From assembly GCA_040882465.1 (NCBI GenBank), contig JBBEBG010000020.1, positions 1-64,000 of the forward strand: DNA of 64,000 bases, written 5' to 3'. A program made the position numbers and the translations under genes. The stretch's first letter is position 1. Every line of letters begins with the position of its first letter. This DNA is from Gemmatimonadota bacterium. GTDB taxonomy: Bacteria > Gemmatimonadota > Gemmatimonadetes > Longimicrobiales > Gaopeijiaceae. Below the pieces are notes generated by a model that saw only the letters and a list, made by a program, of their open reading frames with translations, ran no database searches and was not told the origin of the DNA. Of the stretch, positions 1 through 64,000 are shown one piece after another.

Positions 1-189
1 ACCTCCCCAACCCCCGCGCATCAAATCCGTCCATGGCTGCTTGGGACAGCGTAATGTGCCTACGGGACGCGGAATCCACCCGGGCTAAGTCCACGGTTCG
101 GTCGGACGCCTGGATGCCACTTTGCGACGCCGATCCGAGTGTCGGCGCGTCCAGGGCTACGTGTGACGGAGGACGGTGAAACGGGGGGC

Positions 190-450
190 CGCGGAACGTG
201 GGACGTGGGACCAGGGGACCGTGGGACCGCGGACCGTGGGACGGTGGGACCAGGGGACCGTGGGACCGTGGGACGGTGGGACCAGGGGACCGTGGGACCA
301 GGGGACCGTGGGACCAGGGGACCGTGGGACCGCGGACCGTGGAACCGCGGACCGTGGGACCGTGGACGGGGGACCGTGGACCGTGGGAATGTGGGGCGTG
401 GGACCGTGGACGGGGGACCGTGGATCGTGGGAATGTGGGATGGATGGATG
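190..450. repeat. G-rich minisatellite (GGGACCGTG-type units)
   Basis: About 260 bp is built almost wholly from irregular 8-10 bp units such as GGGACCGTGG and GGGACCAGGG, ending in a short GGAT run near 440-450. The many GGG tracts on the + strand could form G-quadruplexes. All six frames stay open only because the repeat lacks stops; the proteins they encode are low-complexity Gly/Arg/Trp or Pro/Arg/Ser strings, so I do not call a gene. Nothing else is recognisable in 1-189 or 451-677, apart from the purine-rich GGAG just before the sigma-factor start. Confidence 0.85.
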
Positions 451-677
451 GAAAGCCGAGGCGCCAGCGGGTCTTCGGGCGATGCCATGGCTAGAGCGGC
501 CAATCCGATCAGAGGCTGGGACGGGGTGCGGTTGCAACCCTTCGCCGACCTCAGGCATCTCAATCAGTGTAAGGAAGGAATGAGCAAGAGGTGAAAGTGG
601 CGTGGTGCAGGAAGTGAACGGTGCGGCGGTCCACATCGGGGCCGCGACCGTCTTCGACCGCGGGGCATTGGAGCGGA

Positions 678-1481
678 ATGACGGAAGCGCAACTCGTCGC
701 CGCGGCGCGCGCCGGAAACCGCGACGCGATCCGGCAGCTCTACGACCGCTACTCTCCGCGCGTCTTCGCGGTTGTCCGGCGCATAGCCGGCGATCCCGAG
801 TTGGCGTGCGACTTCGCTCAGGAAGCATGGCTTCGCGCGATTCGCGCACTTCCCTCTTTTCGTGGGGACGCACGTTTTTCGACCTGGCTACATCGGATCG
901 CGGTGAACGCCGCACTCGAAGCGGCGAGGAAGGCGGATGTGAGGGAAAAACGTGAAGTGACGGGTTCGGAACCACTCGGCATCGACGGGCCGTCCGGTGA
1001 CCCGCTCCTGGCCCGCCGCCTGGAGGCCGCTTTGGCTCGCCTCCCGAGCGGAATGCGCGAGGTCCTCGTCCTCCACGACGTCGAACAGTACACACACGAG
1101 GAGATCGCCGACGTTCTCCACATCAACGCCGGGACGTCCAAGTCTCAGCTCTTCAAGGCGCGAGCGAAAATGCGAGAAGTCCTCGGAAACGGCATTCGGA
1201 GCGAGGGCATCCAGGACGCCGGCGTCGCCCGGGGTCCCCGCACGAGGGATGCAGATCGGCGGGGCCGCAACGAGGAGTCTCTGGGCCGCAACGAGGAGTC
1301 TCGGGCCCGCAACGATGAGCCTCGGGGCCAAAACGGGAAGTCTCTAAGCCAGAACGGCGAATTTTCGGGACGCGACGGGAAGCCTCTGGCACCCGACGGG
1401 GAACGATCGGACATGACTAAAGCGAAATCACGGGGCTTCGGACGGCCCAGCGACTGGAAACGCGAAGGAGCGGAAGCATGA
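678..1481 (+). CDS. ECF-type RNA polymerase sigma factor
   Basis: A 267-residue sigma-70 family protein of the extracytoplasmic-function class, which directs RNA polymerase to stress or envelope promoters. Region 2 lies at about residues 14-80 (LYDRYSPRVF, then the DFAQEAWLRA core helix and FSTWLHRIAVN). Region 4 lies at about 115-170, with the LPSGMREVLVLHDVEQYTHEEIA helix-turn-helix followed by SKSQLFKARAKMRE. The ATG at 678 is preceded by GGAGCGG and gives a normal ECF N-terminus. Beyond region 4 the protein carries an unusual hydrophilic tail of about 75 residues that includes seven heptapeptide repeats. The stop overlaps the downstream anti-sigma gene by 4 bp (ATGA), implying co-translation with its likely inhibitor. 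Confidence 0.93.
   Translation: MTEAQLVAAARAGNRDAIRQLYDRYSPRVFAVVRRIAGDPELACDFAQEAWLRAIRALPSFRGDARFSTWLHRIAVNAALEAARKADVREKREVTGSEPLGIDGPSGDPLLARRLEAALARLPSGMREVLVLHDVEQYTHEEIADVLHINAGTSKSQLFKARAKMREVLGNGIRSEGIQDAGVARGPRTRDADRRGRNEESLGRNEESRARNDEPRGQNGKSLSQNGEFSGRDGKPLAPDGERSDMTKAKSRGFGRPSDWKREGAEA
1263..1409 (+). repeat. 21-bp coding repeat in sigma factor tail
   Basis: Seven consecutive 21-bp units encode heptapeptides at residues 196-244 of the sigma factor: GRNEESL, GRNEESR, ARNDEPR, GQNGKSL, SQNGEFS, GRDGKPL, APDGERS. The first units are nearly identical at DNA level and later ones progressively diverge. The tail is charged and probably disordered. Confidence 0.85.
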
Positions 1482-2164
1482 CGCACCTGACCACGGAGAC
1501 GCTCGCGCGTCTCGTCGATGAAGCACCCTCTTTCGAGGAGGCCGGACACCTCGAGTCGTGCGCGACCTGCACGGCGGAGCTCGAGGCTCTCCGCGCCCAG
1601 ACGGAAGCCCTTCTGGGTCTCCCGTCTCTCTCCCCGCCGGGCGGTTCCTGGTCCGCCCTCGAGGAGAAGCTTTGCGAGGAAGGGCTGATGCGCCGCGATG
1701 CGAGATATGCGCCGCGACCCGCCCTTCCCTGGATGCGCATGGCGGCGGCGCTCGTCCTCTTTCTCGGGGGCGCGGGTCTCGGGGCGGCGGCGGCGAGTTG
1801 GCGCGGCGGCACCGGGAACGCAGAAACCGCGGTCCCGACGGCAGTTTCGCTCGACCAGCTGACGCTCGAGGAACTAGACCAGCTCACGCTCGAGGAAGCG
1901 GAGGCGTTCGTGAGCCGGGCACAGGCCCGGCAGGTCGCCGCCCTTCTCGTCTATGCGGATGTCCTCGGCAGGACGGGAGGAACCGAAGCCTACGTGGATC
2001 CGTTCACGCGCCTCGTGCTTCTGGACATCATCGCGGCCGCCGCCGAAGCCGCGATCCACGAGGCACCGGCGGATCCATTCCTCAACGGCGTCTTCGTCAA
2101 TACCGTGGCCGAACGCCAGCTCGCTCTCGACGGGCTGTCACTGGCCGCCGCCGACCTGCGGTAG
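1478..2164 (+). CDS. membrane-anchored anti-sigma factor (zinc-finger type)
   Basis: A 228-residue protein predicted to bind and silence the sigma factor encoded just upstream. The N-terminal cytoplasmic part has a zf-HC2-like signature, H24-x3-C28-x2-C31 (HLESCATC), typical of ZAS-domain anti-sigma factors. One transmembrane helix lies at about residues 86-107 (MRMAAALVLFLGGAGLGAAA), and the remaining ~120 residues would be periplasmic and may sense the signal. The gene begins inside the sigma stop codon and has GGAG upstream of the ATG. The periplasmic part contains a duplicated QLTLEEL/DQLTLEEA segment. No catalytic domain is visible. Confidence 0.85.
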   Translation: MTHLTTETLARLVDEAPSFEEAGHLESCATCTAELEALRAQTEALLGLPSLSPPGGSWSALEEKLCEEGLMRRDARYAPRPALPWMRMAAALVLFLGGAGLGAAAASWRGGTGNAETAVPTAVSLDQLTLEELDQLTLEEAEAFVSRAQARQVAALLVYADVLGRTGGTEAYVDPFTRLVLLDIIAAAAEAAIHEAPADPFLNGVFVNTVAERQLALDGLSLAAADLR

Positions 2165-2192
2165 AGACCGACACCTGGAGAGAACCGAAATC

Positions 2193-3233
2193 ATGAGAAA
2201 GAGAATCCTGAGAAAGAGAATGAATTCCGGCGCCCGCGGCCCGAGTGTGAGACCGACCCTTCCGGGGGCCATGCGCCTCTTCGCGACGGCTCTGCTTTCC
2301 GCGCTTCTCCTGACCGCACCCGCACCCGCGGGTGCCCGTGCCCAGACGCCGCCGCAAGCCCCACCGCAGGTTCGGGCTCCTGCTGCGCCCCAGCTCGACT
2401 CGCTTCGTGCCCGCCTGTACACGCTGAACCGGGAGCAGATGGAAGAGGTCCAGCAAGTCTTACAGGCACGCCAGTCTGAATTCGAGGCGATCCGGGAAGC
2501 GATGCAGGAGGAGCTCGAACGGAACGCACAGCGCCTCGCGGAAGCGCGCCGCGAGTACGAGGAGGTCCGGCAGCAAAACGCGCAGGTTCGCCAGCAGGCG
2601 GAAGCGGCGCTTCAGGAAGCGCTCCGGGAGCGCCAGCGCATCGTGCGGGAACAGCTCGGCCAGGGCTTCCCCGCGCCGATGCTCGGCGACCCCGGGCTTC
2701 CCTTCACCACCGGGGGCGCGCAGGCGTATTTCTGGGCCGACTCGGCTCTCCGGGTCCTGAGGGGGGACTCGCTGAGCTACCGGCGGGACGAGGTGCCATG
2801 GACGGCCCAGGACGTGCCATGGGCGGTGGTTCCGGAGATTCTCGAACGCTTTAGTCAACAGAATGCACTAAGGCCGCCGGTCACCGTGGGAATCCCGGCC
2901 GTGACGGGCCAGCGCTTCGTGGCGGGCGTCGAACTCACCAACCTGAATCCTTCCCTGGCCCGTTACTTCGGAGTCGAGGCCGGAGTCCTCGTGACCGCGG
3001 TTACGGACCGGAGCCCCGGGGCCGCAGCCGGGATTCTCGCGGGAGACGTCATCGTGGAGGTCGGGGGTGAGGCGGTCACGACGGTCCAGGAAGTGCGCCA
3101 GGCGATGAACCGCCGAAGCGCGGCTCGCATCCTCGAGCCCGGCAGATTCGATCTCGAACTGCGCTCTCCCGCACCGATCACCCTCCGCGTGATCCGGGAA
3201 GGCGAGACGCTCGACCTCGAGATTCCGCGTTAG
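2193..3233 (+). CDS. exported coiled-coil protein with PDZ domain
   Basis: A 346-residue protein 29 bp downstream of the anti-sigma gene and probably co-transcribed. A basic N-terminus, a hydrophobic stretch (LFATALLSALLLTAPA) and a likely cleavage site near GARA-Q indicate export. A Gln/Glu/Arg-rich coiled coil follows at about residues 65-150. The C-terminal ~100 residues form a PDZ domain (VEAGVLVTAVTDRSPGAAAG, then LAGDVIVEVGG). No serine-protease domain precedes the PDZ, so it is not a DegP/DegS protease; it may bind unfolded or C-terminal peptides and feed the adjacent sigma/anti-sigma switch. That regulatory role is inferred from position only. The start at 2193 was chosen because the signal peptide follows it directly. 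Confidence 0.75.
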   Translation: MRKRILRKRMNSGARGPSVRPTLPGAMRLFATALLSALLLTAPAPAGARAQTPPQAPPQVRAPAAPQLDSLRARLYTLNREQMEEVQQVLQARQSEFEAIREAMQEELERNAQRLAEARREYEEVRQQNAQVRQQAEAALQEALRERQRIVREQLGQGFPAPMLGDPGLPFTTGGAQAYFWADSALRVLRGDSLSYRRDEVPWTAQDVPWAVVPEILERFSQQNALRPPVTVGIPAVTGQRFVAGVELTNLNPSLARYFGVEAGVLVTAVTDRSPGAAAGILAGDVIVEVGGEAVTTVQEVRQAMNRRSAARILEPGRFDLELRSPAPITLRVIREGETLDLEIPR

Positions 3234-3251
3234 GGAAGGCCCCAAAGCGCA

Positions 3252-4541
3252 TCAGGGAAGACCCGAAACCTGGATCTCCGCGACGGCGTGCGCCCCGTCA
3301 TCGTCCGTCGTCACGCCGACCACGCGCGAGCCGCCGATCCACATGGGGACGAAGCGCCGGGGAAACTCCGCTTGCCCCTCCGGCCTCCCCTCGGACGAGA
3401 GGACGATCCAGCGGCTCCCATCCGCGTCGCCCCCGAGGCTTTCCATGGGAACTCCGACCTGGTGTGGGGGCTCGGCCCCGAGCCCTCCTTCCGCGGCCGT
3501 CGGCGTCATGCGAATCCAGATCCTTCCCTCCTGCGAAACGACCAACGCCTGATAAGGCCGGCGCACGGCCGGCACGTGCAGTGCCTCGCGGAATAGGGTG
3601 AGGATCTCTCCCTCCGGCTCCCTTCGGACCTCTGCCCAACCCGCGCCAAGGGCCTCCACCGCACGGGTGATCTCGCCCTCCGTGAGGGGATCCGGATCGA
3701 AGGCGATGTGCGTCGCGAAGGCGACCGATCCGTCCATCCCCCGGCGCTCCACGACGATGACCGGCTGGGGGTCGAGCTCGTGCCGGACCTCGACCAGCGT
3801 CGAATCAGACCAGACGAAGGCGCGGACCGGGCTTTCGGTGAAGGGCTGAGGAACGGGCGCAGTCCCGCCTCCCGCGGGCCAGAGGATTTCGAGCTCGTTC
3901 ATCCCCGCCGCCTCCGTCCAGAGGGTGTCGAGGACCGGACCCCCGGGTTCCGCACGTACGACCGGATAAGAGAGGGTGGCACGCCCTCCCTCGACCCATT
4001 GAGGAATCAGGGGAAGCGCGATCGCCTTCCTTCCCGGGGTGACCCCGACCGCGATGAAGGGGAATTCCCAACCGGGCAGGTCGAAGCTGCCGAAGGTCAC
4101 ACTCTCCACGAGGCGGGCTTCGTCGAAGAAGTGCAGCTGATAGCGGGCGCGGTCGTAGACCCAGAGGAGATCTCCCTCCCACCCGATGTCCTGGGGCAGG
4201 CTCATCTGGAGGACACCATCCTCCCGCTCTCCGATCCGGCCGAGCACTTCTCCGGACCAGTCGAGGACCCGCACGGTTCGCTGGCCTTCCTCCACCAGAT
4301 AGATCCGACTTTCGGCATCGAGGGTGAGATGCAGCACCGCGTCGCTCCCCAAGGCGACGACTCGGATCGCGGGCCGCACGTCCAGGACCGGGAGACTCTC
4401 GATGGCGGGCATGGTCCCCGCTTCGGCCCCGCATGCGGCTGCGAAGAAGGTCACCGCGACCCGGACGGCGCGCGACGCGCGCAGGCGATGGGCCTTGTAG
4501 GATGCCACGATCTCGACTCCCCGGGCGGAGGGCGAACGCAT
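3252..4541 (-). CDS. putative lipoprotein with six-bladed beta-propeller
   Basis: A 429-residue protein with an N-terminal hydrophobic segment ending in a lipobox-like FAAAC, so it is probably lipidated. The body resembles the 6-bladed beta-propeller/NHL group: repeated strands such as SRIYLVEEGQRTVRVLDWSG and GDLLWVYDRARYQLHFF. I chose the ATG at 4541 because upstream residues are low-complexity and the signal sequence starts soon after. It converges with the PDZ gene and is divergent from the 4775 gene across a 233-bp gap that should hold both promoters. No catalytic motif is seen; function unknown. Confidence 0.65.
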   Translation of the reverse strand: MRSPSARGVEIVASYKAHRLRASRAVRVAVTFFAAACGAEAGTMPAIESLPVLDVRPAIRVVALGSDAVLHLTLDAESRIYLVEEGQRTVRVLDWSGEVLGRIGEREDGVLQMSLPQDIGWEGDLLWVYDRARYQLHFFDEARLVESVTFGSFDLPGWEFPFIAVGVTPGRKAIALPLIPQWVEGGRATLSYPVVRAEPGGPVLDTLWTEAAGMNELEILWPAGGGTAPVPQPFTESPVRAFVWSDSTLVEVRHELDPQPVIVVERRGMDGSVAFATHIAFDPDPLTEGEITRAVEALGAGWAEVRREPEGEILTLFREALHVPAVRRPYQALVVSQEGRIWIRMTPTAAEGGLGAEPPHQVGVPMESLGGDADGSRWIVLSSEGRPEGQAEFPRRFVPMWIGGSRVVGVTTDDDGAHAVAEIQVSGLP

Positions 4542-4774
4542 GAAAGAGGTCCGAACACCGATTCGGGACAATCTCGCCACGTTGCGGGTCCCCGAACCAG
4601 GGGGTGACGCCCAAAAGAGGAGTGAGTAGAGGGGATGGCGCGCGATCGGGGGGTCGGCCGGGGCGGACCCACGGGCCCGCCGGGCGGCCAGAAGCCAACG
4701 TGGCGTCTCTTCTGCCCCGTGCCTACCTTGGGCCCCGTCCTCGATGTGTCCCATCCCCATCCGCCGAGGCGGTC

Positions 4775-6976
4775 ATGCGAACATCGTTCGACGAGTCCAC
4801 GACCGGAAAACGAGCCCCCCTGCGGGCCTCGGCGAAGGTCGCGGTCCTCTTCCTCGCCGGAGCGCTCCTGTGGACCGGGTGCGTCGCGAACGTCGCGAGC
4901 GAAGGAGGAAGAATCACGGGTGTCGTGGACGGCCGGGACGGCCCCGAAGCGGGGGTCTGGGTCATCGCGGAAACGGACGACCTCGGGACCCGCTTCACGA
5001 AAATCGTCGTGACGGACGATCAGGGACGGTTCGTCCTCCCCGAGCTTCCCGCAGCGGCATACGAAGTGTGGGTCCGCGGATACGGGCTGCGCGATACCGA
5101 ACCCGTTCCCGCACGACCGGGACACGAACTCGTACTCGCGGCCGCCTACCCCGACACCCCGCAGGAGGCCGCCCAGGTCTATCCCGCGAGTTATTGGTAT
5201 TCCCTCATCGAGGTCCCGGCGCGAAGCGAGTTCCCCGGCGCCGGCCCGGAGGGGAACGGAATCCCCGCCGGGATGGCCACGCAGGAGGATTGGATCGACC
5301 AGATGAAGCAGGGGTGCCAGCTCTGCCATCAGCTCGGAAACGAGGTGACGCGCAGCGTGGCCCACATCGCGAACCGCTTCGAGACGACCGAAGACGCGTG
5401 GCGTGCCAGAGTCACCTTCGGCCAGCGCGCCGGGAGAATGAACGCGGCGATGAGCCAGTTCGGTCCGCGCGGCGTCGAGATGTTCGCGGACTGGACCGAC
5501 CGGATCGCCGCCGGGGAGGTCCCGCCGGCCCCACCGCGCCCCGAAGGAGTCGAACGCAACATCGTCCTCACGATGTGGGATTGGGGGTTCCCCAATTCTT
5601 ACGTCCACGACGAGGTCGCGACCGATAAGCGGAATCCAGCCGTGAATTCGAACGGGCCCGTATACGGGGTCTCCATGACGGATGACCGCCTCCTGATCGT
5701 GGATCCCATCACGCACGAGGCGCGCGACTTGAAGATCCCCGTCCGCGACGCCGACACGCCCTCGTACTTCCCCCTCGTTCCCGGGCCGGAGCCGTCTCCC
5801 TTCTGGGGCGACGAGTTGGTCATGAACGGACCCGCGAACGTCCACAATCCAATGATGGATCACCGGGGTCGAGTCTGGCTTACCTCGAACGTCCGAGCCC
5901 CCGCGACCACTCCGAACTGGTGCGCGGCGGGGTCCGGGAATCCCTATGCGGAGTACTTCCCGCTCGGTGGAGGCAACCGCCAGGCCTCGGTCTATGACCC
6001 CGCGACCGACAGCTTCGTGCTCGTGGACACCTGTTTTTCCACTCACCATCTCCAGTTCGCGGAGGACGAGGACCACACCCTCTACTTCAGCGGGGACGGG
6101 AGTGTCATCGGATGGCTGAACACGCGGCGATTCGACGAGACGGGGGACGCCGGCGCCTCGCAGGGGTGGTGTCCGACCGTGATAGACTCGAACGGGGACG
6201 GGCGAATCACTCGCCCCTGGAATCAGGGCCCGGGACCTCGCGACCCCGCGCTCGACACGCGGCTCGCCGGCTTCGCTTACGGAGTCATCGTGAACCCCGT
6301 GGACGGCTCGATCTGGATCGCGCGTACCGGGGGTGTCCCGGGAACCATCATCCGGCTCGATCCCGGCGACAGCCCACCCGAGTCCTGCCTTTCCGAGGCC
6401 TACGAGCCGCCCTTCGACAATCCGGAAGTGCCCCCGGGTGAATGGGGATACGCGCCGCGCGGCATGGACGTAACCCGCGACGGCGTCATCTGGACCGCTC
6501 TCTCTGGGAGCAGCCACCTCGCGAGCTTCGACCGGAGCAAGTGCCCGGTGCTGAGCGGTCCGGACGCGACCGGGCAGCACTGCGCCGAAGGGTGGACGCT
6601 GTACCCCGCGCCGGGCCCGCAGATGAAAAACGCAGGCCAGCCCGGCGGATCGGATTTCCACTACTACAACTGGGTGGACCAGTTCAACACGCTCGGTCTC
6701 GGCGAAAACATTCCGATCGCGAACGGAACGACCTCGGACGCCCTCCTCGCGCTCGATCCGGATTCGGGAGAGTGGGTCGTGATGCGCGTCCCTTACCCTC
6801 TCGGCTTCTATTCGCGGGGACTCGACGGGCGCATCGACGATCCCGATGCGGGGTGGAAGGGGCGCGCCGTGTGGGCCGACTTCGGCACCAACACGCCCTG
6901 GCACATCGAAGGGGGGAAAGGCGCCCTCTCCCGGATCGTGAAGTTCCAGATCCGCCCGGACCCGCTGGCGTACTGA
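4775..6976 (+). CDS. lipoprotein: carboxypeptidase-regulatory domain, haem motif, propeller
   Basis: A 733-residue exported protein. A signal peptide ends in a lipobox LLWTGC with Cys36 as predicted lipidation site. Residues ~45-125 form a carboxypeptidase-regulatory-like beta-sandwich (GRITGVVDG ... DDQGRFVLPELPAAAYEVWVRG). A single c-type haem motif CQLCH lies at 181-185. The rest is a large propeller-like domain resembling virginiamycin B lyase/streptogramin-lyase-type proteins (LLIVDPITHEARDLKIP, GSIWIARTGG). The combination suggests a periplasmic or outer-membrane redox protein that binds carbohydrate or a small molecule. The substrate is unknown. The chosen ATG starts the signal peptide; the longer upstream reading frame is basic and repetitive. 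Confidence 0.75.
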   Translation: MRTSFDESTTGKRAPLRASAKVAVLFLAGALLWTGCVANVASEGGRITGVVDGRDGPEAGVWVIAETDDLGTRFTKIVVTDDQGRFVLPELPAAAYEVWVRGYGLRDTEPVPARPGHELVLAAAYPDTPQEAAQVYPASYWYSLIEVPARSEFPGAGPEGNGIPAGMATQEDWIDQMKQGCQLCHQLGNEVTRSVAHIANRFETTEDAWRARVTFGQRAGRMNAAMSQFGPRGVEMFADWTDRIAAGEVPPAPPRPEGVERNIVLTMWDWGFPNSYVHDEVATDKRNPAVNSNGPVYGVSMTDDRLLIVDPITHEARDLKIPVRDADTPSYFPLVPGPEPSPFWGDELVMNGPANVHNPMMDHRGRVWLTSNVRAPATTPNWCAAGSGNPYAEYFPLGGGNRQASVYDPATDSFVLVDTCFSTHHLQFAEDEDHTLYFSGDGSVIGWLNTRRFDETGDAGASQGWCPTVIDSNGDGRITRPWNQGPGPRDPALDTRLAGFAYGVIVNPVDGSIWIARTGGVPGTIIRLDPGDSPPESCLSEAYEPPFDNPEVPPGEWGYAPRGMDVTRDGVIWTALSGSSHLASFDRSKCPVLSGPDATGQHCAEGWTLYPAPGPQMKNAGQPGGSDFHYYNWVDQFNTLGLGENIPIANGTTSDALLALDPDSGEWVVMRVPYPLGFYSRGLDGRIDDPDAGWKGRAVWADFGTNTPWHIEGGKGALSRIVKFQIRPDPLAY

Positions 6977-6985
6977 GGGGGGCCC

Positions 6986-7025
6986 CCGCCTCGCGGATCC
7001 CTCCGCCTATTGAGAAGTGAGGCGG
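6986..7025. terminator. possible bidirectional terminator hairpin
   Basis: CCGCCTC at 6986-6992 pairs with GAGGCGG at 7019-7025, between two convergent genes and overlapping the last codons of the acyl-CoA dehydrogenase. On the + strand it is followed by a T7 run at 7040-7046 after a short gap. The spacing is loose for a canonical intrinsic terminator, so confidence is low. Confidence 0.3.
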
Positions 7026-8230
7026 CCGGGTCCGTCCTGTTTTTTTAGCTCGAGCTTCGCCACGGACTCGAGGTGAACCTCATCCGGCCCGTCGGCGAGG
7101 CGCAGGGTGCGGATCGCGGCCCACGCGGCGGCGAGCCCGACATCGTCGCTCACTCCCGCCCCTCCGAATGCCTGGATCGCCCTGTCGAGGACGCGGAGCG
7201 CCATGCTCGGAGCCACGACCTTGATCATCGCGATCTCTGCGCGCGCCTCCTTGTTCCCTACCCGGTCCATCCGGTCCGCGGCGTGCAGGGTCAGGAGGCG
7301 TGCCTGGTCTATCTCGATCCGGGAGCGCGCGATGTCCTGACGGATGCTCCCCATCTCCGCGAGCTTCTTCCCGAAGGCTTCCCGCTCCGACACGCGCCGG
7401 CACATCGCCTCGAGCGCCCGCTCCGCGGCCCCGATCGTTCTCATGCAGTGATGGACACGCCCAGGTCCGAGCCGACCCTGCGCGATCTCGAATCCCCTTC
7501 CCTCCCCGAGAAGGAGGTTCGACGCCGGAACACGCACGTCCTCGAAGTCGATCTCAGCGTGTCCGTGAGGCGCATGGTCGTAACCAAAGACAGGGAGAGT
7601 CCGCAGAACTCTCACGCCCGGCGTGTCCATGGGCACGAGGATCATGGACTGCTGGAGGTGCCGGGCCGCCGCCGGATCGGTTTTCCCCATGAAGATGAGG
7701 ATCTTGCAACGGGAGTCCCCCGCCCCGCTCGACCACCACTTGCGGCCGCGGATCACGTACTCGTCCCCATCGCGACGGATGCTCGCGCGGATGTTCGTGG
7801 CGTCGGAGGATGCGACGTCCGGCTCGGTCATGCAGAAGGCGGAGCGAATCTCGCCCGCGAGGAGCGGCTCGAGCCACCGGGCCTTTTGCTCCTCCGTCCC
7901 ATATCGGACCAGGACTTCCATGTTTCCCGTGTCGGGCGCGCTGCAGTTGAAGGCTTCGGGTGCGAAGTGGACGCGCCCCATGACTTCGCAGAGCGCTCCG
8001 TACTCCAGATTCGAAAGCCCCGCGCCGTGCTCGCTCTCCGGAAGGAAGAGGTTCCAAAGCCCCGCCGCCTTCGCCTTCTCCTTCAGCTCCTCCATGAGGG
8101 GAACGACTCCCCACCGGTTCCCGTCCGCCACCTGGCGCCCGTACTCCGCCTCATTCGGATAGACGTGGTCCGACATGAAGCGCTCCAGACGGGACTTGAG
8201 ATCCTGCGCCTTCGGAGACAGCTCGAACAT
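7007..8230 (-). CDS. acyl-CoA dehydrogenase (ACAD10/11-like)
   Basis: A 407-residue cytosolic flavoenzyme of the acyl-CoA dehydrogenase superfamily, which oxidises an acyl-CoA to the 2-enoyl-CoA using FAD. The alpha-helical N-domain, the middle beta-domain with [15 protein letters not shown] (flavin/substrate contact), and the C-terminal helical domain ([22 protein letters not shown], then LADGPDEVH) are all present. Length and motifs fit the ACAD10/11-type branch acting on longer or modified chains. It stands alone, convergent with the 4775 gene; substrate specificity cannot be read from sequence. Confidence 0.9.
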
Positions 8231-8416
8231 CCCTCCTCCTCGGAGAAGCGGTCGGGTAGGCCGGTGTGGCTTTGCAGTCTATCACGCCGACGGGCTACAG
8301 GAAAACGTCTCGCGATCGAGGCGAAGGACTGGAGCCCTGGCGCAGTTGTTCCCGCCTCGGGACGGGCCTAACTTGCACCCTCGCCGTTGCGCCGCCGCGG
8401 CCCGAAATCCGCTCCA

Positions 8417-8869
8417 ATGCGAGGAAGGCCCGCGATGTGGCGCCGAACCCTGATTCTCATGAAGGCGACCGCGGGGCTCCTCTGGCTTTCCGGATGCAGC
8501 GGCGACCCGACGACGCCGGCGCAGCAATGCCTGGGAGATACCGTTGTGGAGGCCGGATCCGTGATCGAAGGAATGCTGGAACCGGGAGACTTCACGGATT
8601 TCGAGGGCGACTTTGTTGACAGTTACGTCCTTCAGGTCCCCTCGCTCAGCACATGGCGCTTCACGATGCGTTCGACGGAGCTCGATTCGGTTCTCTGGCT
8701 CTATTCGGCCTTCACTACCCTCGACGCGGACGACAACGACGGCGGCGGCGTGAACGGACTCGATGCGGCGATCGCCAGGGTCCTCCCGGGCGGCTGCTAC
8801 ACCATCGAGGCGACCACCGAGGCGGTCGGCGCGGAAGGGGCTTACACGCTGACCGTGGAGCGCTTCTGA
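8417..8869 (+). CDS. small putative lipoprotein
   Basis: A 150-residue protein with a signal peptide ending in LSGC, a good lipobox. The mature part resembles a bacterial pre-peptidase C-terminal (PPC)-like beta-sandwich: VEGD-type strand order, DSYVLQVPS, ELDSVLWLY, DADDNDGGGVNGLDA and a terminal GAYTLTVERF. Acidic Asp-rich loops suggest calcium binding. No catalytic residues are visible. An alternative ATG at 8435 would still keep the signal peptide. It is upstream of and co-oriented with the DUF305 gene. Confidence 0.6.
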   Translation: MRGRPAMWRRTLILMKATAGLLWLSGCSGDPTTPAQQCLGDTVVEAGSVIEGMLEPGDFTDFEGDFVDSYVLQVPSLSTWRFTMRSTELDSVLWLYSAFTTLDADDNDGGGVNGLDAAIARVLPGGCYTIEATTEAVGAEGAYTLTVERF

Positions 8870-8900
8870 GACGCTGTGAGATGACGATGGGTCGCTCGAC

Positions 8901-9587
8901 ATGGCCAGATCCCGTAAGAGTGGCCCGCCGATGACGCCGACCGATGCGAGACGGGTTTCCCGCTCGGCGTTCGTCCTCGTGGGGCTGGCGATGGGCGTGG
9001 TCGGGTGCGCGGCCGGCGCGGTCCAGCCGCCCGGTTCCCCCGTGGTCCGCCCGGGCGCTCCGGGCCAGGAAACGAGGGTTCTGGATGGCACGCCCGTCAC
9101 GGCGATCCTTCCCCACACGGCGGCGGACGTCGCCTTCATGCAAGGGATGATCCAGCACCACGCGCAGGCACTCGAGATGAGCGCGCTCATTCCCGGGCGT
9201 ACGACGCGACGTGAGATCGTGCTTCTGGGCCAAAGGATCGTCATTTCCCAACGGGACGAGATCGCCCTGATGAGCCGCTGGCTGGAGGGCCGGGGACTCC
9301 CCCTTCCGGAGATGGCCGCGCATCACATGATGCCCGGCATGCTCTCCCCGATACAGATGGAAACTCTGCGGGGATCGAGCGACACCGACTTCGACCGCTT
9401 CTTCCTGGCCGGGATGATCCAACATCACGAGGGCGCGCTCGTCATGGTGGCGGAGCTCTTCGCGAGCCCGGGCGCCGCTCAGGAGGAGGAAGTCTTTCAG
9501 TTCGCCTCTCACGTGGAGGCGGATCAGCGCATCGAGATCGCTCGGATGGAGCGGTTGCTTCGCGAGCTCTTGACCGACGGAAACTGA
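8901..9587 (+). CDS. DUF305 family lipoprotein
   Basis: A 228-residue protein with a lipobox (GVVGC) after a single hydrophobic helix. Two repeats of the DUF305 (ferritin-like four-helix) signature occur: FMQGMIQHHAQAL and FLAGMIQHHEGAL, each bearing the His-His pair thought to bind metal, and a HHMMPGM segment lies between them. DUF305 proteins are often linked to copper or other metal stress, but their function is not established. It sits 28 bp before the LVIVD-repeat gene and probably forms an operon with it. An internal ATG at 8931 is an equally possible start. Confidence 0.85.
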   Translation: MARSRKSGPPMTPTDARRVSRSAFVLVGLAMGVVGCAAGAVQPPGSPVVRPGAPGQETRVLDGTPVTAILPHTAADVAFMQGMIQHHAQALEMSALIPGRTTRREIVLLGQRIVISQRDEIALMSRWLEGRGLPLPEMAAHHMMPGMLSPIQMETLRGSSDTDFDRFFLAGMIQHHEGALVMVAELFASPGAAQEEEVFQFASHVEADQRIEIARMERLLRELLTDGN

Positions 9588-9615
9588 ACGACCTCTTTTT
9601 TCGAGGGAGATCCCC

Positions 9616-11439
9616 ATGAACAAGGTGCTCTTCGCGCTTCTCGCGGCAGCGATGTTGGCCGTCCTACCGTCGGCTTCCTCCGCCCAGGCCGTGACCTCCG
9701 ACTCCGCGGCGGCCCAGGGAAACTCCGCCGACGCCGAGCTTCCCCTCTGGGAGTGGGATCCAACGGATCCGAGAATCGGGCTCGCGCCCGGCCTCCACGA
9801 CGGGGGGATGGCCGCCGGAAGCATGGAGCTGATCGCGAACCTTCCCCGCCCCGAGGGCTTTTCCACGAACTCGGACTTCGCCTTCTCGGGAAATTACGCC
9901 TTCATGGGGAACTACAACGGCTTCAACATCTACGACATCTCGGACCCGGCGAATCCGGCGCTCCACCTCTCCGTGCTCTGCCCGGGAAATCAGGGAGACC
10001 TCTCGGTTTATGGAAATCTCCTCTTCCACTCGGTGCAGGCCGCGAGCGGTCGTCTCGACTGCGGCGACCAGGGAATCGAGGACGAGGTGAGCTCGGAACG
10101 TTTCCGGGGCGTTCGGATCTTCGACCTCTCCGACATTGATAATCCGGTACAGGTCGCCGCGGTGCAGACCTGCCGTGGGTCGCACACGCACAGCCTCTCG
10201 AGCCGTCCCGGGGACGACGAAAACGTCTACATCTACGTGTCGGGGACGAGCGCGCCCCGGCCCGCGGAAGAGCTGGGTGGGTGCTCGGGTCCCGATTCTC
10301 AGGATGAACCCAATACGTCTTACTTCCAGATCGAAGTGATCCAGGTCCCGCTCGCGCGCCCGCAGGACGCGCGCATCGTGAACCAGCCTCGCGTATTCGC
10401 GGATCCGGTTACGGGGGACCTCGCGGGGCTCTGGCCGGGGGGAGATCACGGAGCCGGCACGCAGAGAACGTCCAGCACCTCCGCCTGTCACGACATCACG
10501 ACCTATCCGGAAATCGGACTCGGCGGGGGGGCCTGCCAGGGGAACGGTATCCTGTACGACATCACCGACCCGACGAACCCGGTCCGGATCCACGACGTGG
10601 TGGATCCGAACTTCGCATATTGGCACTCGGCCACCTTCAACAACGACGGGACCAAGGTCGTCTTCACCGACGAGTGGGGCGGCGGCGGCTCACCGCGCTG
10701 CCGCGCGACGGATCCTCCCACCTGGGGCGCGGACGCCCTCTTCGACATCGTGGACGGCGAGCTCAGGCTCGCGGGGTACTACAAGCTCCCGGTCCCCCAG
10801 ACCGAGTTCGAGAACTGCGTGGCGCACAACGGCTCGCTCGTTCCCGTCCCGGGGCGAGACATCAAGGTTCAGGCCTGGTATCAGGGCGGGATCTCGGTCT
10901 TCGACTTCACCGACACTGGGAAGCCCTTCGAGATCGCCTATTTCGACCGGGGCCCGGTGAGCGTGGAGGGGCGCGGGGGTGGCGGACAGTGGTCCGCATA
11001 CTGGTACAACGGGTTCGTCTACGGATCCGAGATGGCGCGGGGACTCGACGTCTTGCGACTCCTCCCGAGCCAGCACCTTTCCCAGAACGAGATCGCCGCC
11101 GCTCTATCCGTGCGCTACGAGCAATTCAATGCGCAGCATCAGCCGAAGATCGTCTGGCCGGTGAGCTTCGCGGTTACACGGTCGTACCTGGATCAACTCG
11201 TGCGGGCGGACGCACTCGCCCCGGAGATGGTTGCGCGGCTCGCCACGGCGCTGGCGGCGGCGGAGGGACTTCCGGCGGGGAACGACCGGAGAGCCGCAGC
11301 CGACCGGCTCGTGGCGACCGCGGCCGAGCTCGACGCCGAGGCGCTCGCGGCGCTCACCGCCGGGCAGACGGGGAATCCCACGCGCGTGCGCGCCCTCCTC
11401 GCGGCGTCGCTGAGGGATCTGGCGGAGACGCTGCGGTAG
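9616..11439 (+). CDS. exported LVIVD-repeat beta-propeller protein
   Basis: A 607-residue secreted protein: signal peptide with cleavage near SSAQA, then a propeller built from LVIVD-type blades (GFNIYDISDPANPALH, GVRIFDLSDIDNPVQVAAV, LYDITDPTNPVRIHDVVD, ISVFDFTDTGKPFEIAYF). The C-terminal ~120 residues are alpha-helical and Ala-rich (RLATALAAAEGLP) and end near a helical repeat. A strong GAGGGAGA ribosome-binding site precedes the ATG. LVIVD proteins are surface or periplasmic with unknown ligands. Pairing with the DUF305 gene suggests a shared extracytoplasmic job. Confidence 0.85.
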   Translation: MNKVLFALLAAAMLAVLPSASSAQAVTSDSAAAQGNSADAELPLWEWDPTDPRIGLAPGLHDGGMAAGSMELIANLPRPEGFSTNSDFAFSGNYAFMGNYNGFNIYDISDPANPALHLSVLCPGNQGDLSVYGNLLFHSVQAASGRLDCGDQGIEDEVSSERFRGVRIFDLSDIDNPVQVAAVQTCRGSHTHSLSSRPGDDENVYIYVSGTSAPRPAEELGGCSGPDSQDEPNTSYFQIEVIQVPLARPQDARIVNQPRVFADPVTGDLAGLWPGGDHGAGTQRTSSTSACHDITTYPEIGLGGGACQGNGILYDITDPTNPVRIHDVVDPNFAYWHSATFNNDGTKVVFTDEWGGGGSPRCRATDPPTWGADALFDIVDGELRLAGYYKLPVPQTEFENCVAHNGSLVPVPGRDIKVQAWYQGGISVFDFTDTGKPFEIAYFDRGPVSVEGRGGGGQWSAYWYNGFVYGSEMARGLDVLRLLPSQHLSQNEIAAALSVRYEQFNAQHQPKIVWPVSFAVTRSYLDQLVRADALAPEMVARLATALAAAEGLPAGNDRRAAADRLVATAAELDAEALAALTAGQTGNPTRVRALLAASLRDLAETLR

Positions 11440-11551
11440 GGGGGCCGGCGCGAGGGGGCGACCGGGGTCCGGCGCGCCCATCTGAAACTTCGCCCTGGTC
11501 GAACCGTACAGGTGAAAGAGCGCTCCCCTCCCTTCAGCCCGGACTCCCCTC

Positions 11552-12640
11552 ATGCGCCCAGACGACCCGACTTCCGGCGAAACTCCTTCCGGCGGTCCTT
11601 CTTCCGGCGGCGCGAATGGCGATGGAACTCGTGCACGCCGCGTCCTCACTGGAATCTCTCCACGCGCATGGGAGCATCCGGCGGACCGGGCGGCGCTCCA
11701 AGCGTTACGCAGGATTCCCGTCTTCGACGACGTCCTCCGCAAGCTCTTCGGGTTCTTTGGCGAAAAGCCGATCCGACTCGCCTTCCAGGCCAACTCGGTG
11801 CGCGTCTCCGGGAACCAGTTCCCCCGCGTCCACAAGCTGTACCTCGAAGTTCTGAAGACGATGGACGCACCTTACGAATATCCTCTCTATATCTCCCAGA
11901 CGCCCGTCGTGAACGCGGGCGCCTATGGGATGGACCAGCCTTTCGTCATCCTGAATTCGGGGATGATCCACCTCCTGGACGACGATGAGCTGCAATACGT
12001 GATGGCGCACGAGGTCGGTCACATCCTGAGCGGCCACGTCCTCTACCACACGATGCTCGTCATCCTCGTCCAGCTCGCGGAACGCGGGTTTCCCATCGTG
12101 GGGCTCGCCGCGCGGGCGATCCTCGTCGGGCTCCTCGAGTGGTACCGGAAGAGCGAGCTCTCCTCCGACCGCGCCGGGCTCCTCGGGGTGCAGGACCCCC
12201 GGATCGTGTACCGCGCCATGCTGGCGATGGCGGGCGGCGGCGGGACGCTTTATCACGCCATGCTCGCGTCCGGTCGCCCCGGGGCTCCGGAGGTCACAAG
12301 CGTCCCCGCGTTCCTGGAACAGGCGGAAGACTACCAGGAGAGCCAGGATGTGATGGAGGCGGTCTTCAAGGTCCTGAACCTCCTCGGCACGACCCACCCG
12401 TTTTACGTCCTGCGGGTGTCCGAGCTGAGGGCCTGGATCGAGACCGGGGCGTACGACGAAATCCTCAGGGGGAACTACGCGAGGCGCGGGGAGCCCGAGC
12501 CCGAATACATAAGCGACCTCTCGGCCGCCGCGTCCTCATACCGCGAGGGGGCCAAGGACTTCGTGGACGACCTGGCCACCTCGGCGAAGAAGATGCGCGA
12601 CTCCCTCTTCGACACGCTGAGAGGGGCGGGGCGGCAGTAA
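11552..12640 (+). CDS. M48 family zinc metallopeptidase
   Basis: A 362-residue peptidase with the zincin motif H153-E-V-G-H157 in YVMAHEVGHILSGH and the third ligand region SELSSDRAGLLG. A hydrophobic stretch of about 40 residues directly after the HExxH (MLVILVQLAERGFPIVGL ... AILVGLLEW) matches the membrane-associated or channel-lining helix of M48 proteins. There is no N-terminal signal peptide; the first 35 residues are Ser/Gly/Pro-rich. Members degrade misfolded membrane or periplasmic proteins. Gene overlaps nothing and ends 7 bp before a convergent gene. Confidence 0.88.
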   Translation: MRPDDPTSGETPSGGPSSGGANGDGTRARRVLTGISPRAWEHPADRAALQALRRIPVFDDVLRKLFGFFGEKPIRLAFQANSVRVSGNQFPRVHKLYLEVLKTMDAPYEYPLYISQTPVVNAGAYGMDQPFVILNSGMIHLLDDDELQYVMAHEVGHILSGHVLYHTMLVILVQLAERGFPIVGLAARAILVGLLEWYRKSELSSDRAGLLGVQDPRIVYRAMLAMAGGGGTLYHAMLASGRPGAPEVTSVPAFLEQAEDYQESQDVMEAVFKVLNLLGTTHPFYVLRVSELRAWIETGAYDEILRGNYARRGEPEPEYISDLSAAASSYREGAKDFVDDLATSAKKMRDSLFDTLRGAGRQ

Positions 12641-12647
12641 AGCCTGC

Positions 12648-13997
12648 TCAGTTGTGGTCTTCGACCGCCCCTGTCGCCTGGATCTGGCGACGGCGGCGGT
12701 CTTCGGCCTCACGAGCGGCGGTCTCGATGTCCTCCGGGAGGGGATCGCCCACCACGATCCCACGCGGCGTGGCCGACGCGTAATAGATCCGGGCGTTGGC
12801 CATCTCGTTGAAGGTCTCGATCCCGTAACTCACGTCCACCGTGGGGTCCGGGTTGAACTCGTTTTCAGGCGAGTTATCGAACCACCAGGTCGCGTGGAGC
12901 GTCGAGCCCGCCGGGATGAAGCGCGGCTCATTGAACTGGTAGAGGAGCTGCCAGTTGAAGTCGTAGTCGGGAATCCAGAGGAGGACTTCCCGGTCACCAT
13001 TCGGGTACTCGAGCTCGTACTGGAAGGACTTCCCGCGGTAATGCGCGTGAGGCCCCATCGAGAGGAGATACGTGTCCTCCTCGAAGGTGCGTCCCCACGT
13101 CACTTCGAAATTGGGATCCCCCGCCGGAATCAGGAGATCCCGGCCCGAGCTGTTGATGTCCGTCTCGACCACATGATCGATCACCGTTCCCGGCTCATAG
13201 AAGACGAACCCCCCCTGGGTTTCGTCCTCGACGGCGGTCCCCGGTCCTGGATCTTTGTAGTAGTGCATGTTGAATGTCACGACCGGATCCACCGGGAGGA
13301 GGACGCCCCACCCCTCCGGATAGACGAAGGGCCCGCGCCCCGGCGTGCCGACGCCGAGGTGGCTCGACACGATGTGGTGAACGTAAGCGCCGCCCGCCTT
13401 CAACTCCGACGCCTGGATCCACTGCGGTGCAGGATGGGCTTCCCTCGACACCGGGACGACGACCGTCGGCTGCCAGTCGGCCACCTCGTCCCCCACGAGG
13501 ACCGGCTCCGGGAATTCGACGACGAGATCGGGCTGTCCGAGCCACCATCCGGTCTCCGTCGCCCCCGCCGCCACCGCGACGGCCGCCGGCGCCTGGGACG
13601 GATCCCCTTCCGGAGCCCCCTGCTCCGCCCAGGCGATCAGTGTCTCGCGATCCTCTTCCGACAGGTACCGCTCGCCGACAAAGGTGCCCCTGTGGCGCTC
13701 GTCCGCGCCCCAGGGAGGCATCCGGCGCTCGCGTACCGCCTCGGCGATCAGGGGTGCCCAGGGCCGCGCCTGCTCGTAGGTCTCGAGCGCCATGGGAGCC
13801 AGCATCCCCCCCGCGCTGAGCGCGGCCTCGCGATGGCACGCCTGGCAGTTCTCCCGGAGAATCGGGAGGACGTCGGCGTAGAAGGTCGGCTCGTCGTCAG
13901 AGGCGCGAATGGGGGCCGCCCACGGAAGCACCGCGAGGGCGGCCGTGGGAAGCACGAGGGCGAATCGGTGAAGGAACGACGGGAAGTGCGGAAGCAC
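12648..13997 (-). CDS. cytochrome c / copper type II monooxygenase-like protein
   Basis: A 449-residue exported protein. The signal peptide is followed by a monohaem domain with CQACH at 51-55 and MPPW as candidate distal Met region. The C-terminal ~300 residues resemble the copper type II ascorbate-dependent monooxygenase fold: paired histidines in GGAYVHHIVSSH, an FNMHYY motif, and GPHAHYRGKSF. These match the two copper-site His clusters of the PHM/DBM family. Fusion to a cytochrome c suggests the haem replaces ascorbate as electron donor. The hydroxylated substrate is not predictable. Confidence 0.8.
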   Translation of the reverse strand: MLPHFPSFLHRFALVLPTAALAVLPWAAPIRASDDEPTFYADVLPILRENCQACHREAALSAGGMLAPMALETYEQARPWAPLIAEAVRERRMPPWGADERHRGTFVGERYLSEEDRETLIAWAEQGAPEGDPSQAPAAVAVAAGATETGWWLGQPDLVVEFPEPVLVGDEVADWQPTVVVPVSREAHPAPQWIQASELKAGGAYVHHIVSSHLGVGTPGRGPFVYPEGWGVLLPVDPVVTFNMHYYKDPGPGTAVEDETQGGFVFYEPGTVIDHVVETDINSSGRDLLIPAGDPNFEVTWGRTFEEDTYLLSMGPHAHYRGKSFQYELEYPNGDREVLLWIPDYDFNWQLLYQFNEPRFIPAGSTLHATWWFDNSPENEFNPDPTVDVSYGIETFNEMANARIYYASATPRGIVVGDPLPEDIETAAREAEDRRRRQIQATGAVEDHN

Positions 13998-14091
13998 GGC
14001 TCACTCCGTCCGGGGGTGGGGACCGCCTTACGACCGCTCGGTGGAGTTTACGCGCGGAAGTGACCCCCTGTCAACGAGCACCTCCGTCCAG

Positions 14092-14991
14092 TCAGTTCAG
14101 TTCCGCGAGCTCCATGCTGAGCGTCCTGAGCTGCATTCGGGCGTCCCGGTCGTAGGCCTGGGCGTTCGCCTGGGCGGGGCGCAGCTGATTGAAGTACTGG
14201 CCGCTCTGGAGCCCCGGAGCGGTGATGAGGTTCCAAACGGCGTCCGCACCCTCGTCCACCGTGCTGAGGGGCGTCCTTCCCGAAGCCCGGACCATCTGGG
14301 TGTCCATGTACGTCGCCGGATGGAGCGCGTTCACGATCACCCCTCGGCCGTCGAGCTCCTCCGCGAGGTCGAAGGTGAAGTGGATCTGCGCGAGCTTGCT
14401 CTGCCCATAGGCGCGCGCTCCCGTGTACCCCCGTTCCATCATCACGTCGGCGAAGTCGATCGGATTTTGCGCGGCCGAGGCGACGTTCACGATCCGGGCC
14501 GGGGCGCTCTCCATGAGGAGGGGGAGGAGCATCCGGGTGAGGAGAAAGCCGGAGAGGTAGTTGACCTGGAAACGAAGCTCGTGACCGTCCTGGCTGAGCT
14601 CCCGCTCGGGGGAGGACGAGCCGATCCCGGCGTTGTTCACGAGAAGGTCGAGGCGGTCGTACTCCTCGAGGATTTCACTAGCCAGCCCCCGCACCTGCTC
14701 GAGCGAGGCGAAGTCGGCCTGGAAGAAGCGCGCGCTTCCCTGCCCCCCGCGCTCGATCTCCGCCACGACCTCCGCGCCTCGTTCAGCGTTTCGGCCATGG
14801 ACGATCACATGCGCGCCCATCGCACCGAGGCGGAGGGCGACCTCCCGTCCCAATCCATCCGTCGAGCCGGTCACGAGGACCACCTGTTGACCCTCCCGTG
14901 CCTCGGGGATCTGGGCGGCGGCTTGAATCGCGGCGATCTGGATTCCCATCGCCGCACCGGCAGCCGCGAGCATACCGATTCTCACCTTCAT
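14092..14991 (-). CDS. short-chain dehydrogenase/reductase with N-terminal signal-like segment
   Basis: A 299-residue SDR. The NAD(P)-binding TGSTDGLGREV motif, LLVNNAG, the catalytic Ser in NVASAAQN and the catalytic pair in YGQSK (Tyr-x3-Lys) are intact. Unusually, about 30 hydrophobic/Ala-rich residues (MLAAAGAAMGIQIAAIQAAAQ) precede the Rossmann fold and look like a signal peptide, although most SDRs are cytosolic. A truncated, frameshifted second copy lies at 16856-17136 in the same orientation. Substrate unknown; closest in style to retinol-dehydrogenase/WWOX-like classical SDRs. Confidence 0.85.
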   Translation of the reverse strand: MKVRIGMLAAAGAAMGIQIAAIQAAAQIPEAREGQQVVLVTGSTDGLGREVALRLGAMGAHVIVHGRNAERGAEVVAEIERGGQGSARFFQADFASLEQVRGLASEILEEYDRLDLLVNNAGIGSSSPERELSQDGHELRFQVNYLSGFLLTRMLLPLLMESAPARIVNVASAAQNPIDFADVMMERGYTGARAYGQSKLAQIHFTFDLAEELDGRGVIVNALHPATYMDTQMVRASGRTPLSTVDEGADAVWNLITAPGLQSGQYFNQLRPAQANAQAYDRDARMQLRTLSMELAELN

Positions 14992-15300
14992 GATACCCTC
15001 CCCTACAGGCTCTCCTACTGGGGCCGCAACCTGGAACTCGCTCGTCGCACTCTAGCGGGTTCGACGGCGAAGGGCCACGCCGAAGACCGCTGTGGGGCTC
15101 GATGGGGCCCCTTCGCCGGCCGGCTGGAGGCTTCGTCAGGAGGTCCAGGCTTGGAAGAGGTCGTGTGGACGTCGCCCGAGGACATCCAGGAATGAGATCT
15201 CGTGAGGCGGGATCCCGGCGTCGGGGCGGTCCGCGAGCGAGATGCAGGTCACCGCTGTGAACACCGGAATCCAACCGGCGTCCAGCTCCAGCCGCCTAGC
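14992..15300. other. intergenic region, nothing assigned
   Basis: About 309 bp between the SDR start and the rmlA remnant. The first few bases upstream of the SDR ATG resemble those upstream of the SDR pseudogene near 17137. No coding homology, tRNA or clear hairpin-plus-T terminator was recognised. Confidence 0.4.
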
Positions 15301-15552
15301 TTACTCGCGAAGCACTTTCCGGCCGGTTTCCGCCAGGCTTCCCGGCTCGGGGGCGGCGAAGCCGCGTCCCAACTTCTCCACCACGAGCTCGCCCCGCTCC
15401 AGGGACTACCGGTTCACATCGGTGATCTCGAGCCCCCACCTCGCTCCATCTTCGAGGAGCCATTCGAAACTGGGCCGGTCCCAAGGCGTGGTGATCAACA
15501 GGAAACGCCGAGTGCCAGCCAGCATGAGGGTCGTGCACGGGCAGTAGATCAT
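15301..15552 (-). pseudogene. rmlA: rmlA (glucose-1-phosphate thymidylyltransferase) remnant
   Basis: About 83 codons in one frame with an internal TAG (15406-15408). The first part reads MIYCPCTTLMLAGTRRFLL... and matches RmlA from its KPMIYYPLSTLMLAGIREIL region through the GDGSQWGL region (here EDGARWGLEI). The second part reads LERGELVVEKLGRGFA, matching the RmlA C-terminal (Y)LERGxLxVExLGRGFAW region. RmlA is normally about 290 residues, so the N-terminal ~25 residues with the nucleotide-binding GGxGTRL loop and about 150 middle residues are gone. The ATG overlaps the rmlB stop (ATGA), the vestige of a coupled rmlBA operon. Confidence 0.85.
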
Positions 15553-16631
15553 CGGAGCATCCCCAGCCGCTCGCCCCGATACGCGCCACTACGAATCGGA
15601 CCCCACCAGTCCTCACGCGAGACGTACCATGCCACGGTCGTGCGGAGGTGCTCTTCAAAGGTCCCCTCGGGAGACCAGCCCAGCTCTTCCCGCGTGTCGG
15701 TTGCGTCGATCGCGTAGCGCTCATCGTGGCCCGGCCGATCCGCCACGAACCTGATCCGTTCCCGATGACCGCGGCCGTCTGGAGCGGGGGACATCCCATC
15801 CAGCAACTCACAGATCGCCCGAACCACGTCGAGATTCCGTCTCTGGGCGTCGCCTCCGAAGAGGTAGGCCATCCCCGGGCGGCCCGCTTCGAGGGCGCGA
15901 ACAAGCCCGCGCACGTGATCCTCGACGAAAATCCAATCGCGGACGTTCGCTCCTTTGCCGTAGACGGGGAGATCGCGCCCCTCGATCGCACACAGGATCA
16001 TGTGGGGAATGAGTTTCTCCGGGAACTGATAGGGACCGAAGTTATTCGAGCAGTTGGTGACGATGACAGGGAACCCATACGTGTGATACCAAGCGCGGGC
16101 GAGGTGGTCGGCCCCGGCCTTGGAGGCGGCATACGGAGAGTTCGGCCGGTAGGGGCTGTCGGCTGTGAAGGCGCCGGTCTCGCCCAGGCTGCCGAACACT
16201 TCATCGGTGGAAACGTGAATGAACCGGAAGGGATGTGCGGCGTTTTTATTCTGGAGCCGAGCATGTCCGGCGTCGGCCGACCAAGCTTCGCGGGCGGCCT
16301 GGAGAAGATTGAACGTTCCGACCAGGTTCGTGTCCACGAAGGCAGCCGGACCATCGATCGACCGGTCCACATGGGATTCGGCCGCAAGGTGGAAGACCGC
16401 ATTCGGGCCATGTCGGTCGAACACGTCCTTGAGGGCTGGCCGGTCCCGGATGTCCACGCGTTCCCACACGTATCGTGGTGAATCCACCACGTCAGCCAGG
16501 GACCCGAGAGTGCCGGCGTATGTTAAGCTGTCTACATTCACTACACGGGCAGACGTGTGGCGGATGAGGTGGCGCACGAGCGCCGAACCGATGAAGCCCG
16601 CGCCGCCAGTGACCAAAATGGTACGGTTCAT
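15549..16631 (-). CDS. rmlB: dTDP-glucose 4,6-dehydratase
   Basis: A 360-residue extended SDR that converts dTDP-glucose to dTDP-4-keto-6-deoxyglucose, the entry step to dTDP-rhamnose and related sugars. Motifs: TGGAGFIGSALVRHL for NAD binding, HLAAESHVDRSI, the catalytic STDEVFGSLG (Thr-Asp-Glu), YAASKAGAD (Tyr-x3-Lys) and NCSNNFGPYQFPEKLIP. The ATG at 16631 is chosen because the Rossmann motif begins four residues later. rmlA next door is dead and no rmlC or rmlD is in the window, so substrate must come from an rmlA elsewhere or another nucleotidyltransferase. Confidence 0.95.
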   Translation of the reverse strand: MNRTILVTGGAGFIGSALVRHLIRHTSARVVNVDSLTYAGTLGSLADVVDSPRYVWERVDIRDRPALKDVFDRHGPNAVFHLAAESHVDRSIDGPAAFVDTNLVGTFNLLQAAREAWSADAGHARLQNKNAAHPFRFIHVSTDEVFGSLGETGAFTADSPYRPNSPYAASKAGADHLARAWYHTYGFPVIVTNCSNNFGPYQFPEKLIPHMILCAIEGRDLPVYGKGANVRDWIFVEDHVRGLVRALEAGRPGMAYLFGGDAQRRNLDVVRAICELLDGMSPAPDGRGHRERIRFVADRPGHDERYAIDATDTREELGWSPEGTFEEHLRTTVAWYVSREDWWGPIRSGAYRGERLGMLR

Positions 16632-16855
16632 GCGCCGACCGTCACTCAACTCTCGATGAATGGAAGCCCGCGAACCCGTGAAGTGACGACAATGGCAGGT
16701 ATCACGCCAATAGAGAAGGTGGGGTGCCCCGATGGAGGTGACGGTGGCAGAAGGCAACCCCGGGCAAGCAACCGCCCCACATCGGATGTGATTACGCTCG
16801 TTCGAGCCTCATCCAGTTGGGGGCTGCCCAACCTCCGAGAGCTATGGGATCACCG

Positions 16856-17136
16856 AGAGCTGCTCGAGGTCGGTCTGGAAGAAGCGCGTGCTTCCCTGCC
16901 CCCCGCGCTCGATCTCGTCGCCCCGTGCGGCGTTTCGGTCGTGGACGATCACGTGCGCCCCCATCGCGCCGAGGCGGAGCGTGACTTCCCGACCGAGCCC
17001 GTCCGTCGATCCGGTGACCAGGACGACCTGCTGCCCCTCGTTCGCTTTGGGGGATCTGCGCCGCGGCTTCGCTCGTCGCGATCTGGGTTCCGAAGGGGGT
17101 GGCCGCCACCGTGCCCGTTCTCCATTTCGATTTCAT
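16856..17136 (-). pseudogene. truncated, frameshifted SDR copy
   Basis: Starts MKSKWRTGTVAATPFGTQIA...AAAQIP, which parallels the N-terminus of the 14092-14991 SDR. After about 30 codons the match continues in a second frame: EGQQVVLVTGSTDGLGREV, LRLGAMGAHVIVHDRNA and ERGGQGSTRFFQTDLEQL, nearly identical to the intact gene. Homology then stops, leaving roughly the first 100 of 299 codons. So this is a duplicate with one frameshift and loss of its 3' two-thirds. No feature was found between 16632 and 16855. Confidence 0.88.
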
Positions 17137-17193
17137 GATGCCTCGCCTCCTTCGCGGAGGCCTGGGGAGAGGTTCGCCGTTCAGACTAGAGGA

Positions 17194-17982
17194 TCAGGCG
17201 AATCGGAGCCAACCGAGGAAAAGAAGGCCGACGGCCCAGCAGTACCAGGCGAAGGCCGGGAACGATCGATCCCGAAGCATCCGGACGAAGACCCGGATGG
17301 CCAGGACGCCGACGACGGATGCCGCCAGGAAGCCGAGGAGGAGCGGCCCGGCCGGGATCGCGGCACCACCCTCCGCGAGGTCGGGAAGCTGGAGGACGGC
17401 CGCGCCGCCGATGGCCGGGATCGACATCAGGAAGGAAAAGGCCGCCGCCTCCACCGGAGGCACGCCGAGCCAGAGCGCCGCGACGACCGTCGAACCCGAC
17501 CGTGACACCCCCGGCACGAGCGCCACACACTGCGCGAGCCCGATCAGGACGGCCATCACGAACGTGATCTCCTTCGAGGACTTTCGCGCGAGCGCCCATC
17601 GGGACGAATAGAGCATCGCCCCCGTGAAGAGGAGCGCCACGGCGACGATCGCCGGGCTCTCGAAGGCGGCCTCGACGGCGTCGCCGAAGAGCACTCCGAC
17701 GACCGCGGCCGGCGCGGTCGCGAGTGCCAGAAGGAGGACGTAACGCCAGGACTCGGGATCGCGGAGGACGAGGGCCCCGCGGGCCAGATCCATCAGCCGC
17801 GCCCGGTACACGACCGTCACGGAGAGGAGGGTCGCCACGTGCACGACCACCTCGAAGGTGATTCCCGGAAGGGAGACCCCCATCACCTTCTGGGCCAGGG
17901 CCAGGTGCCCCGACGAGGAGACCGGAAGGAACTCCGTGGCCCCCTGGACGATGCCGAGGACGAGGGCTTCGAGAACGGTCAT
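17194..17982 (-). CDS. uppP: undecaprenyl-diphosphatase
   Basis: A 262-residue polytopic membrane enzyme (UppP/BacA) that dephosphorylates undecaprenyl diphosphate to recycle the lipid carrier for peptidoglycan and surface polysaccharides. Signature motifs QGATEFLPVSSSGHL at the N-terminus and PGVSRSGST in the second half are intact, with about eight hydrophobic helices. Start chosen at the ATG that begins MTVLEALVLG, the usual family N-terminus. It lies next to polysaccharide genes, which fits its role, though the gene also occurs singly. Confidence 0.95.
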   Translation of the reverse strand: MTVLEALVLGIVQGATEFLPVSSSGHLALAQKVMGVSLPGITFEVVVHVATLLSVTVVYRARLMDLARGALVLRDPESWRYVLLLALATAPAAVVGVLFGDAVEAAFESPAIVAVALLFTGAMLYSSRWALARKSSKEITFVMAVLIGLAQCVALVPGVSRSGSTVVAALWLGVPPVEAAAFSFLMSIPAIGGAAVLQLPDLAEGGAAIPAGPLLLGFLAASVVGVLAIRVFVRMLRDRSFPAFAWYCWAVGLLFLGWLRFA

Positions 17983-18081
17983 GGACCGGAAGATAGCGAA
18001 AGGGCTCGGCCGCCACGTGGGCCCCGCCACGTTTCCGTGCCCGCTCCACGGCGGTCAGCGATCGGGGACCCCCGATGGTCG

Positions 18082-18786
18082 TCAACCGGACGATCGGTTT
18101 CGCCGACGGGTGTGTCGGTGCAGAGCCGGGCCGGCGCCGGTCTCGCGAACCGCGCCCGCAGAGCCATCCGTCCCGCGCATGCGACGGTTCTCGGCGACAT
18201 AGAGCCTGCGAGGACTCCCCTTCTCATCCCGCGCGAGAACAGGGAATCGAAGCATGGCGCGAGCGAGCGCCTTGGCCACCCGGGGCGAGCGCCGCTCCTG
18301 GAAGCGGCCGTACCGGATGATCCGTACGTCCGCGAATGCGTCCCGAAGCCTTTGTTCGATCTCCACGAAGTAGGGGAGGCTGTAATGACCCACGTTGAAG
18401 ATCAGACGCCCGTGGACGCGCGTCGCGTCGATCAGCTTGTCGACGCAAACCAGCGTATTGGCGGTCTCGAAACCCTGATTGATCCCGATACACTGGAGGC
18501 AGAGGACCAGGTCGCCGTCCACTTCCGGATCCAGGTCCTCGATTCGCGAGCAGATCCCAACGGCGCGGGGATTGTCCCTGAGGCCCCGTTCCACTAGCTC
18601 CGGGCTCGCGTCCACGCCGATGTATCGGTGGCTCGGAATCGAGGGCGCGAGCGCCATCCGGCCGCAAGCGAGGTCCACGACCGTATCGTACCTGGCCACG
18701 CGGCCGATCTCCCGCTCGACCACACGATACATGAACTCCTTCTCGGCACGGATTCCCTGCGGCAGCTGAGGATTGGGCGCGTTCAT
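18082..18786 (-). CDS. class I SAM-dependent methyltransferase-like protein
   Basis: A 234-residue protein with a SAM-binding region: VVDLACGRMALAP (motif I, DxACGxG-like), YIGVDASPELVERG (motif II acidic residue binding ribose) and DLVLCLQCIGINQGFE. The next conserved block RVHGRLIFNVGHYSLPYF suits a Rossmann methyltransferase that acts on a small molecule, lipid or glycan. The final ~25 residues are basic and disordered. The ATG at 18786 was chosen over a longer frame because upstream residues are Arg/Trp/Pro low-complexity. Target unknown. Confidence 0.7.
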   Translation of the reverse strand: MNAPNPQLPQGIRAEKEFMYRVVEREIGRVARYDTVVDLACGRMALAPSIPSHRYIGVDASPELVERGLRDNPRAVGICSRIEDLDPEVDGDLVLCLQCIGINQGFETANTLVCVDKLIDATRVHGRLIFNVGHYSLPYFVEIEQRLRDAFADVRIIRYGRFQERRSPRVAKALARAMLRFPVLARDEKGSPRRLYVAENRRMRGTDGSAGAVRETGAGPALHRHTRRRNRSSG

Positions 18787-19150
18787 CGGGTCTCGGGGAG
18801 GCGTTTCGACATGGGTCGCTCGCGCCCCACGCCACCTCCACCATGGGCGCACGGGCCGAAAGCGACCAGTTCCGGACCGGGATTGAGGAAGCGAAACAGG
18901 GGAAAAGCAAGGTGGGAGTGGGGAGATCCTGGCATCACGGCGTAGCGCGGAAACCACGGTTTCGTTGCGGCGGTGCCCCAGTCGCCGCACTTCCGCGCTA
19001 CGATCGAACCCAGGGGCATACGGCGACCCATTTCGTAATGCGGCGCAACGGGAAACATCCGTGGCATCGGCACCACAGACGAGGATCGGCTCGTCGTGTC
19101 AGAATTTGGAGGATCCGCAGGCGCGGCGGCGGCGAGAGATTGCCGGTGGG
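18787..19150. other. intergenic region with long imperfect hairpin
   Basis: 364 bp between kdsB and the methyltransferase. No gene was recognised. The only clear structure is a 12-bp perfect inverted repeat (CGTAGCGCGGAA at 18941-18952, TTCCGCGCTACG at 18991-19002) enclosing a second 6-bp one (GCGGCG at 18967-18972, CGCCGC at 18983-18988). There is no T-run after it, so it looks more like a processing or REP-type element than an intrinsic terminator. Confidence 0.55.
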
Positions 19151-19903
19151 TCACAAGGATCCCATATCGTGGAGAGTCGCGGACCGCAATATCGCCTCGA
19201 CCCGGGCCACGTCCTCGGGGTAGTCCACCCCGATCGAACCGGGAGGGATCGGGCCGCAGGCGATCGGATCCCCGTACTCGAGGAACCTGAGCAACTCGAT
19301 GCTCTCCGCCGCCTCCACGGGTCCACGCGCACGGCCAGCGAACCGGGCGAGCGCCGCGCGTCCGAACGCGTAGAGCCCCACGTGGACCGCCCTACGATAG
19401 GGCGCCTTGAACGCGGACGGAATCGGAAGACGCGAGAGCGCCATGACCCGCCCATCGATCGTGGGGACGAGCTGAACGGAGGCGGAACTGCGCTCCTGCT
19501 CCTCGCTCGCTCCCTCCACGTAGACGGTCGCCACGTCGATGCCGCGGCCGAGTCCGCCCATCAGGCAGTCCACGCAGATATCGATCGCGTCCGGATCGAT
19601 GAGCGGCTCGTCTCCTTGCACGTTGACGTAGAAGTCCCCGAGGCCCCGCTCGGCTACCTCCGCGATGCGGTCAGTGCCTGTGGCGTGCGCGTCCGAGGTC
19701 ATCTCCACGTCGATGCCCAGGCTTCGGCAGAGCTCGCCGATACGCGGATCGTCCGTCGCCACCACCACGCGGTCGAGACGCCGGGCTCGGGTCGCCCGCT
19801 CCCAGACGTGCTGGACCATGGGCTTCCCCGCGATCACCGCGAGCGGCTTGCCCGGGAATCGCGTCGACGCGTAGCGCGCCGGAATGACCCCGACGACGGT
19901 CAT
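19151..19903 (-). CDS. kdsB: 3-deoxy-manno-octulosonate cytidylyltransferase (CMP-Kdo synthase)
   Basis: A 250-residue enzyme that activates Kdo with CTP to CMP-Kdo for lipopolysaccharide core synthesis. Diagnostic motifs: VIPARYASTRFPGKPLA, VVATDD, SDAHATGTDRIAEVA, NVQGDEPLIDP and HVGLYAFGRAAL. Length matches the family (245-255). The ATG overlaps the end of the CBS-domain gene by 4 bp (ATGA), so kdsA, the CBS gene and kdsB form one translationally coupled operon. Confidence 0.95.
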   Translation of the reverse strand: MTVVGVIPARYASTRFPGKPLAVIAGKPMVQHVWERATRARRLDRVVVATDDPRIGELCRSLGIDVEMTSDAHATGTDRIAEVAERGLGDFYVNVQGDEPLIDPDAIDICVDCLMGGLGRGIDVATVYVEGASEEQERSSASVQLVPTIDGRVMALSRLPIPSAFKAPYRRAVHVGLYAFGRAALARFAGRARGPVEAAESIELLRFLEYGDPIACGPIPPGSIGVDYPEDVARVEAILRSATLHDMGSL

Positions 19904-20316
19904 GCTCCGAGGAGCGCCCTCACGGCGGGGTGGAGGTGGAGAAGTCCCGTGAGCACGCCCTTCTCGTCCACGACCGGAAGATCCCAGACGCCGCGCTCCT
20001 CCATCGTTTCCACGGCTTCACGCAGCGAAGCGTCGGCACGGGTCGTGACGGGGCGAAGAACGGCATGCGCGATGACGTCGTCCGCGAAGAGCGCCGCGAG
20101 GGGCTTCTGGAACCGGAGGAGCATGCGCCTCATGTCACCGTCCGTGAAGATCCCGACGAGCCGTCCCCCGTCGCCGACGATGCAGGCCACACCGAGCCCA
20201 CGCTCCGTCATCGCCTCGATCGCCTCCTTGAGGAGAGTCCGTGGCGAGACGATCGGTAGCTCGTCGATCGGCAACATCACGTCGCCGACGTGAATCTCAG
20301 TCGTCGATGTGGACAC
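19900..20316 (-). CDS. stand-alone CBS-domain pair (KdsD C-terminal-like)
   Basis: A 138-residue protein made of two CBS domains (about 12-65 and 75-130): GVACIVGDGGRLVGIFTDGDMRR and VWDLPVVDEKGVLTGLLHLH. This is the C-terminal half of arabinose-5-phosphate isomerase (KdsD/KpsF/GutQ), whose LHLHD-type ending it shares, but the N-terminal SIS isomerase domain of ~190 residues is absent: kdsA occupies the DNA upstream. The best start is a GTG at 20316 lying inside the last codons of kdsA; a longer frame would overlap kdsA deeply. Lacking SIS it cannot isomerise sugar phosphate itself. It may be a regulatory subunit for an SIS protein elsewhere, or a relic. Confidence 0.75.
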   Translation of the reverse strand: MSTSTTEIHVGDVMLPIDELPIVSPRTLLKEAIEAMTERGLGVACIVGDGGRLVGIFTDGDMRRMLLRFQKPLAALFADDVIAHAVLRPVTTRADASLREAVETMEERGVWDLPVVDEKGVLTGLLHLHPAVRALLGA

Positions 20317-21178
20317 GGTCTTCGCCCCACTCGTCGAGAAGCTCGAGGCGGAGCTCGTGCGCCGCCTTGGCCTGCGCCAGGACACGTTCCAGATACCGAA
20401 GATCCAGGACCGTGTTCGAATCGGACAGGGCCCGTGCCGGATCGTCGTGGACCTCCATGAAGAGGGCGTTGATGCCGCAGGTGCTCGCGGCCCGCACCAG
20501 ATAGGGGATAAACTCCCTCTGCCCCCCGGACACGTTCCCCATCGACGTCGGCAGCTGCATGGAATGCGTCGCGTCGAAGCACACGGGGTACCCGGTCTCC
20601 ATCATGATCGGGAAATTTCGGAAGTCGTTCACCAGCATGTTGTAGCCGAAGAACGTCCCCCGGTCGCTCAGGAGGATGTTCTCGTTTCCCGTGGCCTCAA
20701 CCTTGCGGACGGAGTTCTTCATGTTCCAGGGACTCATGAATTGCCCCTTCTTCAGATGAACGGGCTTGCCCGTGGCTCCGGCGGCACGAAGGATGGTCGT
20801 CTGTCGGCAGAGGTATGCCGGAACTTGGACGAGATCGACGACTTCGCCGGTCGCGGGCGCCCAAGAGGCCTCCGAAAAATCCGACGTCACCGGAACGCCC
20901 TTCGCGTCGCGCACGTCGGCGAGGATCTCGAGCCCCTCGTCGATTCCGACGCCGTGAAAGGACTGGGGCGAGGACCGACAATCCTTGTCGTACGAGGACT
21001 TGTACACCCACGGAATGTCCAGCCTCGAGCAGACGTCGTCGATGCCCTCGCAGACGGACAGTGCATGGTCCCGCGACTCGATGGCGCAGGGCCCGCCGAT
21101 GAAGGCGAGAGGCTCCGTGCCGCCGATCCGCACGGTGCGGACCGAGTCGTCCCCGATGTCGATCGTCTTCGGAATCAT
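20297..21178 (-). CDS. kdsA: 3-deoxy-8-phosphooctulonate synthase (Kdo-8-P synthase)
   Basis: A 293-residue enzyme condensing arabinose-5-phosphate with phosphoenolpyruvate to Kdo-8-phosphate. Motifs FIGGPCAIES, YKSSYDKDCRSS, LQVPAYLCRQT-type substrate loop, KKGQFMSPWNM, TGNENILLSDRGT, FDATHSMQLP and the C-terminal EVHDDPARALSD are all seen. First gene of the kdsA-CBS-kdsB operon. The 101 bp upstream is shared with the divergent 21280 gene and should hold both promoters. Confidence 0.95.
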   Translation of the reverse strand: MIPKTIDIGDDSVRTVRIGGTEPLAFIGGPCAIESRDHALSVCEGIDDVCSRLDIPWVYKSSYDKDCRSSPQSFHGVGIDEGLEILADVRDAKGVPVTSDFSEASWAPATGEVVDLVQVPAYLCRQTTILRAAGATGKPVHLKKGQFMSPWNMKNSVRKVEATGNENILLSDRGTFFGYNMLVNDFRNFPIMMETGYPVCFDATHSMQLPTSMGNVSGGQREFIPYLVRAASTCGINALFMEVHDDPARALSDSNTVLDLRYLERVLAQAKAAHELRLELLDEWGEDRVHIDD

Positions 21179-21279
21179 CTCACGGTGCGAACCCGGAGGT
21201 GGCGTGTGGGATCCCTTGCCCCGTACCTGGAAACTCGCATCCCTTCAAGGGCCATGCCAATGACGTGGGACGAGCCCAG

Positions 21280-22713
21280 ATGAAGGATTCCGAGCGCTAC
21301 GACCCGCAGGAACTCGCGTCGCTGTCGCCGACGGTCCGCTACGATCGCCTGCTGGAGGCCGTATTTCCACACCTGAACGCCGTCCACGGCATCGACCGCA
21401 GTCGCCGGTACTGGGCCATCGTGCTCCACCGGTACCTGCGCAAGTGTCTCATGGCGGGCGACGTGGGCCTGGACCCCGAGCGCCCTGCGCTTCCACCGAC
21501 GCACGACAACGACATCCTCGGCGCATACGTCGGAGGCGGCGGAAAGCAGACGAACCTGGCATCCCGGCCTTCCATGCTGCGTCGCGTGAAGAAGCGTCTC
21601 CCGGCGATCCACCCCTCTCCCGCGGGCGTCCGGACCTGGCTTCGGCTGCGTCAGCTGCGTACCACGTTGGTCGATCGGAGCCCGTCGATCCTTTTCGGAT
21701 TCCATTACTTCCACGTCGTCGCCGACCTCGTCGAGCAGCCTTCGGCCATGCTGCAGCTTCCGCGGCAGGCGATTCCGGCCAGTCCTGCCTGGGATGCCAG
21801 GCGCGAGGCGCTGGCGGACGCGGAGTCGGACGTCGTATGGCCGCTCGCCCGCCTCGCCCTGCGCTGGCTTCCGACGTGGTACGTCGAGGAGTTCGACGCG
21901 AGGGATGCCTCCGTCCCGGTCCGAGACCCCACCGAACGAGAGTTCCACGCCTCGTTCCTCTGGAGTCCCGAGGGTCGGTTCTTCATCGCGCGACATGTGG
22001 AGGAGGGCTCCGCGCTCACGATGTACCAACACGCCGGGACGTACGGAGAGCTCGCAGAAGACGTGGCCCATCACAGCGAGGCGGTCATCTCCGACCGGTT
22101 CCGGACCTGGGGATGGGAGCTGCTCCCGGGTGACTCGCCCCTCCTGGCCCTTCGTCTCCTCAAGCCGCCCGGCCAGACCATCCGGCGGCTGCGCCCCGTC
22201 CCCCGTTGGCTCTACATCCACATCCGGGACCCCTATCCCTGGTTCATCGGAGAGACCGTCGAAACCCAGGACCGGTTCTTCGCCGAGCTTCAGGTGGCGA
22301 AGGCCGCCAAGGTGTTGCTTCGGCCACGGGCGGTGCCCGGGGGCTCGTCGGACCCACAGATCGGACCGCGCGCCCGGAGCGTCGTCGCCGGAATCGACGG
22401 GGGCACGCTTTCGTGGGCGAAGGTCGGGAACCGGTCCGAGATCGTCATCCTCGACGCGTTCCCGACGACGCTCTTTCTCGAGTGCCTCCACGCGGGAATC
22501 CCCGTCGTGGCGATCGTCCCGGAGACGGTGTGTTTCACGGAAGTCGCCGCTCCGTTCTATGAAGAGTTCGCGCGGGCCGGCATCCTGCACGCGAATCCGG
22601 AGTCGGCCGCCCGTTTTCTGAATTCGCTCGATATTCCGCGATGGTGGTCGGAGGTCGAGAGCAGCACCTGGTTTCAGGAGTACATGCGGACCTTCTGCCG
22701 AACCGAACTGTGA
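21280..22713 (+). CDS. LIC12162-family putative surface-glycan transferase
   Basis: A 477-residue protein matching the LIC12162 family (putative transferases of O-antigen and capsule loci): LNAVHGIDRSRRYW at 33-45, the QHAGTYGE box at 250-257, ISDRFRTWGWE at 270-280, then VLLRPR, and a C-terminal block with PTTLFLECLHAGIPV and EEFARAGILHANPESAARFL. Overall shape suggests a GT-B-like retaining enzyme, possibly for an acidic sugar, but no family member's activity was inferred here. It is divergent from kdsA. A diverged and frameshifted paralogue lies at 43299-44751. Confidence 0.82.
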   Translation: MKDSERYDPQELASLSPTVRYDRLLEAVFPHLNAVHGIDRSRRYWAIVLHRYLRKCLMAGDVGLDPERPALPPTHDNDILGAYVGGGGKQTNLASRPSMLRRVKKRLPAIHPSPAGVRTWLRLRQLRTTLVDRSPSILFGFHYFHVVADLVEQPSAMLQLPRQAIPASPAWDARREALADAESDVVWPLARLALRWLPTWYVEEFDARDASVPVRDPTEREFHASFLWSPEGRFFIARHVEEGSALTMYQHAGTYGELAEDVAHHSEAVISDRFRTWGWELLPGDSPLLALRLLKPPGQTIRRLRPVPRWLYIHIRDPYPWFIGETVETQDRFFAELQVAKAAKVLLRPRAVPGGSSDPQIGPRARSVVAGIDGGTLSWAKVGNRSEIVILDAFPTTLFLECLHAGIPVVAIVPETVCFTEVAAPFYEEFARAGILHANPESAARFLNSLDIPRWWSEVESSTWFQEYMRTFCRTEL

Positions 22714-23184
22714 TCCGAAGTTGAGGGCCTTGTGAGCGGGACGTGCCGTGTCCCAGCGGATGGATTCGCAGGGGCGGCGCGCCCCCCATCTCCGTCGACC
22801 ATGGGCCGCCAGGAATGCGGCGGCTCCAGGACCCCATCGCAGTGAACCGGCGTGCGTCAGACCCGGGCCATCGCGCGAAAGGTCGGTGACGTCTCGACGA
22901 GATCGTGGTACGTTCCCGTGGCCACGACGCGGCCCTCCTCCATCAGGTGGATGACGTCGCACTCCTCGACCGTCGTCAGTCGATGTGCGATCAGCAGGAT
23001 CGTTCGGTGGCGCGACAGGTCCCGAATCGCCTGCATGACCACGTCTTCCGTGACATTGTCCAGAGCGCTGGTCGCCTCGTCCATCACGAGAAGCGCGGGA
23101 TCGTGATAGAGGGCCCTCGCGATGCCGATGCGCTGGCGCTGTCCGCCGCCTATAGATGTCGGCATAAGTAATGCAACAGAGGGC

Positions 23185-24181
23185 TCAAAAAAGGGGGAGC
23201 TCTGTGCGGTGGATGCATGAGCGGAGCCTCGACGAGGAGTGGCCGAGCTGCTGCAGTGTGTCGTCCAGATGAGCGTCGAGCTCGTCGATGCTGTCGGGCC
23301 GGCCGTTGGCGAGGGTCGCCTTGGCAAGGCTCCAGACGCCTTCGTCGGCATTGAGCTCGGGGGCGTAGGGAGGCAGCGCGACCAAGTGCAGGCGACGGTA
23401 GCGTCTGCACAGCTCTCGCACGGGGGCTCCTCGATGGATGGAGGCGTTGTCCCAGATGACGATGACGTGGCCGCGCAGGTGACGGAGCAGGTGACGCAGG
23501 AAATCGCACACGCCGTGGCCGTCGATGTTGTGGCGATGGAAGCGGTAGTAGAGTCCCACAGGCGCCGCACCGGGCTGATCGAGAGCCCGGAGATCACCGA
23601 GATGCGGTCGCGCCGGTAGCGATGCCTCACCACCGGTGTGTGCCCCCTCGGCGCCCAGGTCTTGAGCAGCGAGGGGTTCAGCTGGAAGCCGCTTTCGTCC
23701 GCGAAGACGATGTGGGCACCCAGCCGCCCGGCGTTTTTTTTACCTCCGGCCAGCTCTCGCGCTTCCAGCGCTCGAGCGCGCGCCGCTCCGGCTTCTGGCA
23801 GCTCCAGCCGAGTCGCCTCATCAGGCGACCCACATGATCGCGATGATACCGCACTCCGAACTGGGCCTCGATGACCTCGGCGATCCTCTGCGTCGTCCAC
23901 AGCTCCGTGCGGTAGCCTTGCGCCACCGCCCCCTCCAACAACCGCTCTCGGAGCCGCCCCGCCTGCGCCTCGCTCAGCTTCGGCGGTCGCCCCGATGCTT
24001 TGCGCACCTTGAGTCCTTGGGCGCCCTCTCGCTCACGCGCGTCGCGCCACCGCATCACAGAGCTCGCATGACAGCCCACCAACTCGGCGACCTCGCCCAG
24101 CGAGCGACCTTGGTCCAGCAGTCGCATCGCCCGGTGCCGTCGTCGCTCCAGCTGCTTCGCAGAACCTTCCGGTCGTGCCAT
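23185..24181 (-). pseudogene. IS630-family transposase, frameshifted
   Basis: The N-terminal part (start MARPEGSAKQLERRR at 24181) is a helix-turn-helix domain (GRSLGEVAELVGCHASSVMRW) in one frame to about 23740. The catalytic part continues in the -1 frame after an A8 tract (23734-23741 on the + strand as T8), giving IVFADESGFQLNP (first Asp). A second shift near 23555 moves to the frame with GLYYRFHRHNIDG, VIVIWDNASIHRG (second Asp) and LNADEGVW (Glu), so the DDE triad is present but spread over three frames. The first shift could be programmed; the second looks like a lost base. Confidence 0.85.
23734..23741 (-). promoter_or_regulatory. candidate -1 frameshift slippery site in IS630 transposase
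   Basis: On the minus strand GTA-AAA-AAA-ACG gives an A_AAA_AAA heptamer in zero frame, and the -1 product continues with Asn-Ala-Gly-Arg into the catalytic domain. This is the same arrangement as at 45271-45278 in the second, unrelated IS630 copy. Confidence 0.6.
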
Positions 24182-25864
24182 GGCCGGTCGCCTCCTCATC
24201 AAGGGGTACCAGCCAATATATTGCATTAGTTATACAGATGTCCATAAGCGAATCCCTCTCTCCCCGACGACCGTCTCGTACCCCTCGTCCAGCGTCGAGA
24301 CGAACGCGTGGAGATGGGCGGCCCGCGCCGCACGTACCACCGCCGCCGAGTCCACCCGATCTGGAGGAATGCCGAACGCGATGTTCTCGGCGATTGACGC
24401 GTCGCACAGGAAGTTGGATTGCGGCACGTAGCCCACCGTATTTTGCCAGGCCGGAAGGAGGTCGTCGTCGAGGACCCGGTCCCCCGCGAGAATCCTCCCC
24501 TCCGTCGGCTCGAACAAACCCAGCAGGAGATCGACCAGGGTCGTCTTCCCCGACCCCGTGGCTCCGACCAGCGCCGAAGTCCGATTGATGGGAAGATCGA
24601 GATCGATCCCCTTGAGGGCGTCCTGCTTCGCGAACGGATAGCGGAACCACAAGCCTTCTACCCGAATGGACTCGCCCTCGTGGAGCGCGAGTTTCTCTGT
24701 CGTCAGTGAGCGATCCGACGCGCGCACGCTTCGCGTTGACAACACTCCCTCCATAGTCCTGCCCGTAACGTCCGCGTGGAGCTCGTCCACGGTCGCCATC
24801 TGGAGTCGCATGACGGTCATGGCGTTGAAGATCTCCTGGACCCCCGGAATCAGCTGGTTGGCTCCAAAGGCGTAGACCGCGAGCAGCGGAAAGATCTGAT
24901 CCAGGCTCTCGCGGGTCTGAAGGAGATAGAGAATCACAACCACGATCCCGCCGTACGCGAAGGTCTCCAACACGAATCGTGGAAGCAGCCCGACGAAAGC
25001 ATTGGCCTTGTTCGCGTGGGCATACCGGATCGAAGGCTTCAGGAAGCGACTCAGAAAGTGCCCCTTCCTTCCGAGCACCTTCATCTCCTTGATCCCTCCG
25101 AAAGCCTCGTTCGCGACCTGGTAGCGCTCGGTGTTCGCCTGGAGGACGGTGGCCCCCAGCTCTCCCTGTTTCTTTCGGACGAGGACATACACACCGGTAT
25201 AGAAGCCGCCGATCGTGAGCGATACGACGCCGGCCAAAAGGGGATCGACCGCAACGAGCAACGCCACGATGAAGAGGGATGAGATCCCGCGGGAGAGGAT
25301 GGTCGACGCCGGAATGATGAGACCCCGGGTGACCTGCGTGACCTGGTTGAGGAGAGAAGCCCCGAGACGCGCGGAATTCTGATTCAGGTGATATGCGAAG
25401 GACGCATGAAGGTAGACATCGAGGAGGCGGTGGGAGAGTCTTTCGTGCGTTCGCCATTGAAACCGCAGGACCAACCAGGCCGTGAGCGTGTTGAAGCCGT
25501 TCGCCAAGACCATCAGCACTATGAAGAGGATGCCGAGAGCGATCAGATAGGCGTTCCCACTCGAGAATTCCAAGGTCTGGAAGCCCCACGCGAGATACTC
25601 GTTCTCCTCGATCGCCGCCGGATTCGACACGATGGCCAGGAAGGGCATGATCGAGGCGATGCCAACGGTTTGAAAGAGCCCGGTGACGACCATGGCCCCC
25701 AGGAGCCCCGCGAGCCGCCAGTGCTCACTGGGTTCGAAAAGGTCCAGGATCTTCCTCGCGACGTCGCGCATGCCCCCTGGTTGTCCGCTCGGCTGGGTTC
25801 TGTTTGCATCAGGATTACCGGCTGACGGCAATTTTCAAGAACCGGGCCCTGCGGGAAACCTCAC

Positions 25865-26526
25865 GAGGTAGCTTCAAAGGGTGTGGAAACGAACAGAAGG
25901 CGGTGACACCTTTCGGGTGAGCGATCACCCACGGGCCTCGTGCCCGCAACGAAAGGAGCCACCGCCGTGCCGAAAGAAACCCCGCGCTCGCGGAGATCTG
26001 GCCCGAGTGCGACGAGCAGCGCTGCTGGAATCACAAGATGATGAATGTCCTGGACCAAGTCCCGCGCAAGAAGTAGGCGGCCGTTCGAGAGCACCTCAGG
26101 GCCATGATGTACGCCGAGACCAAGGCCGAGTGTGAGCGGGCCCGAGACCAGTTCGCAAAGCAGTTCGAGCGGCTCTATCCGAAAGCTGTGGCCGCGCTCA
26201 CTCGAGACTGGGAACGGATGGTCACCTTTTTCAACTACCCGAAGGAGCACTGGACCCACCTGCGCACGACGAACATCGTCGAGTCGCCCTTCGCGTCCGT
26301 GCGGCTCCGCACCAGCGCCGGAAAGCGCTACAAGCGAGTCGAGAACGCGACCGCCCTGATCTGGAAGTTGCTGCGCGTAGCCGAAAAAACGTGCCGCAAA
26401 CTCAACGCTTCGCATTTGCTCGCGGCGGTCGCGGCCGGAGCAAGGTACGTGGACGGAGTCGCGGTTACACCTCGCTCCGAGAGGATCGCCGCCTGATGCC
26501 GTTTACACACCTATTGACGTGACCTC
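25865..26526 (+). mobile_element. internally deleted IS256-family element with 8-bp target duplication
   Basis: Both ends survive: the left reads GAGGTAGCTTCAAAGGGTG and the right, reverse-complemented, GAGGTCACGTCAATAGGTG, continuing through TGTGxAAACG for a terminal inverted repeat of roughly 35 bp. A perfect 8-bp duplication AACCTCAC flanks it (25857-25864 and 26527-26534), as IS256 elements make. The 662-bp length is about half the usual size, because most of the 5' transposase is missing. Confidence 0.88.
25978..26496 (+). pseudogene. IS256-family (mutator) transposase C-terminal remnant
   Basis: Reads NPALAEIWPECDEQRCW then HKMMNVLDQVPRKK, a TAG stop, and resumes in the same frame with MMYAETKAECERARDQF, HWTHLRTTNIVESPFASVRLR and LNASHLLAAVAAGARYVDG. 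This is the C-terminal ~170 residues of a ~400-residue transposase; the first two catalytic Asp regions are gone, and the Glu region around NIVES is retained. Non-functional. Confidence 0.88.
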
Positions 26527-26677
26527 AACCTCACCGTCGCCGCATCATCCTCCCTTGACCCGGAAACTGGAGCCGCCTGGGATGGTCTGCGATTCACGCT
26601 TACGGGAGGAAGACCGTCCGGGAGGGGCCGACGCGTCCATCACGGAGAGTGGTCTGCGTGGTCGACACTTCTCGAGC

Positions 26678-26839
26678 GGGCGGCGGGCCCGCCTGTTCTC
26701 ACTCAACGACGGGCTCATTATGCCAAATGTTGGTCCGCTCTTCGATCCCTTCTCGCAGAGTCAGACTCGGGGGACGCGCCGATTCGAGCCTATCGGGATC
26801 GAAACGCATTTTCTCGCAGCAGGGCAGACGGTTCGGGCA
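26678..26839 (+). pseudogene. fragment of a paralogue of the 55725-56699 gene
   Basis: The frame reads GRRARLFSLNDGLIMPN, then PLFDPFS and RRFEPIGIETHFLAAGQT. This parallels ARRARLYSLEDWPSMPN ... RFEHIGIDTHFLSVART of the intact gene at 55725-56699. Only ~54 codons match; sequence on both sides is unrelated. The frame happens to be open into the next glycosyltransferase, so a long hybrid reading frame exists, but it is not a real N-terminus. The stretch 26535-26677 shows nothing recognisable. Confidence 0.75.
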
Positions 26840-26980
26840 CGATCCGCGGGAAGGTCACTCACGTCTGGTAGACGCCGCCGCCCTTGCTTCACCGGGCGAG
26901 CCTTTCTAGCGTCCGTGCGATCTCGCGCCCGGCATTCGCGCACCCATCGCACCCACAGGACGCCGTCGCGGCCATCGCCC

Positions 26981-28105
26981 TTGAGCCCGATCCAGAGGCC
27001 CGCTTCCGTCCCGGATCCGAAGGACGTCTCGCCCTCCCGCCCCACGGTTTCGGCCGTCGCCTTCAACTTTAACGGCGACGAGCGCATCCTCTCCACGGTG
27101 GCCGCGCTCCGGAGGCAGAGTCATCCTATCGAGGCCATCGTCGTCGTGGACAACGCCTCGACCGACGGCTCGCCCGAAGCGATCCGGGAGCGGTTCCCCG
27201 ACGTGCAGGTCGTGGACCTCGGGGAGAATCTGGGGATTTCCACGGCTCGGAATCGAGGCCTTGCGACCGTCTCGAGCGACCTGGCATTCATGGTCGACGG
27301 CGATGTCTATGCGGACGACGACTGCCTGGCCGAGATGGTCCAGGCCTGGCTTCGGAACGGGAAACCCGCCGTCATCTGTCCTCGGGTCGTGTTGATTCCA
27401 GAGGAGGACACGGTGCAGGCGGACGGCGCGGGCATCCACTTCACCGGGGCGATGATCCTGCGGCATGCCTACCAGCCGGTGGCCTCCGTGTCCCACGAGG
27501 AGACGGTGGTAGGGGGGTGTATCGGCGCCTGCTACCTCATGGACCGGCGGGTCGCGATCAACGCCGGCGGATTCGACGAGACCTTCTTCCACTACCACGA
27601 GGACCTTGAGTTCTGCGTCCGGATGCGTGCGTATGGGCACACCTTTCTCTTCACGCCGGCGATCGTCCGGCACGACCGCGGCGAAGGCACCGTGGGGCTG
27701 TCGTTCCGCGGCCACGAGGGCGCGTATCCGAGGCGGCGCGCGTACTACTCGATCCGGCACCACGCGCTCCTCCTTCTGATCCACTACCGCTTTCGCACCC
27801 TGTTCCTCCTGTCTCCCGTGCTCCTGCTCTACGAAGCCGCGTCCCTGGGCGCCGGACTCTTCGGCGGCTTCGGCCGTGAGTGGTTCCGCGCCTGGTGGTG
27901 GATTGTGACAAACCCGGCCACGATTCGGGAGAAGCGGGGGCGCATCCAGGCTCGCCGCGTGGCCCGGGACCGTGACCTCCTCGAGGGAGGGCCGATCCCC
28001 CTGGCACCCGGCTTTCTGCGAAGCGGCCTCGCCTCACTGGCCGCGGCGACCGTCTCCGGCGCCTCCCGGCTGTGGTGGTCCCTTGTTCGGCCCCTGATCG
28101 GATGA
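26981..28105 (+). CDS. glycosyltransferase family 2 (rhamnosyltransferase-like)
   Basis: About 374 residues. A GT-A fold with VVDNASTDGSPEAIRERFPD, NLGISTARNRGL, the metal-binding MVDGDVYADDD (DxD) and GGFDETFFHYHEDLEFCVR (the ED acceptor-site block) marks an inverting GT2. The C-terminal ~100 residues include two hydrophobic segments (ALLLLIHYRFRTLFLLSPVLLLYE), so it is membrane-associated. The start is uncertain: there is no ATG near the domain, and I used a TTG at 26981; GTG at 26915 is possible. The stop overlaps the next gene (ATGA). Confidence 0.85.
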   Translation: MSPIQRPASVPDPKDVSPSRPTVSAVAFNFNGDERILSTVAALRRQSHPIEAIVVVDNASTDGSPEAIRERFPDVQVVDLGENLGISTARNRGLATVSSDLAFMVDGDVYADDDCLAEMVQAWLRNGKPAVICPRVVLIPEEDTVQADGAGIHFTGAMILRHAYQPVASVSHEETVVGGCIGACYLMDRRVAINAGGFDETFFHYHEDLEFCVRMRAYGHTFLFTPAIVRHDRGEGTVGLSFRGHEGAYPRRRAYYSIRHHALLLLIHYRFRTLFLLSPVLLLYEAASLGAGLFGGFGREWFRAWWWIVTNPATIREKRGRIQARRVARDRDLLEGGPIPLAPGFLRSGLASLAAATVSGASRLWWSLVRPLIG

Positions 28106-29058
28106 CCGTCTCCGGCGAAGCGGCGTCCTCGCCCAATGCGAAGATCACGGCGATCATCCCCTGCAAGGGCAGCGCCGAGCCGCTCAGGGCCTGCCTCGAG
28201 GGCCTCGCGGTCCAGGACCTCCATGAGCCCTATCAGGTGATCGTGATCGACGGCTGGATGGATCAGGAGGTCGCCGACGTCGCCGGAGCCTTCCCCTTCG
28301 TGACGTGTGTCCGCAGCGCGGATAACCTGGTGCAGTCGCGGGCGAGGAACATCGGCGCTCGCGTCGCGGCGAGCGAGTACCTCGCGTTCATCGACGCGGA
28401 TTGCATCCCGGACGCCGGTTGGTTGAGAGGAGCCGTCTCGGCTCTCGACGCCGGTGTGCGCCTCGTGGGTGGGCCCGTTCTCGACGCCCTCCCCGACAAT
28501 CCCTTCGCGGTCGTCGACAACTTCCTCCAGTTCGCGGAGATGCCCGCGGGACGCCCTGAGGGCCCGCAGCCGTTCTTTCCGGCGTGCAATCTGGCCGTGC
28601 GCAGGGACGAGTTTCTCGAGCTGGGGGGCTTTCCCCACACCGAGGTTCCGGCGGGAGAGGATACGCTCTTCTGCGTGGCTCTGGCACGTCGCCACCCACC
28701 GGAGGCGTCGCGCTTCCGACCGGATGTGATCGTGCGCCACCGCGGCCGCGAGACGCGCGCGGCGCTCTATGCGCACCAGCGCTTCTTCGGATGGGTCCGC
28801 GCGTCCTTCGCGATCAACCTCGATCCCTGGAAGTACCGCATGGGACGCTGGAGCTTCATGATGCCAATCGTCATGGCCGCGCGGCTCGGCTACATGGTCG
28901 CCTGCACGATCCGGTGGTCTCCCGAGCGGCTTGGGATGGTCGTCCGCAACCTCCCCCTGATCACGGTGGCGTTGAGTCACTGGGCCGTCGGGTTCCGGGA
29001 CGGGTGTCGGGAGAGCCGGGAGGCGACCACGGACGTCCTGACCGAACCGACCCCGTGA
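28102..29058 (+). CDS. glycosyltransferase family 2, membrane-associated
   Basis: A 318-residue GT2. Motifs: ITAIIPCKGSAEPLRACLEGL, VIVIDGWMD, NLVQSRARNIGARVA, AFIDADCIPDAGWLR (DxD) and GGFPHTEVPAGEDTLFC. The C-terminal end holds amphipathic or hydrophobic helices (FMMPIVMAARLGYMVACTI). It is coupled to both neighbours by 4-bp overlaps (ATGA upstream, GTGA downstream), making a three-gene transferase operon. Donor and acceptor unknown. Confidence 0.88.
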   Translation: MTVSGEAASSPNAKITAIIPCKGSAEPLRACLEGLAVQDLHEPYQVIVIDGWMDQEVADVAGAFPFVTCVRSADNLVQSRARNIGARVAASEYLAFIDADCIPDAGWLRGAVSALDAGVRLVGGPVLDALPDNPFAVVDNFLQFAEMPAGRPEGPQPFFPACNLAVRRDEFLELGGFPHTEVPAGEDTLFCVALARRHPPEASRFRPDVIVRHRGRETRAALYAHQRFFGWVRASFAINLDPWKYRMGRWSFMMPIVMAARLGYMVACTIRWSPERLGMVVRNLPLITVALSHWAVGFRDGCRESREATTDVLTEPTP

Positions 29059-29957
29059 GTGACGACCCGACCATCAGCGTGCTCGTCGCGACCCGAAACC
29101 GGGCCGCGTCGCTGGTCGGCCTCTTGGAGGCCATCGAGTCCCAGGCGGATGCGCCGACCTTCGAGGTGATCGTCTGCGACAATGGAAGCACCGACGAGAC
29201 GCCCCGCCTGTTGGAGACGTGGGCAGCCCGCATTTCCTTGCACAGCCTCCGGGTCGACGCGACCGGGAAGGGGCGCGCGCTCAACGCCGGAATCGGCGCC
29301 GCACGAGGGGAGCTCCTCGTTTTCACCGACGACGACGCGCGTCCCCGTGCGGACTGGCTGCGTGAGATCGAGGCCGGGGCGCGCCGTCACCCCGACGTCT
29401 CGATCTTCGGCGGGACAATCGAGGTGGATCCCGACTCCGTGCCTCGGTGGATACGCGAATCCTCCAGCCTGATGGGGCTGCTCACCTCGGAACATGACTG
29501 GACGCAGGAAGATGCGCCCTATCCGTTCGGCGCCTATCCGTTCGGGCCCAACATGGCGGTGCGGCGGACGCTGATCGCGTCGGCGGCCGATCCCTACCCG
29601 ACGGACATGGGCCCGGGCACCTCCCTTCCCGTGGGGGACGAGAGCGCCTTCCTCCGCAGATTCAGCGACCCGGTGGCGCGGGACCGCTTCTGCCTGCCCC
29701 GTGCGCGTGTACGGCACGACGTCGAAGCGGAGAACGTCACGCTCGGATCGGCGCTCCGACGATCCTTCCAGGCCGGTCGCGCGAATCGATGGAACCGGAT
29801 TCCGATGTACGAAGTGGGATCCGGTACCGGACCCCGCCTCACCCTCTGGGGCCGCGTCCGGCGTCGGATCTCCGCGTCGCGGAGCGTGCGCGAATTCGCG
29901 TGCCTCTGCGCCCGCTACTTGGGATATCTGACGGGGTCCTCCGATCGATCCGGGTGA
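29055..29957 (+). CDS. glycosyltransferase family 2
   Basis: A 300-residue GT2 with a GTG start that overlaps the upstream stop. Motifs: ISVLVATRNRAASLVGLLEAI, VIVCDNGSTDETPRLL, GKGRALNAGIGAARGELLVFTDDDARP (DDD metal motif), MAVRRTLI and PVGDESAFLRR (GDE). The family suggests a sugar transfer onto a lipid-linked or surface acceptor. Last gene of the + strand transferase trio, converging with the 29980-31242 gene. Confidence 0.88.
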   Translation: MSDDPTISVLVATRNRAASLVGLLEAIESQADAPTFEVIVCDNGSTDETPRLLETWAARISLHSLRVDATGKGRALNAGIGAARGELLVFTDDDARPRADWLREIEAGARRHPDVSIFGGTIEVDPDSVPRWIRESSSLMGLLTSEHDWTQEDAPYPFGAYPFGPNMAVRRTLIASAADPYPTDMGPGTSLPVGDESAFLRRFSDPVARDRFCLPRARVRHDVEAENVTLGSALRRSFQAGRANRWNRIPMYEVGSGTGPRLTLWGRVRRRISASRSVREFACLCARYLGYLTGSSDRSG

Positions 29958-29979
29958 CCCGCCCCCGGACGCGGAAGGG

Positions 29980-31242
29980 CTACCAGTGGTAGAGCTCGAG
30001 CGGACAGTTGTTGCGGAGGTTGAGGAGGGCGTCGAACGGGTTCAGGCTCCAGCGTTCCGAGGCGCGGCTGAGGGATACGTACGGAACCAGTTGGCCCCGC
30101 GATCCGACGGCCAGGAGCCACCCCAGGACGCTGAACTCGGAGTTGAAGGCTCCGATGAACGCGTGGCACTCCCGGAAGAAGGCGAGATCCAGGATCGCGG
30201 ACTCGGCGAGCGGACGGGCCCGCTCGGGGTGGTCCAGGACGAGGTCTTCGATGAATTGGCTCGATTTCGAGATGTTCGGAAAGAGCGACCGGTCGTAGTC
30301 CATCCAGAGAAAGCGGTACTGGGGGCGCATCTCGCGGGCGCGCTCGATTTCGGAGGGGGACTCCGTCGCCAGAAAGATGTGTCGGATCCCGTAGCGCTTG
30401 CAGATTCGGTCCGCCGTCTCTAGGTAGGTGGCCAGCGGGAAGGACTTCCGGGTCGCGAGCTTCGGACCCTCCGCGTTCGCGTCGGTCGAGGCCGCGTCGC
30501 CTCGGCGCACGTGAATGCCCAGCACCGCCTCGGACTCCGGCCAATCGGCAGCCCGCTTCATCGCTTCGATCCGTTCACCGATAGATTCCACGGGCGTGAA
30601 GATGTATCGGGTCGAAACGGCGAGCTCGAGCACGGTCCTCAGGAACCGCGGCTCGAAGTTCGGGATCCCGGAAGGTACAGGTGGGAGTTCCGGCAGGGGA
30701 CGACAGGCATCTCCGGCGGCGTACGCGGTGGGATTTCGGAAGAGAAGATTCCATGCGTGCGCCGCGTCCCGAGGCGCTGCTTCGTCGTGCATGCCGTCGC
30801 GGATCCAGACCCATGGGTCCCACGCGTAGCCCCGGCGGGCGAGATTCCGAACTTCCGATGGAGTGCCCCCGGGGTCGATCGCCACTCTGCGTCCGCGGCG
30901 GACGTCGTCCCGGATCGCGGTGCCGACGAGGCGCAGGTTCTTCCCGAGCGGCCGGTAGGTGAGATGGACTCGTTCTGCCGGCACAGCCGATGCCTGGACG
31001 GCCTCGATTCGAGCTCCGAAGGCCTCGCAGAAGGCCTGCTGCATGGACGCAGAGGAGTCTGGATTCGCGGAGTCGGGCGACTCCAACGGAAGGTGCTCAC
31101 CCGGGATGTCGCGATTACGGAAGTACGCCCGATAGTGCTTGAGGAGGAGGAAGCGACGGTGCCGGTCCCACTCGGAACCCCAGATGTCCCGAAGCCAGAA
31201 CTTGGCCACCTTGGCTGCGCTTCGTAATGGATTGTGCGACAT
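29980..31242 (-). CDS. fucosyltransferase-like protein (GT23/NodZ-type motif)
   Basis: A 420-residue protein with the HVRRGDA motif in LGIHVRRGDAASTD, as in alpha-1,6-fucosyltransferases and other GDP-fucose-binding enzymes, followed by IFLATESPSEIERARE (nucleotide-site Glu/Asp region) and FIGAFNSEFSVLGWLLA, the equivalent of the family's G-S/T-x-S-S-x-x-S block. The N-terminal half is unassigned. No transmembrane segment. The ATG at 31242 is 5 bp downstream of the sugar dehydrogenase stop. Last gene in a long minus-strand operon (40472 to 29980). Donor GDP-fucose is inferred from the motif only. Confidence 0.65.
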   Translation of the reverse strand: MSHNPLRSAAKVAKFWLRDIWGSEWDRHRRFLLLKHYRAYFRNRDIPGEHLPLESPDSANPDSSASMQQAFCEAFGARIEAVQASAVPAERVHLTYRPLGKNLRLVGTAIRDDVRRGRRVAIDPGGTPSEVRNLARRGYAWDPWVWIRDGMHDEAAPRDAAHAWNLLFRNPTAYAAGDACRPLPELPPVPSGIPNFEPRFLRTVLELAVSTRYIFTPVESIGERIEAMKRAADWPESEAVLGIHVRRGDAASTDANAEGPKLATRKSFPLATYLETADRICKRYGIRHIFLATESPSEIERAREMRPQYRFLWMDYDRSLFPNISKSSQFIEDLVLDHPERARPLAESAILDLAFFRECHAFIGAFNSEFSVLGWLLAVGSRGQLVPYVSLSRASERWSLNPFDALLNLRNNCPLELYHW

Positions 31243-31247
31243 ACGGA

Positions 31248-33278
31248 TCAGCGCGCTTCCCTGAGGAATTGAATCAGTGCGGTGACATCTCCCGGATCCG
31301 TGAGCCCAGTCGACGGCATGGGGGTCCCGGACGCGACCTCGTTCGGATTTCGGAGGAAGCGGCTGAGCCGTTCCTCCGTCCAAGCGCCACTCACCTGTCG
31401 CAGGGCATTCGAATACTCGAAGCCCTCGGCCGATGCGATGGGCCGTCCGACGATGCCGAACAGGTCGGGACCGGCTCGATGTTCGAGCCCGCTGCCGATA
31501 AGGTGGCATTCCCCACACCGCTCGAAAACGATCTCCCCGCGCGCCAGACCCGAGGCCTGCGGATCCGGCTCGGACGGAAGGATGCGATCGAGCCATCCGA
31601 CCCCACCGTCATCCAAGAGCATGAAAATCCGACCGTCCGGTCCCTCGGTGAGGTCTCGGATGCGACTACGGACCGGAATCGGTTCCACGTACTCAACGGC
31701 ATCGCCGTCCAGGCGGATCCGGTACAGGGTGTTCGCCCAGAGGGACGCGACGAGAAGATCACCCTTCCAGAGCGCGAATCGGTCGGCTTCCACCCGGATC
31801 AGATTGGACACGCCGATCGAAGGAATCCAGGCGAACACTGGATCCTCGAAGCCCGCCTGACGGCCCGGCGACGGGCTTCCCGGCCACTCGTAACTTCCGT
31901 AGGCCGTACCGAAGCTGACGACCGGCCACCCGTAGTTCGCGCCGGATCGAATCAGATTGAGCTCGTCGCCACCCTGCGGCCCGTGCTCGGTCTCCCAGAT
32001 CCGCCCGAGTGCGTCTCGGAGAAGGCCTTGAGGATTGCGGTGCCCGGAGGTATGCATCCCCCCCTCGCCGGTGCGCAGATCGATGCGAAGCGTCTTGCCG
32101 TAGTCAGAGGTGGGGCTCTGGACATCCTCGACCGCCCACATGCGCTGATCGCCCACGGCCAGAAGCAACGTATCGTCGGAGAGGAAGGCCATGCGCCCGC
32201 CGGCCTGCTCGAAGTTCGTGGACTCATCCAGCGAGAGGCAGGGCTGCGTTTCGTAGAGGGTCGTCCACTCTAGTTCGGCGAGGAGATCTCGAGAGAGCTC
32301 CGTCACGGACACCCTCACCGTAAAGCAGCGTGCCTCTTCGTTCCAATGATGGTGCGAGACGTAGATGCGCCAGCTCTCAGTCCGCTCGGCCGCCGCCACG
32401 TCCATCGCACGAAAGTTGCGAAGCTCCTGCTCCTCCAACGCGCCCGAGGAGAGGATCCCGAGGTCGATCCGCATCAAGACCTCTGCGACGTATCCTTCGG
32501 TGTTCATCGGAACCCGGCCCGGCAGGACGGTCGCACGGAGAACGCCGCCCGGGACCTCTTCCACGGCCCGCAGGAGAGCCCCGTCACCGGAGAGAATGAG
32601 CAGTCCGTCGGAGACCGGCTCGAGCCCGCCCCCGGACGCTCTCGAGGGCACCAACGCGTATTGCACCGTGACGCGAACAGGGTAATAGGCTGTGGCGGCG
32701 ATTCGGACCCCGACGCTGTCGTCCTGCGGGTCGAGTGCGGGATAGAGCTCGGACATGGCGGCCGCGATGCGTTCGTCCCTGACGGAGGAGCCGCGGCCGG
32801 ACACCATGGGGCCCAAAAGCACGAAGGCGATGACGATCGCACTGGCACCGGCGGTCGGCATGGCGCCACGCCGCGCGATCGCTCGACGCGGGATGGAGAG
32901 CACGACCGCCGAGGCGACTCCGCCAAGCACGAGCAGCGGACCTGAATAGTACGGCCACTCGAGGAGGAGGATACCTCCGGCGACGCCCCCGAAGCACAGG
33001 GCTGATCTCAGCACCGCCCGTGACACGCGCCCAAGGGAGCCATCGGTATCGCGGGAGAATGCGGTCCACCCTACCGCCCCCAGGTGCGCCGCCGCGATCC
33101 CCAGCAGGAAGACTCCCCGCTCCATCGGAAGTGCCCAGACCCTCGATCCCAGCCAGAGCTCGCCCGCGCCGACCACGAGCGCACAAGCGAAGAGGACATG
33201 AAACGCCCACCAGCTCCACGGAGGCATGGGGGTACGGTTGGAGGTCGGCCCCGCCTCCCGACTCTCGAGCAGACACAT
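31248..33278 (-). CDS. membrane-anchored PQQ-type sugar dehydrogenase fused to cytochrome c
   Basis: A 676-residue fusion. Residues ~20-165 hold four or five transmembrane helices (WWAFHVLFACALVVGAG, VFLLGIAAAHLGAVGW, GGVAGGILLLEW, IVIAFVLLGPMV). A glucose/sorbosone dehydrogenase-type propeller follows, with SGHRNPQGL, ETEHGPQGGDELNLI and GANYGWPVVS. The C-terminus is a monohaem cytochrome c (CGECH at 588-592, ligand Met654 in GTPMPS). Electrons from sugar or aldose oxidation in the periplasm would pass to the haem and then the respiratory chain. Its place inside a glycosyltransferase operon is unusual. Confidence 0.82.
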   Translation of the reverse strand: MCLLESREAGPTSNRTPMPPWSWWAFHVLFACALVVGAGELWLGSRVWALPMERGVFLLGIAAAHLGAVGWTAFSRDTDGSLGRVSRAVLRSALCFGGVAGGILLLEWPYYSGPLLVLGGVASAVVLSIPRRAIARRGAMPTAGASAIVIAFVLLGPMVSGRGSSVRDERIAAAMSELYPALDPQDDSVGVRIAATAYYPVRVTVQYALVPSRASGGGLEPVSDGLLILSGDGALLRAVEEVPGGVLRATVLPGRVPMNTEGYVAEVLMRIDLGILSSGALEEQELRNFRAMDVAAAERTESWRIYVSHHHWNEEARCFTVRVSVTELSRDLLAELEWTTLYETQPCLSLDESTNFEQAGGRMAFLSDDTLLLAVGDQRMWAVEDVQSPTSDYGKTLRIDLRTGEGGMHTSGHRNPQGLLRDALGRIWETEHGPQGGDELNLIRSGANYGWPVVSFGTAYGSYEWPGSPSPGRQAGFEDPVFAWIPSIGVSNLIRVEADRFALWKGDLLVASLWANTLYRIRLDGDAVEYVEPIPVRSRIRDLTEGPDGRIFMLLDDGGVGWLDRILPSEPDPQASGLARGEIVFERCGECHLIGSGLEHRAGPDLFGIVGRPIASAEGFEYSNALRQVSGAWTEERLSRFLRNPNEVASGTPMPSTGLTDPGDVTALIQFLREAR

Positions 33279-33290
33279 GGAACGCCTCCC

Positions 33291-34487
33291 CTAGATGTAT
33301 GCCCACCGGATCCAGGCTTCGGTCCGGGTCATCCCCTCGGTGAAATCCACGGACGGAGCGTACCCAAGAAGGCGCCTGGCTTTTTCGACGGAGAAGGTCA
33401 CGTGCTCGAAGACCGACAGGGTCTCCACCTCCCCGGGGCTCAGGTGGCGTGCCGGAGCATCTCCTCGCTCCGGAGCCGGAGCCCCGGCGCCCTTCGCCTC
33501 TGCGATGGCCGCGCGGACGCGGGCGCTCGCCCTGGCCGGGAGTCGCTTCAACGCAGCCTCGGCGGCGCCCGAGGCCCACCGCATTCCGGGCACCGAATAG
33601 AACCCCTGCTTGAACGCGGGATCCCGAAGGAGTCGGATGGGATTGCCGGCCGTGGTCGTGAAAAGGCGCCGGAGAGCTGCGCGACGGAGGCGCCGCCATT
33701 CGCTCCTCAGCTCTTCCCGGGACATGGCCGGCAGGGACGCGAAGTCCGGGCCCAGGGCCCATGCATGGCGCTCGAGGTACTCCCTCCACGTGACGGGCCT
33801 CCCGTCCGAGATCGTGAAGATCTGGCCGACGGCCTCCTCGCGAACGGCAGCGAGAAGGACGGCCTGTACGAGATTGTCCACGTACAGACAGTTGCAGACG
33901 CCCTCTCCGCCATCGATCAGGACCAGCCGCCGCTCTCTCGCCAGGCTTGCCGGCATCCGGCTGTAGGACCCGAACGGACCGTAGACGACCGTGGGCCGAA
34001 GGATCGTGATCGGCAGGCCGTGTCTGCGTCCGAACTCGAGAGCGACCCGCTCCGCCGCGATCTTGCCGTCCGAATAAGCCTGACCGGTGCGGCGGACCGA
34101 AGCCTCCTCGGAGATCTGGGCATCGGGTCGGGGGCTCAGGCCGAAGACGGCGGCGCTGCTGAGGTGGACCACGCGCGAGACGCCGGCCCCTAGCGCGGCC
34201 TCGAGGACGTTCTTCGTGCCCCCCACGCTCGACCGCTCGTGCGCTCGTCCCGAAGCCCGGAAGTCGACAGCACAATGCAGGACGGTGTCGCACCCCTCGA
34301 AGGCGGCTCGAAGCGACGCCGGATCGCGGACGTCACCGCCCACCATTCGCACCGGAAGCCGGGCGAGCCGCGACGCGCCCCCCCATCGACGCACGACGCA
34401 GACGACCTGCGCACCCCTCTCCACCAGGACCTCCGCGAGCCGACCGCCGATGAACCCGGTCGCCCCCGTCAGCGCGACCTTCCTCAC
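33291..34487 (-). CDS. NAD-dependent epimerase/dehydratase
   Basis: A 398-residue extended SDR with TGATGFIGGRLAEVL, VLHCAVDFR, HLSSAAVFG, and an active-site Tyr/Lys in YSDGKIAAE. The C-terminal ~130 residues are longer and more basic than in GalE-type enzymes. Start is a GTG at 34487 (VRKVALTGATG) that overlaps the preceding gene's stop (GTGA); no ATG is near. Likely alters a nucleotide sugar or a lipid-linked sugar; the substrate cannot be read. Confidence 0.82.
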   Translation of the reverse strand: MRKVALTGATGFIGGRLAEVLVERGAQVVCVVRRWGGASRLARLPVRMVGGDVRDPASLRAAFEGCDTVLHCAVDFRASGRAHERSSVGGTKNVLEAALGAGVSRVVHLSSAAVFGLSPRPDAQISEEASVRRTGQAYSDGKIAAERVALEFGRRHGLPITILRPTVVYGPFGSYSRMPASLARERRLVLIDGGEGVCNCLYVDNLVQAVLLAAVREEAVGQIFTISDGRPVTWREYLERHAWALGPDFASLPAMSREELRSEWRRLRRAALRRLFTTTAGNPIRLLRDPAFKQGFYSVPGMRWASGAAEAALKRLPARASARVRAAIAEAKGAGAPAPERGDAPARHLSPGEVETLSVFEHVTFSVEKARRLLGYAPSVDFTEGMTRTEAWIRWAYI

Positions 34488-35545
34488 GCCCCGACCTCTG
34501 CGGCGTCCGGCATCCCCACGGGCCGATCCCAGGGCTCTTCGAGGCGGCCACGACAGCGGTAGCAGCGCTCGATCAGCTCGAGGCTCGGGAGGACGCTCTC
34601 CCCAGGCACGAGAGACGGCGGGCCGGTCCCGACCGCGTCCACGAAGGACTCGAGCTGTCGGACGAAGAGGTCCTCGAAGGTCTGCCCATCGTGCTCGGTC
34701 CATGAGAACCGGGGCGGCGCGCCGTCCTTCCAATCTGTCGGCAAGATCCGCACAGCGTCGGCCGTCATATGATCCCATTCGACGGTGAGCCGCTCGCCTC
34801 GGATGCGAACCACGTTCGACAGCGTGCGAAGCCGGCTGAATCGGACCTCTCCAGGAACGGTCCCGACGTCCCCCCGCATCGTCAGCTCCAGCTCGCAGTC
34901 TGCCTCGACGCCTCCGCGGTTGTCGTCGGCGTAGCGCACGACGCTCGGGAACCCGAGCCACCAGCAGAGCAGGTCGAGGAGATGGCTTCCGAAGTCCACG
35001 AGGACGCCCCCTCCCGCCTCGTCGGGGCTCATGCTCGACCCGGACGCGAGCGGCCAGCCGAAGTCCTCCCCCCACTCCACCGTGAAGTCTGTAAGCGTCC
35101 CGAGCCGCCCGGCGTCCAGGAGATCCTTCACCAGCCGAGCACCGTGCGCGAAGCGCTTCATCTGGGCGACCTGGAGAACGGCGTTCCCCTCGCCGGCCGC
35201 CTCCACCATCGCGCGCCCCTCGGCGGACGAGAGGGCCATCGGCTTCTCCACCAGGACTGCCACGCCCCTCCGGAGGAAGTCGATGGACACGGGCGCGTGC
35301 AGACGATTGGGGAGCGCCACGAGAACGGCGTCCACGCGGGTGTCGCCGAGCTCGAGACCCGTCCGCGCATCGGGAACGCGGTAGCGCTCCGCGACGCGGC
35401 GCGCCCGGACCAGGTCCCGATCGACGAGCGAGACCACCTCGAGCCCGGGGACGCGCGCGGCGGCCGGAAGGTGTAGGAGCTCGGTCACCGCTCCGCACCC
35501 GAGGACGGCCAATCGCACGACCCCCTGCCCAGAACGTCCCGCCAT
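34484..35545 (-). CDS. Gfo/Idh/MocA family oxidoreductase
   Basis: A 353-residue NAD(P)-dependent sugar oxidoreductase. N-terminal Rossmann fold (LAVLGCGAVTELLHLPA), the family EKP motif in VLVEKPMAL, then a C-terminal alpha/beta domain with DFGSHLLDLLCWWLG. Such enzymes oxidise or reduce hydroxyls of nucleotide sugars in surface-glycan synthesis. Coupled to the downstream epimerase and 21 bp after the upstream epimerase; all three probably modify the same sugar. Confidence 0.88.
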   Translation of the reverse strand: MAGRSGQGVVRLAVLGCGAVTELLHLPAAARVPGLEVVSLVDRDLVRARRVAERYRVPDARTGLELGDTRVDAVLVALPNRLHAPVSIDFLRRGVAVLVEKPMALSSAEGRAMVEAAGEGNAVLQVAQMKRFAHGARLVKDLLDAGRLGTLTDFTVEWGEDFGWPLASGSSMSPDEAGGGVLVDFGSHLLDLLCWWLGFPSVVRYADDNRGGVEADCELELTMRGDVGTVPGEVRFSRLRTLSNVVRIRGERLTVEWDHMTADAVRILPTDWKDGAPPRFSWTEHDGQTFEDLFVRQLESFVDAVGTGPPSLVPGESVLPSLELIERCYRCRGRLEEPWDRPVGMPDAAEVGA

Positions 35546-35566
35546 GGCTTCGCTCGTTTCAGGCCC

Positions 35567-36631
35567 TCAGGAACCGGTCGGCTGCGTCGCGGACTTCCCG
35601 ATGCGGTGGGTGAGGAGGGCCTGTTCGTCGGCCACGAGGCGCCGTACGTCGTCCGGATCCTTCGTCGCCACGTACCAGTCGTACGTGCGCTTCAGACCCT
35701 CTTCGAAGGAGACCTGCGGAATCCGGCCGAGGAGGTTCGCGGCGAGCGAGGTGTCGGCGGCTCGGTTGAGAACGCCGGACGGCATGTCCAGCAGGCGCTC
35801 GATCTCGGCGTCGTAGCCGGCCAGGCGGATGACCTGCTCAGCGCAGTCGAGAACCCGGATGCGCTCGTCCGTGCCCAGGTTTACGGCCGCCCCGTCCTCG
35901 ATTTTCTCGGCGGCCAGGATGAAGCCCTGGACGATGTCGTCCACGAAGGTCCAGTTCCGGACCTGCTCGCCGTTGCCCCACACGACGAAGGGATTCTGCC
36001 GCGCGAACGCGCGCGCGATCATGGCCATCACCGCGTGACTCTCGCCGCAACGGGGTCCGTAGACCGTGAAGAACCGGCAGCTCGCCGTCTTCATTCCGTA
36101 CTGCGTGTGGTAGGCCTTGAGCGTCATCTCGGCCATCAGCTTCGCCCACCCGTAGATGTCGTCGGCTTCGTAAGGCGGGCCGACCATGTCCTCCGAGAGG
36201 TAGATCTCCTCGGTGGGATCCATCTGGCGAGAAGTTGGATAGACGCACCCAGACGAAGCGAAGACCACGTGCTCGACGCCCTCCTGGTGACAGGCGCGGA
36301 AGACGGTCCCGTCCAGGATCAGGTTCGTGGAGCACTCCACGGGGTGAGTCGCGATGTACCCACGGCCCCCGTGATCCGCGGCCAGGTGGAAGCAGACCTC
36401 CCTCCCCCGCACGGCCGTCCTCGCGACCTTCGGGTCGAGGAGATCGGCCTCGATGAATTCGATGTGCCCCGCGTCGAGATGCCCCTGGATGTTCTCCAGG
36501 AGCCCCGTGCTGAGGTTGTCGACGACGCGCACGTTGGCACCCCACTCCACGAGCGCGTCCACGAGGTGCGATCCGATGAAGGAGGCTCCTCCGGTGACGA
36601 GGACCTCTCGTCCGCTCCAGCTCTTGTGCAC
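35567..36631 (-). CDS. nucleotide-sugar epimerase, GDP-mannose 3,5-epimerase-like
   Basis: A 354-residue extended SDR: VLVTGGASFIGSHLVDALV, CFHLAADHGGRGYI (resembling the AADMGGMGFI block of GDP-mannose 3,5-epimerase), FASSGCVYPTSRQ, Tyr/Lys in YGWAKLMAE, and CRFFTVYGPRCGESHAV. That combination favours a GDP-mannose-type epimerase yielding a GDP-hexose, which would suit the downstream fucosyltransferase-like gene. UDP-sugar epimerase is an alternative. Operon member between a glycosyltransferase and a Gfo/Idh oxidoreductase. Confidence 0.78.
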   Translation of the reverse strand: MHKSWSGREVLVTGGASFIGSHLVDALVEWGANVRVVDNLSTGLLENIQGHLDAGHIEFIEADLLDPKVARTAVRGREVCFHLAADHGGRGYIATHPVECSTNLILDGTVFRACHQEGVEHVVFASSGCVYPTSRQMDPTEEIYLSEDMVGPPYEADDIYGWAKLMAEMTLKAYHTQYGMKTASCRFFTVYGPRCGESHAVMAMIARAFARQNPFVVWGNGEQVRNWTFVDDIVQGFILAAEKIEDGAAVNLGTDERIRVLDCAEQVIRLAGYDAEIERLLDMPSGVLNRAADTSLAANLLGRIPQVSFEEGLKRTYDWYVATKDPDDVRRLVADEQALLTHRIGKSATQPTGS

Positions 36632-36693
36632 GCCGTTCTCCAGTGCTCGATTCGAAATGATGGGTGCGTCGGTGCGAAGCGCACCCCCCCTCG

Positions 36694-37941
36694 TCAGGCC
36701 GCTTCCTCCGACCGGTCCTGGGTGGCTCTCGCCCGGTGGTGGTCACGGAAGAGCTGCGGCCATTCCGTCAACGCGTGCCCTCGCACCAGATCGCGATAGC
36801 TCGTGACGGGCTCCTTGAGCCCGGGCGCCAACCTCAGGAGGAGCCGCACCGGTGCGGCCGCCACGCGAAGGAGGGCGAGCCCGATCCGGTCGAGGGTCCA
36901 AGGTAGCGCGAAGGCCGCGATCCGGTACAGCAGCTCGAACGGATGGGCGCCATACACGCTCGCGGCGGCCCGCTCAGCCTCTCCCGCCGCAGGAGTGCAT
37001 GGAATGAGCTCCAGCGCCTCGTTCGCGAGGCCCCAGTCCGAGGAGTTCGGAAAGGTCTCCTCCGGCGGATGGTCGTGGTCCCGATACGGATTCTCCTTCC
37101 GAACGCGTCCCTTGGCACCCCAGTAGTGGAAGGGGTGCACGTGGTCCAGATGATAGATGTCGTGGTCGATGAGCCGGCCGAGATTCACGAAGGGATACTT
37201 CGGCTCGAGCCGGAGGATCATGTCCACCTCCATCCAGTTGATGTAGATGAAGGACTCGTCGTAGCCGCCGATCTCGAACCATAGGTCTCGGTGGACCAAC
37301 CAGATCCCGACGTAGCTCTGGTAGTAGAGGTGATCGGGAAGCGGCTTTGCCTGCGGAAGCGTCGACCCGAACGCCCGCACGAACCGGTCGATCACCCAGG
37401 GAGACGGACAGGCATCCGCCACCCGGAACGGCACGCCTCGGCGGTTGGACAGGAGCTGGCACTTGTCGAGGGGGGCGCCGACGGACGCGTCTCCTCGATG
37501 GAACTCGAAGAAGCGCCGAAAAAAGTCGCGCCCGAGGATCGTGTCCTGGTCGATCCGACCGATGTACGCGCCCCGAGTCCTGCGGGCGGCCGCGTTCAGC
37601 GCGTGCACCTCGGAGAACGGGGCATCCCGTTGGTAGCGCTCCGCGATCGGTCGAGGGACTTCGAGGATTCGCAGGAGAGACGCAGCATCCCGGGTGAGGG
37701 TCAGCGCCTTCCGGATCGGCTCGCGACTTCCCCAGTCCGTGAGGACGATCTCGACCGAATCCTGGAGGCCGAGCTCGAAGACGTTCTTCGCGGTGAGGTT
37801 GAGCCCCGTCTGGAGCCGCCACATCGCGTTTCCCTGGAAGTTGTCGTTTCGCGAGCAACAGATGAGGGAAAGAACCGGGGCGGCCTCTTCCTGCTCGCCT
37901 CCTCCCATTGTTGCTCTGATTCTTGGGCCCGCTTCCTTCAT
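36694..37941 (-). CDS. glycosyltransferase, GT-A fold
   Basis: A 415-residue protein with GT-A features: LSLICCSRNDNFQ start strand, SEVHALNAAARRTRGAYIGRIDQDTIL (DxD-like DQD), and GGYDESFIYINWMEVDMILRL, a block typical of galactosyltransferase-type C-terminal domains. The last ~80 residues include an amphipathic helix rich in Leu/Arg. A GT-A transferase for the surface glycan; donor unknown. Two ATGs (37941 and 37908) are possible starts. Upstream, 37942-38214 (273 bp) shows no gene. Confidence 0.75.
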   Translation of the reverse strand: MKEAGPRIRATMGGGEQEEAAPVLSLICCSRNDNFQGNAMWRLQTGLNLTAKNVFELGLQDSVEIVLTDWGSREPIRKALTLTRDAASLLRILEVPRPIAERYQRDAPFSEVHALNAAARRTRGAYIGRIDQDTILGRDFFRRFFEFHRGDASVGAPLDKCQLLSNRRGVPFRVADACPSPWVIDRFVRAFGSTLPQAKPLPDHLYYQSYVGIWLVHRDLWFEIGGYDESFIYINWMEVDMILRLEPKYPFVNLGRLIDHDIYHLDHVHPFHYWGAKGRVRKENPYRDHDHPPEETFPNSSDWGLANEALELIPCTPAAGEAERAAASVYGAHPFELLYRIAAFALPWTLDRIGLALLRVAAAPVRLLLRLAPGLKEPVTSYRDLVRGHALTEWPQLFRDHHRARATQDRSEEAA

Positions 37942-38214
37942 CGCCCCCGCCAGCCTTATCCCATGTTCATCGTCGAGCCCTGATCGACCGCCTCGAAGAC
38001 TGTCTTCCTGTGCAAGTTTCGGTCCTGCCCTGTGGCCGCCCAGGACCCGCGACCCGGAGGGCGGCTCGGACGGCTCCTCGGTTCTCCCAGCCGAACGATT
38101 GCACGCCGGCGGCCGTGGGCTCGCCCCCTCCAACAGAGCCGTGCGACGCCGGCCAATCGTCGCGCAACCGCCACAGCCATGGGATCTCCACGACAGCGAA
38201 GGGCGTCGACCCTC

Positions 38215-39147
38215 TCACCCCGCCCCAAGCCGCCGCACGCGTTCCCCTACCGCGACGAGCGTGGCGCCGACGACGTAGGGGACCATCCTGAGCGCTCCCA
38301 CGCGATCGTACGCTTCCAGAATCCGCCAAAGCCTCGTGCCAGGATTCACCCGCACGCGGGCGGGAAGTCCCGCGAGGAGTTCCTCTCCCAGCCGATCCAA
38401 CTCCTCCTCCGTTCCGGGAAGGGGCCCCTTCTCAACCAGTTCCAGGTCTTCGAGCGCGCGAGCCGCCCGCTCGGCATGCAGAAGCGCATCGATCCGTGTC
38501 CGACCGTCGCCGGCGAATCCGTCCAGGTAGCCTCGCATGCATACTGCGAAATCGGGATCGTTTTCCGCAGCCGCCCTCCAGGCGGGAAGCTTCTCTGTGA
38601 GCCACAGCGGAAACTTCCGGCCTTGGACAAACGACTTTCGGTAGATATCCCGAAGGTACTGCTCGTGGTCGTGCACGCCGAACACGACGTGGGAAGTTTT
38701 GGAAGGATGGCCGACCTCCGCGAGCCGAGCCAAGGCCATGCTCTCCGGTCGGATCTCGGTTCCGGGCAAAGCCAGTGCCTCGGCCACCCTCGGCAGCAGG
38801 TTGGTGCGGTAGACCCGGTTGCCGGCGTACCGAAAGGTCCCCGCGAGCTTGTCCAGGACCAGACCCTCGACCTGGACGAACGAGTCGGGCATTCTCGTGG
38901 CCTCCTCCACGAGGTCGCGCAGCCCCCCGGGGCGCACGAGAATGTCTGCGTCGACCGTCACCATCCAGGGGACTCCGCTCTCGGACCCAATCCGATAGCA
39001 ATGCCGCAGGGCGCCCTCGAACGGCCTCTCTTCCACGACGCGGATCTCAGCGCCCTCGGCCTCGCGGGCAAGGAGGGTGGCGCATGCGTCACGCGTACGT
39101 TCCCCGGCCGCTCTCACGACTACGACGAAGGCCGGAGGGGCGGTCAT
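38215..39147 (-). CDS. GT-A glycosyltransferase-like protein (copy A)
   Basis: A 310-residue protein with a metal-binding TVDADILVRPGG (DxD) and the flanking VRAAGERTRDACATLL. Later conserved blocks FVQVEGLVLDKLAGT, RYAGNRVYRT and HDHEQYLRDIYRKSFVQGRKFP are shared with its paralogue at 56826-57815. The start ATG shares a base with the stop of the GT4-like gene upstream (TAATG). No family name beyond GT2/GT-A-like can be supported. Confidence 0.75.
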   Translation of the reverse strand: MTAPPAFVVVVRAAGERTRDACATLLAREAEGAEIRVVEERPFEGALRHCYRIGSESGVPWMVTVDADILVRPGGLRDLVEEATRMPDSFVQVEGLVLDKLAGTFRYAGNRVYRTNLLPRVAEALALPGTEIRPESMALARLAEVGHPSKTSHVVFGVHDHEQYLRDIYRKSFVQGRKFPLWLTEKLPAWRAAAENDPDFAVCMRGYLDGFAGDGRTRIDALLHAERAARALEDLELVEKGPLPGTEEELDRLGEELLAGLPARVRVNPGTRLWRILEAYDRVGALRMVPYVVGATLVAVGERVRRLGAG

Positions 39148-40472
39148 TAGAAGGGCAGCGCGTCGAGCGGATACCAGCCCGACCCCTGAGCAAACGGATG
39201 ACGGTTCGGACTCTCGGACCGCTGGAATGAGAGCGCGTGAAGCATTCGATCCTCTTCGCGAAGCGCCTGGAAGACCTGGGACGCATCGCCGGACAAGCCG
39301 GCCCGGGCGAACACGTCCTGGAGCGCCTCGACGAACCGAGCGCGATGCTCAGCCATCCGCTTCAGGCACTCGTCCCGAATCCGCCGACCATCGATCGCTC
39401 CGCCGCTTCTACGTTCTTTCCAGACCTCGACAGCCCTCGCTACGGCCTCGGGCGTGGAATCGCACACGATAGCATTGTCCTCCGTGAACCAGATGTCGCG
39501 ACCCCCGATTGAGGGCGTCGAGACGACCGGAAGGCCGCTCAGGAGATATTCGACCGTCGCGTTGTTCTGTCCCTCGCAGCTAGAGAGCGTCAATCCGCAT
39601 CCGGACTGCGCGAAGATCTCGCTCCGTTCCCATTCGTCCAGGTAGTGGTCGTTCATGTAGGCGGGTTGAAACGACTCCTCGGGCCAGAGGAGCCGGCCCT
39701 CCTCGTCACGCGAATAGGTGATGTAGGCGAGCGACTTCACGTCGCGGGCCAGGTAGTGCCGCTTCCACCGCCCCGCGTTCGCGCAGAGGACCGCGTCGTA
39801 TCGAGGCTCCCCGTTCGACAGGACGAGCCCGAGCCGCAACTCGTTGATGAAGCAGTTCGCGTTGACGAACGTGCTTCGACATTTCTGGCCGGCGGCCGCC
39901 CTCACCTCGGCCGGCGAGTTTCCGAGCCAAGTCGCCCGGTCGACACGATCCCACGGATCCTCGAGCACCCGTACCACCCGATGCCAGAGAAACGAAACGC
40001 TGAACTTGGCCCAGGATGCGCTCACGAGAAAGTGTACGTGGCGGCCAGCCGTCAGATAAAGATGGGGGAATTGGAGGCACTTCGTATGCACGATCGTGGC
40101 GTCCTCGTCCTTCCACAGGACGCCGACGACGACCAGGGGAATGCTGGACTTCACCATGCGCGGAAGGACGGTGCGGCGGGTCTCGAGCAGGGCCTCCCGG
40201 AATCGCGCGCGATCACGCACCGCCAGGCGGGCGATCCCGCGCAGGATCGTCGCGGCCACCAGGCAGAGGTACGCCGCGGCGAGCTCCCCGCCAGACTCCT
40301 TCGTCCGGTGCCGGTGCTGCTCGGAGAGCTGGGCCACGATGAGCGAGAAGAGCACCGTCGTCCGGAGGAGGGTCCCCTCGACGGGCCCTCCCCCGTACGA
40401 ACGGGACGCCTCCCGCACCATGCGGCGCAATGCCATCACACGGCGCATTTTTGCGGCGAGCGAAGAAGCCAT
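39147..40472 (-). CDS. GT-B glycosyltransferase (GT4-like)
   Basis: A 441-residue protein. The C-terminal nucleotide-binding half shows SGCGLTLSSCEGQNNATVEY, LLSGLPVVSTPSIGGRDIW and FTEDNAIVCDSTPEAVARAVE, matching the GT4 family with the E-x7-E-like region. The N-terminal half (residues 1-60) is basic with a hydrophobic helix. The final ~25 residues end in HPFAQGSGWYPLDALPF, and a truncated copy of this tail persists at 57865-57970. First gene of the long minus-strand operon. Confidence 0.78.
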   Translation of the reverse strand: MASSLAAKMRRVMALRRMVREASRSYGGGPVEGTLLRTTVLFSLIVAQLSEQHRHRTKESGGELAAAYLCLVAATILRGIARLAVRDRARFREALLETRRTVLPRMVKSSIPLVVVGVLWKDEDATIVHTKCLQFPHLYLTAGRHVHFLVSASWAKFSVSFLWHRVVRVLEDPWDRVDRATWLGNSPAEVRAAAGQKCRSTFVNANCFINELRLGLVLSNGEPRYDAVLCANAGRWKRHYLARDVKSLAYITYSRDEEGRLLWPEESFQPAYMNDHYLDEWERSEIFAQSGCGLTLSSCEGQNNATVEYLLSGLPVVSTPSIGGRDIWFTEDNAIVCDSTPEAVARAVEVWKERRSGGAIDGRRIRDECLKRMAEHRARFVEALQDVFARAGLSGDASQVFQALREEDRMLHALSFQRSESPNRHPFAQGSGWYPLDALPF

Positions 40473-40798
40473 GTCTTTTCATCCTCCGTCGGGGACCGTG
40501 CGGCAGAGCGCCGCCTCCGTGCGCTCGCCAGAGACGAGAGGGGTCACGAGCCAGGCATCCGGTCCCGAGACGCTTACACGATAACGTGCGCGGCCGGAAG
40601 GATCGATCGGGCGAGGAACGTTCCAGAGGGCTCGCGACACGAAAGGGTTCCGTCCGGCCACTCCGAAGGCTGCGATCGCCGAAACGGAAGCGGCGTGGTT
40701 TCGGCGTCGTAATGTTTTCCATCGGGCGCACTTCTTGCAATTCCCAGGTCAGAATTTCTCGCCACGCCGACTGGACCGCTTATGACCGGACGACAGAG
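40473..40798. other. intergenic region between divergent operons
   Basis: 326 bp between the minus-strand glycosyltransferase operon and the + strand TIGR04396 gene. It should contain both promoters. The A/T-richer stretch near 40700-40760 (TTTTCC, TTCTTGCAATT, AGAATTTC) is the likeliest promoter region, but I cannot define -35/-10 boxes. Confidence 0.4.
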
Positions 40799-42193
40799 AT
40801 GATCGAGCTAAATCGAGACCTTCCCACGGTTCTGCTATCGATCGAGACGGCAAGCCGCGAGCTCGACAGCAAGCTCTTGCTCGGGACCGCTCTCGCAGGT
40901 CGGGGCCTTCGGGCGATCGTCGGCCATAAGGAGGCCGTCAAGGACATCGCCTGTGCTTCCCGGCGCGTCGTGTGGCTGGGAAAATCCATTCTGAACGTTG
41001 AAGACTCGGGGACGTCCGTCGCCCAGGATCTGGCACGAAACGAATCGCTCGTGATCTGGCACCACGACGAAGGGGGAATCTATCCCGAGCAGGTGTGGGA
41101 AACGTACTTCCTCCGCTCCCACCCGCCCCACCTGATCGCCCGACAGAATTGCGTTCGTGTGTGCGTCTGGGGCGAGCGTCAGAAGCGCGTTCTCGAGCGG
41201 GAGGCCCCCGAGTTGAACGGCTCGGTCGTCGCCACTGGGAGCCCGCGGTTCGATCTCTGCGCTCCAGCTTTTGAGTGGGTCGAGGCCACCGCCGGTGTCG
41301 AAGATCGCGTCGAGCGCACGCCCTACATCCTCGTCAACACGCGGTTCGTGATGGCCGCCCCGTACCAGGGACAGGATTGGCTGTTTCGGGAGCCTCCTCG
41401 GATGGAGGACTGGCCCGAGGGAACCACCCCAGAGCGGGTCCGGGACCTTACCTTCTCCAACTGGCGGCAAGTGGTGCACGACTTCGCCGAGTTCGTCTCC
41501 CTAGTCAAGGAGCTGGCACTCGCGCACGGCGACCATACGCTCGTGCTGCGGCCCCACCCAAGCGAGAACCTGAACTTCTATCGAGAAGTGTTTCGACCGT
41601 TCCCGAACGTGCATGTCACTCGAGATCACAACGTCACGTATTGGATCCGTGGCGCCCGCATGGTCGTGCACTGCAAGTGCACAACCGGCATCGAAGCCGC
41701 CCTGGCAGGTCGACCCGTGCTGCACTTCTGGCCGAATCCCGAGAACGACCTGAATGGGGGGGAAGAGGTCGCTCGGGAAGCGGGGTGGCTCGCGACGTCC
41801 ATCCCCGACGCCCTCCAGAGGTCCTCTCGGATTCTCGACGGACACGTCGAAACCCAGAAATGGTCCCCTTCCGCACGGGAACTTCTCCAGAACCTGAGCG
41901 GTCCCGCGATTCCCAGGATCGTCGACGAGACTATCGCCGTCCTCGACGCACACGGAATCAACGGGTCGGACGTCGTCTTTCCCCCTGGCGAGCGGCGCAA
42001 GCCTCTTGCCAATCTTCGAAGACGCTTCGGCCGGAGCCGGCTCGACTATGTGACCTCGAAGCGTGGACGCCTGGAACCAACGCAGGTGGAGCGAATCGTC
42101 GCGGGGTGTGGCGAGCATGGCTTCGGGCGTGTGGAGATTCGCCGGATCACCCGAAGGTTCGTGGTTCTCGAACCATCTGAGCATGCCGGTTGA
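40799..42193 (+). CDS. surface carbohydrate biosynthesis protein (TIGR04396-type), copy A
   Basis: A 464-residue protein that matches the family of putative surface-carbohydrate synthesis proteins starting PTVLLSIETASRELDSKLLLG. Further conserved blocks: RRVVWLGKS, IWHHDEGGIYP, VWGERQKRVL, ATGSPRFDL, ILVNTRF, VLRPHPSEN and VHCKCTTGIEAALAGRPVLHFWP. The C-terminal block resembles the nucleotide-sugar site of GT-B proteins such as KpsC/KpsS, so a transferase role is inferred. A paralogue lies at 50918-52300. First gene of the + strand block leading through the NeuB-like and GT2 remnants. Confidence 0.82.
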   Translation: MIELNRDLPTVLLSIETASRELDSKLLLGTALAGRGLRAIVGHKEAVKDIACASRRVVWLGKSILNVEDSGTSVAQDLARNESLVIWHHDEGGIYPEQVWETYFLRSHPPHLIARQNCVRVCVWGERQKRVLEREAPELNGSVVATGSPRFDLCAPAFEWVEATAGVEDRVERTPYILVNTRFVMAAPYQGQDWLFREPPRMEDWPEGTTPERVRDLTFSNWRQVVHDFAEFVSLVKELALAHGDHTLVLRPHPSENLNFYREVFRPFPNVHVTRDHNVTYWIRGARMVVHCKCTTGIEAALAGRPVLHFWPNPENDLNGGEEVAREAGWLATSIPDALQRSSRILDGHVETQKWSPSARELLQNLSGPAIPRIVDETIAVLDAHGINGSDVVFPPGERRKPLANLRRRFGRSRLDYVTSKRGRLEPTQVERIVAGCGEHGFGRVEIRRITRRFVVLEPSEHAG

Positions 42194-42233
42194 TCGACAT
42201 CCCGCGCTCCGGGGGCCGGGAGGGACCCGACCG

Positions 42234-42824
42234 ATGAAGGTTCGAGCCGTGACGTTTTCTCCGCAACGCCACTGGTTCGTGGGCGAGATCGCTCACGTGC
42301 GCGACGGAAGCTTCTTCCCGGCGTACGCGATGATCGACGCCATCGACGAAGCCGGCGCGGACGCGGCGAAACTCAAGGTTCATATCGCGGCCGTAGCGAG
42401 CACGCGGGAAGAGCCGTGGAACGTTTCGTTCGCGAGGCAGCACGCGATACGGTGCAACGATTTGCGACGGAGGGAGTTTGGTCGGGAGCCGTGGCAAGGG
42501 CTCCGGGACCATGCGGAGAAGAGAGACCTCAACTTCGTAGCGGACCGAAGGATCGGCTCTCGCGACATCGCTCGACTCGACGCGGAACACGATTTCGCAT
42601 ACTTCGGGGGCCATCCGAGGAGAATTCCGTTCTCCTACGGCACGCACTGGGAGGCCCGCCGGATTCCCGAAGAGCTCTTCGGGTTGCGAAGGCGCGCGGA
42701 AGAGGCGCGCGATCGCCTTCCGGCCGCTTCCCGCAAAGGTCCCCGGATGCCCACCCCGGATATACACGGGGTCCTGCGGTTTCTCCCCTTTCTGGACTGG
42801 GGCGACGAAGGGCTGCGTCCTTGA
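42234..42824 (+). pseudogene. NeuB-like sialic acid synthase, truncated
   Basis: Residues ~10-105 match the N-terminal barrel of NeuB-type synthases: HWFVGEIAHVRDGSFFPAYA parallels the usual EIAxxHDGSLxxAHAFI, then IDEAGADAAKLKVHIAA in place of GADAVKFQTHIA, and EEPWNVSFARQHAIR. The VKFQ motif has decayed to AKLK. After about residue 105 the sequence (to residue 196) is unassigned. NeuB proteins are ~340 residues, so the active-site barrel is incomplete. The stop overlaps a TTG of the following GT2 fragment (TTGA), the vestige of an old operon. A real but very divergent protein cannot be excluded. Confidence 0.6.
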
Positions 42825-42990
42825 CCCGCAGACCACTCTTCAGGGTCCTCGTTCCGACGTACGGCCGCGCCAAGTTGCTGAACCGCGCTTTGGCGTCGAT
42901 CCGGATGCAGACCGTCGAGGATTGGGAGTGCATCGTCGCCGTGGACGGAGGCGACGCGCCGCTGGTGCCCTCGGATCCGAGGATCCGGGC
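42821..42990 (+). pseudogene. GT2 glycosyltransferase N-terminal fragment
   Basis: From a TTG at 42821 it reads FRVLVPTYGRAKLLNRAL, then DWECIVAVDGGDAP and PSDPRIRAF, a clear GT2 N-terminus nearly parallel to the intact gene at 46056 (VVIPTYGRATFLNAALE, DWECLVAVDGGEVP, PSDPRIKVI). The match stops before the DxD motif, where antisense kds sequence begins. Confidence 0.8.
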
Positions 42991-43190
42991 TTTCACGAAT
43001 ACGTTCCCGGGGGCCCGTTCGGCAACTTCCGCAATGCGATCGGTCCCCGTTTCATGGGAATCCTCCGTCGTCGTCACGGAGCGCAACACGGCGGGGGCGA
43101 GAACGTTGGAGGCGAAGAGAGCGGCAAGGGGTTTCTCATCGCGAGTGAGCATCCGTCTCGTTTCGCCGTCAGCGAAGATTCCGAGAAGGC
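42991..43190 (-). pseudogene. fused CBS-domain and kdsB fragments
   Basis: On the minus strand one frame reads GIFADGETRRML, EKPLAALFASNVLAPAVLRSVTTT and then HETGTDRIAEVAERAPGNVFVK. The first part equals the CBS domain of 19900-20316 (GIFTDGDMRRML, KPLAALFADDVIAHAVLRPVTT), and the second equals kdsB (HATGTDRIAEVAERGLGDFYVN). So a second copy of the CBS-kdsB operon existed here and collapsed by deletion, leaving ~70 codons. Confidence 0.88.
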
Positions 43191-43298
43191 GGCAGCATGC
43201 GCGTGGACCGTCGATCGTCATTCGGGGTCCTAGATCCACTTGAATTCCAAGACGACTCCGTTTCGAGGGCCATGCCAAACCGGGAAGAAGGCGCCGCG

Positions 43299-44751
43299 AT
43301 GACGAAGTCGGACCATTCTGGCAATCCCGACGCGCTCCCTCCCACCGCGAGGTTCGATCGTCTCCTGGACGAGATCTATCCCCGCCTGAACGCCCTCCAC
43401 GGGATCGATCGATCCCGCCGATTTTGGGCCATCCTAATCCACCGTTACTTGCGGAAGTGCCTAATGGCGGGCGAGGTCGGCCTCGATCCCGATCGCCCGC
43501 TTCCTCCTGCGACGCACGATAACGCAGTGCTTGGGCCCTTCGTGGGCGCGGGGGAGACGGCGCCGGTCCCCGAAGCCGGAGTCGTTTCATCGGCCCGCGC
43601 CCGACTCCGGGGGCGTTGGGATTCGTTTCCCCGCACGCCCAGGACCGCCCAGGCCTGGCTCCGCCTGAGGCGTCTCAACCGCACTCCGATGGACGGGAGT
43701 CGCTCGGTGCTCTTCGGATTTCACTATTTTCACGTCATCGCCGGCCTCGTGGATCCCCCTGCCGCGCCGCTGAATCTACCCTCCGTCGGCGCCACCACTT
43801 CAGCAGACCCCTCGAAGCGGAACGCTTTCAGGGAGCTCGAAGCGTCGGCAGACTGGCGGCTGGTCCGATTGGCGCTCCGCTGGCTTCCGACTTGGTACGT
43901 TGAAGAGTTCGAGCACCGAGATGACGCGGTTCGCCTTCAGAGGCCAATCGAGCAGGCGTTTCACGCCTCCTTTCTTCCCACGCCCGAAGGTCGATTCCAT
44001 ATCGCACGCCACGTGGAGGAAGGGGCGGCGTTCACGATGTACCAGCACGCGGGCACCTACGGTGAAATGAAGGAGGACGTCGCACACCACATCGAGGCAT
44101 GGTTCGCGGATCGTTACCGGACATGGGGATGGGAGCTCCTCCCCAAGGACTCGCCCTTCTTAGCGCTTCGCCTGCTCAAGCCTCCGGGAGAGGAAGTAGT
44201 GCGGCGAACGCCCCTCCCCCGGTGGCTCTACATCAATATCCGGGACCCGTATCCGTGGTTCATCCCGGAAACGATCGACACGCAGGAGAGATTTTTTTTC
44301 GCGACTCGACTCCCGCTGGGCCCGGCAGGTTCTTCTTCGCCCACGCATGATGAAGGGAGGCGCGTCGGCTCCACAGATCAGCGCCCGCGCCCGCGTCTCC
44401 GCGCAGGGGATCGACCAGTGTCTCGTCCCTTGGTCGCAGTTAGGAGGCCGCGCCGAAATCGTGATCCTGGATTCCTTTCCCACCACCTTGCTCCTCGAAT
44501 GCGTTCAGGGGCGGATCCCCGTGATGGCCATCGTTCCCGACGGAGTCGAGTTTTCGGAGGCTGCCCGGCCCTACTACGACGAATTCGTTCGGTCGGGCAT
44601 CCTTCATCGGACGCCCGAAGCCGCCGCAGAATTCCTAAACGACCTAAACATTTCAGCGTGGTGGAGTGAGATTCAGGGACATCCATGGTTCGAATCGTAT
44701 CTCACCACATTCTGCCGTACGGAGGTCGCGATCGAACGATCGGGCGGGTAG
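43299..44751 (+). pseudogene. LIC12162-family transferase paralogue with frameshift
   Basis: A second copy of the 21280-22713 gene. The first frame runs from MTKSDHSGNPDALPP through LNALHGIDRSRRFW, YQHAGTYGEMKEDVAHH, DRYRTWGWE and DPYPWFIPETIDTQERF. At a T8 tract (44292-44299) the frame is lost. Reading on one base later restores SRLDSRWARQVLLRPR and then PTTLLLECVQGRIPV, FSEAARPYYDEFV and ILHRTPEAAAEFL. One extra T explains it, so it is a single-base indel (or sequencing error) in an otherwise complete gene. An ATG at 43272 is also possible. An IS630 element begins 14 bp after the stop. Confidence 0.85.
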
Positions 44752-44836
44752 TCGTCGGTGCCTAGTACCATGTAACTCTTGATGATTCGTATTGGACAAC
44801 GCATGATCATGGCAGACCCTTACGGAGGGAGCTGCC

Positions 44837-45969
44837 ATGAAGCCACGGTATCGGGTGACGTTGAGTCCGGAAGAGCGGAGTGACCTGGAGGCGGTGACTC
44901 GGGACGGCAAGACCAGAGCGAAGCGGTTCCTCTATGCACGGGCATTGCTCCTGTGCGATGCGGGGCCAGAGGGGCCGGCATGGACGGTGGCCGCCGCGGC
45001 GGAGGCGCTGGGCGTGACGCCCCGAACGATCGAACACCTGAAGAAGCGATTCGTCGAGGAGGGACTCGAAGCGGCGCTGACTCGCAAGCGGGCGGAGAAG
45101 CCGCCACGAGAGGTGATTTTCGGGGGTGAGTTCGAGGCACACCTGATCGCGCTGGCCTGTTCCGATCCGCCCGAGGGGCGAGAGCGCTGGACGGTGCGGT
45201 TGCTGGCGGAAAAGGCGGTGGAACTGGATCTGGCGCCGAGCGTGTCGCACATGACCGTCCAGAGGGCTCTAAAAAAAACGAACTTCGCCCTCACCGCCGG
45301 GCGTATTGGAAGATCCCGCCCAAGGAGAACGCGGCGTTCGTAGCGGCGATGGAGGATGTGCTCGCGGTGTATGCGTTGCCGTACGATCCCCTCTACCCGG
45401 TGGTCTGCATGGACGAATCGTCCAGGCAGCTCATCGGCGAGGTTCACGATCCGATCCCGGCGGCGCCGGGCCGCCCCGTGCGCATGGACCACGAATACAT
45501 GCGCAACGGCGTGGCTCAGCTCTTCCTCGAGGTCGAGCCACTGGCGGGCCGGAGGCATGTGAACGTCACCGAGCGCAGAACCGCGCAGGATTGGGCCCTA
45601 TGGATCAAGGGCATGCTGGACGACCGCTATCCGGACGCCATCAAGGTGCGACTCGTGCTCGACAACCTGAACACGCATACGACGGCGTCCCTCTATCAGA
45701 CGTTCGCACCTCAGGAAGCGCGGCGGCTTGTCGAACGCCTCGAGTTCCACCACACACCCAAGCACGGCAGTTGGTTGAACGTGGCGGAGATCGAACTCAG
45801 CGTGCTTCAGCAGCAGTGTCTCGACCGACGTATCCCGGACCGGGATATCATGCGGTCCGAGATCCTCGCGTGGGAGGGCGACCGCAACAACCGACCGTCG
45901 AAGATCGATTGGCAGTTCCGGACTTCCGACGCCCGCATCAAGCTGAAGCACCTTTACCCGAAACTTTAG
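44837..45969 (+). CDS. IS630-family transposase, made by -1 frameshift
   Basis: The first frame (44837-45343) has the helix-turn-helix domain (WTVAAAAEALGVTPRTIEHLKK). At CTA-AAA-AAA-ACG (45269-45280) a -1 shift continues as NELRPHRRAYWKIPPKEN into the catalytic domain, with VVCMDESS (Asp), VLDNLNTH (Asp) and GSWLNVAEIE (Glu) forming the DDE triad. The total of about 377 residues is normal for the family. No other defect is visible, so this copy is potentially active. Confidence 0.88.
45271..45278 (+). promoter_or_regulatory. candidate -1 ribosomal frameshift site (A8)
   Basis: The A_AAA_AAA heptamer in zero frame joins the N-terminal and catalytic parts of the IS630 transposase. The -1 product matches family sequence without gap; the zero-frame product ends at 45343 in Arg-rich residues. 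Confidence 0.7.
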
Positions 45970-46055
45970 GTGTTACTAGGTACTAGGTGCGTTGTGGACG
46001 TGCAGCATGGTCCGACTCGGCCGAGTGGAATAGCTTGCTTTCGGCCAACCGTCTC

Positions 46056-46889
46056 ATGCACTTACTTGCCGAGGAACCACTTGCTTTGGACCCCGTGCCC
46101 CTCTTCAGCGTCGTCATCCCCACCTATGGGCGCGCAACCTTTCTCAACGCCGCGCTGGAATCGGTGCTGGCGCAAACGATCAACGATTGGGAATGCCTGG
46201 TCGCCGTGGATGGAGGTGAGGTTCCGTCGACACCCTCGGATCCGCGCATCAAGGTCATCAGGCGAGTTGAGAACGGCGGGCCTGCCGCAGCCCGCAACTC
46301 CGCTCTCGATCACGCCATCGGCAAGTACATCGCATTCCTCGACGACGATGACACGTGGCTTCCCGACCGACTCGAGATCGCCGCTTCCGGCCTGATTCGG
46401 GCTCCAGTCGCGACGTGTTTCGGCATTAGCCACGGAAGACTTTCGTGGCAGGGAGAGTGGGAGGGTGACGTGTCAGATACGTTGCTCGAAGGAAAGGTCC
46501 CGTCCCTAAACTGCGTCGCTGTTCGCCGGGAGGTTGCCGTAAGGTTCGATGAGCGATTTCGAGGTGGCGAAGACGTCGACTGGCTATTTCGAGTGGCGCA
46601 GATCGCAGAGTTCACAACGGTGCCGCGGCCCGGCTTCGTGCTCGGAAACGCCGGCACCTATCGTGCGGACGCCCCTCAGCGATTAGAGGGATTGCTGCTC
46701 TTCATGGAGGTACATGCGGAGTACCTGGCATCACACCCACGTGCCGCTGCCCGCCGATGGTCATTGTACGGAAACGCTGCTTTCCGCGGGGGACGCAGGT
46801 GGGACGGCCGGCGCGCACATTTCCAGGCGCTTCGACATGATCCATGCTGGAAAAACCTCCAGGCATGGCTGTGCGCCTGCTTGCGCTGA
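46056..46889 (+). CDS. glycosyltransferase family 2
   Basis: A 277-residue GT2: FSVVIPTYGRATFLNAALE, DWECLVAVDGGE, NGGPAAARNSALDHAIGKYIAFLDDDDTWLPDR (DDD metal motif) and RFRGGEDVDWLFR (GED). The C-terminus is short and soluble. The ATG at 46056 starts MHLLAEEP; the frame is open upstream to the IS edge. IS630 ends 70 bp before, so it may have lost its original promoter. Converges with neuB. Confidence 0.88.
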   Translation: MHLLAEEPLALDPVPLFSVVIPTYGRATFLNAALESVLAQTINDWECLVAVDGGEVPSTPSDPRIKVIRRVENGGPAAARNSALDHAIGKYIAFLDDDDTWLPDRLEIAASGLIRAPVATCFGISHGRLSWQGEWEGDVSDTLLEGKVPSLNCVAVRREVAVRFDERFRGGEDVDWLFRVAQIAEFTTVPRPGFVLGNAGTYRADAPQRLEGLLLFMEVHAEYLASHPRAAARRWSLYGNAAFRGGRRWDGRRAHFQALRHDPCWKNLQAWLCACLR

Positions 46890-46938
46890 AGACTCAACCG
46901 CGCGGATGCGCCCTCGCTGCAGCGACTGACCCTGCGCA

Positions 46939-47838
46939 TCATCCTCGCGGTGTGGCACCTTCTGAGTTGGGCATCCGGCGCAACCGGCGCATCACTGGGA
47001 GTTCGCTGGCATAGATCGACTTCTTACCATCGCCGAGTGCCCTCTCCACGACTCGAATGTATTTCACCAGCCGAGCAAATCCCTCCGGCTCGACAGACGC
47101 TGCATGGTCACTTCCCCACATGCTGCGATCCAAGGTGATGTGGCGCTCGACAAAGGACGCCCCGAGCACAACGGCGGCGGCGGTCGTGACCAGACCAACT
47201 TCGTGCCCCGAGTATCCGATGGGGCAGGAGAACCGATCACGCAACGTAGAGATCATGCGAAGGTTCAATTCCGCCGGGTCACACGGGTAGGTGCTGGTGC
47301 TGTGGGTCAACACCAATCGGACCAAGTCGAATGTGTCCACCGCGGCATCGATCTGCTCCAGGGTGGACATCCCTGTGGACAAGACGACGGGTCGCTCCTT
47401 CGCCCGTGTATGCTCGAGGAGGTCGCGATCCGTAAGCGTTGCGGAGGCCACTTTGTAAGCAGGTGGAACGAACTGTTCCATGAAGTCCACCGATTCCGTG
47501 TCCCAACAGGAGGCAAACCAGGTGATGCCTTTGGCCTTACAGTGCTTGTCGATGGCGAGGTATTCGTCGAAGCCGAACTCCACCCTCTCTCGGTACTCCA
47601 TGTAGGTGATGTAACCCCAAGGGGTCTCCCGCATGAGTTTGCGCTGTGCTTCGGGAACGCAGAGCTCGGGCGTCCGCTTCTGAAACTTGACCGCATCGCA
47701 TCCCGCAGCGACGGCGGCATCGATTAGCGCCTTGGCGATCTCGACATCGCCGTTGTGGTTGATGCCGATTTCGGCCACCACATAAACGGGATGTCGATCT
47801 CCCAGCCAACGATTTCCGATCTGAATCGCCCTATCCAT
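46939..47838 (-). CDS. neuB: N-acetylneuraminate/nonulosonate synthase
   Basis: A 299-residue TIM-barrel enzyme condensing phosphoenolpyruvate with an N-acyl-hexosamine (or its 6-phosphate) to a nine-carbon acidic sugar. Motifs: VVAEIGINHNGDVEIAKALID, DAVKFQKRTPE, YKVASATLTD, LSTGMSTLEQID and GYSGHEVG, then ERHITLDRSMWGSDH. The C-terminal SAF (antifreeze-like) lid of ~60 residues found in most NeuB proteins is missing; the protein ends soon after the barrel. It overlaps the neuA-phosphatase gene by 8 bp. Confidence 0.9.
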   Translation of the reverse strand: MDRAIQIGNRWLGDRHPVYVVAEIGINHNGDVEIAKALIDAAVAAGCDAVKFQKRTPELCVPEAQRKLMRETPWGYITYMEYRERVEFGFDEYLAIDKHCKAKGITWFASCWDTESVDFMEQFVPPAYKVASATLTDRDLLEHTRAKERPVVLSTGMSTLEQIDAAVDTFDLVRLVLTHSTSTYPCDPAELNLRMISTLRDRFSCPIGYSGHEVGLVTTAAAVVLGASFVERHITLDRSMWGSDHAASVEPEGFARLVKYIRVVERALGDGKKSIYASELPVMRRLRRMPNSEGATPRG

Positions 47839-49093
47839 CGTCGGGGTTCCCGGGGTTGGACTTTGCGAGGAGCATCTCAGCGAGCTCTCTTATTGCTCCG
47901 CGGCCACCGTTTCTTTCAAGCACGATCCGTGCCACCGCTTTGGCGCTGGGATGGGCATCACCCACGGCCACGCCACATCCTGCCAGGCTGAGGCACTCCA
48001 CGTCGTTGATGTCATTGCCGACGAACACCACGTCGGCCAGAGAGATACCCAGGCTGCTCACGAGCTCCCCGAGGAAGGCGGACTTGTCGTCGATCCCTTG
48101 ATGACAAGGCAGTTGGAGCTTCTCGCATCGACGTGCGACGACCGGATTCTTCTCTTTGGAGAGGACCACCACGCGATAACCCGCCGCCTTCAGTTTCTCG
48201 AGCCCTAGTCCGTCGCGGCGGCTGCAAACCACCGACTCAATGCCATCTTGATCGATCCAGACGCGGTCATCCGTGAAGACCCCATCAAAATCCAGCGCGA
48301 TCAGGGCCACTTCACGTGGGAGCGGGCTCCACACCATGCTCGCCGGCGGCCTGACGACGTCGATCCGACCGTCGCGCAAGAGCCACGATGCGAGATCCAG
48401 ATCGTGCTGCGAGTCGATGTCCACGCAATATGCACTGTCGAACAGGAGAGGCAGGACGTGTTCCCCGGTCAGGGATCCTTTCTCCAGGATCGAACTCGTC
48501 CGAACGGCGTCTACGTGACCGGTTTGCCAGTACGTAGCGGGAAGGGCCTGCCTCGGCATGTTGTACGGTTCCGGAAACTCAGTGGCCAGAAGCGGCGTCA
48601 GGAATCCATCAACCCCCGCCTTCCACATCTTGAACGGATTTTGCATCGAGGGAGTGACGCCGCGGACGCAATCCGCCCCCGAAGACGCCAGGAGCATTCT
48701 TACGGCTTCCTCCACCTTCCTTCGCGGGCGAAGAGGTGAAGTGGGGCGCAATTGGACGACGATGTCGGGCCGATAGCCTTCGGAGTCTTCGAGCCACTGG
48801 AGAGCATGCTGAAAGACGGGCAAATCCGGAGTCGAGTCCTCCGCAAGCTTCGCAGGTCTCAAGAAAGGCACCTCCGCTCCGTATCGACGTCCGACGTCCG
48901 CGATCTCCTCGTCATCGGTCGATACGATCAGGCGAGAGATCGTGGGAGCCTCTGTTGCCGCAGCGATGGCATACGCGATGAGCGGATGACCGTCGAGGAG
49001 GCGGAGGTTTTTGCGGGGAAGGGACTTGGATCCCCCACGCGCGGGCACGACCGCGAGCACCTCTGGACTCCCCCCCACTACCACGAGGTCCAC
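47831..49093 (-). CDS. neuA: acylneuraminate cytidylyltransferase fused to HAD phosphatase
   Basis: A 420-residue fusion. Residues ~10-235 are a CMP-nonulosonate synthase with VVPARGGSKSLPRKNLR, QLRPTSPLR and the YNMPRQALP/TGHVD region. Residues ~258-400 are a KdsC-like HAD phosphatase: DFDGVFTD at 268-275 (nucleophile and acid/base Asp), LSKEKNPVVARR and VGNDIND at 358-364. The layout resembles vertebrate CMAS. With neuB beside it, the HAD part could remove the 9-phosphate before or during CMP activation. Starts ~16 bp inside the SDR gene's end. Confidence 0.92.
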   Translation of the reverse strand: MDLVVVGGSPEVLAVVPARGGSKSLPRKNLRLLDGHPLIAYAIAAATEAPTISRLIVSTDDEEIADVGRRYGAEVPFLRPAKLAEDSTPDLPVFQHALQWLEDSEGYRPDIVVQLRPTSPLRPRRKVEEAVRMLLASSGADCVRGVTPSMQNPFKMWKAGVDGFLTPLLATEFPEPYNMPRQALPATYWQTGHVDAVRTSSILEKGSLTGEHVLPLLFDSAYCVDIDSQHDLDLASWLLRDGRIDVVRPPASMVWSPLPREVALIALDFDGVFTDDRVWIDQDGIESVVCSRRDGLGLEKLKAAGYRVVVLSKEKNPVVARRCEKLQLPCHQGIDDKSAFLGELVSSLGISLADVVFVGNDINDVECLSLAGCGVAVGDAHPSAKAVARIVLERNGGRGAIRELAEMLLAKSNPGNPDDG

Positions 49094-49878
49094 CCTCCAT
49101 CCACGACGAGGTTCGCTCCCGTCATGTAAGAGGACGCGTCCGACGCCAGGAACAACAGAGCCTCCCCGTACTCACCTCGATCCGCCATTCGGCCGAGCGG
49201 TACGCGCGCACTGTAGCGCGCGGTGAACTCAGGATCGTGGTCGTTGAAGACGCCGCCCAGTGTGAACGAATTCACGCGAATGTTCCTGCCGGCCCAGTAG
49301 GCAGCCAAGTATCGGGTAAGCCCCAGGAGGGCGCTCTTTGACACGGAATAGTCGACCGGCTTGAAGGTGCGCTCATCTTGTGATTCTTTCTCATAGATGC
49401 GCTGGTCGGGCCCTACCATTCCGTAGATGGAGGACACGTTGATGATCACGCCTCGGCCTTGATCCAGCATGGGAAGGGCGACTGCCTGAGCACACAGAAA
49501 CGCACCCGCAACATTCACCGCTAGACTTCGATTGAAGAGCTCGAGCGGGTAGTCCTCGAAGGCCGTCACATGACGCCCCTCGTTCCCCGGATCGAACTTG
49601 GGATCGATGGCGGCATTGTTCACAAGAACGTCGAGGCGACCGTACTCCGTAAGCACTTCTCCAACCATCCGCTGCACAGATTCCTTCTCGGACACGTCGA
49701 CCTGGACACCTTTGGCGCGAACCCCGGTCTCCCGGGAGACCGACATGGCAAGTCGCGCGGCCGCTTCACCATCGACGTCGGCCACGACCGGATGCGCACC
49801 CGCCTTACCTAGGACGCGGCAGTACTCGGTGCCGAGCATACCGGCGCCTCCCGTGACGACGACAACCCGTTCCTTCAT
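49078..49878 (-). CDS. PtmA-like short-chain dehydrogenase
   Basis: A 266-residue SDR: VVVVTGGAGMLGTEYCRVL, LDVLVNNAA, INVSSIYGMVGPD, catalytic Tyr/Lys in YSVSKSALLG, and an end with GGVFNDHDPEF, VPLGRMAD and YMTGANLVVDGGW. The GGVFxxHxPEF and VPLGRMA blocks resemble PtmA of the Campylobacter nonulosonate (legionaminic acid) pathway. Placed between neuA and a Gfo/Idh oxidoreductase, in the style of ptmA/ptmB/ptmF loci. Exact substrate is inferred. Confidence 0.82.
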   Translation of the reverse strand: MKERVVVVTGGAGMLGTEYCRVLGKAGAHPVVADVDGEAAARLAMSVSRETGVRAKGVQVDVSEKESVQRMVGEVLTEYGRLDVLVNNAAIDPKFDPGNEGRHVTAFEDYPLELFNRSLAVNVAGAFLCAQAVALPMLDQGRGVIINVSSIYGMVGPDQRIYEKESQDERTFKPVDYSVSKSALLGLTRYLAAYWAGRNIRVNSFTLGGVFNDHDPEFTARYSARVPLGRMADRGEYGEALLFLASDASSYMTGANLVVDGGWTSW

Positions 49879-49905
49879 AGGTTCCTCTTGTGAGGCCGTC
49901 GAGAT

Positions 49906-50934
49906 TCAGACTTCCGATATCCTGACGGCTTGATTCGTTCGTGCGGACTCCTTGAGGGCGAGAGCAATGCCCAGCGCTCGGCTTCCGTCTGCCAGGGTAA
50001 CTTCGGGTTCCTCCATTCCCTCCATGCACGCGAGGAAATGCCTCATTTCATCGAGGAACATGGTGTTGCGTTCGAAGCCAGCGGGAACGGGAATCACGTC
50101 CCAAGTTGTTGAGTCCTCACGCCAGATGCGAACGGCACCGTCCGAGTTGTCCCAGGTGAGGGTGCCATCTGATCCCACGACCTTCAAGTCGTGACATGGT
50201 GGCCGCTGAACGTAGTCGAGATGTACGGTACCCGTGACGCCCGAATCAAAAGTCAGCAGTGCATGAGCCGTATCCTCGACGCCGAGGTCGAACCCGCGGG
50301 AACCCACGATGCACATGACAGTCTGCACGGGACCCAACAGCCAGGTAAGGTAGTCGAAGGGGTGACACAGGGTCAGAAGGACACCCCCGCCGAGGTCGGA
50401 CCGCGCGCTGTACCCGCGTCTGAAGTCTTCCCCCGGATGCCAGTTCGGGAGGTACTCCCCCCAACGGACGTGGGCGGACACGACCCGGCCGATCGCACTC
50501 GCATCGAGAAGACGTTTGACATCCTTCAGGCCGGGATGGAATCGAAATTGGAATCCGACCAGGACCTTCAGGCCGTTCTCTTTTGCAACGCGCTCTAGTT
50601 CCACCAGCCCGTCGGGCGTGTGCGAGACGGGCTTCTCCAAAAAGAGATGGCAGCCCGCCTCGGCGGCGGGTCCGGCCACTTCCAGCCGGAGAGCCGTTGG
50701 ATTGGAAACGATCGCGGCCACGGGACGGCGACTGAGCGCCGCGGCAAGGTCCGTCTCGGCGGGCATGTCGTCGAACTCCGGGCTCGAGGACGGTCCCTTC
50801 CCGCTGCGTACCAAAACGAAACGGGTCCAACCAAGGGTTCGTAGGTTTCGTACATGACGACGGCCAACCGAGCCGAGGCCGGCGACCAGAATCTCCCGAT
50901 CTCCGGATGCTTCGAGGTCAGGCGGGTTCGACAA
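49906..50934 (-). CDS. Gfo/Idh/MocA family oxidoreductase
   Basis: A 342-residue NAD(P)-dependent sugar oxidoreductase: ILVAGLGSVGRRHVRNLR Rossmann start, FLEKPVSHT (EKP), and GGGVLLTLCHPFDYLTWLLG in the C-terminal domain. It overlaps the end of the TIGR04396 gene upstream by 17 bp and precedes the PtmA-like SDR, so it is probably a nonulosonate-precursor enzyme of the PtmF/MviM kind. Only the family is certain. Confidence 0.85.
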   Translation of the reverse strand: MSNPPDLEASGDREILVAGLGSVGRRHVRNLRTLGWTRFVLVRSGKGPSSSPEFDDMPAETDLAAALSRRPVAAIVSNPTALRLEVAGPAAEAGCHLFLEKPVSHTPDGLVELERVAKENGLKVLVGFQFRFHPGLKDVKRLLDASAIGRVVSAHVRWGEYLPNWHPGEDFRRGYSARSDLGGGVLLTLCHPFDYLTWLLGPVQTVMCIVGSRGFDLGVEDTAHALLTFDSGVTGTVHLDYVQRPPCHDLKVVGSDGTLTWDNSDGAVRIWREDSTTWDVIPVPAGFERNTMFLDEMRHFLACMEGMEEPEVTLADGSRALGIALALKESARTNQAVRISEV

Positions 50935-52300
50935 TGGCGTATCTGTCCGTAACGGCTTTCAGCCGAGCACCTCGATAGAATTCCTGGCACCCTCGCACGA
51001 CGCCCGCGATCCGCGTTGGATCCATGCGGCCACGCTTGGACTCCACGTAACTGGGCTGGCGCGGCCGAAGCTTCCGTCGCAGGAATCCCATGGGACGAAA
51101 CCGCCTGGGCCTCGGAGGAACTCGCACGTCCGAGGAATCGATCGCCCGCTCATTCATCACGTTCAGGGTTTCTTCGACCAGGAGTGGGGTCGCAGGACGT
51201 ACGAGATTGTTAAGCATCTCGAGAGCCGGCGGTGACCAGGTTTGGGGATGGAGGACTCCGTTCAAGAGCCCCGCCGCCTTCTCGAGCGCTTCCCCGATCG
51301 TGCCAACTGTGACGCCAGCTTCCCGTGCAACCGTTTCGCCGCGTCCGGTGTCTCGCTCCCGATCCGGCCAGAAGTGCAGGACAGGACGACCCGCGATGGC
51401 CGCCTCAACTCCCGTTGTGCACTTGCAATGCACCACGAGCGACGCGCTTCGTATCCAGGATACGACGCTTCCATCCTGAATGACGACCACATTCTCCAAG
51501 GGCCCAAGTGCGACCTCATAAAACTCGACGCTCTCGCTCGGATGGGGACGCACGACGATCGTGAATTTCGGATTCGCGACGGCCAGTTCCTTGATGAGAA
51601 CCAAAAAGCTGGCGAGGTCGCGGGCGTCTTGACTCCACTTCGAGTACCAGAGATCGCGGACTTCGTGGGGCGACATCCAACTCGGCCACGCGACAGGCAA
51701 CATTTCGTGAAGGAAACCGAAAGTTGGACCCTCGGCATGCATGACAGCGGGAAAACGCGTGTTGACCAAAATGTAGGGGAGATACCGACTCCGCGACTGG
51801 GACTCATAGGTCGAGTCGATCCAGGCAAACTTGGGAGCGCACACGTCGAATCGGGGACTTCCCGTGACTGTGAACGTCCCGTTCAATGTCGGGACTCGCG
51901 CGGACAGCAGGGCGGCCTGCTTCTTTCCCCACGTGCAAACCTTGGCGTACGACCCCTGGGCAAAGAGCTCAGGTGGATGTGAGCGAAGAACGCAGGTTTC
52001 CCAGATTTTTTCCGGGTAGATCCCACCCTCGTCGTGGTGGTAGATCAGTGGCGATTCGTTGCGGATGAGATCGAGAACCAGAGAAGTGCGTTCGTGCTTA
52101 CGGTTGAAGACGGATTTGCCGAGCCATATGACACGACGTGAATGACGCGCGATCTCGTGAGCGGACTCCTTGTGCGCGACGATTGCTCGGCAGCCGCGGT
52201 CGGCGAGTGCCGCGGCGAGCACGAGCTTGCTGTCGAGCTCCCGGGTCGCCGTCTCGATGGACATGAGAACGGTCGGAAGGTCACGCTCCAGGCGCTTCAT
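50918..52300 (-). CDS. surface carbohydrate biosynthesis protein (TIGR04396-type), copy B
   Basis: A 460-residue paralogue of 40799-42193 with the same blocks: PTVLMSIETATRELDSKLVLA, RRVIWLGKSVF, YHHDEGGIYP, VTGSPRFDV, ILVNTRFP, VVRPHPSES and VHCKCTTGVEAAIAGRPVLHFWP. Full length and undisrupted. First gene of the minus-strand nonulosonate operon (50918 to 46939), and its start lies 45 bp from the stop of the ABC transporter. Confidence 0.82.
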   Translation of the reverse strand: MKRLERDLPTVLMSIETATRELDSKLVLAAALADRGCRAIVAHKESAHEIARHSRRVIWLGKSVFNRKHERTSLVLDLIRNESPLIYHHDEGGIYPEKIWETCVLRSHPPELFAQGSYAKVCTWGKKQAALLSARVPTLNGTFTVTGSPRFDVCAPKFAWIDSTYESQSRSRYLPYILVNTRFPAVMHAEGPTFGFLHEMLPVAWPSWMSPHEVRDLWYSKWSQDARDLASFLVLIKELAVANPKFTIVVRPHPSESVEFYEVALGPLENVVVIQDGSVVSWIRSASLVVHCKCTTGVEAAIAGRPVLHFWPDRERDTGRGETVAREAGVTVGTIGEALEKAAGLLNGVLHPQTWSPPALEMLNNLVRPATPLLVEETLNVMNERAIDSSDVRVPPRPRRFRPMGFLRRKLRPRQPSYVESKRGRMDPTRIAGVVRGCQEFYRGARLKAVTDRYAIVEPA

Positions 52301-52345
52301 CCCTATCCCACCTCCCCGACGGCCATGAAGGAGCGTCCTCGGTCG

Positions 52346-54193
52346 TCAAATGCGAGCCATGGCTCGAAAGGCCGACGAAGACTCGACAAGCTCGTCGTAC
52401 CTGCCCGAGGCAATGACGTGCCCCTCTTCCATGACGTGAATCACATCGCACTCCGCTACGGTCGTCAGCCGGTGGGCAATCAAGAGGATCGTACGCTGCC
52501 TGGAGAGGTCTCGGATCGCCTGCATGACCACGTCCTCGGTGACGTTGTCGAGAGCGCTCGTGGCCTCATCCATGACGAGGACCGCTGGATCATGATAGAG
52601 GGCCCGCGCGATTCCGATCCGTTGCCGCTGACCGCCGCTGAGGCGAATCCCCCGCTCACCCACGATCGTGGCGTATCCGCCGTCGAGGGTGGCCACGAAG
52701 TCGTGAAGATGCGCAGCGATGGAGGCGCGCCGTACGGCCTCCAAATCGACCTTTTCAGGCGGAATTCCGAACGCGATGTTCTCGCCGATCGAGGCGTCGC
52801 AGAGGAAGATGGACTGTGGAACGTACCCCACGGCTTGCTGCCACGCCGGGAGAAGTTGATCGTCCAGGACCCGGTCGCCCACGAGGATCCTTCCTTCCAT
52901 TGGTTCGAATAAGCCGAGAAGGAGGTCGATCAGCGTCGTCTTTCCTGAGCCGGTCGCGCCCACGATCCCGGAGGTGTAGTTGAACGGAAACTCCAGGCTG
53001 ACGTGATCGAGGGCCGGTCGGTTCGCACCCGGGTACCTGAAAGTGACGGCGTCGAAGCGGATCGACTCGCCGGCACGAGGTGATACGGGCGCCGGCTCCT
53101 CCTGAATCCCTTTCTCCGGCTGGGAAGACCAGCTGCGTGCGCTGCTCGCTTTCCACCCCTCGCGGTAAAGGTCGGCGTGGAGCTCCTCCACCGCCGGTGC
53201 CTGGAACCTGATCTTCGTGAAAGCGGCGAAGAGTTCCTGCACAGCGGGAATCAACCGATTCGCACCGAACGCGTAGACGGCGAGGAGGGGAAAGATCTGA
53301 TCCAGAGATTCGCGCGTTTGGAGGAGGTAGAGTGTGACCACGACGATCCCCCCGTAAGCCAGCGTCTCGAGCGCGAAGCGCGGCAGCAATCCCACCAGGT
53401 TATGCGAAGCGATCGCTCGCGCGTACCGAATCGAAGGACCGCGGAACCGCTCGAGAAAGTGCTCCTCCCTTCCAAGGACTTTCAACTCCTTGATTCCGCC
53501 AAACGCCTCGTTCACGACCTGGAAACGCTCCGTCTGCGCGGCGACGCCTACGGCGCCGAGTCGACCCTGCTTTTTTCGTACGAGGCCGTACACAGCGGCA
53601 TAAAATCCCCCGATGGTCAGGGAGACGAGCACGGCCAGCAGCGGATCGACGGCAACCAGAAGAACGACGATAAAGAGCGAGGAAATTCCTCGTGAGACAA
53701 TGTTTGCGGCCGAAACGAAAAGTCCGCCGGTGACCTGAGAAACCTGGTTGAGCAGTGTGCTCCCGAGCCGGGCGGAGTTCTGGTTCAGGTGGTATGCATA
53801 GGGGGAACGGAGATAGACCTGGAGGAGACGATCCGAGAGCTTTCGATGGGCACGCCACTGAAAGCGTACGAGGATCCAGCTGGTCATGGTATTGAGCCCG
53901 TTCGAGGCCACCATGGTGATCACGAAAATGATCCCGAGCGTGATGATGAACGAGTTCGTGCTGGCAAATCCGAAGGACTCATACGCCCAGGAGAGATACT
54001 GGTTCTCCGAGATCACCGTGGGATTGGAGACGACGGCGAGGAACGGCATGATCGAGGCGATACCCACCGACTGCAGAAGCCCGGTGATCACCATGGCGAC
54101 CACGATCCCCGCGAGACGCCAGTGGTCGCTGGGGTCGAAGAGCTCCAGCATCTTTCTCGCGATCACCAGCGTTCCTTCCTTCGGTCGTTCCAT
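52346..54193 (-). CDS. ABC exporter, lipid-linked oligosaccharide flippase-like
   Basis: A 615-residue half-transporter with an N-terminal six-helix ABC type-1 membrane domain (MVITGLLQSVGIASIMPFLAV, ISSLFIVVLLVAVDPLLAVL) and C-terminal ATPase: Walker A GATGSGKTT, Q-loop YVPQSIFLCD, signature LSGGQRQRIG, Walker B VLVMDEATSALD, H-loop IAHRLTTV. Resembles MsbA/PglK/WlaB-type flippases of lipid-linked glycans. The ATG at 54193 gives the MERPKEG start; a longer frame upstream overlaps the divergent gene and is not real. Intact counterpart of the broken gene at 22857-25771. Confidence 0.92.
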   Translation of the reverse strand: MERPKEGTLVIARKMLELFDPSDHWRLAGIVVAMVITGLLQSVGIASIMPFLAVVSNPTVISENQYLSWAYESFGFASTNSFIITLGIIFVITMVASNGLNTMTSWILVRFQWRAHRKLSDRLLQVYLRSPYAYHLNQNSARLGSTLLNQVSQVTGGLFVSAANIVSRGISSLFIVVLLVAVDPLLAVLVSLTIGGFYAAVYGLVRKKQGRLGAVGVAAQTERFQVVNEAFGGIKELKVLGREEHFLERFRGPSIRYARAIASHNLVGLLPRFALETLAYGGIVVVTLYLLQTRESLDQIFPLLAVYAFGANRLIPAVQELFAAFTKIRFQAPAVEELHADLYREGWKASSARSWSSQPEKGIQEEPAPVSPRAGESIRFDAVTFRYPGANRPALDHVSLEFPFNYTSGIVGATGSGKTTLIDLLLGLFEPMEGRILVGDRVLDDQLLPAWQQAVGYVPQSIFLCDASIGENIAFGIPPEKVDLEAVRRASIAAHLHDFVATLDGGYATIVGERGIRLSGGQRQRIGIARALYHDPAVLVMDEATSALDNVTEDVVMQAIRDLSRQRTILLIAHRLTTVAECDVIHVMEEGHVIASGRYDELVESSSAFRAMARI

Positions 54194-54390
54194 TCGTGAC
54201 AGACTTCTTCCGGGCCAAGGGGCTCGCCTGAAGGAAATCTGCAAGAACCGCGCCCTCCTGGAAACCTTGTCCGCCGGAAGGGCTCCGGCTCGACCGACAG
54301 CGCCGGACGGCATAGGATAGGCTGCTCCCTCGGCCCGCAGGCGGATCGAGCACCGGAGCGCGAGGGCTCCCCCGTCAAGGATGTACTGGG

Positions 54391-55728
54391 ATGTTCGACG
54401 TTGCGGTCTACGGGTCCGGATTCGCCGGATTCGCCCTTGCCACCCGGCTTGTGGAGCGTGGCAAGTCGGTCCTCGTCGTGGAGCGAGGTCCTCGCAACGA
54501 CCTCCGAACTTCGGCAGAGCTCGCGAGAATCCGTTTCCCCTGGGAGCCCGTCGAGTCGGGTGGATTCGACTTCGGAGTCGAGGCACTGGAAGCCTTCGCG
54601 AACGTGCCGCGTTTCCAGGGGGTCGGAGGAACCTCCATGCTTTGGTCGGGCAAGTGGCGCACGCTCGATTCTGTTGACTTCGCACGGAGAATGGGCGAAC
54701 GCGGCTGGCCTTTCGATCGGGCCTCCCTGGAGCCCCACGACGAGGCAGTGGCCCGCAGGTTCGGATTTTCCCTCGAAGAAGAACCCGAGTTCGAGGGCCT
54801 GCGGCACCGGGTCCTGTCGGCCGGGCTGCGGCTCGTGCGGATCGCACTTCCGAAGAGTCCAGTTCGCCTTGCAGGCAAGTGGTTGGCCCTCGAGGAGACC
54901 GCGGCGCTCCGCCTTCAAACCGACGCCCGAGAGATTGAGTTCGCGATGAAGTCCGGTCGAATCCTCTCGGCGAGGTGCCGGGGGGCAGAAGGACACCCAT
55001 GGTTCGAAATCGAGGCCAACACCCACGTCGTGGCGGCGGGAGGGATCGCATCGACGGCACTGGTCGCCCACCTCGTCGCCCAAGCGGGCACGGGCAACAG
55101 GCCCTTCATGGGAGGATACATGGACCACCCCAAGGGGGAGGTCGGGCAGATGAGGCCCCGTCATCACCTGGACGATCTGGAGCTACTCTTGCAAGCCGAC
55201 GAGTCCCAGAGGCTCTACGCCGTCACCCTCCCCGAGGAGGAGATCATCGCCGAGGGAATGGGGAATCACACGATCTTCCTTTGGAGCCAACGGTCAGGGG
55301 CATCCGGCGCGCGCCGGCCATCCCGGAGCCGCCGGGTGCAGATGGTCATCAATGCGGAGCAGTTCCCGGAACCATGGAATGGCGTCAGCTGCCCCGATGG
55401 GAACACGGTGAGGTGGAGAATCTCGGGCGAGACCCGGCGCGATGTGGACCGATTCCTATCGCTCATACTCCCCCGCCTCGAGGCCTACTTCGGGCCCGTC
55501 ACCCGTGCGAGGTGGATCCCGCTCCGCGGGGCCAGCCACCCGGCTGGTTGCACCCCATACTCCACCTCTCCTGCCCCCGGCGAACTGCACCCGGATGGAC
55601 GGATCGAGGGGATCGACAATGCCTTCTGCGCCTCGTCTTCCGGGTTTCCTTTCGCCGGCTCGGCGAACCCCACTCTGACGGTCGCCGCACTCGCTGATCG
55701 ACTGGCCTCGCGCCTCTCCTCCCCTTGA
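54391..55728 (+). CDS. FAD-dependent GMC-type oxidoreductase
   Basis: A 445-residue flavoprotein with DVAVYGSGFAGFALATRL (dinucleotide-binding GxGxxG), VVERGPRND, FQGVGGTSMLWSGKW (the GGxS/T-x-x-W region of GMC proteins) and a C-terminal block CASSSGFPFAGSANPTLT, which contains the active-site region and the P-x-x-T/NPT motif. GMC enzymes oxidise alcohols or sugars. No signal peptide, so it is cytosolic. Divergent from the ABC exporter; its stop is coupled to the 55725 gene (TTGA). Confidence 0.8.
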   Translation: MFDVAVYGSGFAGFALATRLVERGKSVLVVERGPRNDLRTSAELARIRFPWEPVESGGFDFGVEALEAFANVPRFQGVGGTSMLWSGKWRTLDSVDFARRMGERGWPFDRASLEPHDEAVARRFGFSLEEEPEFEGLRHRVLSAGLRLVRIALPKSPVRLAGKWLALEETAALRLQTDAREIEFAMKSGRILSARCRGAEGHPWFEIEANTHVVAAGGIASTALVAHLVAQAGTGNRPFMGGYMDHPKGEVGQMRPRHHLDDLELLLQADESQRLYAVTLPEEEIIAEGMGNHTIFLWSQRSGASGARRPSRSRRVQMVINAEQFPEPWNGVSCPDGNTVRWRISGETRRDVDRFLSLILPRLEAYFGPVTRARWIPLRGASHPAGCTPYSTSPAPGELHPDGRIEGIDNAFCASSSGFPFAGSANPTLTVAALADRLASRLSSP

Positions 55729-56699
55729 GACCAACCGCGAACGTCCTTGTCGCCGGCGCAGGATGGCGCGTCACCGCTTTCGTCGTTCCGGCTCTCCGGG
55801 CGCTGGGGATCGCACCCGATGAGATTCACGTCCTCCGACGTAAAGACGCTCCGCTCGGAGGCCCGCTCTCGGGTGCGCGTCGCGTCGATTGGGGAGGGTT
55901 GGCACCCTCGTACGAGCTGACGATCAACTGCGTTTCACAGGAGGCATTAGTGAGAGTGCAATCCCGGCTGGTGGACCGGTTCCCGTCGGCGATCCACTTC
56001 TGCGATACCCCAATTGTCGCCCGCGCCTCCGAGATCCCACACGCCTGGAGGTTGGCTCGCCGCGCCCGCCTCTATTCATTGGAGGACTGGCCTTCCATGC
56101 CGAACCTCCAGCCCCTTCTCGGCCTTTTCGCGGGGGGTCGGTCGCCGGCTACGCTCCGCTTCGAGCACATCGGCATCGACACGCACTTCCTGTCCGTCGC
56201 CCGCACTGCGCGGGCCATGGGAATGGGGCAACAGCTACGCGTGGCGATCAGACGTCGCGGAAATGTCACGGTTCGGTCGCTCGACGGCGCCGTGTCCGCC
56301 ACGCGCACCGGCGCCAAAGACTACGGGCGCGCGAAGATTCTCGCATGGAACGGCAATACGATCCTGGAGGACTTCTTGGGCGTAGACCAGAGGGAGGATG
56401 GCATGACGCCGTCGGACCACCCCGAAGTCGTCTCCAGAGAGCTGGCCGGCGATCGACTGCGCTACCTCCGAGGAGGCGTCCCCTTTGCCGAGGTCGTCAT
56501 TTCGCGGGAGATGACGAGTTCGATCTTGGAAGAGCCGGGAAGGAAGGGAGTACACGAACTCGACAAGTGTGTGGCGCTGATGCGTCTCTTTCGGTCGGCG
56601 CTCGAAGGAAGACCGGAAGGATACGGATACATCGACTCGATTGCCGATACCTGCGTGGCCTGGTGGATTGGACGGGGAAAGATCACACCCGCCTGGTAG
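55725..56699 (+). CDS. unassigned dinucleotide-binding-like protein
   Basis: A 324-residue protein starting with TTG inside the preceding stop (TTGA). It begins NVLVAGAGWRVTAFVVPALRALGI, a Rossmann-like strand-loop-helix, then IHFCDTPIV and a block RFEHIGIDTHFLSVARTARA. Later residues include LRVAIRRRGN and GYIDSIADTCVAWW. It loosely resembles Gfo/Idh oxidoreductases but lacks a clear EKP motif, so I leave function open. A 54-codon fragment of a second copy is at 26678-26839. Coupled to the GMC oxidoreductase, with which it may act. Confidence 0.7.
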   Translation: MRPTANVLVAGAGWRVTAFVVPALRALGIAPDEIHVLRRKDAPLGGPLSGARRVDWGGLAPSYELTINCVSQEALVRVQSRLVDRFPSAIHFCDTPIVARASEIPHAWRLARRARLYSLEDWPSMPNLQPLLGLFAGGRSPATLRFEHIGIDTHFLSVARTARAMGMGQQLRVAIRRRGNVTVRSLDGAVSATRTGAKDYGRAKILAWNGNTILEDFLGVDQREDGMTPSDHPEVVSRELAGDRLRYLRGGVPFAEVVISREMTSSILEEPGRKGVHELDKCVALMRLFRSALEGRPEGYGYIDSIADTCVAWWIGRGKITPAW

Positions 56700-56825
56700 T
56701 CGCCCTTCCTCACATCCCATGCGGGGAGCCGCCCGCTCGGTCAGTTCCGCGATCGACCTGGACACTGCTCCGAGCCCCTTTTCGACGTCCCCACAGCGGC
56801 GCGAGCGGGTCTCCTTGCGTGTCCG

Positions 56826-57815
56826 TCAATCTCTCTCTGCGAACCTTCGCACTCGCTCCCCCACGGCAGACATCGTGGCACTGATGAGATAGGGGATCAT
56901 CCGGAACCCGCCGATTCGACGGTAGGCTTCCCCTATCCGCCACAGCCTGGTTCCAGGGTCCACCCGGAGCCGCCTGGGCAGCGGTCTGAGCAGCGCGGCC
57001 TCCAATCGATCGAAGTCGTCTCCCACGCATTGGAGTGGGGATTTCTCACGCAGACCGGACTCTTCGAGAACGCGCCGGGCACGCTCCACATACTCGAGAG
57101 CATCGACCCGCGCGAGCTCCGAGCTGCCATATCCATCAAAGAAACCGCGCGTCGCAATCGCGAATTCAGGGTCCTGTGCCCCGGATGCTTTCCATTGGGG
57201 GACCTTTTCCACGAGCCATTCCGGAAACTTCTGTCCCTGCACGAACGTCTTCCGAAAGATGTCGCGGTAGTACTGCTCGTAATCGTGGACCCCAGACACA
57301 ACCCGTGATGCCAGGGAAGGAGCCCCTCGCATCGCCAATCGTGCAAGTGCCGCACTCTCCGGCCGCAGCTCAACGCCGGGAGGGCCGAGCGCATCCAGGG
57401 CTACATCGAGAAGACGCGTCCGGTACACACGATTCCCTGCATGTCGATACGTTCCCGCAAACTTGTCGAGGACAAGACCCTCAGCCTGCACGAAGGAGTC
57501 CGGCATTCCCGCCGCCACAGCCAAGAGGTCCCGTAGCGCCCCTTCTCGAACGAGCACGTCGGCATCGACGGTGACCATCCATTCGGCCCCGCTCTCCAGT
57601 CCGATCTGATAACAGCGCCGAAGAGCACGCTCGAAGGGCTGTTCGTTTACGACGTGGCAAATCGCTCCGTCCAGTTGGCGCCGGAGCGATGCCAGGCAAG
57701 CGTCGATCGTCCGTTCACCGGCCGACCGGACTGCGACGATGAAGGAATCTCGATCTGCGGACGGCCCCATGGGCAGCGGTATTCCTTCGTTTGGCATGCC
57801 TTCGAGTTCGCTCAT
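56826..57815 (-). CDS. GT-A glycosyltransferase-like protein (copy B)
   Basis: A 329-residue paralogue of 38215-39147. TVDADVLVREGALRDLL carries the DxD; FVQAEGLVLDKFAGTYRHAGNRVYRT and HDYEQYYRDIFRKTFVQGQKFPEWL match the paralogue closely. Overall it is intact. An internal ATG at 57770 (MGPSADRD) is an alternative start. Directly upstream, where the partner GT4 gene would be, only its last ~30 codons remain. Confidence 0.75.
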   Translation of the reverse strand: MSELEGMPNEGIPLPMGPSADRDSFIVAVRSAGERTIDACLASLRRQLDGAICHVVNEQPFERALRRCYQIGLESGAEWMVTVDADVLVREGALRDLLAVAAGMPDSFVQAEGLVLDKFAGTYRHAGNRVYRTRLLDVALDALGPPGVELRPESAALARLAMRGAPSLASRVVSGVHDYEQYYRDIFRKTFVQGQKFPEWLVEKVPQWKASGAQDPEFAIATRGFFDGYGSSELARVDALEYVERARRVLEESGLREKSPLQCVGDDFDRLEAALLRPLPRRLRVDPGTRLWRIGEAYRRIGGFRMIPYLISATMSAVGERVRRFAERD

Positions 57816-57864
57816 CGCCAGACTCGGCGATGGAACCTCGCAAGATCGTAGCCGGCCCAGCTCT

Positions 57865-57970
57865 TCAGAACGAAAGCTCGTCGAACTTGTACCAACCGGA
57901 ACCTTGCGCGTACGGGTGAATGCAGGGCAGGGTTACAGAAACCCGAGTCGGCGATGGACGCTCATAATGC
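57865..57970 (-). pseudogene. tail of a GT4 gene paralogous to 39147-40472
   Basis: Ends in IHPYAQGSGWYKFDELSF then TGA, matching NRHPFAQGSGWYPLDALPF of the intact gene. Only about the last 30 codons are left before the sequence runs into the purD upstream region. The order GT4-tail then GT-A transferase repeats that of 40472-38215, so the pair was duplicated and one member deleted. The rest of 57816-58074 shows no gene. Confidence 0.75.
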
Positions 57971-58074
57971 CGCCTCACCTAATAGGTTGGTCTCTTGGCT
58001 CACGAGGGGCACCGGCACCGAGTTCCCCATTCCCTTCCTTTGACTCCCCCCTCCCCCCGGCATACCCTTCGCCC

Positions 58075-59361
58075 ATGAAGATCCTGGTAGTCGGCAACGG
58101 AGGGCGGGAGCACGCCCTCCTCTGGAAGCTCTCGCGTGATGAGCCTTCGTCCGAGCTTTTCGCCACACGCCCGAATCCGGGAATGGCGAAGCTCGCGCGA
58201 GCGGTGGATCTCGCTCCAGCCGACATCGAGGGCCTCGCCTCATGGGCTGAAGGAAACGGAATCGGCCTCACCGTCGTGGGCCCCGAGGTTCCCCTCGCGA
58301 ACGGCGTCGTAGATGTCTTCCGGAAACGATCGCTTCCGGTCTTCGGGCCCTCCGCCGCCGCCGCGCGCATCGAGTCCTCCAAGGCCTTTGCCAAGGAGCT
58401 CATGGCTCGGGCCAGCGTTCCGACCGCGGAGTATCGGACATTTACTCGGTGGACCGAGGCGGAGCCCTACGTTCGGAAGACTGGGGGACCGCTGGTAGTG
58501 AAAGCTTCGGGGCTCGCGGCCGGCAAGGGAGCCTTGGTCTGCCACTCCACGGACGATGCGTTGGACGCGGCCCGCGAGATGCTCGAAGAGAAGGCCTTCG
58601 GCGAGGCGGGGTCCGAGATCGTCGTCGAGGAATACATGGAAGGGGAAGAGCTCTCCGTTTTCGGGATCACGGACGGCCGGCACGTCACCCTCCTCCTCCC
58701 TTCACAGGATCACAAGCGGATCGGTGAAGGGGACACCGGCCCGAACACCGGTGGGATGGGTGCCTATGCACCGGTTCCTCTCATCGGACCCGAAGTCCTT
58801 GCCCAGATCGAAGAATCCATCTTTCACCCGGTCCTCGATGCGCTCGAGCGAGGGGCCATGCCCTTCCGTGGCCTGCTTTATGCTGGGCTCATGCGCACCG
58901 CCACGGGGCCTCGCGTCATCGAGTTCAACTGCCGTTTCGGCGATCCCGAGACACAGGCAGTCCTCCCTCTCATGCAGAGCTCCCTTCTCGACCTGATGGT
59001 CGCGGTCGCACGCGGCGGAAGCATTGCCGGCGCCACCTCCGAGTGGAAGGAGGGCGCCGCCCTGAACACGGTGCTTGCGTCCGGCGGCTATCCCGGACAG
59101 TACCAGAAGGGAAAGGAGATCTCTATCCCTGAGGATCTGGAGGTGTCGGAGGGTACCCTCCTCTTCCACGCGGGAACAGCGGAGGACAACGGGCGCCTTC
59201 TCACGGCCGGCGGGCGGGTATTCTCGGTCGTGGGCGTCGGCGGGGACCTCCAGGAGGCCCGAACCCGCAGCCTCGAAGGTGCCGAGCGGATCAGCTTCGA
59301 GGGGAAGACCTTTCGGCGAGACATCGGCTGGAGGGCCTTTTCTTCGGGCGCAGGCGCTTAG
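58075..59361 (+). CDS. purD: phosphoribosylamine-glycine ligase
   Basis: A 428-residue ATP-grasp enzyme joining glycine to phosphoribosylamine in purine synthesis. Motifs: KILVVGNGGREHALLWKL, VGPEVPLANGVVDVF, FGPSAAAARIESSK, VVKASGLAAGKGALVC, DTGPNTGGMGAY and EFNCRFGDPETQAVLP. Length is standard. The ATG at 58075 begins MKILVVGNGG, the usual N-terminus. Housekeeping gene; it probably marks the chromosomal side of the polysaccharide island. Confidence 0.97.
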   Translation: MKILVVGNGGREHALLWKLSRDEPSSELFATRPNPGMAKLARAVDLAPADIEGLASWAEGNGIGLTVVGPEVPLANGVVDVFRKRSLPVFGPSAAAARIESSKAFAKELMARASVPTAEYRTFTRWTEAEPYVRKTGGPLVVKASGLAAGKGALVCHSTDDALDAAREMLEEKAFGEAGSEIVVEEYMEGEELSVFGITDGRHVTLLLPSQDHKRIGEGDTGPNTGGMGAYAPVPLIGPEVLAQIEESIFHPVLDALERGAMPFRGLLYAGLMRTATGPRVIEFNCRFGDPETQAVLPLMQSSLLDLMVAVARGGSIAGATSEWKEGAALNTVLASGGYPGQYQKGKEISIPEDLEVSEGTLLFHAGTAEDNGRLLTAGGRVFSVVGVGGDLQEARTRSLEGAERISFEGKTFRRDIGWRAFSSGAGA

Positions 59362-59408
59362 GCGTCTTCGGCCCCGCCCCCGGCGATCGGAGCCTCGGAA
59401 GCCCCCCC

Positions 59409-60326
59409 ATGCCCGAACTCCCGGAAGCGGAAACCATCGCGCGCGGGCTGCGGGCCCCTCTCCGCGACCGGATCGTGTCGCGCATCAGAGTCGTGCATCC
59501 GGACCTTCTCGAGGACTCGCCGGGTCGCTTCCGCAGGGAACTGGAGGGACGAACGCTCGGCCCGATCGGCCGCCGCGGAAAGAACCTCGTGATCGGGGCT
59601 CGCAGGGGAACGGACGACCTTCACCGCGTGGTCGTGAACCTGGGGATGTCGGGGCAGCTCCTCCATCGGGAGAAGGACTCGTCGGCGCCGCCGCCGAGCC
59701 ACCCAGGGGTGTGGTTCCACTTGGACGACGGATGCCAGCTGGTCTATCACGACCCGCGCCGATTCGGCCGCGTTCGCCTCCTCGACGGAGAGCACTATCA
59801 TCGGTGGTCGCGGTCGCTCGGACCCGAGCCGCTCGGCGCCGCCTTTACTCCCGCACGCCTTCACAAGGATCTCGCTCGGTCCGCCGCGCCCCTTCGCTCC
59901 TGGCTTCTCGACCAAAGAAAGGTCGCCGGAGTCGGAAACATCTACGCGAATGAAGCGCTCTTTCTGGCGCGGCTCCATCCAGAAACCCGCGGACTTGACG
60001 TACCTGGACGCCGTGTGGCGGTCCTTCATTCCGCGATCCAGGACGTCCTGCGCGACGCGATTCGGGCGAGGGGGACGACCCTCCGCGACTACCGCACGGC
60101 CGAGGGATGGAAAGGGAGCTACGCGGCGCGACTTCGGGTATACGGCCGCGAAGGTCTTCCCTGTCACGACTGCGGAAGTGTGATCGTTCGCTCGGTGTTC
60201 GGCGGGCGCTCGGCCTTCCACTGTCCTCGTTGTCAGCGGCTCCCGGGAGGCACACCCGAAAGAAGCGGAAATGGCACGCCACCCGGGAACCGCGTGCCGC
60301 TGCCTAGTCGATGGGGATGTCGGTGA
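59409..60326 (+). CDS. mutM: formamidopyrimidine-DNA glycosylase
   Basis: A 305-residue DNA repair enzyme removing oxidised purines. The N-terminal PELPEAET supplies catalytic Pro2 and Glu3; LGMSGQL, the H2TH region VAGVGNIYANEALF and the C-terminal zinc finger (CHDCG ... CPRCQ) are intact. About 30 residues beyond the zinc finger (GTPERSGNG...) are extra and run 23 bp into the convergent halogenase-like gene's 3' end. Separated from purD by 47 bp. Confidence 0.95.
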   Translation: MPELPEAETIARGLRAPLRDRIVSRIRVVHPDLLEDSPGRFRRELEGRTLGPIGRRGKNLVIGARRGTDDLHRVVVNLGMSGQLLHREKDSSAPPPSHPGVWFHLDDGCQLVYHDPRRFGRVRLLDGEHYHRWSRSLGPEPLGAAFTPARLHKDLARSAAPLRSWLLDQRKVAGVGNIYANEALFLARLHPETRGLDVPGRRVAVLHSAIQDVLRDAIRARGTTLRDYRTAEGWKGSYAARLRVYGREGLPCHDCGSVIVRSVFGGRSAFHCPRCQRLPGGTPERSGNGTPPGNRVPLPSRWGCR

Positions 60327-61569
60327 GATATTGCTGCCAGAGGTGCCCTGGAGTGCTTTCCACCTTCTCGATCACCTCTCGCATGGCGTCGAGCGCCTTC
60401 GCGTTGCCTCGGTCGTACACGTCGCCCTGGAGCAGTTGCAGGACCTGAAGTCGATACTCCTTCTTGTCGATGAACCAGGTGAACAGGTGGAGGAGCTTGT
60501 AGTAGAGACGGATGAACTCATACCATACCTCGACTCCGGCCCGCAGCTTGGTTTCGTATTCGAGGAATGCCGAGGCACTCAGGTCGCCCTTCTCCAGCGC
60601 TGCCGCTATCGCCTCTGACGCGAACTTGGCGCTGTAGGCGGCGACGCTGACACCCGAGGAGAAGATGGGGTCGACGAAGCGCGCCGCGTCCCCGACTAGG
60701 AGCCAGCCGTTGCCGGCGAATGACGACATCGAGTAGCTGTAGTCGCCCTCAGCCTTGAGGTCGTTGATCCTGCGGGCCACGGCCATGGCCTCTTGGAGAT
60801 CGGGGTTGCTGGCGACCATCTCCTCGAAATGTTCCTCGGAACGGCCCCGAGATTTCTTGAAGACCGACTTCTCAGTCACCACACCCATCGAGGTGACGGT
60901 GTCGGTGATCGGGATCTGCCAGGCCCACCCTCGCTCGACAGGAAGGAAGTATATGTGGATGAAATCGGCCGTGGGACCGCTACCCCGACTCACGTCCTCG
61001 TACCATGCGTGCAGGGCGAACTGATCGAAGATGGGGTCGTTCTTCTTCAGCCGCAGCTGGCTTCCCAGGACAGTGCTCCGCCCGCTGGCGTCGACGACGA
61101 TCTTGGCGGGGAGCGTCACCTCCTCCCCTTCGATGGAGACAGTGACCCCCGATGCAAATCCGTCTTCGAACTGCACTCCCTTGACCTGCGCGCCTTGAAG
61201 GACCCTCGACCCTAGTTCGCTGGCGTGGCGCAGGAGGAGCAGGTCGAACCTGCTGCGATCGACATGGTAGGTGTAGTCCTGATCGATCCCTGGTTGAGGA
61301 AACTCCTTGAACCAAATGGCGTATTCGCCTTTCGTAGTCGTCGGATGCCATGACGCCCCGTATTTCCTGGGAAACTTCTCCCGCTCCATCGTCTCGAGGA
61401 ACCCGATCTCCTTGAACACCCTCGTGGTGGCGGTGACCATCGATTCGCCAACGTGGGCCCGAGGATGCATCTGTTTGTCGATGATCAAGTTGTCGATGCC
61501 GGCCATGGACAGGTACGAGCCGATGAAGGCTCCAGCCGGCCCACCACCAATGATGATTACGTCGGTCAT
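60304..61569 (-). CDS. flavin-dependent halogenase-like protein 1
   Basis: A 421-residue FAD-dependent enzyme. GGGPAG at 8-13 binds FAD; GES at 41-43 and Lys69 in FPRKYGASW correspond to the GE... and catalytic Lys of FADH2-dependent halogenases. The W215-x-W-x-IP motif (GWAWQIP) is the hallmark that separates halogenases from related monooxygenases. LLVGDAARFVDPIFSSGVS is the second flavin region. Most like the pyrrole/carrier-protein-bound type. Predicted to transfer chloride or bromide via HOX, but it could equally be a geranylgeranyl-reductase-like flavoenzyme. Divergent from a paralogue at 62166. Confidence 0.75.
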   Translation of the reverse strand: MTDVIIIGGGPAGAFIGSYLSMAGIDNLIIDKQMHPRAHVGESMVTATTRVFKEIGFLETMEREKFPRKYGASWHPTTTKGEYAIWFKEFPQPGIDQDYTYHVDRSRFDLLLLRHASELGSRVLQGAQVKGVQFEDGFASGVTVSIEGEEVTLPAKIVVDASGRSTVLGSQLRLKKNDPIFDQFALHAWYEDVSRGSGPTADFIHIYFLPVERGWAWQIPITDTVTSMGVVTEKSVFKKSRGRSEEHFEEMVASNPDLQEAMAVARRINDLKAEGDYSYSMSSFAGNGWLLVGDAARFVDPIFSSGVSVAAYSAKFASEAIAAALEKGDLSASAFLEYETKLRAGVEVWYEFIRLYYKLLHLFTWFIDKKEYRLQVLQLLQGDVYDRGNAKALDAMREVIEKVESTPGHLWQQYLTDIPID

Positions 61570-61588
61570 CACGACTCCTCGGATACCC

Positions 61589-61777
61589 CTAACCCAGTTT
61601 GACCTTGCGCAGCATGGTACTCGCCGCGAGAAGCTCCCCAAGAGAGAGCGCGCTGATTCGCCCACGTGACCGCTCGTGCAGATAGAGCTTGATCAAGTCC
61701 TCCTTCGGCATGACGTCGGCACCTCCGCCGATCGCTTCCTCGTTCGGGCCGAGCCCAGACCAGTCCTGTGAATCCAA
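61589..61777 (-). CDS. small hypothetical protein upstream of halogenase 1
   Basis: A 62-residue frame whose stop is 19 bp before the halogenase ATG, same strand. An internal Met (MPKEDLIKLYLHERSRGR) would give 40 residues: basic, amphipathic and ending SLGELLAASTMLRKVKLG. No recognised domain, and no carrier-protein Ser motif. It could be a leader peptide, a small partner protein or chance. Listed because of position. Confidence 0.35.
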   Translation of the reverse strand: MDSQDWSGLGPNEEAIGGGADVMPKEDLIKLYLHERSRGRISALSLGELLAASTMLRKVKLG

Positions 61778-62165
61778 TGACCTTGAGAGAAGGGAATCTT
61801 AGGCTCCTCGGGTCAGGGAGGCCAAGATAGGGCGGGGTTTCCGAGAGGTCCAACAACTTCCTGAACGGGGCTGGGCGGATGGGCGACGGTCGCCGTGCCC
61901 GTTTCCGGGCGTCTTGTCTCAACCCTCTCCGCCGGACCTCCAGGGCATTGCTGCACTCATTCATGCGGCGGTAAGTTCTCGGCCGCCGGCGTGCGGCCCG
62001 ATCCCCGGTCGCTCCGTCGGTCAGGGAGGGGGTGCGTGACTTGGGCGCTCCCGCCGAAAGTTTGCGGGCGGTACGCTATTGGTACCGCGCATCAAGCATT
62101 GCACGCGAGCCTCACCCGAATCGTAACCTTCGTCGTGAGGGCGCCACTGATCGCGGGCATGGGTC
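61778..62165. other. intergenic region between divergent halogenase-like genes
   Basis: About 388 bp with no convincing coding sequence. It should contain the promoters of both divergent transcripts. The A/T-richer stretches around 61790-61830 are the likeliest sites, but I cannot define -35/-10 boxes. Confidence 0.4.
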
Positions 62166-63542
62166 TTGCCCAAAGCCATCCTGGTCAAACGTCTCATCCC
62201 GGAGAATTCTTACTTGGACTTCGATTTCGACGTAGCCATCGTCGGCGGCGGCCCTGCCGGCTCCACGACCGCGACCTACCTCGCACAGGCCGGAATCGAT
62301 TGTGTCGTCCTCGAACGCGAGACCTTCCCCAGACCGCATGTCGGCGAGTCCTTGGTTCCTTCCACGACTAGAATCCTTCGGGAGATTGGATTCCTCGAGC
62401 AGATGGAGGCCAATGGCTTTCCGCGAAAATACGGTGCCGCGTGGACCACACCGCACGGACTGCGCGCATACGACCACGATTGGGAAGGCATCGCGCCATC
62501 GGACCAGGTGGATGTCCGATTCGATGAGGTTACACAGGAGGGCGTCGGCCAAAGCTATACTTACCATGTGGATCGAGGAAAATTCGACCACCTCTTACTT
62601 CAGCATGCCGCCAACGCAGGAGCCGAAGTGGGCGAAGGGGAGGCGGTTACGGCAATCGAATTTCTCGATGAGGGCGTCCGCGTTCGCTCGAATACTGGTC
62701 GTGGCCCGAAGCAGGTGACCGCCCGGATGGTGGTTGACGCCTCGGGCCGCCGCACCCTCTTGGGGAACCAGCTTCGGCTTCGAGTGCAGGATCCCGTATT
62801 TGACCAATACGCCCTCCACACCTGGTTCGAAGGGTACGATCGGGGAGGCGGCGAGAAAGCGGACTACATCTGGATCCACTTCCTCCCCGTCAGTAATTCG
62901 TGGATCTGGCAGATTCCGATCACCGACGCGATCACGAGCTTTGGTGTCGTCACTCAAAAGAGAAACTTCAAAGCGGCCAAAGACTCTCTCGACGAATTCT
63001 TCTGGAAATGTGTCGAGCAGCGTCCGGATCTACATGAGAAGCTTCGCGCATCTCACCAGCTCCGTCCCTTCAAGCCCGAAGGAGACTACAGCTATGCGAT
63101 GAAGCGGATTGCCGGCGATCGCTTCGTGTTGGTCGGGGACGCGGCGCGGTTCGTCGATCCAATCTTTTCGAGCGGCGTAAGCATCGCCCTGAACAGCGCG
63201 CGAATGGCCAGCAGGGATATCCAGCGTGCCTTCCACGAGGGGAACTTCTCGGAAGGCGCATTCGAGACCTTCTCCGAAACCATGCGGAACGGCTGCAAGC
63301 ACTGGTACGAGTTCATTCGGCTTTATTATCGGCTCAACGTCCTCTTCACCTACTTCGTCAGCCATCCAACTTACCGACTGGATGTACTCAGGCTCCTACA
63401 GGGCGATGTCTTTGGGCGGGAGGAACCACCGGTTCTGGCGAAGATGCGGGAGATCGCCGCGGAGGTAGAGCAGAACGAGCGGCATGTTTGGCATGACCTG
63501 CTGGGCGATCTGACGTCACATGCATTCGAGCCTCAGTTCTAG
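62166..63542 (+). CDS. flavin-dependent halogenase-like protein 2
   Basis: A 458-residue paralogue of the 60304 gene with all key motifs: GGGPAG at 27-32, GES at 60-62, Lys88 in FPRKYGAAW, and W246-x-W-x-IP (SWIWQIP). LVGDAARFVDPIFSSGVS and the C-terminal helices (LYYRLNVLFTYFVSHPTYRLDVLRLLQGD) also match. Start is a TTG at 62166; no in-frame ATG precedes the flavin motif. It is followed 61 bp later by an acyl carrier protein, suggesting the substrate is tethered to that carrier. Confidence 0.75.
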   Translation: MPKAILVKRLIPENSYLDFDFDVAIVGGGPAGSTTATYLAQAGIDCVVLERETFPRPHVGESLVPSTTRILREIGFLEQMEANGFPRKYGAAWTTPHGLRAYDHDWEGIAPSDQVDVRFDEVTQEGVGQSYTYHVDRGKFDHLLLQHAANAGAEVGEGEAVTAIEFLDEGVRVRSNTGRGPKQVTARMVVDASGRRTLLGNQLRLRVQDPVFDQYALHTWFEGYDRGGGEKADYIWIHFLPVSNSWIWQIPITDAITSFGVVTQKRNFKAAKDSLDEFFWKCVEQRPDLHEKLRASHQLRPFKPEGDYSYAMKRIAGDRFVLVGDAARFVDPIFSSGVSIALNSARMASRDIQRAFHEGNFSEGAFETFSETMRNGCKHWYEFIRLYYRLNVLFTYFVSHPTYRLDVLRLLQGDVFGREEPPVLAKMREIAAEVEQNERHVWHDLLGDLTSHAFEPQF

Positions 63543-63603
63543 CGGGAACCGGACTGGACGCTCATGAAAGCGCCGGACCCGAGAATAGGAGATTGGAATC
63601 GCG

Positions 63604-63855
63604 ATGCCCGCGGCTGCGATTGAAGAGTTCCTGAGGTCCCGACTCGGATCGAAGGGCCGGGAGATGGTCATCGAGCCCGATCAGTCCCTCTTCGAGCTCG
63701 GAGTGCTCGACTCCCTGGCCTTCTTCCAGTTGATCCAATTCGTCGAGGAGCAGTTCCACTTTTCGATCGAACCTTCCGAGGTCGTTCCGGAGAACTTCGA
63801 GACCCTCGAACGCATTACCGGATTCGTTCGCCGGAAGCGCGAGACCGGCTCATAG
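63604..63855 (+). CDS. acyl carrier protein
   Basis: An 83-residue ACP/PCP-type carrier. The phosphopantetheine attachment Ser37 is in ELGVLDSLAFFQL, with helix I (IEEFLRSRL) and helix III after it (FSIEPSEVVPENFETLERI). The D-S-L order and following Ala-Phe-Phe suit a stand-alone carrier for a small acid. Probably co-transcribed with halogenase-like protein 2 and the next gene. Confidence 0.9.
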   Translation: MPAAAIEEFLRSRLGSKGREMVIEPDQSLFELGVLDSLAFFQLIQFVEEQFHFSIEPSEVVPENFETLERITGFVRRKRETGS

Positions 63856-63921
63856 GGGCCGGGGCCGCGAGGGCAGTCACGGCTTCGCGCACTTCCGAAG
63901 ATGCTTTACGGAGAAGCACAT

Positions 63922-64000
63922 ATGAGTTCGCTGGGCTGGAAGTTATGGCACGCGTCGCCGGCAACTCTGGTGGAAGGCATGCGCAGCCGCCTGAGGAAGG
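63922..64000 (+). CDS. start of an unassigned gene (partial at window end)
   Basis: An ATG after GGAGAAGCACAT, a good ribosome-binding site, begins MSSLGWKLWHASPATLVEG and runs off the window after 26 codons. Too short to assign. Being 66 bp after the acyl carrier protein, it is likely the next enzyme of the same cluster, for example an activating ligase. Confidence 0.5.
   Translation, partial: MSSLGWKLWHASPATLVEGMRSRLRK

Follow-up and report, generated by a model that had tools for sequence, protein, structure and literature searches.

The Kdo gene set of the window

The window (the whole stretch of 64,000 nucleotides analysed here) carries a compact set of Kdo-type genes within a glycan gene region, adjoined by a LIC12162-family transferase, and at some distance the remains of a similar set. 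The features are:

19151..19903, minus strand: KdsB2, CMP-Kdo synthetase-like cytidylyltransferase (PF02348 and NCBIfam KdsB subfamily models)
19900..20316, minus strand: CBS-only gene (138 aa) related to the CBS half of KdsD, partner of KdsA2 (Pfam and NCBIfam)
20297..21178, minus strand: KdsA2, Kdo-8-phosphate-synthase-like (TIGR01362, clade, KDCRS for KANRS, GEDxVH tail)
21280..22713, plus strand: LIC12162-family transferase, divergent neighbour (TIGR04331, E 7e-35, below its cut-off)
42985..43191, minus strand: degenerate cassette remnant, CBS residues 52-96 joined to kdsB residues 66-96, kdsA lost
43332..44727, plus strand: second LIC12162-like transferase in two overlapping frames (tblastn with the 21280-22713 protein, 56% identity)

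The CBS-only ORF runs on the minus strand from a GTG start at 20316 to a TGA stop at 19902-19900. Pfam detects two CBS domains and no other domain in it (PF00571, E 1.1e-18), which corresponds to the C-terminal CBS pair of KdsD (arabinose-5-phosphate isomerase), and on the 268 positions of the KpsF/GutQ profile TIGR00393 the ORF covers 156-268, the CBS half. The SIS catalytic domain that a KdsD also needs gave no match at this ORF in the profile search. The original prediction that only the CBS half of arabinose-5-phosphate isomerase is encoded is thereby borne out, as are the overlaps it described with kdsA at one end and kdsB at the other: the start lies 20 nt within the 3' end of kdsA (21178-20297), and the stop shares a 4-nt ATGA with the start of kdsB (19903-19151).

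The flanking genes fit their family profiles. KdsA2 scores 322.6 bits with TIGR01362 (cut-off 314), and because it passes this curated cut-off it is annotated as ordinary KdsA. KdsB2 reaches 232.8 bits with NF003952 (cut-off 193); its TIGR00466 score is under the cut-off of that model. The LIC12162-family protein at 21280..22713 is, by family, a probable surface-glycan transferase. Beyond it a PglK/MsbA-like ABC transporter gene (22857-25831) appears split by an IS630-like transposase (about 23150-24226, minus strand).

In the same genome contig C40 carries canonical kdsB, kdsA, kdsC and a full SIS+CBS kdsD, followed by an lptC-like ORF. As this canonical set is complete, we regard the set in the window as an auxiliary or second one. 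The gene had been placed inside the Kdo operon in place of KdsD; it does lie in a Kdo set, but not in the only one. The SIS-only kdsD that was to be sought elsewhere in the genome did not turn up, as the three PF01380 SIS matches fall in a GlmS-size frame of 644 aa (two) and in the kdsD of C40 (one). Among 121 genomes searched of the host's own family, its own apart, no close solo CBS protein was found, hence the cassette in the window was probably acquired.

The decayed copy lies about 22 kb from the intact cassette. Its remnant matches by tblastn at 67% identity over 45 aa for CBS and 58% over 31 aa for kdsB, and by blastn at 72% over 116 bp. These remnants together with the second transferase indicate that the cassette was duplicated or acquired twice and that one copy decayed. 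Nearby we noted a transposase-like ORF pair at 44837-45969, similar to the IS630-like one mentioned above, and at 46939-49093 a NeuB-like synthase ORF adjoining a third cytidylyltransferase (CTP_transf_3). The sequence of the latter pair suggests that the region may also make a nonulosonic acid.

KdsA2 and its CBS neighbour in other genomes

The KdsA of the window was used as the single query against about 85,000 species genomes, and the matches listed make up our sample of loci. At least 75 loci fall at 60-77% identity; below them identity drops without intermediates to the 49-53% of canonical KdsA. In a tree, 62 of the listed loci together with the window form one clade, here called KdsA2, separated from canonical KdsA with an SH-aLRT of 100, and the canonical KdsA copies of the same genomes fall outside it. 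According to the NCBI classification, the 75 listed loci represent at least ten phyla. A search for KdsA2 on phages and plasmids gave only relatives below 60% identity, of the canonical motif type where checked.

In fold KdsA2 is a Kdo-8-phosphate synthase (KDO8PS), which gives its best Foldseek matches with TM 0.8-0.9. The KANRS motif is replaced by KDCRS, the Asp being found in 75/75 and the Cys in 70/75 of the listed loci, whereas Ala-Asn of KANRS is present in all 35 canonical KdsA. The Asn of KANRS touches the C2 hydroxyl of arabinose 5-phosphate, and judged from the sequence the change would agree with an altered aldose recognition. At position 102 Ser replaces His. The catalytic Lys, Arg and His residues of KDO8PS are kept, and C31, H205, E242 and D253 are invariant, the same Cys, His, Glu and Asp ligand types as in the metal site of KDO8PS (PMC3052366). 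Between close pairs of kdsA2 genes dN/dS is 0.014-0.064.

KdsA2 further has a C-terminal tail absent from canonical KdsA (residues 277-293, window 20297-20350), usually with a GEDxVH-like end. It is predicted to be disordered, with pLDDT 52 in the last block, and on the basis of the model it is possibly a docking peptide or site for the CBS protein. Its last residues share DNA with the start codon region of the CBS gene, and some of them may be constrained at the DNA level; most loci in which kdsA2 and CBS do not overlap nevertheless keep the GEDxVH motif. At one locus (L151) KdsA2 has no tail, and there the CBS gene is divergent and upstream.

A solo CBS gene was present in all 74 testable loci among those listed, the contig of the remaining one ending just after kdsA2. 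In 72 of the 74 it lies immediately downstream (one copy is cut by the contig end and one, L133, is shortened), in L151 immediately upstream and in L152 3.2 kb upstream. The recurrence of relatives at the same kdsA variant makes it far from likely that the CBS-only ORF arose by chance. Identity to the CBS protein of the window is 35-59%, and the kdsA2/CBS junction overlaps in 52 of the 71 loci scored, mostly by 17-20 nt. We found no SIS-only partner in the 75 listed loci by tblastn with the SIS domain of KdsD; SIS occurs in two of them, as a neighbouring SIS+CBS kdsD. Beside the canonical kdsA of the same genomes no solo CBS gene was seen (0/24), three CBS matches there being the adjoining full kdsD, and none was seen in the fetched flanks of at least 42 viral kdsA loci from IMG/VR (L248-L289), where nearly all KdsA homologues have the KANRS/T motif.

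A tree of few columns separates the solo CBS proteins, as a single group, from the CBS domains of KdsD (SH-aLRT 99.9); because of the few columns the inner forks are unsure. KpsF/KdsD/GutQ models were the best NCBIfam matches for all 30 solo members scanned. The TDGDxRR motif is common to solo CBS proteins and KdsD, while K30, C45, QKP 70-72, D79-D80, WDLPV 111-115, H127 and H129 are near-invariant and private to the solo group. The AlphaFold model of the CBS protein is confident (pLDDT 91), and together with GIFTDGD it identifies a Bateman fold with the GhxTxxD motif. Its nearest solved structures are the KdsD CBS pairs 4o9k, 3k2v and 3fna; the best match, 4o9k, is described in its title as a complex, with a ligand that we take to be CMP-Kdo. 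Two findings had been named that together would speak against a functional gene: a full kdsD does exist elsewhere in the genome, but the frame is under purifying selection, as dN/dS between close pairs of solo CBS genes is 0.07-0.24.

Two layouts recur. One is similar to the window (kdsA2-CBS-kdsB2-kdsC-radical SAM) and the other is kdsA2-CBS-HpcH/HpaI aldolase-SDR-SDR-kdsB-transferase. About 40 loci (L089-L150, e.g. L104:5053-7379) have the HpcH/HpaI aldolase and usually two SDRs between CBS and kdsB, a set which may tailor the product or make another ulosonic acid. In 11 related loci the gene after CBS encodes a KdsB of the window type (52-67% identity). The kdsB types range from 23 to 67% identity to that of the window, and kdsA2 and CBS stay paired. 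The distance matrices correlate with r 0.71 for KdsA2-CBS versus 0.59 for KdsA2-KdsB. Of the kdsA-CBS-kdsB order the first part is conserved (CBS immediately downstream in 72/74) and the second is not, as other genes often stand between. The idea of a free CBS protein tied to both enzymes accordingly holds for KdsA, through linkage, translational overlap, selection and clade signatures, and is weaker for KdsB, whose types are swapped. We found no paper pairing KdsA with a CBS-only protein in the literature covered, which lies mostly outside subscription journals.

KdsD in genomes with KdsA2

Fifty genomes with KdsA2 and CBS were compared. KdsD is present in 28 (one a fragment at a contig end) and canonical KdsA in 24, while 20 have neither. 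KdsD co-occurs with canonical KdsA in these hosts (Fisher p 8e-7). Most of the hosts lacking KdsD are incomplete MAGs or single-cell genomes; outside GlmS-sized frames their SIS matches are absent, weak or, in Devosia and a few others, without a kpsF-profile match at the threshold.

As many of these genomes are incomplete, Prochlorococcus was taken as test genus. Among its 41 genomes six have a KANRS/T-type KdsA, all with a full KdsD, and four have KdsA2, all with the solo CBS gene and none with KdsD (6/6 against 0/4, p 0.005); no KdsD was found in the remaining 31. One of the four (G475, L312) consists of one contig of 1,924,674 bases with no Ns and encodes KdsC, KdsA2, CBS and KdsB. No KdsD was found on this 1.92-Mb contig, the only KdsD match being the CBS half seen in the solo protein. 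SIS is matched there by one protein of GlmS size and, weakly and in part, by two others; for one of these two, counterparts occur in genomes with KdsD. In one Prochlorococcus genome kdsB lies 51 kb from kdsA2-CBS. We also observed that the single contig of another genome (G476, L313) has kdsB-kdsC-kdsA-kdsD in apparently the same island as kdsA2-CBS of G475, with similar flanks.

The absence of KdsD in hosts disfavours a dependence of KdsA2 on arabinose 5-phosphate made by KdsD. As KDO8PS catalytic and metal residues are kept, KdsA2 could still use arabinose 5-phosphate from another source. The genome of the window itself has a full KdsD, which we counted against a bypass of that enzyme.

Possible function and relation to known systems

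We favour, with rather more confidence than doubt, a reading in which KdsA2 works in a KdsD-independent pathway and has the CBS protein as its stand-alone regulatory subunit. KdsA2 and CBS would probably constitute a self-regulated route to a Kdo-type sugar without KdsD, since a sensor-like protein resembling the tail of KdsD accompanies KdsA2 while KdsD itself is missing from the gene set. KdsA2, as a divergent metal-type enzyme, would condense PEP with a sugar phosphate for which KdsD is not needed, ribose 5-phosphate being the simplest candidate aldose. The CBS pair, akin to a KdsD tail that would sense nucleotides or CMP-Kdo-type ligands, would most likely bind either a nucleotide or the end product of the adjacent KdsB, a CMP-ulosonate, and would adjust the activity of KdsA2 in trans, perhaps via the C-terminal tail of the enzyme; the first committed, PEP-condensing step would be a natural control point. 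That the two proteins bind each other, what the ligand is, which way the control runs and which aldose is used are all inferred. Further, we speculate that KdsA2 defines a KdsD-free ulosonic branch in which PEP and, for example, ribose 5-phosphate give a stereoisomer of Kdo under feedback by the free CBS protein, and which has spread horizontally across ten or more phyla and, in Prochlorococcus islands, takes the place of kdsA-kdsD; taken as a whole, we would sooner expect this scenario to fail than to hold.

The invariant pairing, together with family-specific residues strongly kept in the linker and the second CBS domain, could also be explained if the CBS protein served KdsA2 as a structural subunit or an obligate activating one and sensed no small molecule. 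This is the strongest of the competing explanations but an unlikely one, as the first CBS domain retains the GIFTDGDxRR motif typical of nucleotide-binding CBS domains. Next in order, and also unlikely, is that the protein mainly regulates KdsB or later enzymes of the cluster, sensing the end product of CMP-sugar synthesis; most loci do have kdsB in the cluster, and in the window its start runs over the CBS stop codon, but the adjacency of kdsA2 and CBS is kept with widely different kdsB types, often with genes intervening, and even with kdsB far off in one Prochlorococcus genome.

We find it quite improbable that the target of the CBS protein is the SIS domain of a KdsD whose gene lies elsewhere, on which it would act in trans. 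Its closeness to the CBS domains of KdsD and the full KdsD in its own genome would fit, but KdsD already has a CBS pair, 20 of the 50 hosts have neither KdsD nor canonical KdsA, and the single-contig Prochlorococcus genome has no KdsD. The suggestion that the protein controls an SIS half located elsewhere consequently fails as a general rule. Hardly credible is a vestige of a kdsD stripped of its SIS domain: the half-KdsD likeness and the decayed cassette copy at 42985-43191 recall such a process, but the gene is intact, has its own signature and clade in ten phyla, and a vestigial half-gene or decayed KdsD is ruled out by this conservation and by the dN/dS values.

Under standard annotation KdsA2 passes for ordinary KdsA and its partner for just another CBS protein, so that a two-gene module conserved in ten phyla goes unnoticed. 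If a KdsA2 regulated by a stand-alone CBS subunit is correct, Kdo-type sugars can be made without KdsD, metabolic models that demand an arabinose-5-phosphate isomerase are wrong for organisms with KdsA2, and there is a Kdo-8-phosphate synthase whose regulator is a separable protein. Given a genome in one contig that encodes KdsC, KdsA2, CBS and KdsB and lacks KdsD, the choice of aldose can be tested directly.

Among known systems the CBS protein is closest to KdsD/KpsF/GutQ (TIGR00393), with which it shares the CBS pair at 31-41% identity, TDGDxRR and the nearest structures; it differs in lacking SIS, in its separate clade, in extra residues between the CBS domains and in QKP/WDLPV. KdsA2 likewise resembles KdsA (TIGR01362) in fold, above-cut-off profile score, metal ligands and catalytic Lys/Arg/His, but has KDCRS, Ser at 102, the GEDxVH tail and a constant CBS neighbour. 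Small free CBS pairs of Bateman fold are also seen in stand-alone regulators such as CBSX and AcuB, whereas the solo CBS proteins described here group with KdsD CBS domains by sequence; we know of no stand-alone CBS-pair family dedicated to ulosonate synthesis. Capsule Kdo loci carry extra KpsF and KpsU, paralogues of KdsD and KdsB, and are similar in that a second Kdo gene set lies within a surface-glycan locus, but in the window the KdsA is a variant, and of KdsD the set has the CBS half alone. Type I-beta DAHP synthases with fused regulatory domains belong to the same superfamily as KdsA, and would offer an analogy for allosteric control at the first committed PEP condensation; there the regulator is a fused ACT or chorismate mutase domain, while the candidate proposed here is a CBS protein encoded separately.
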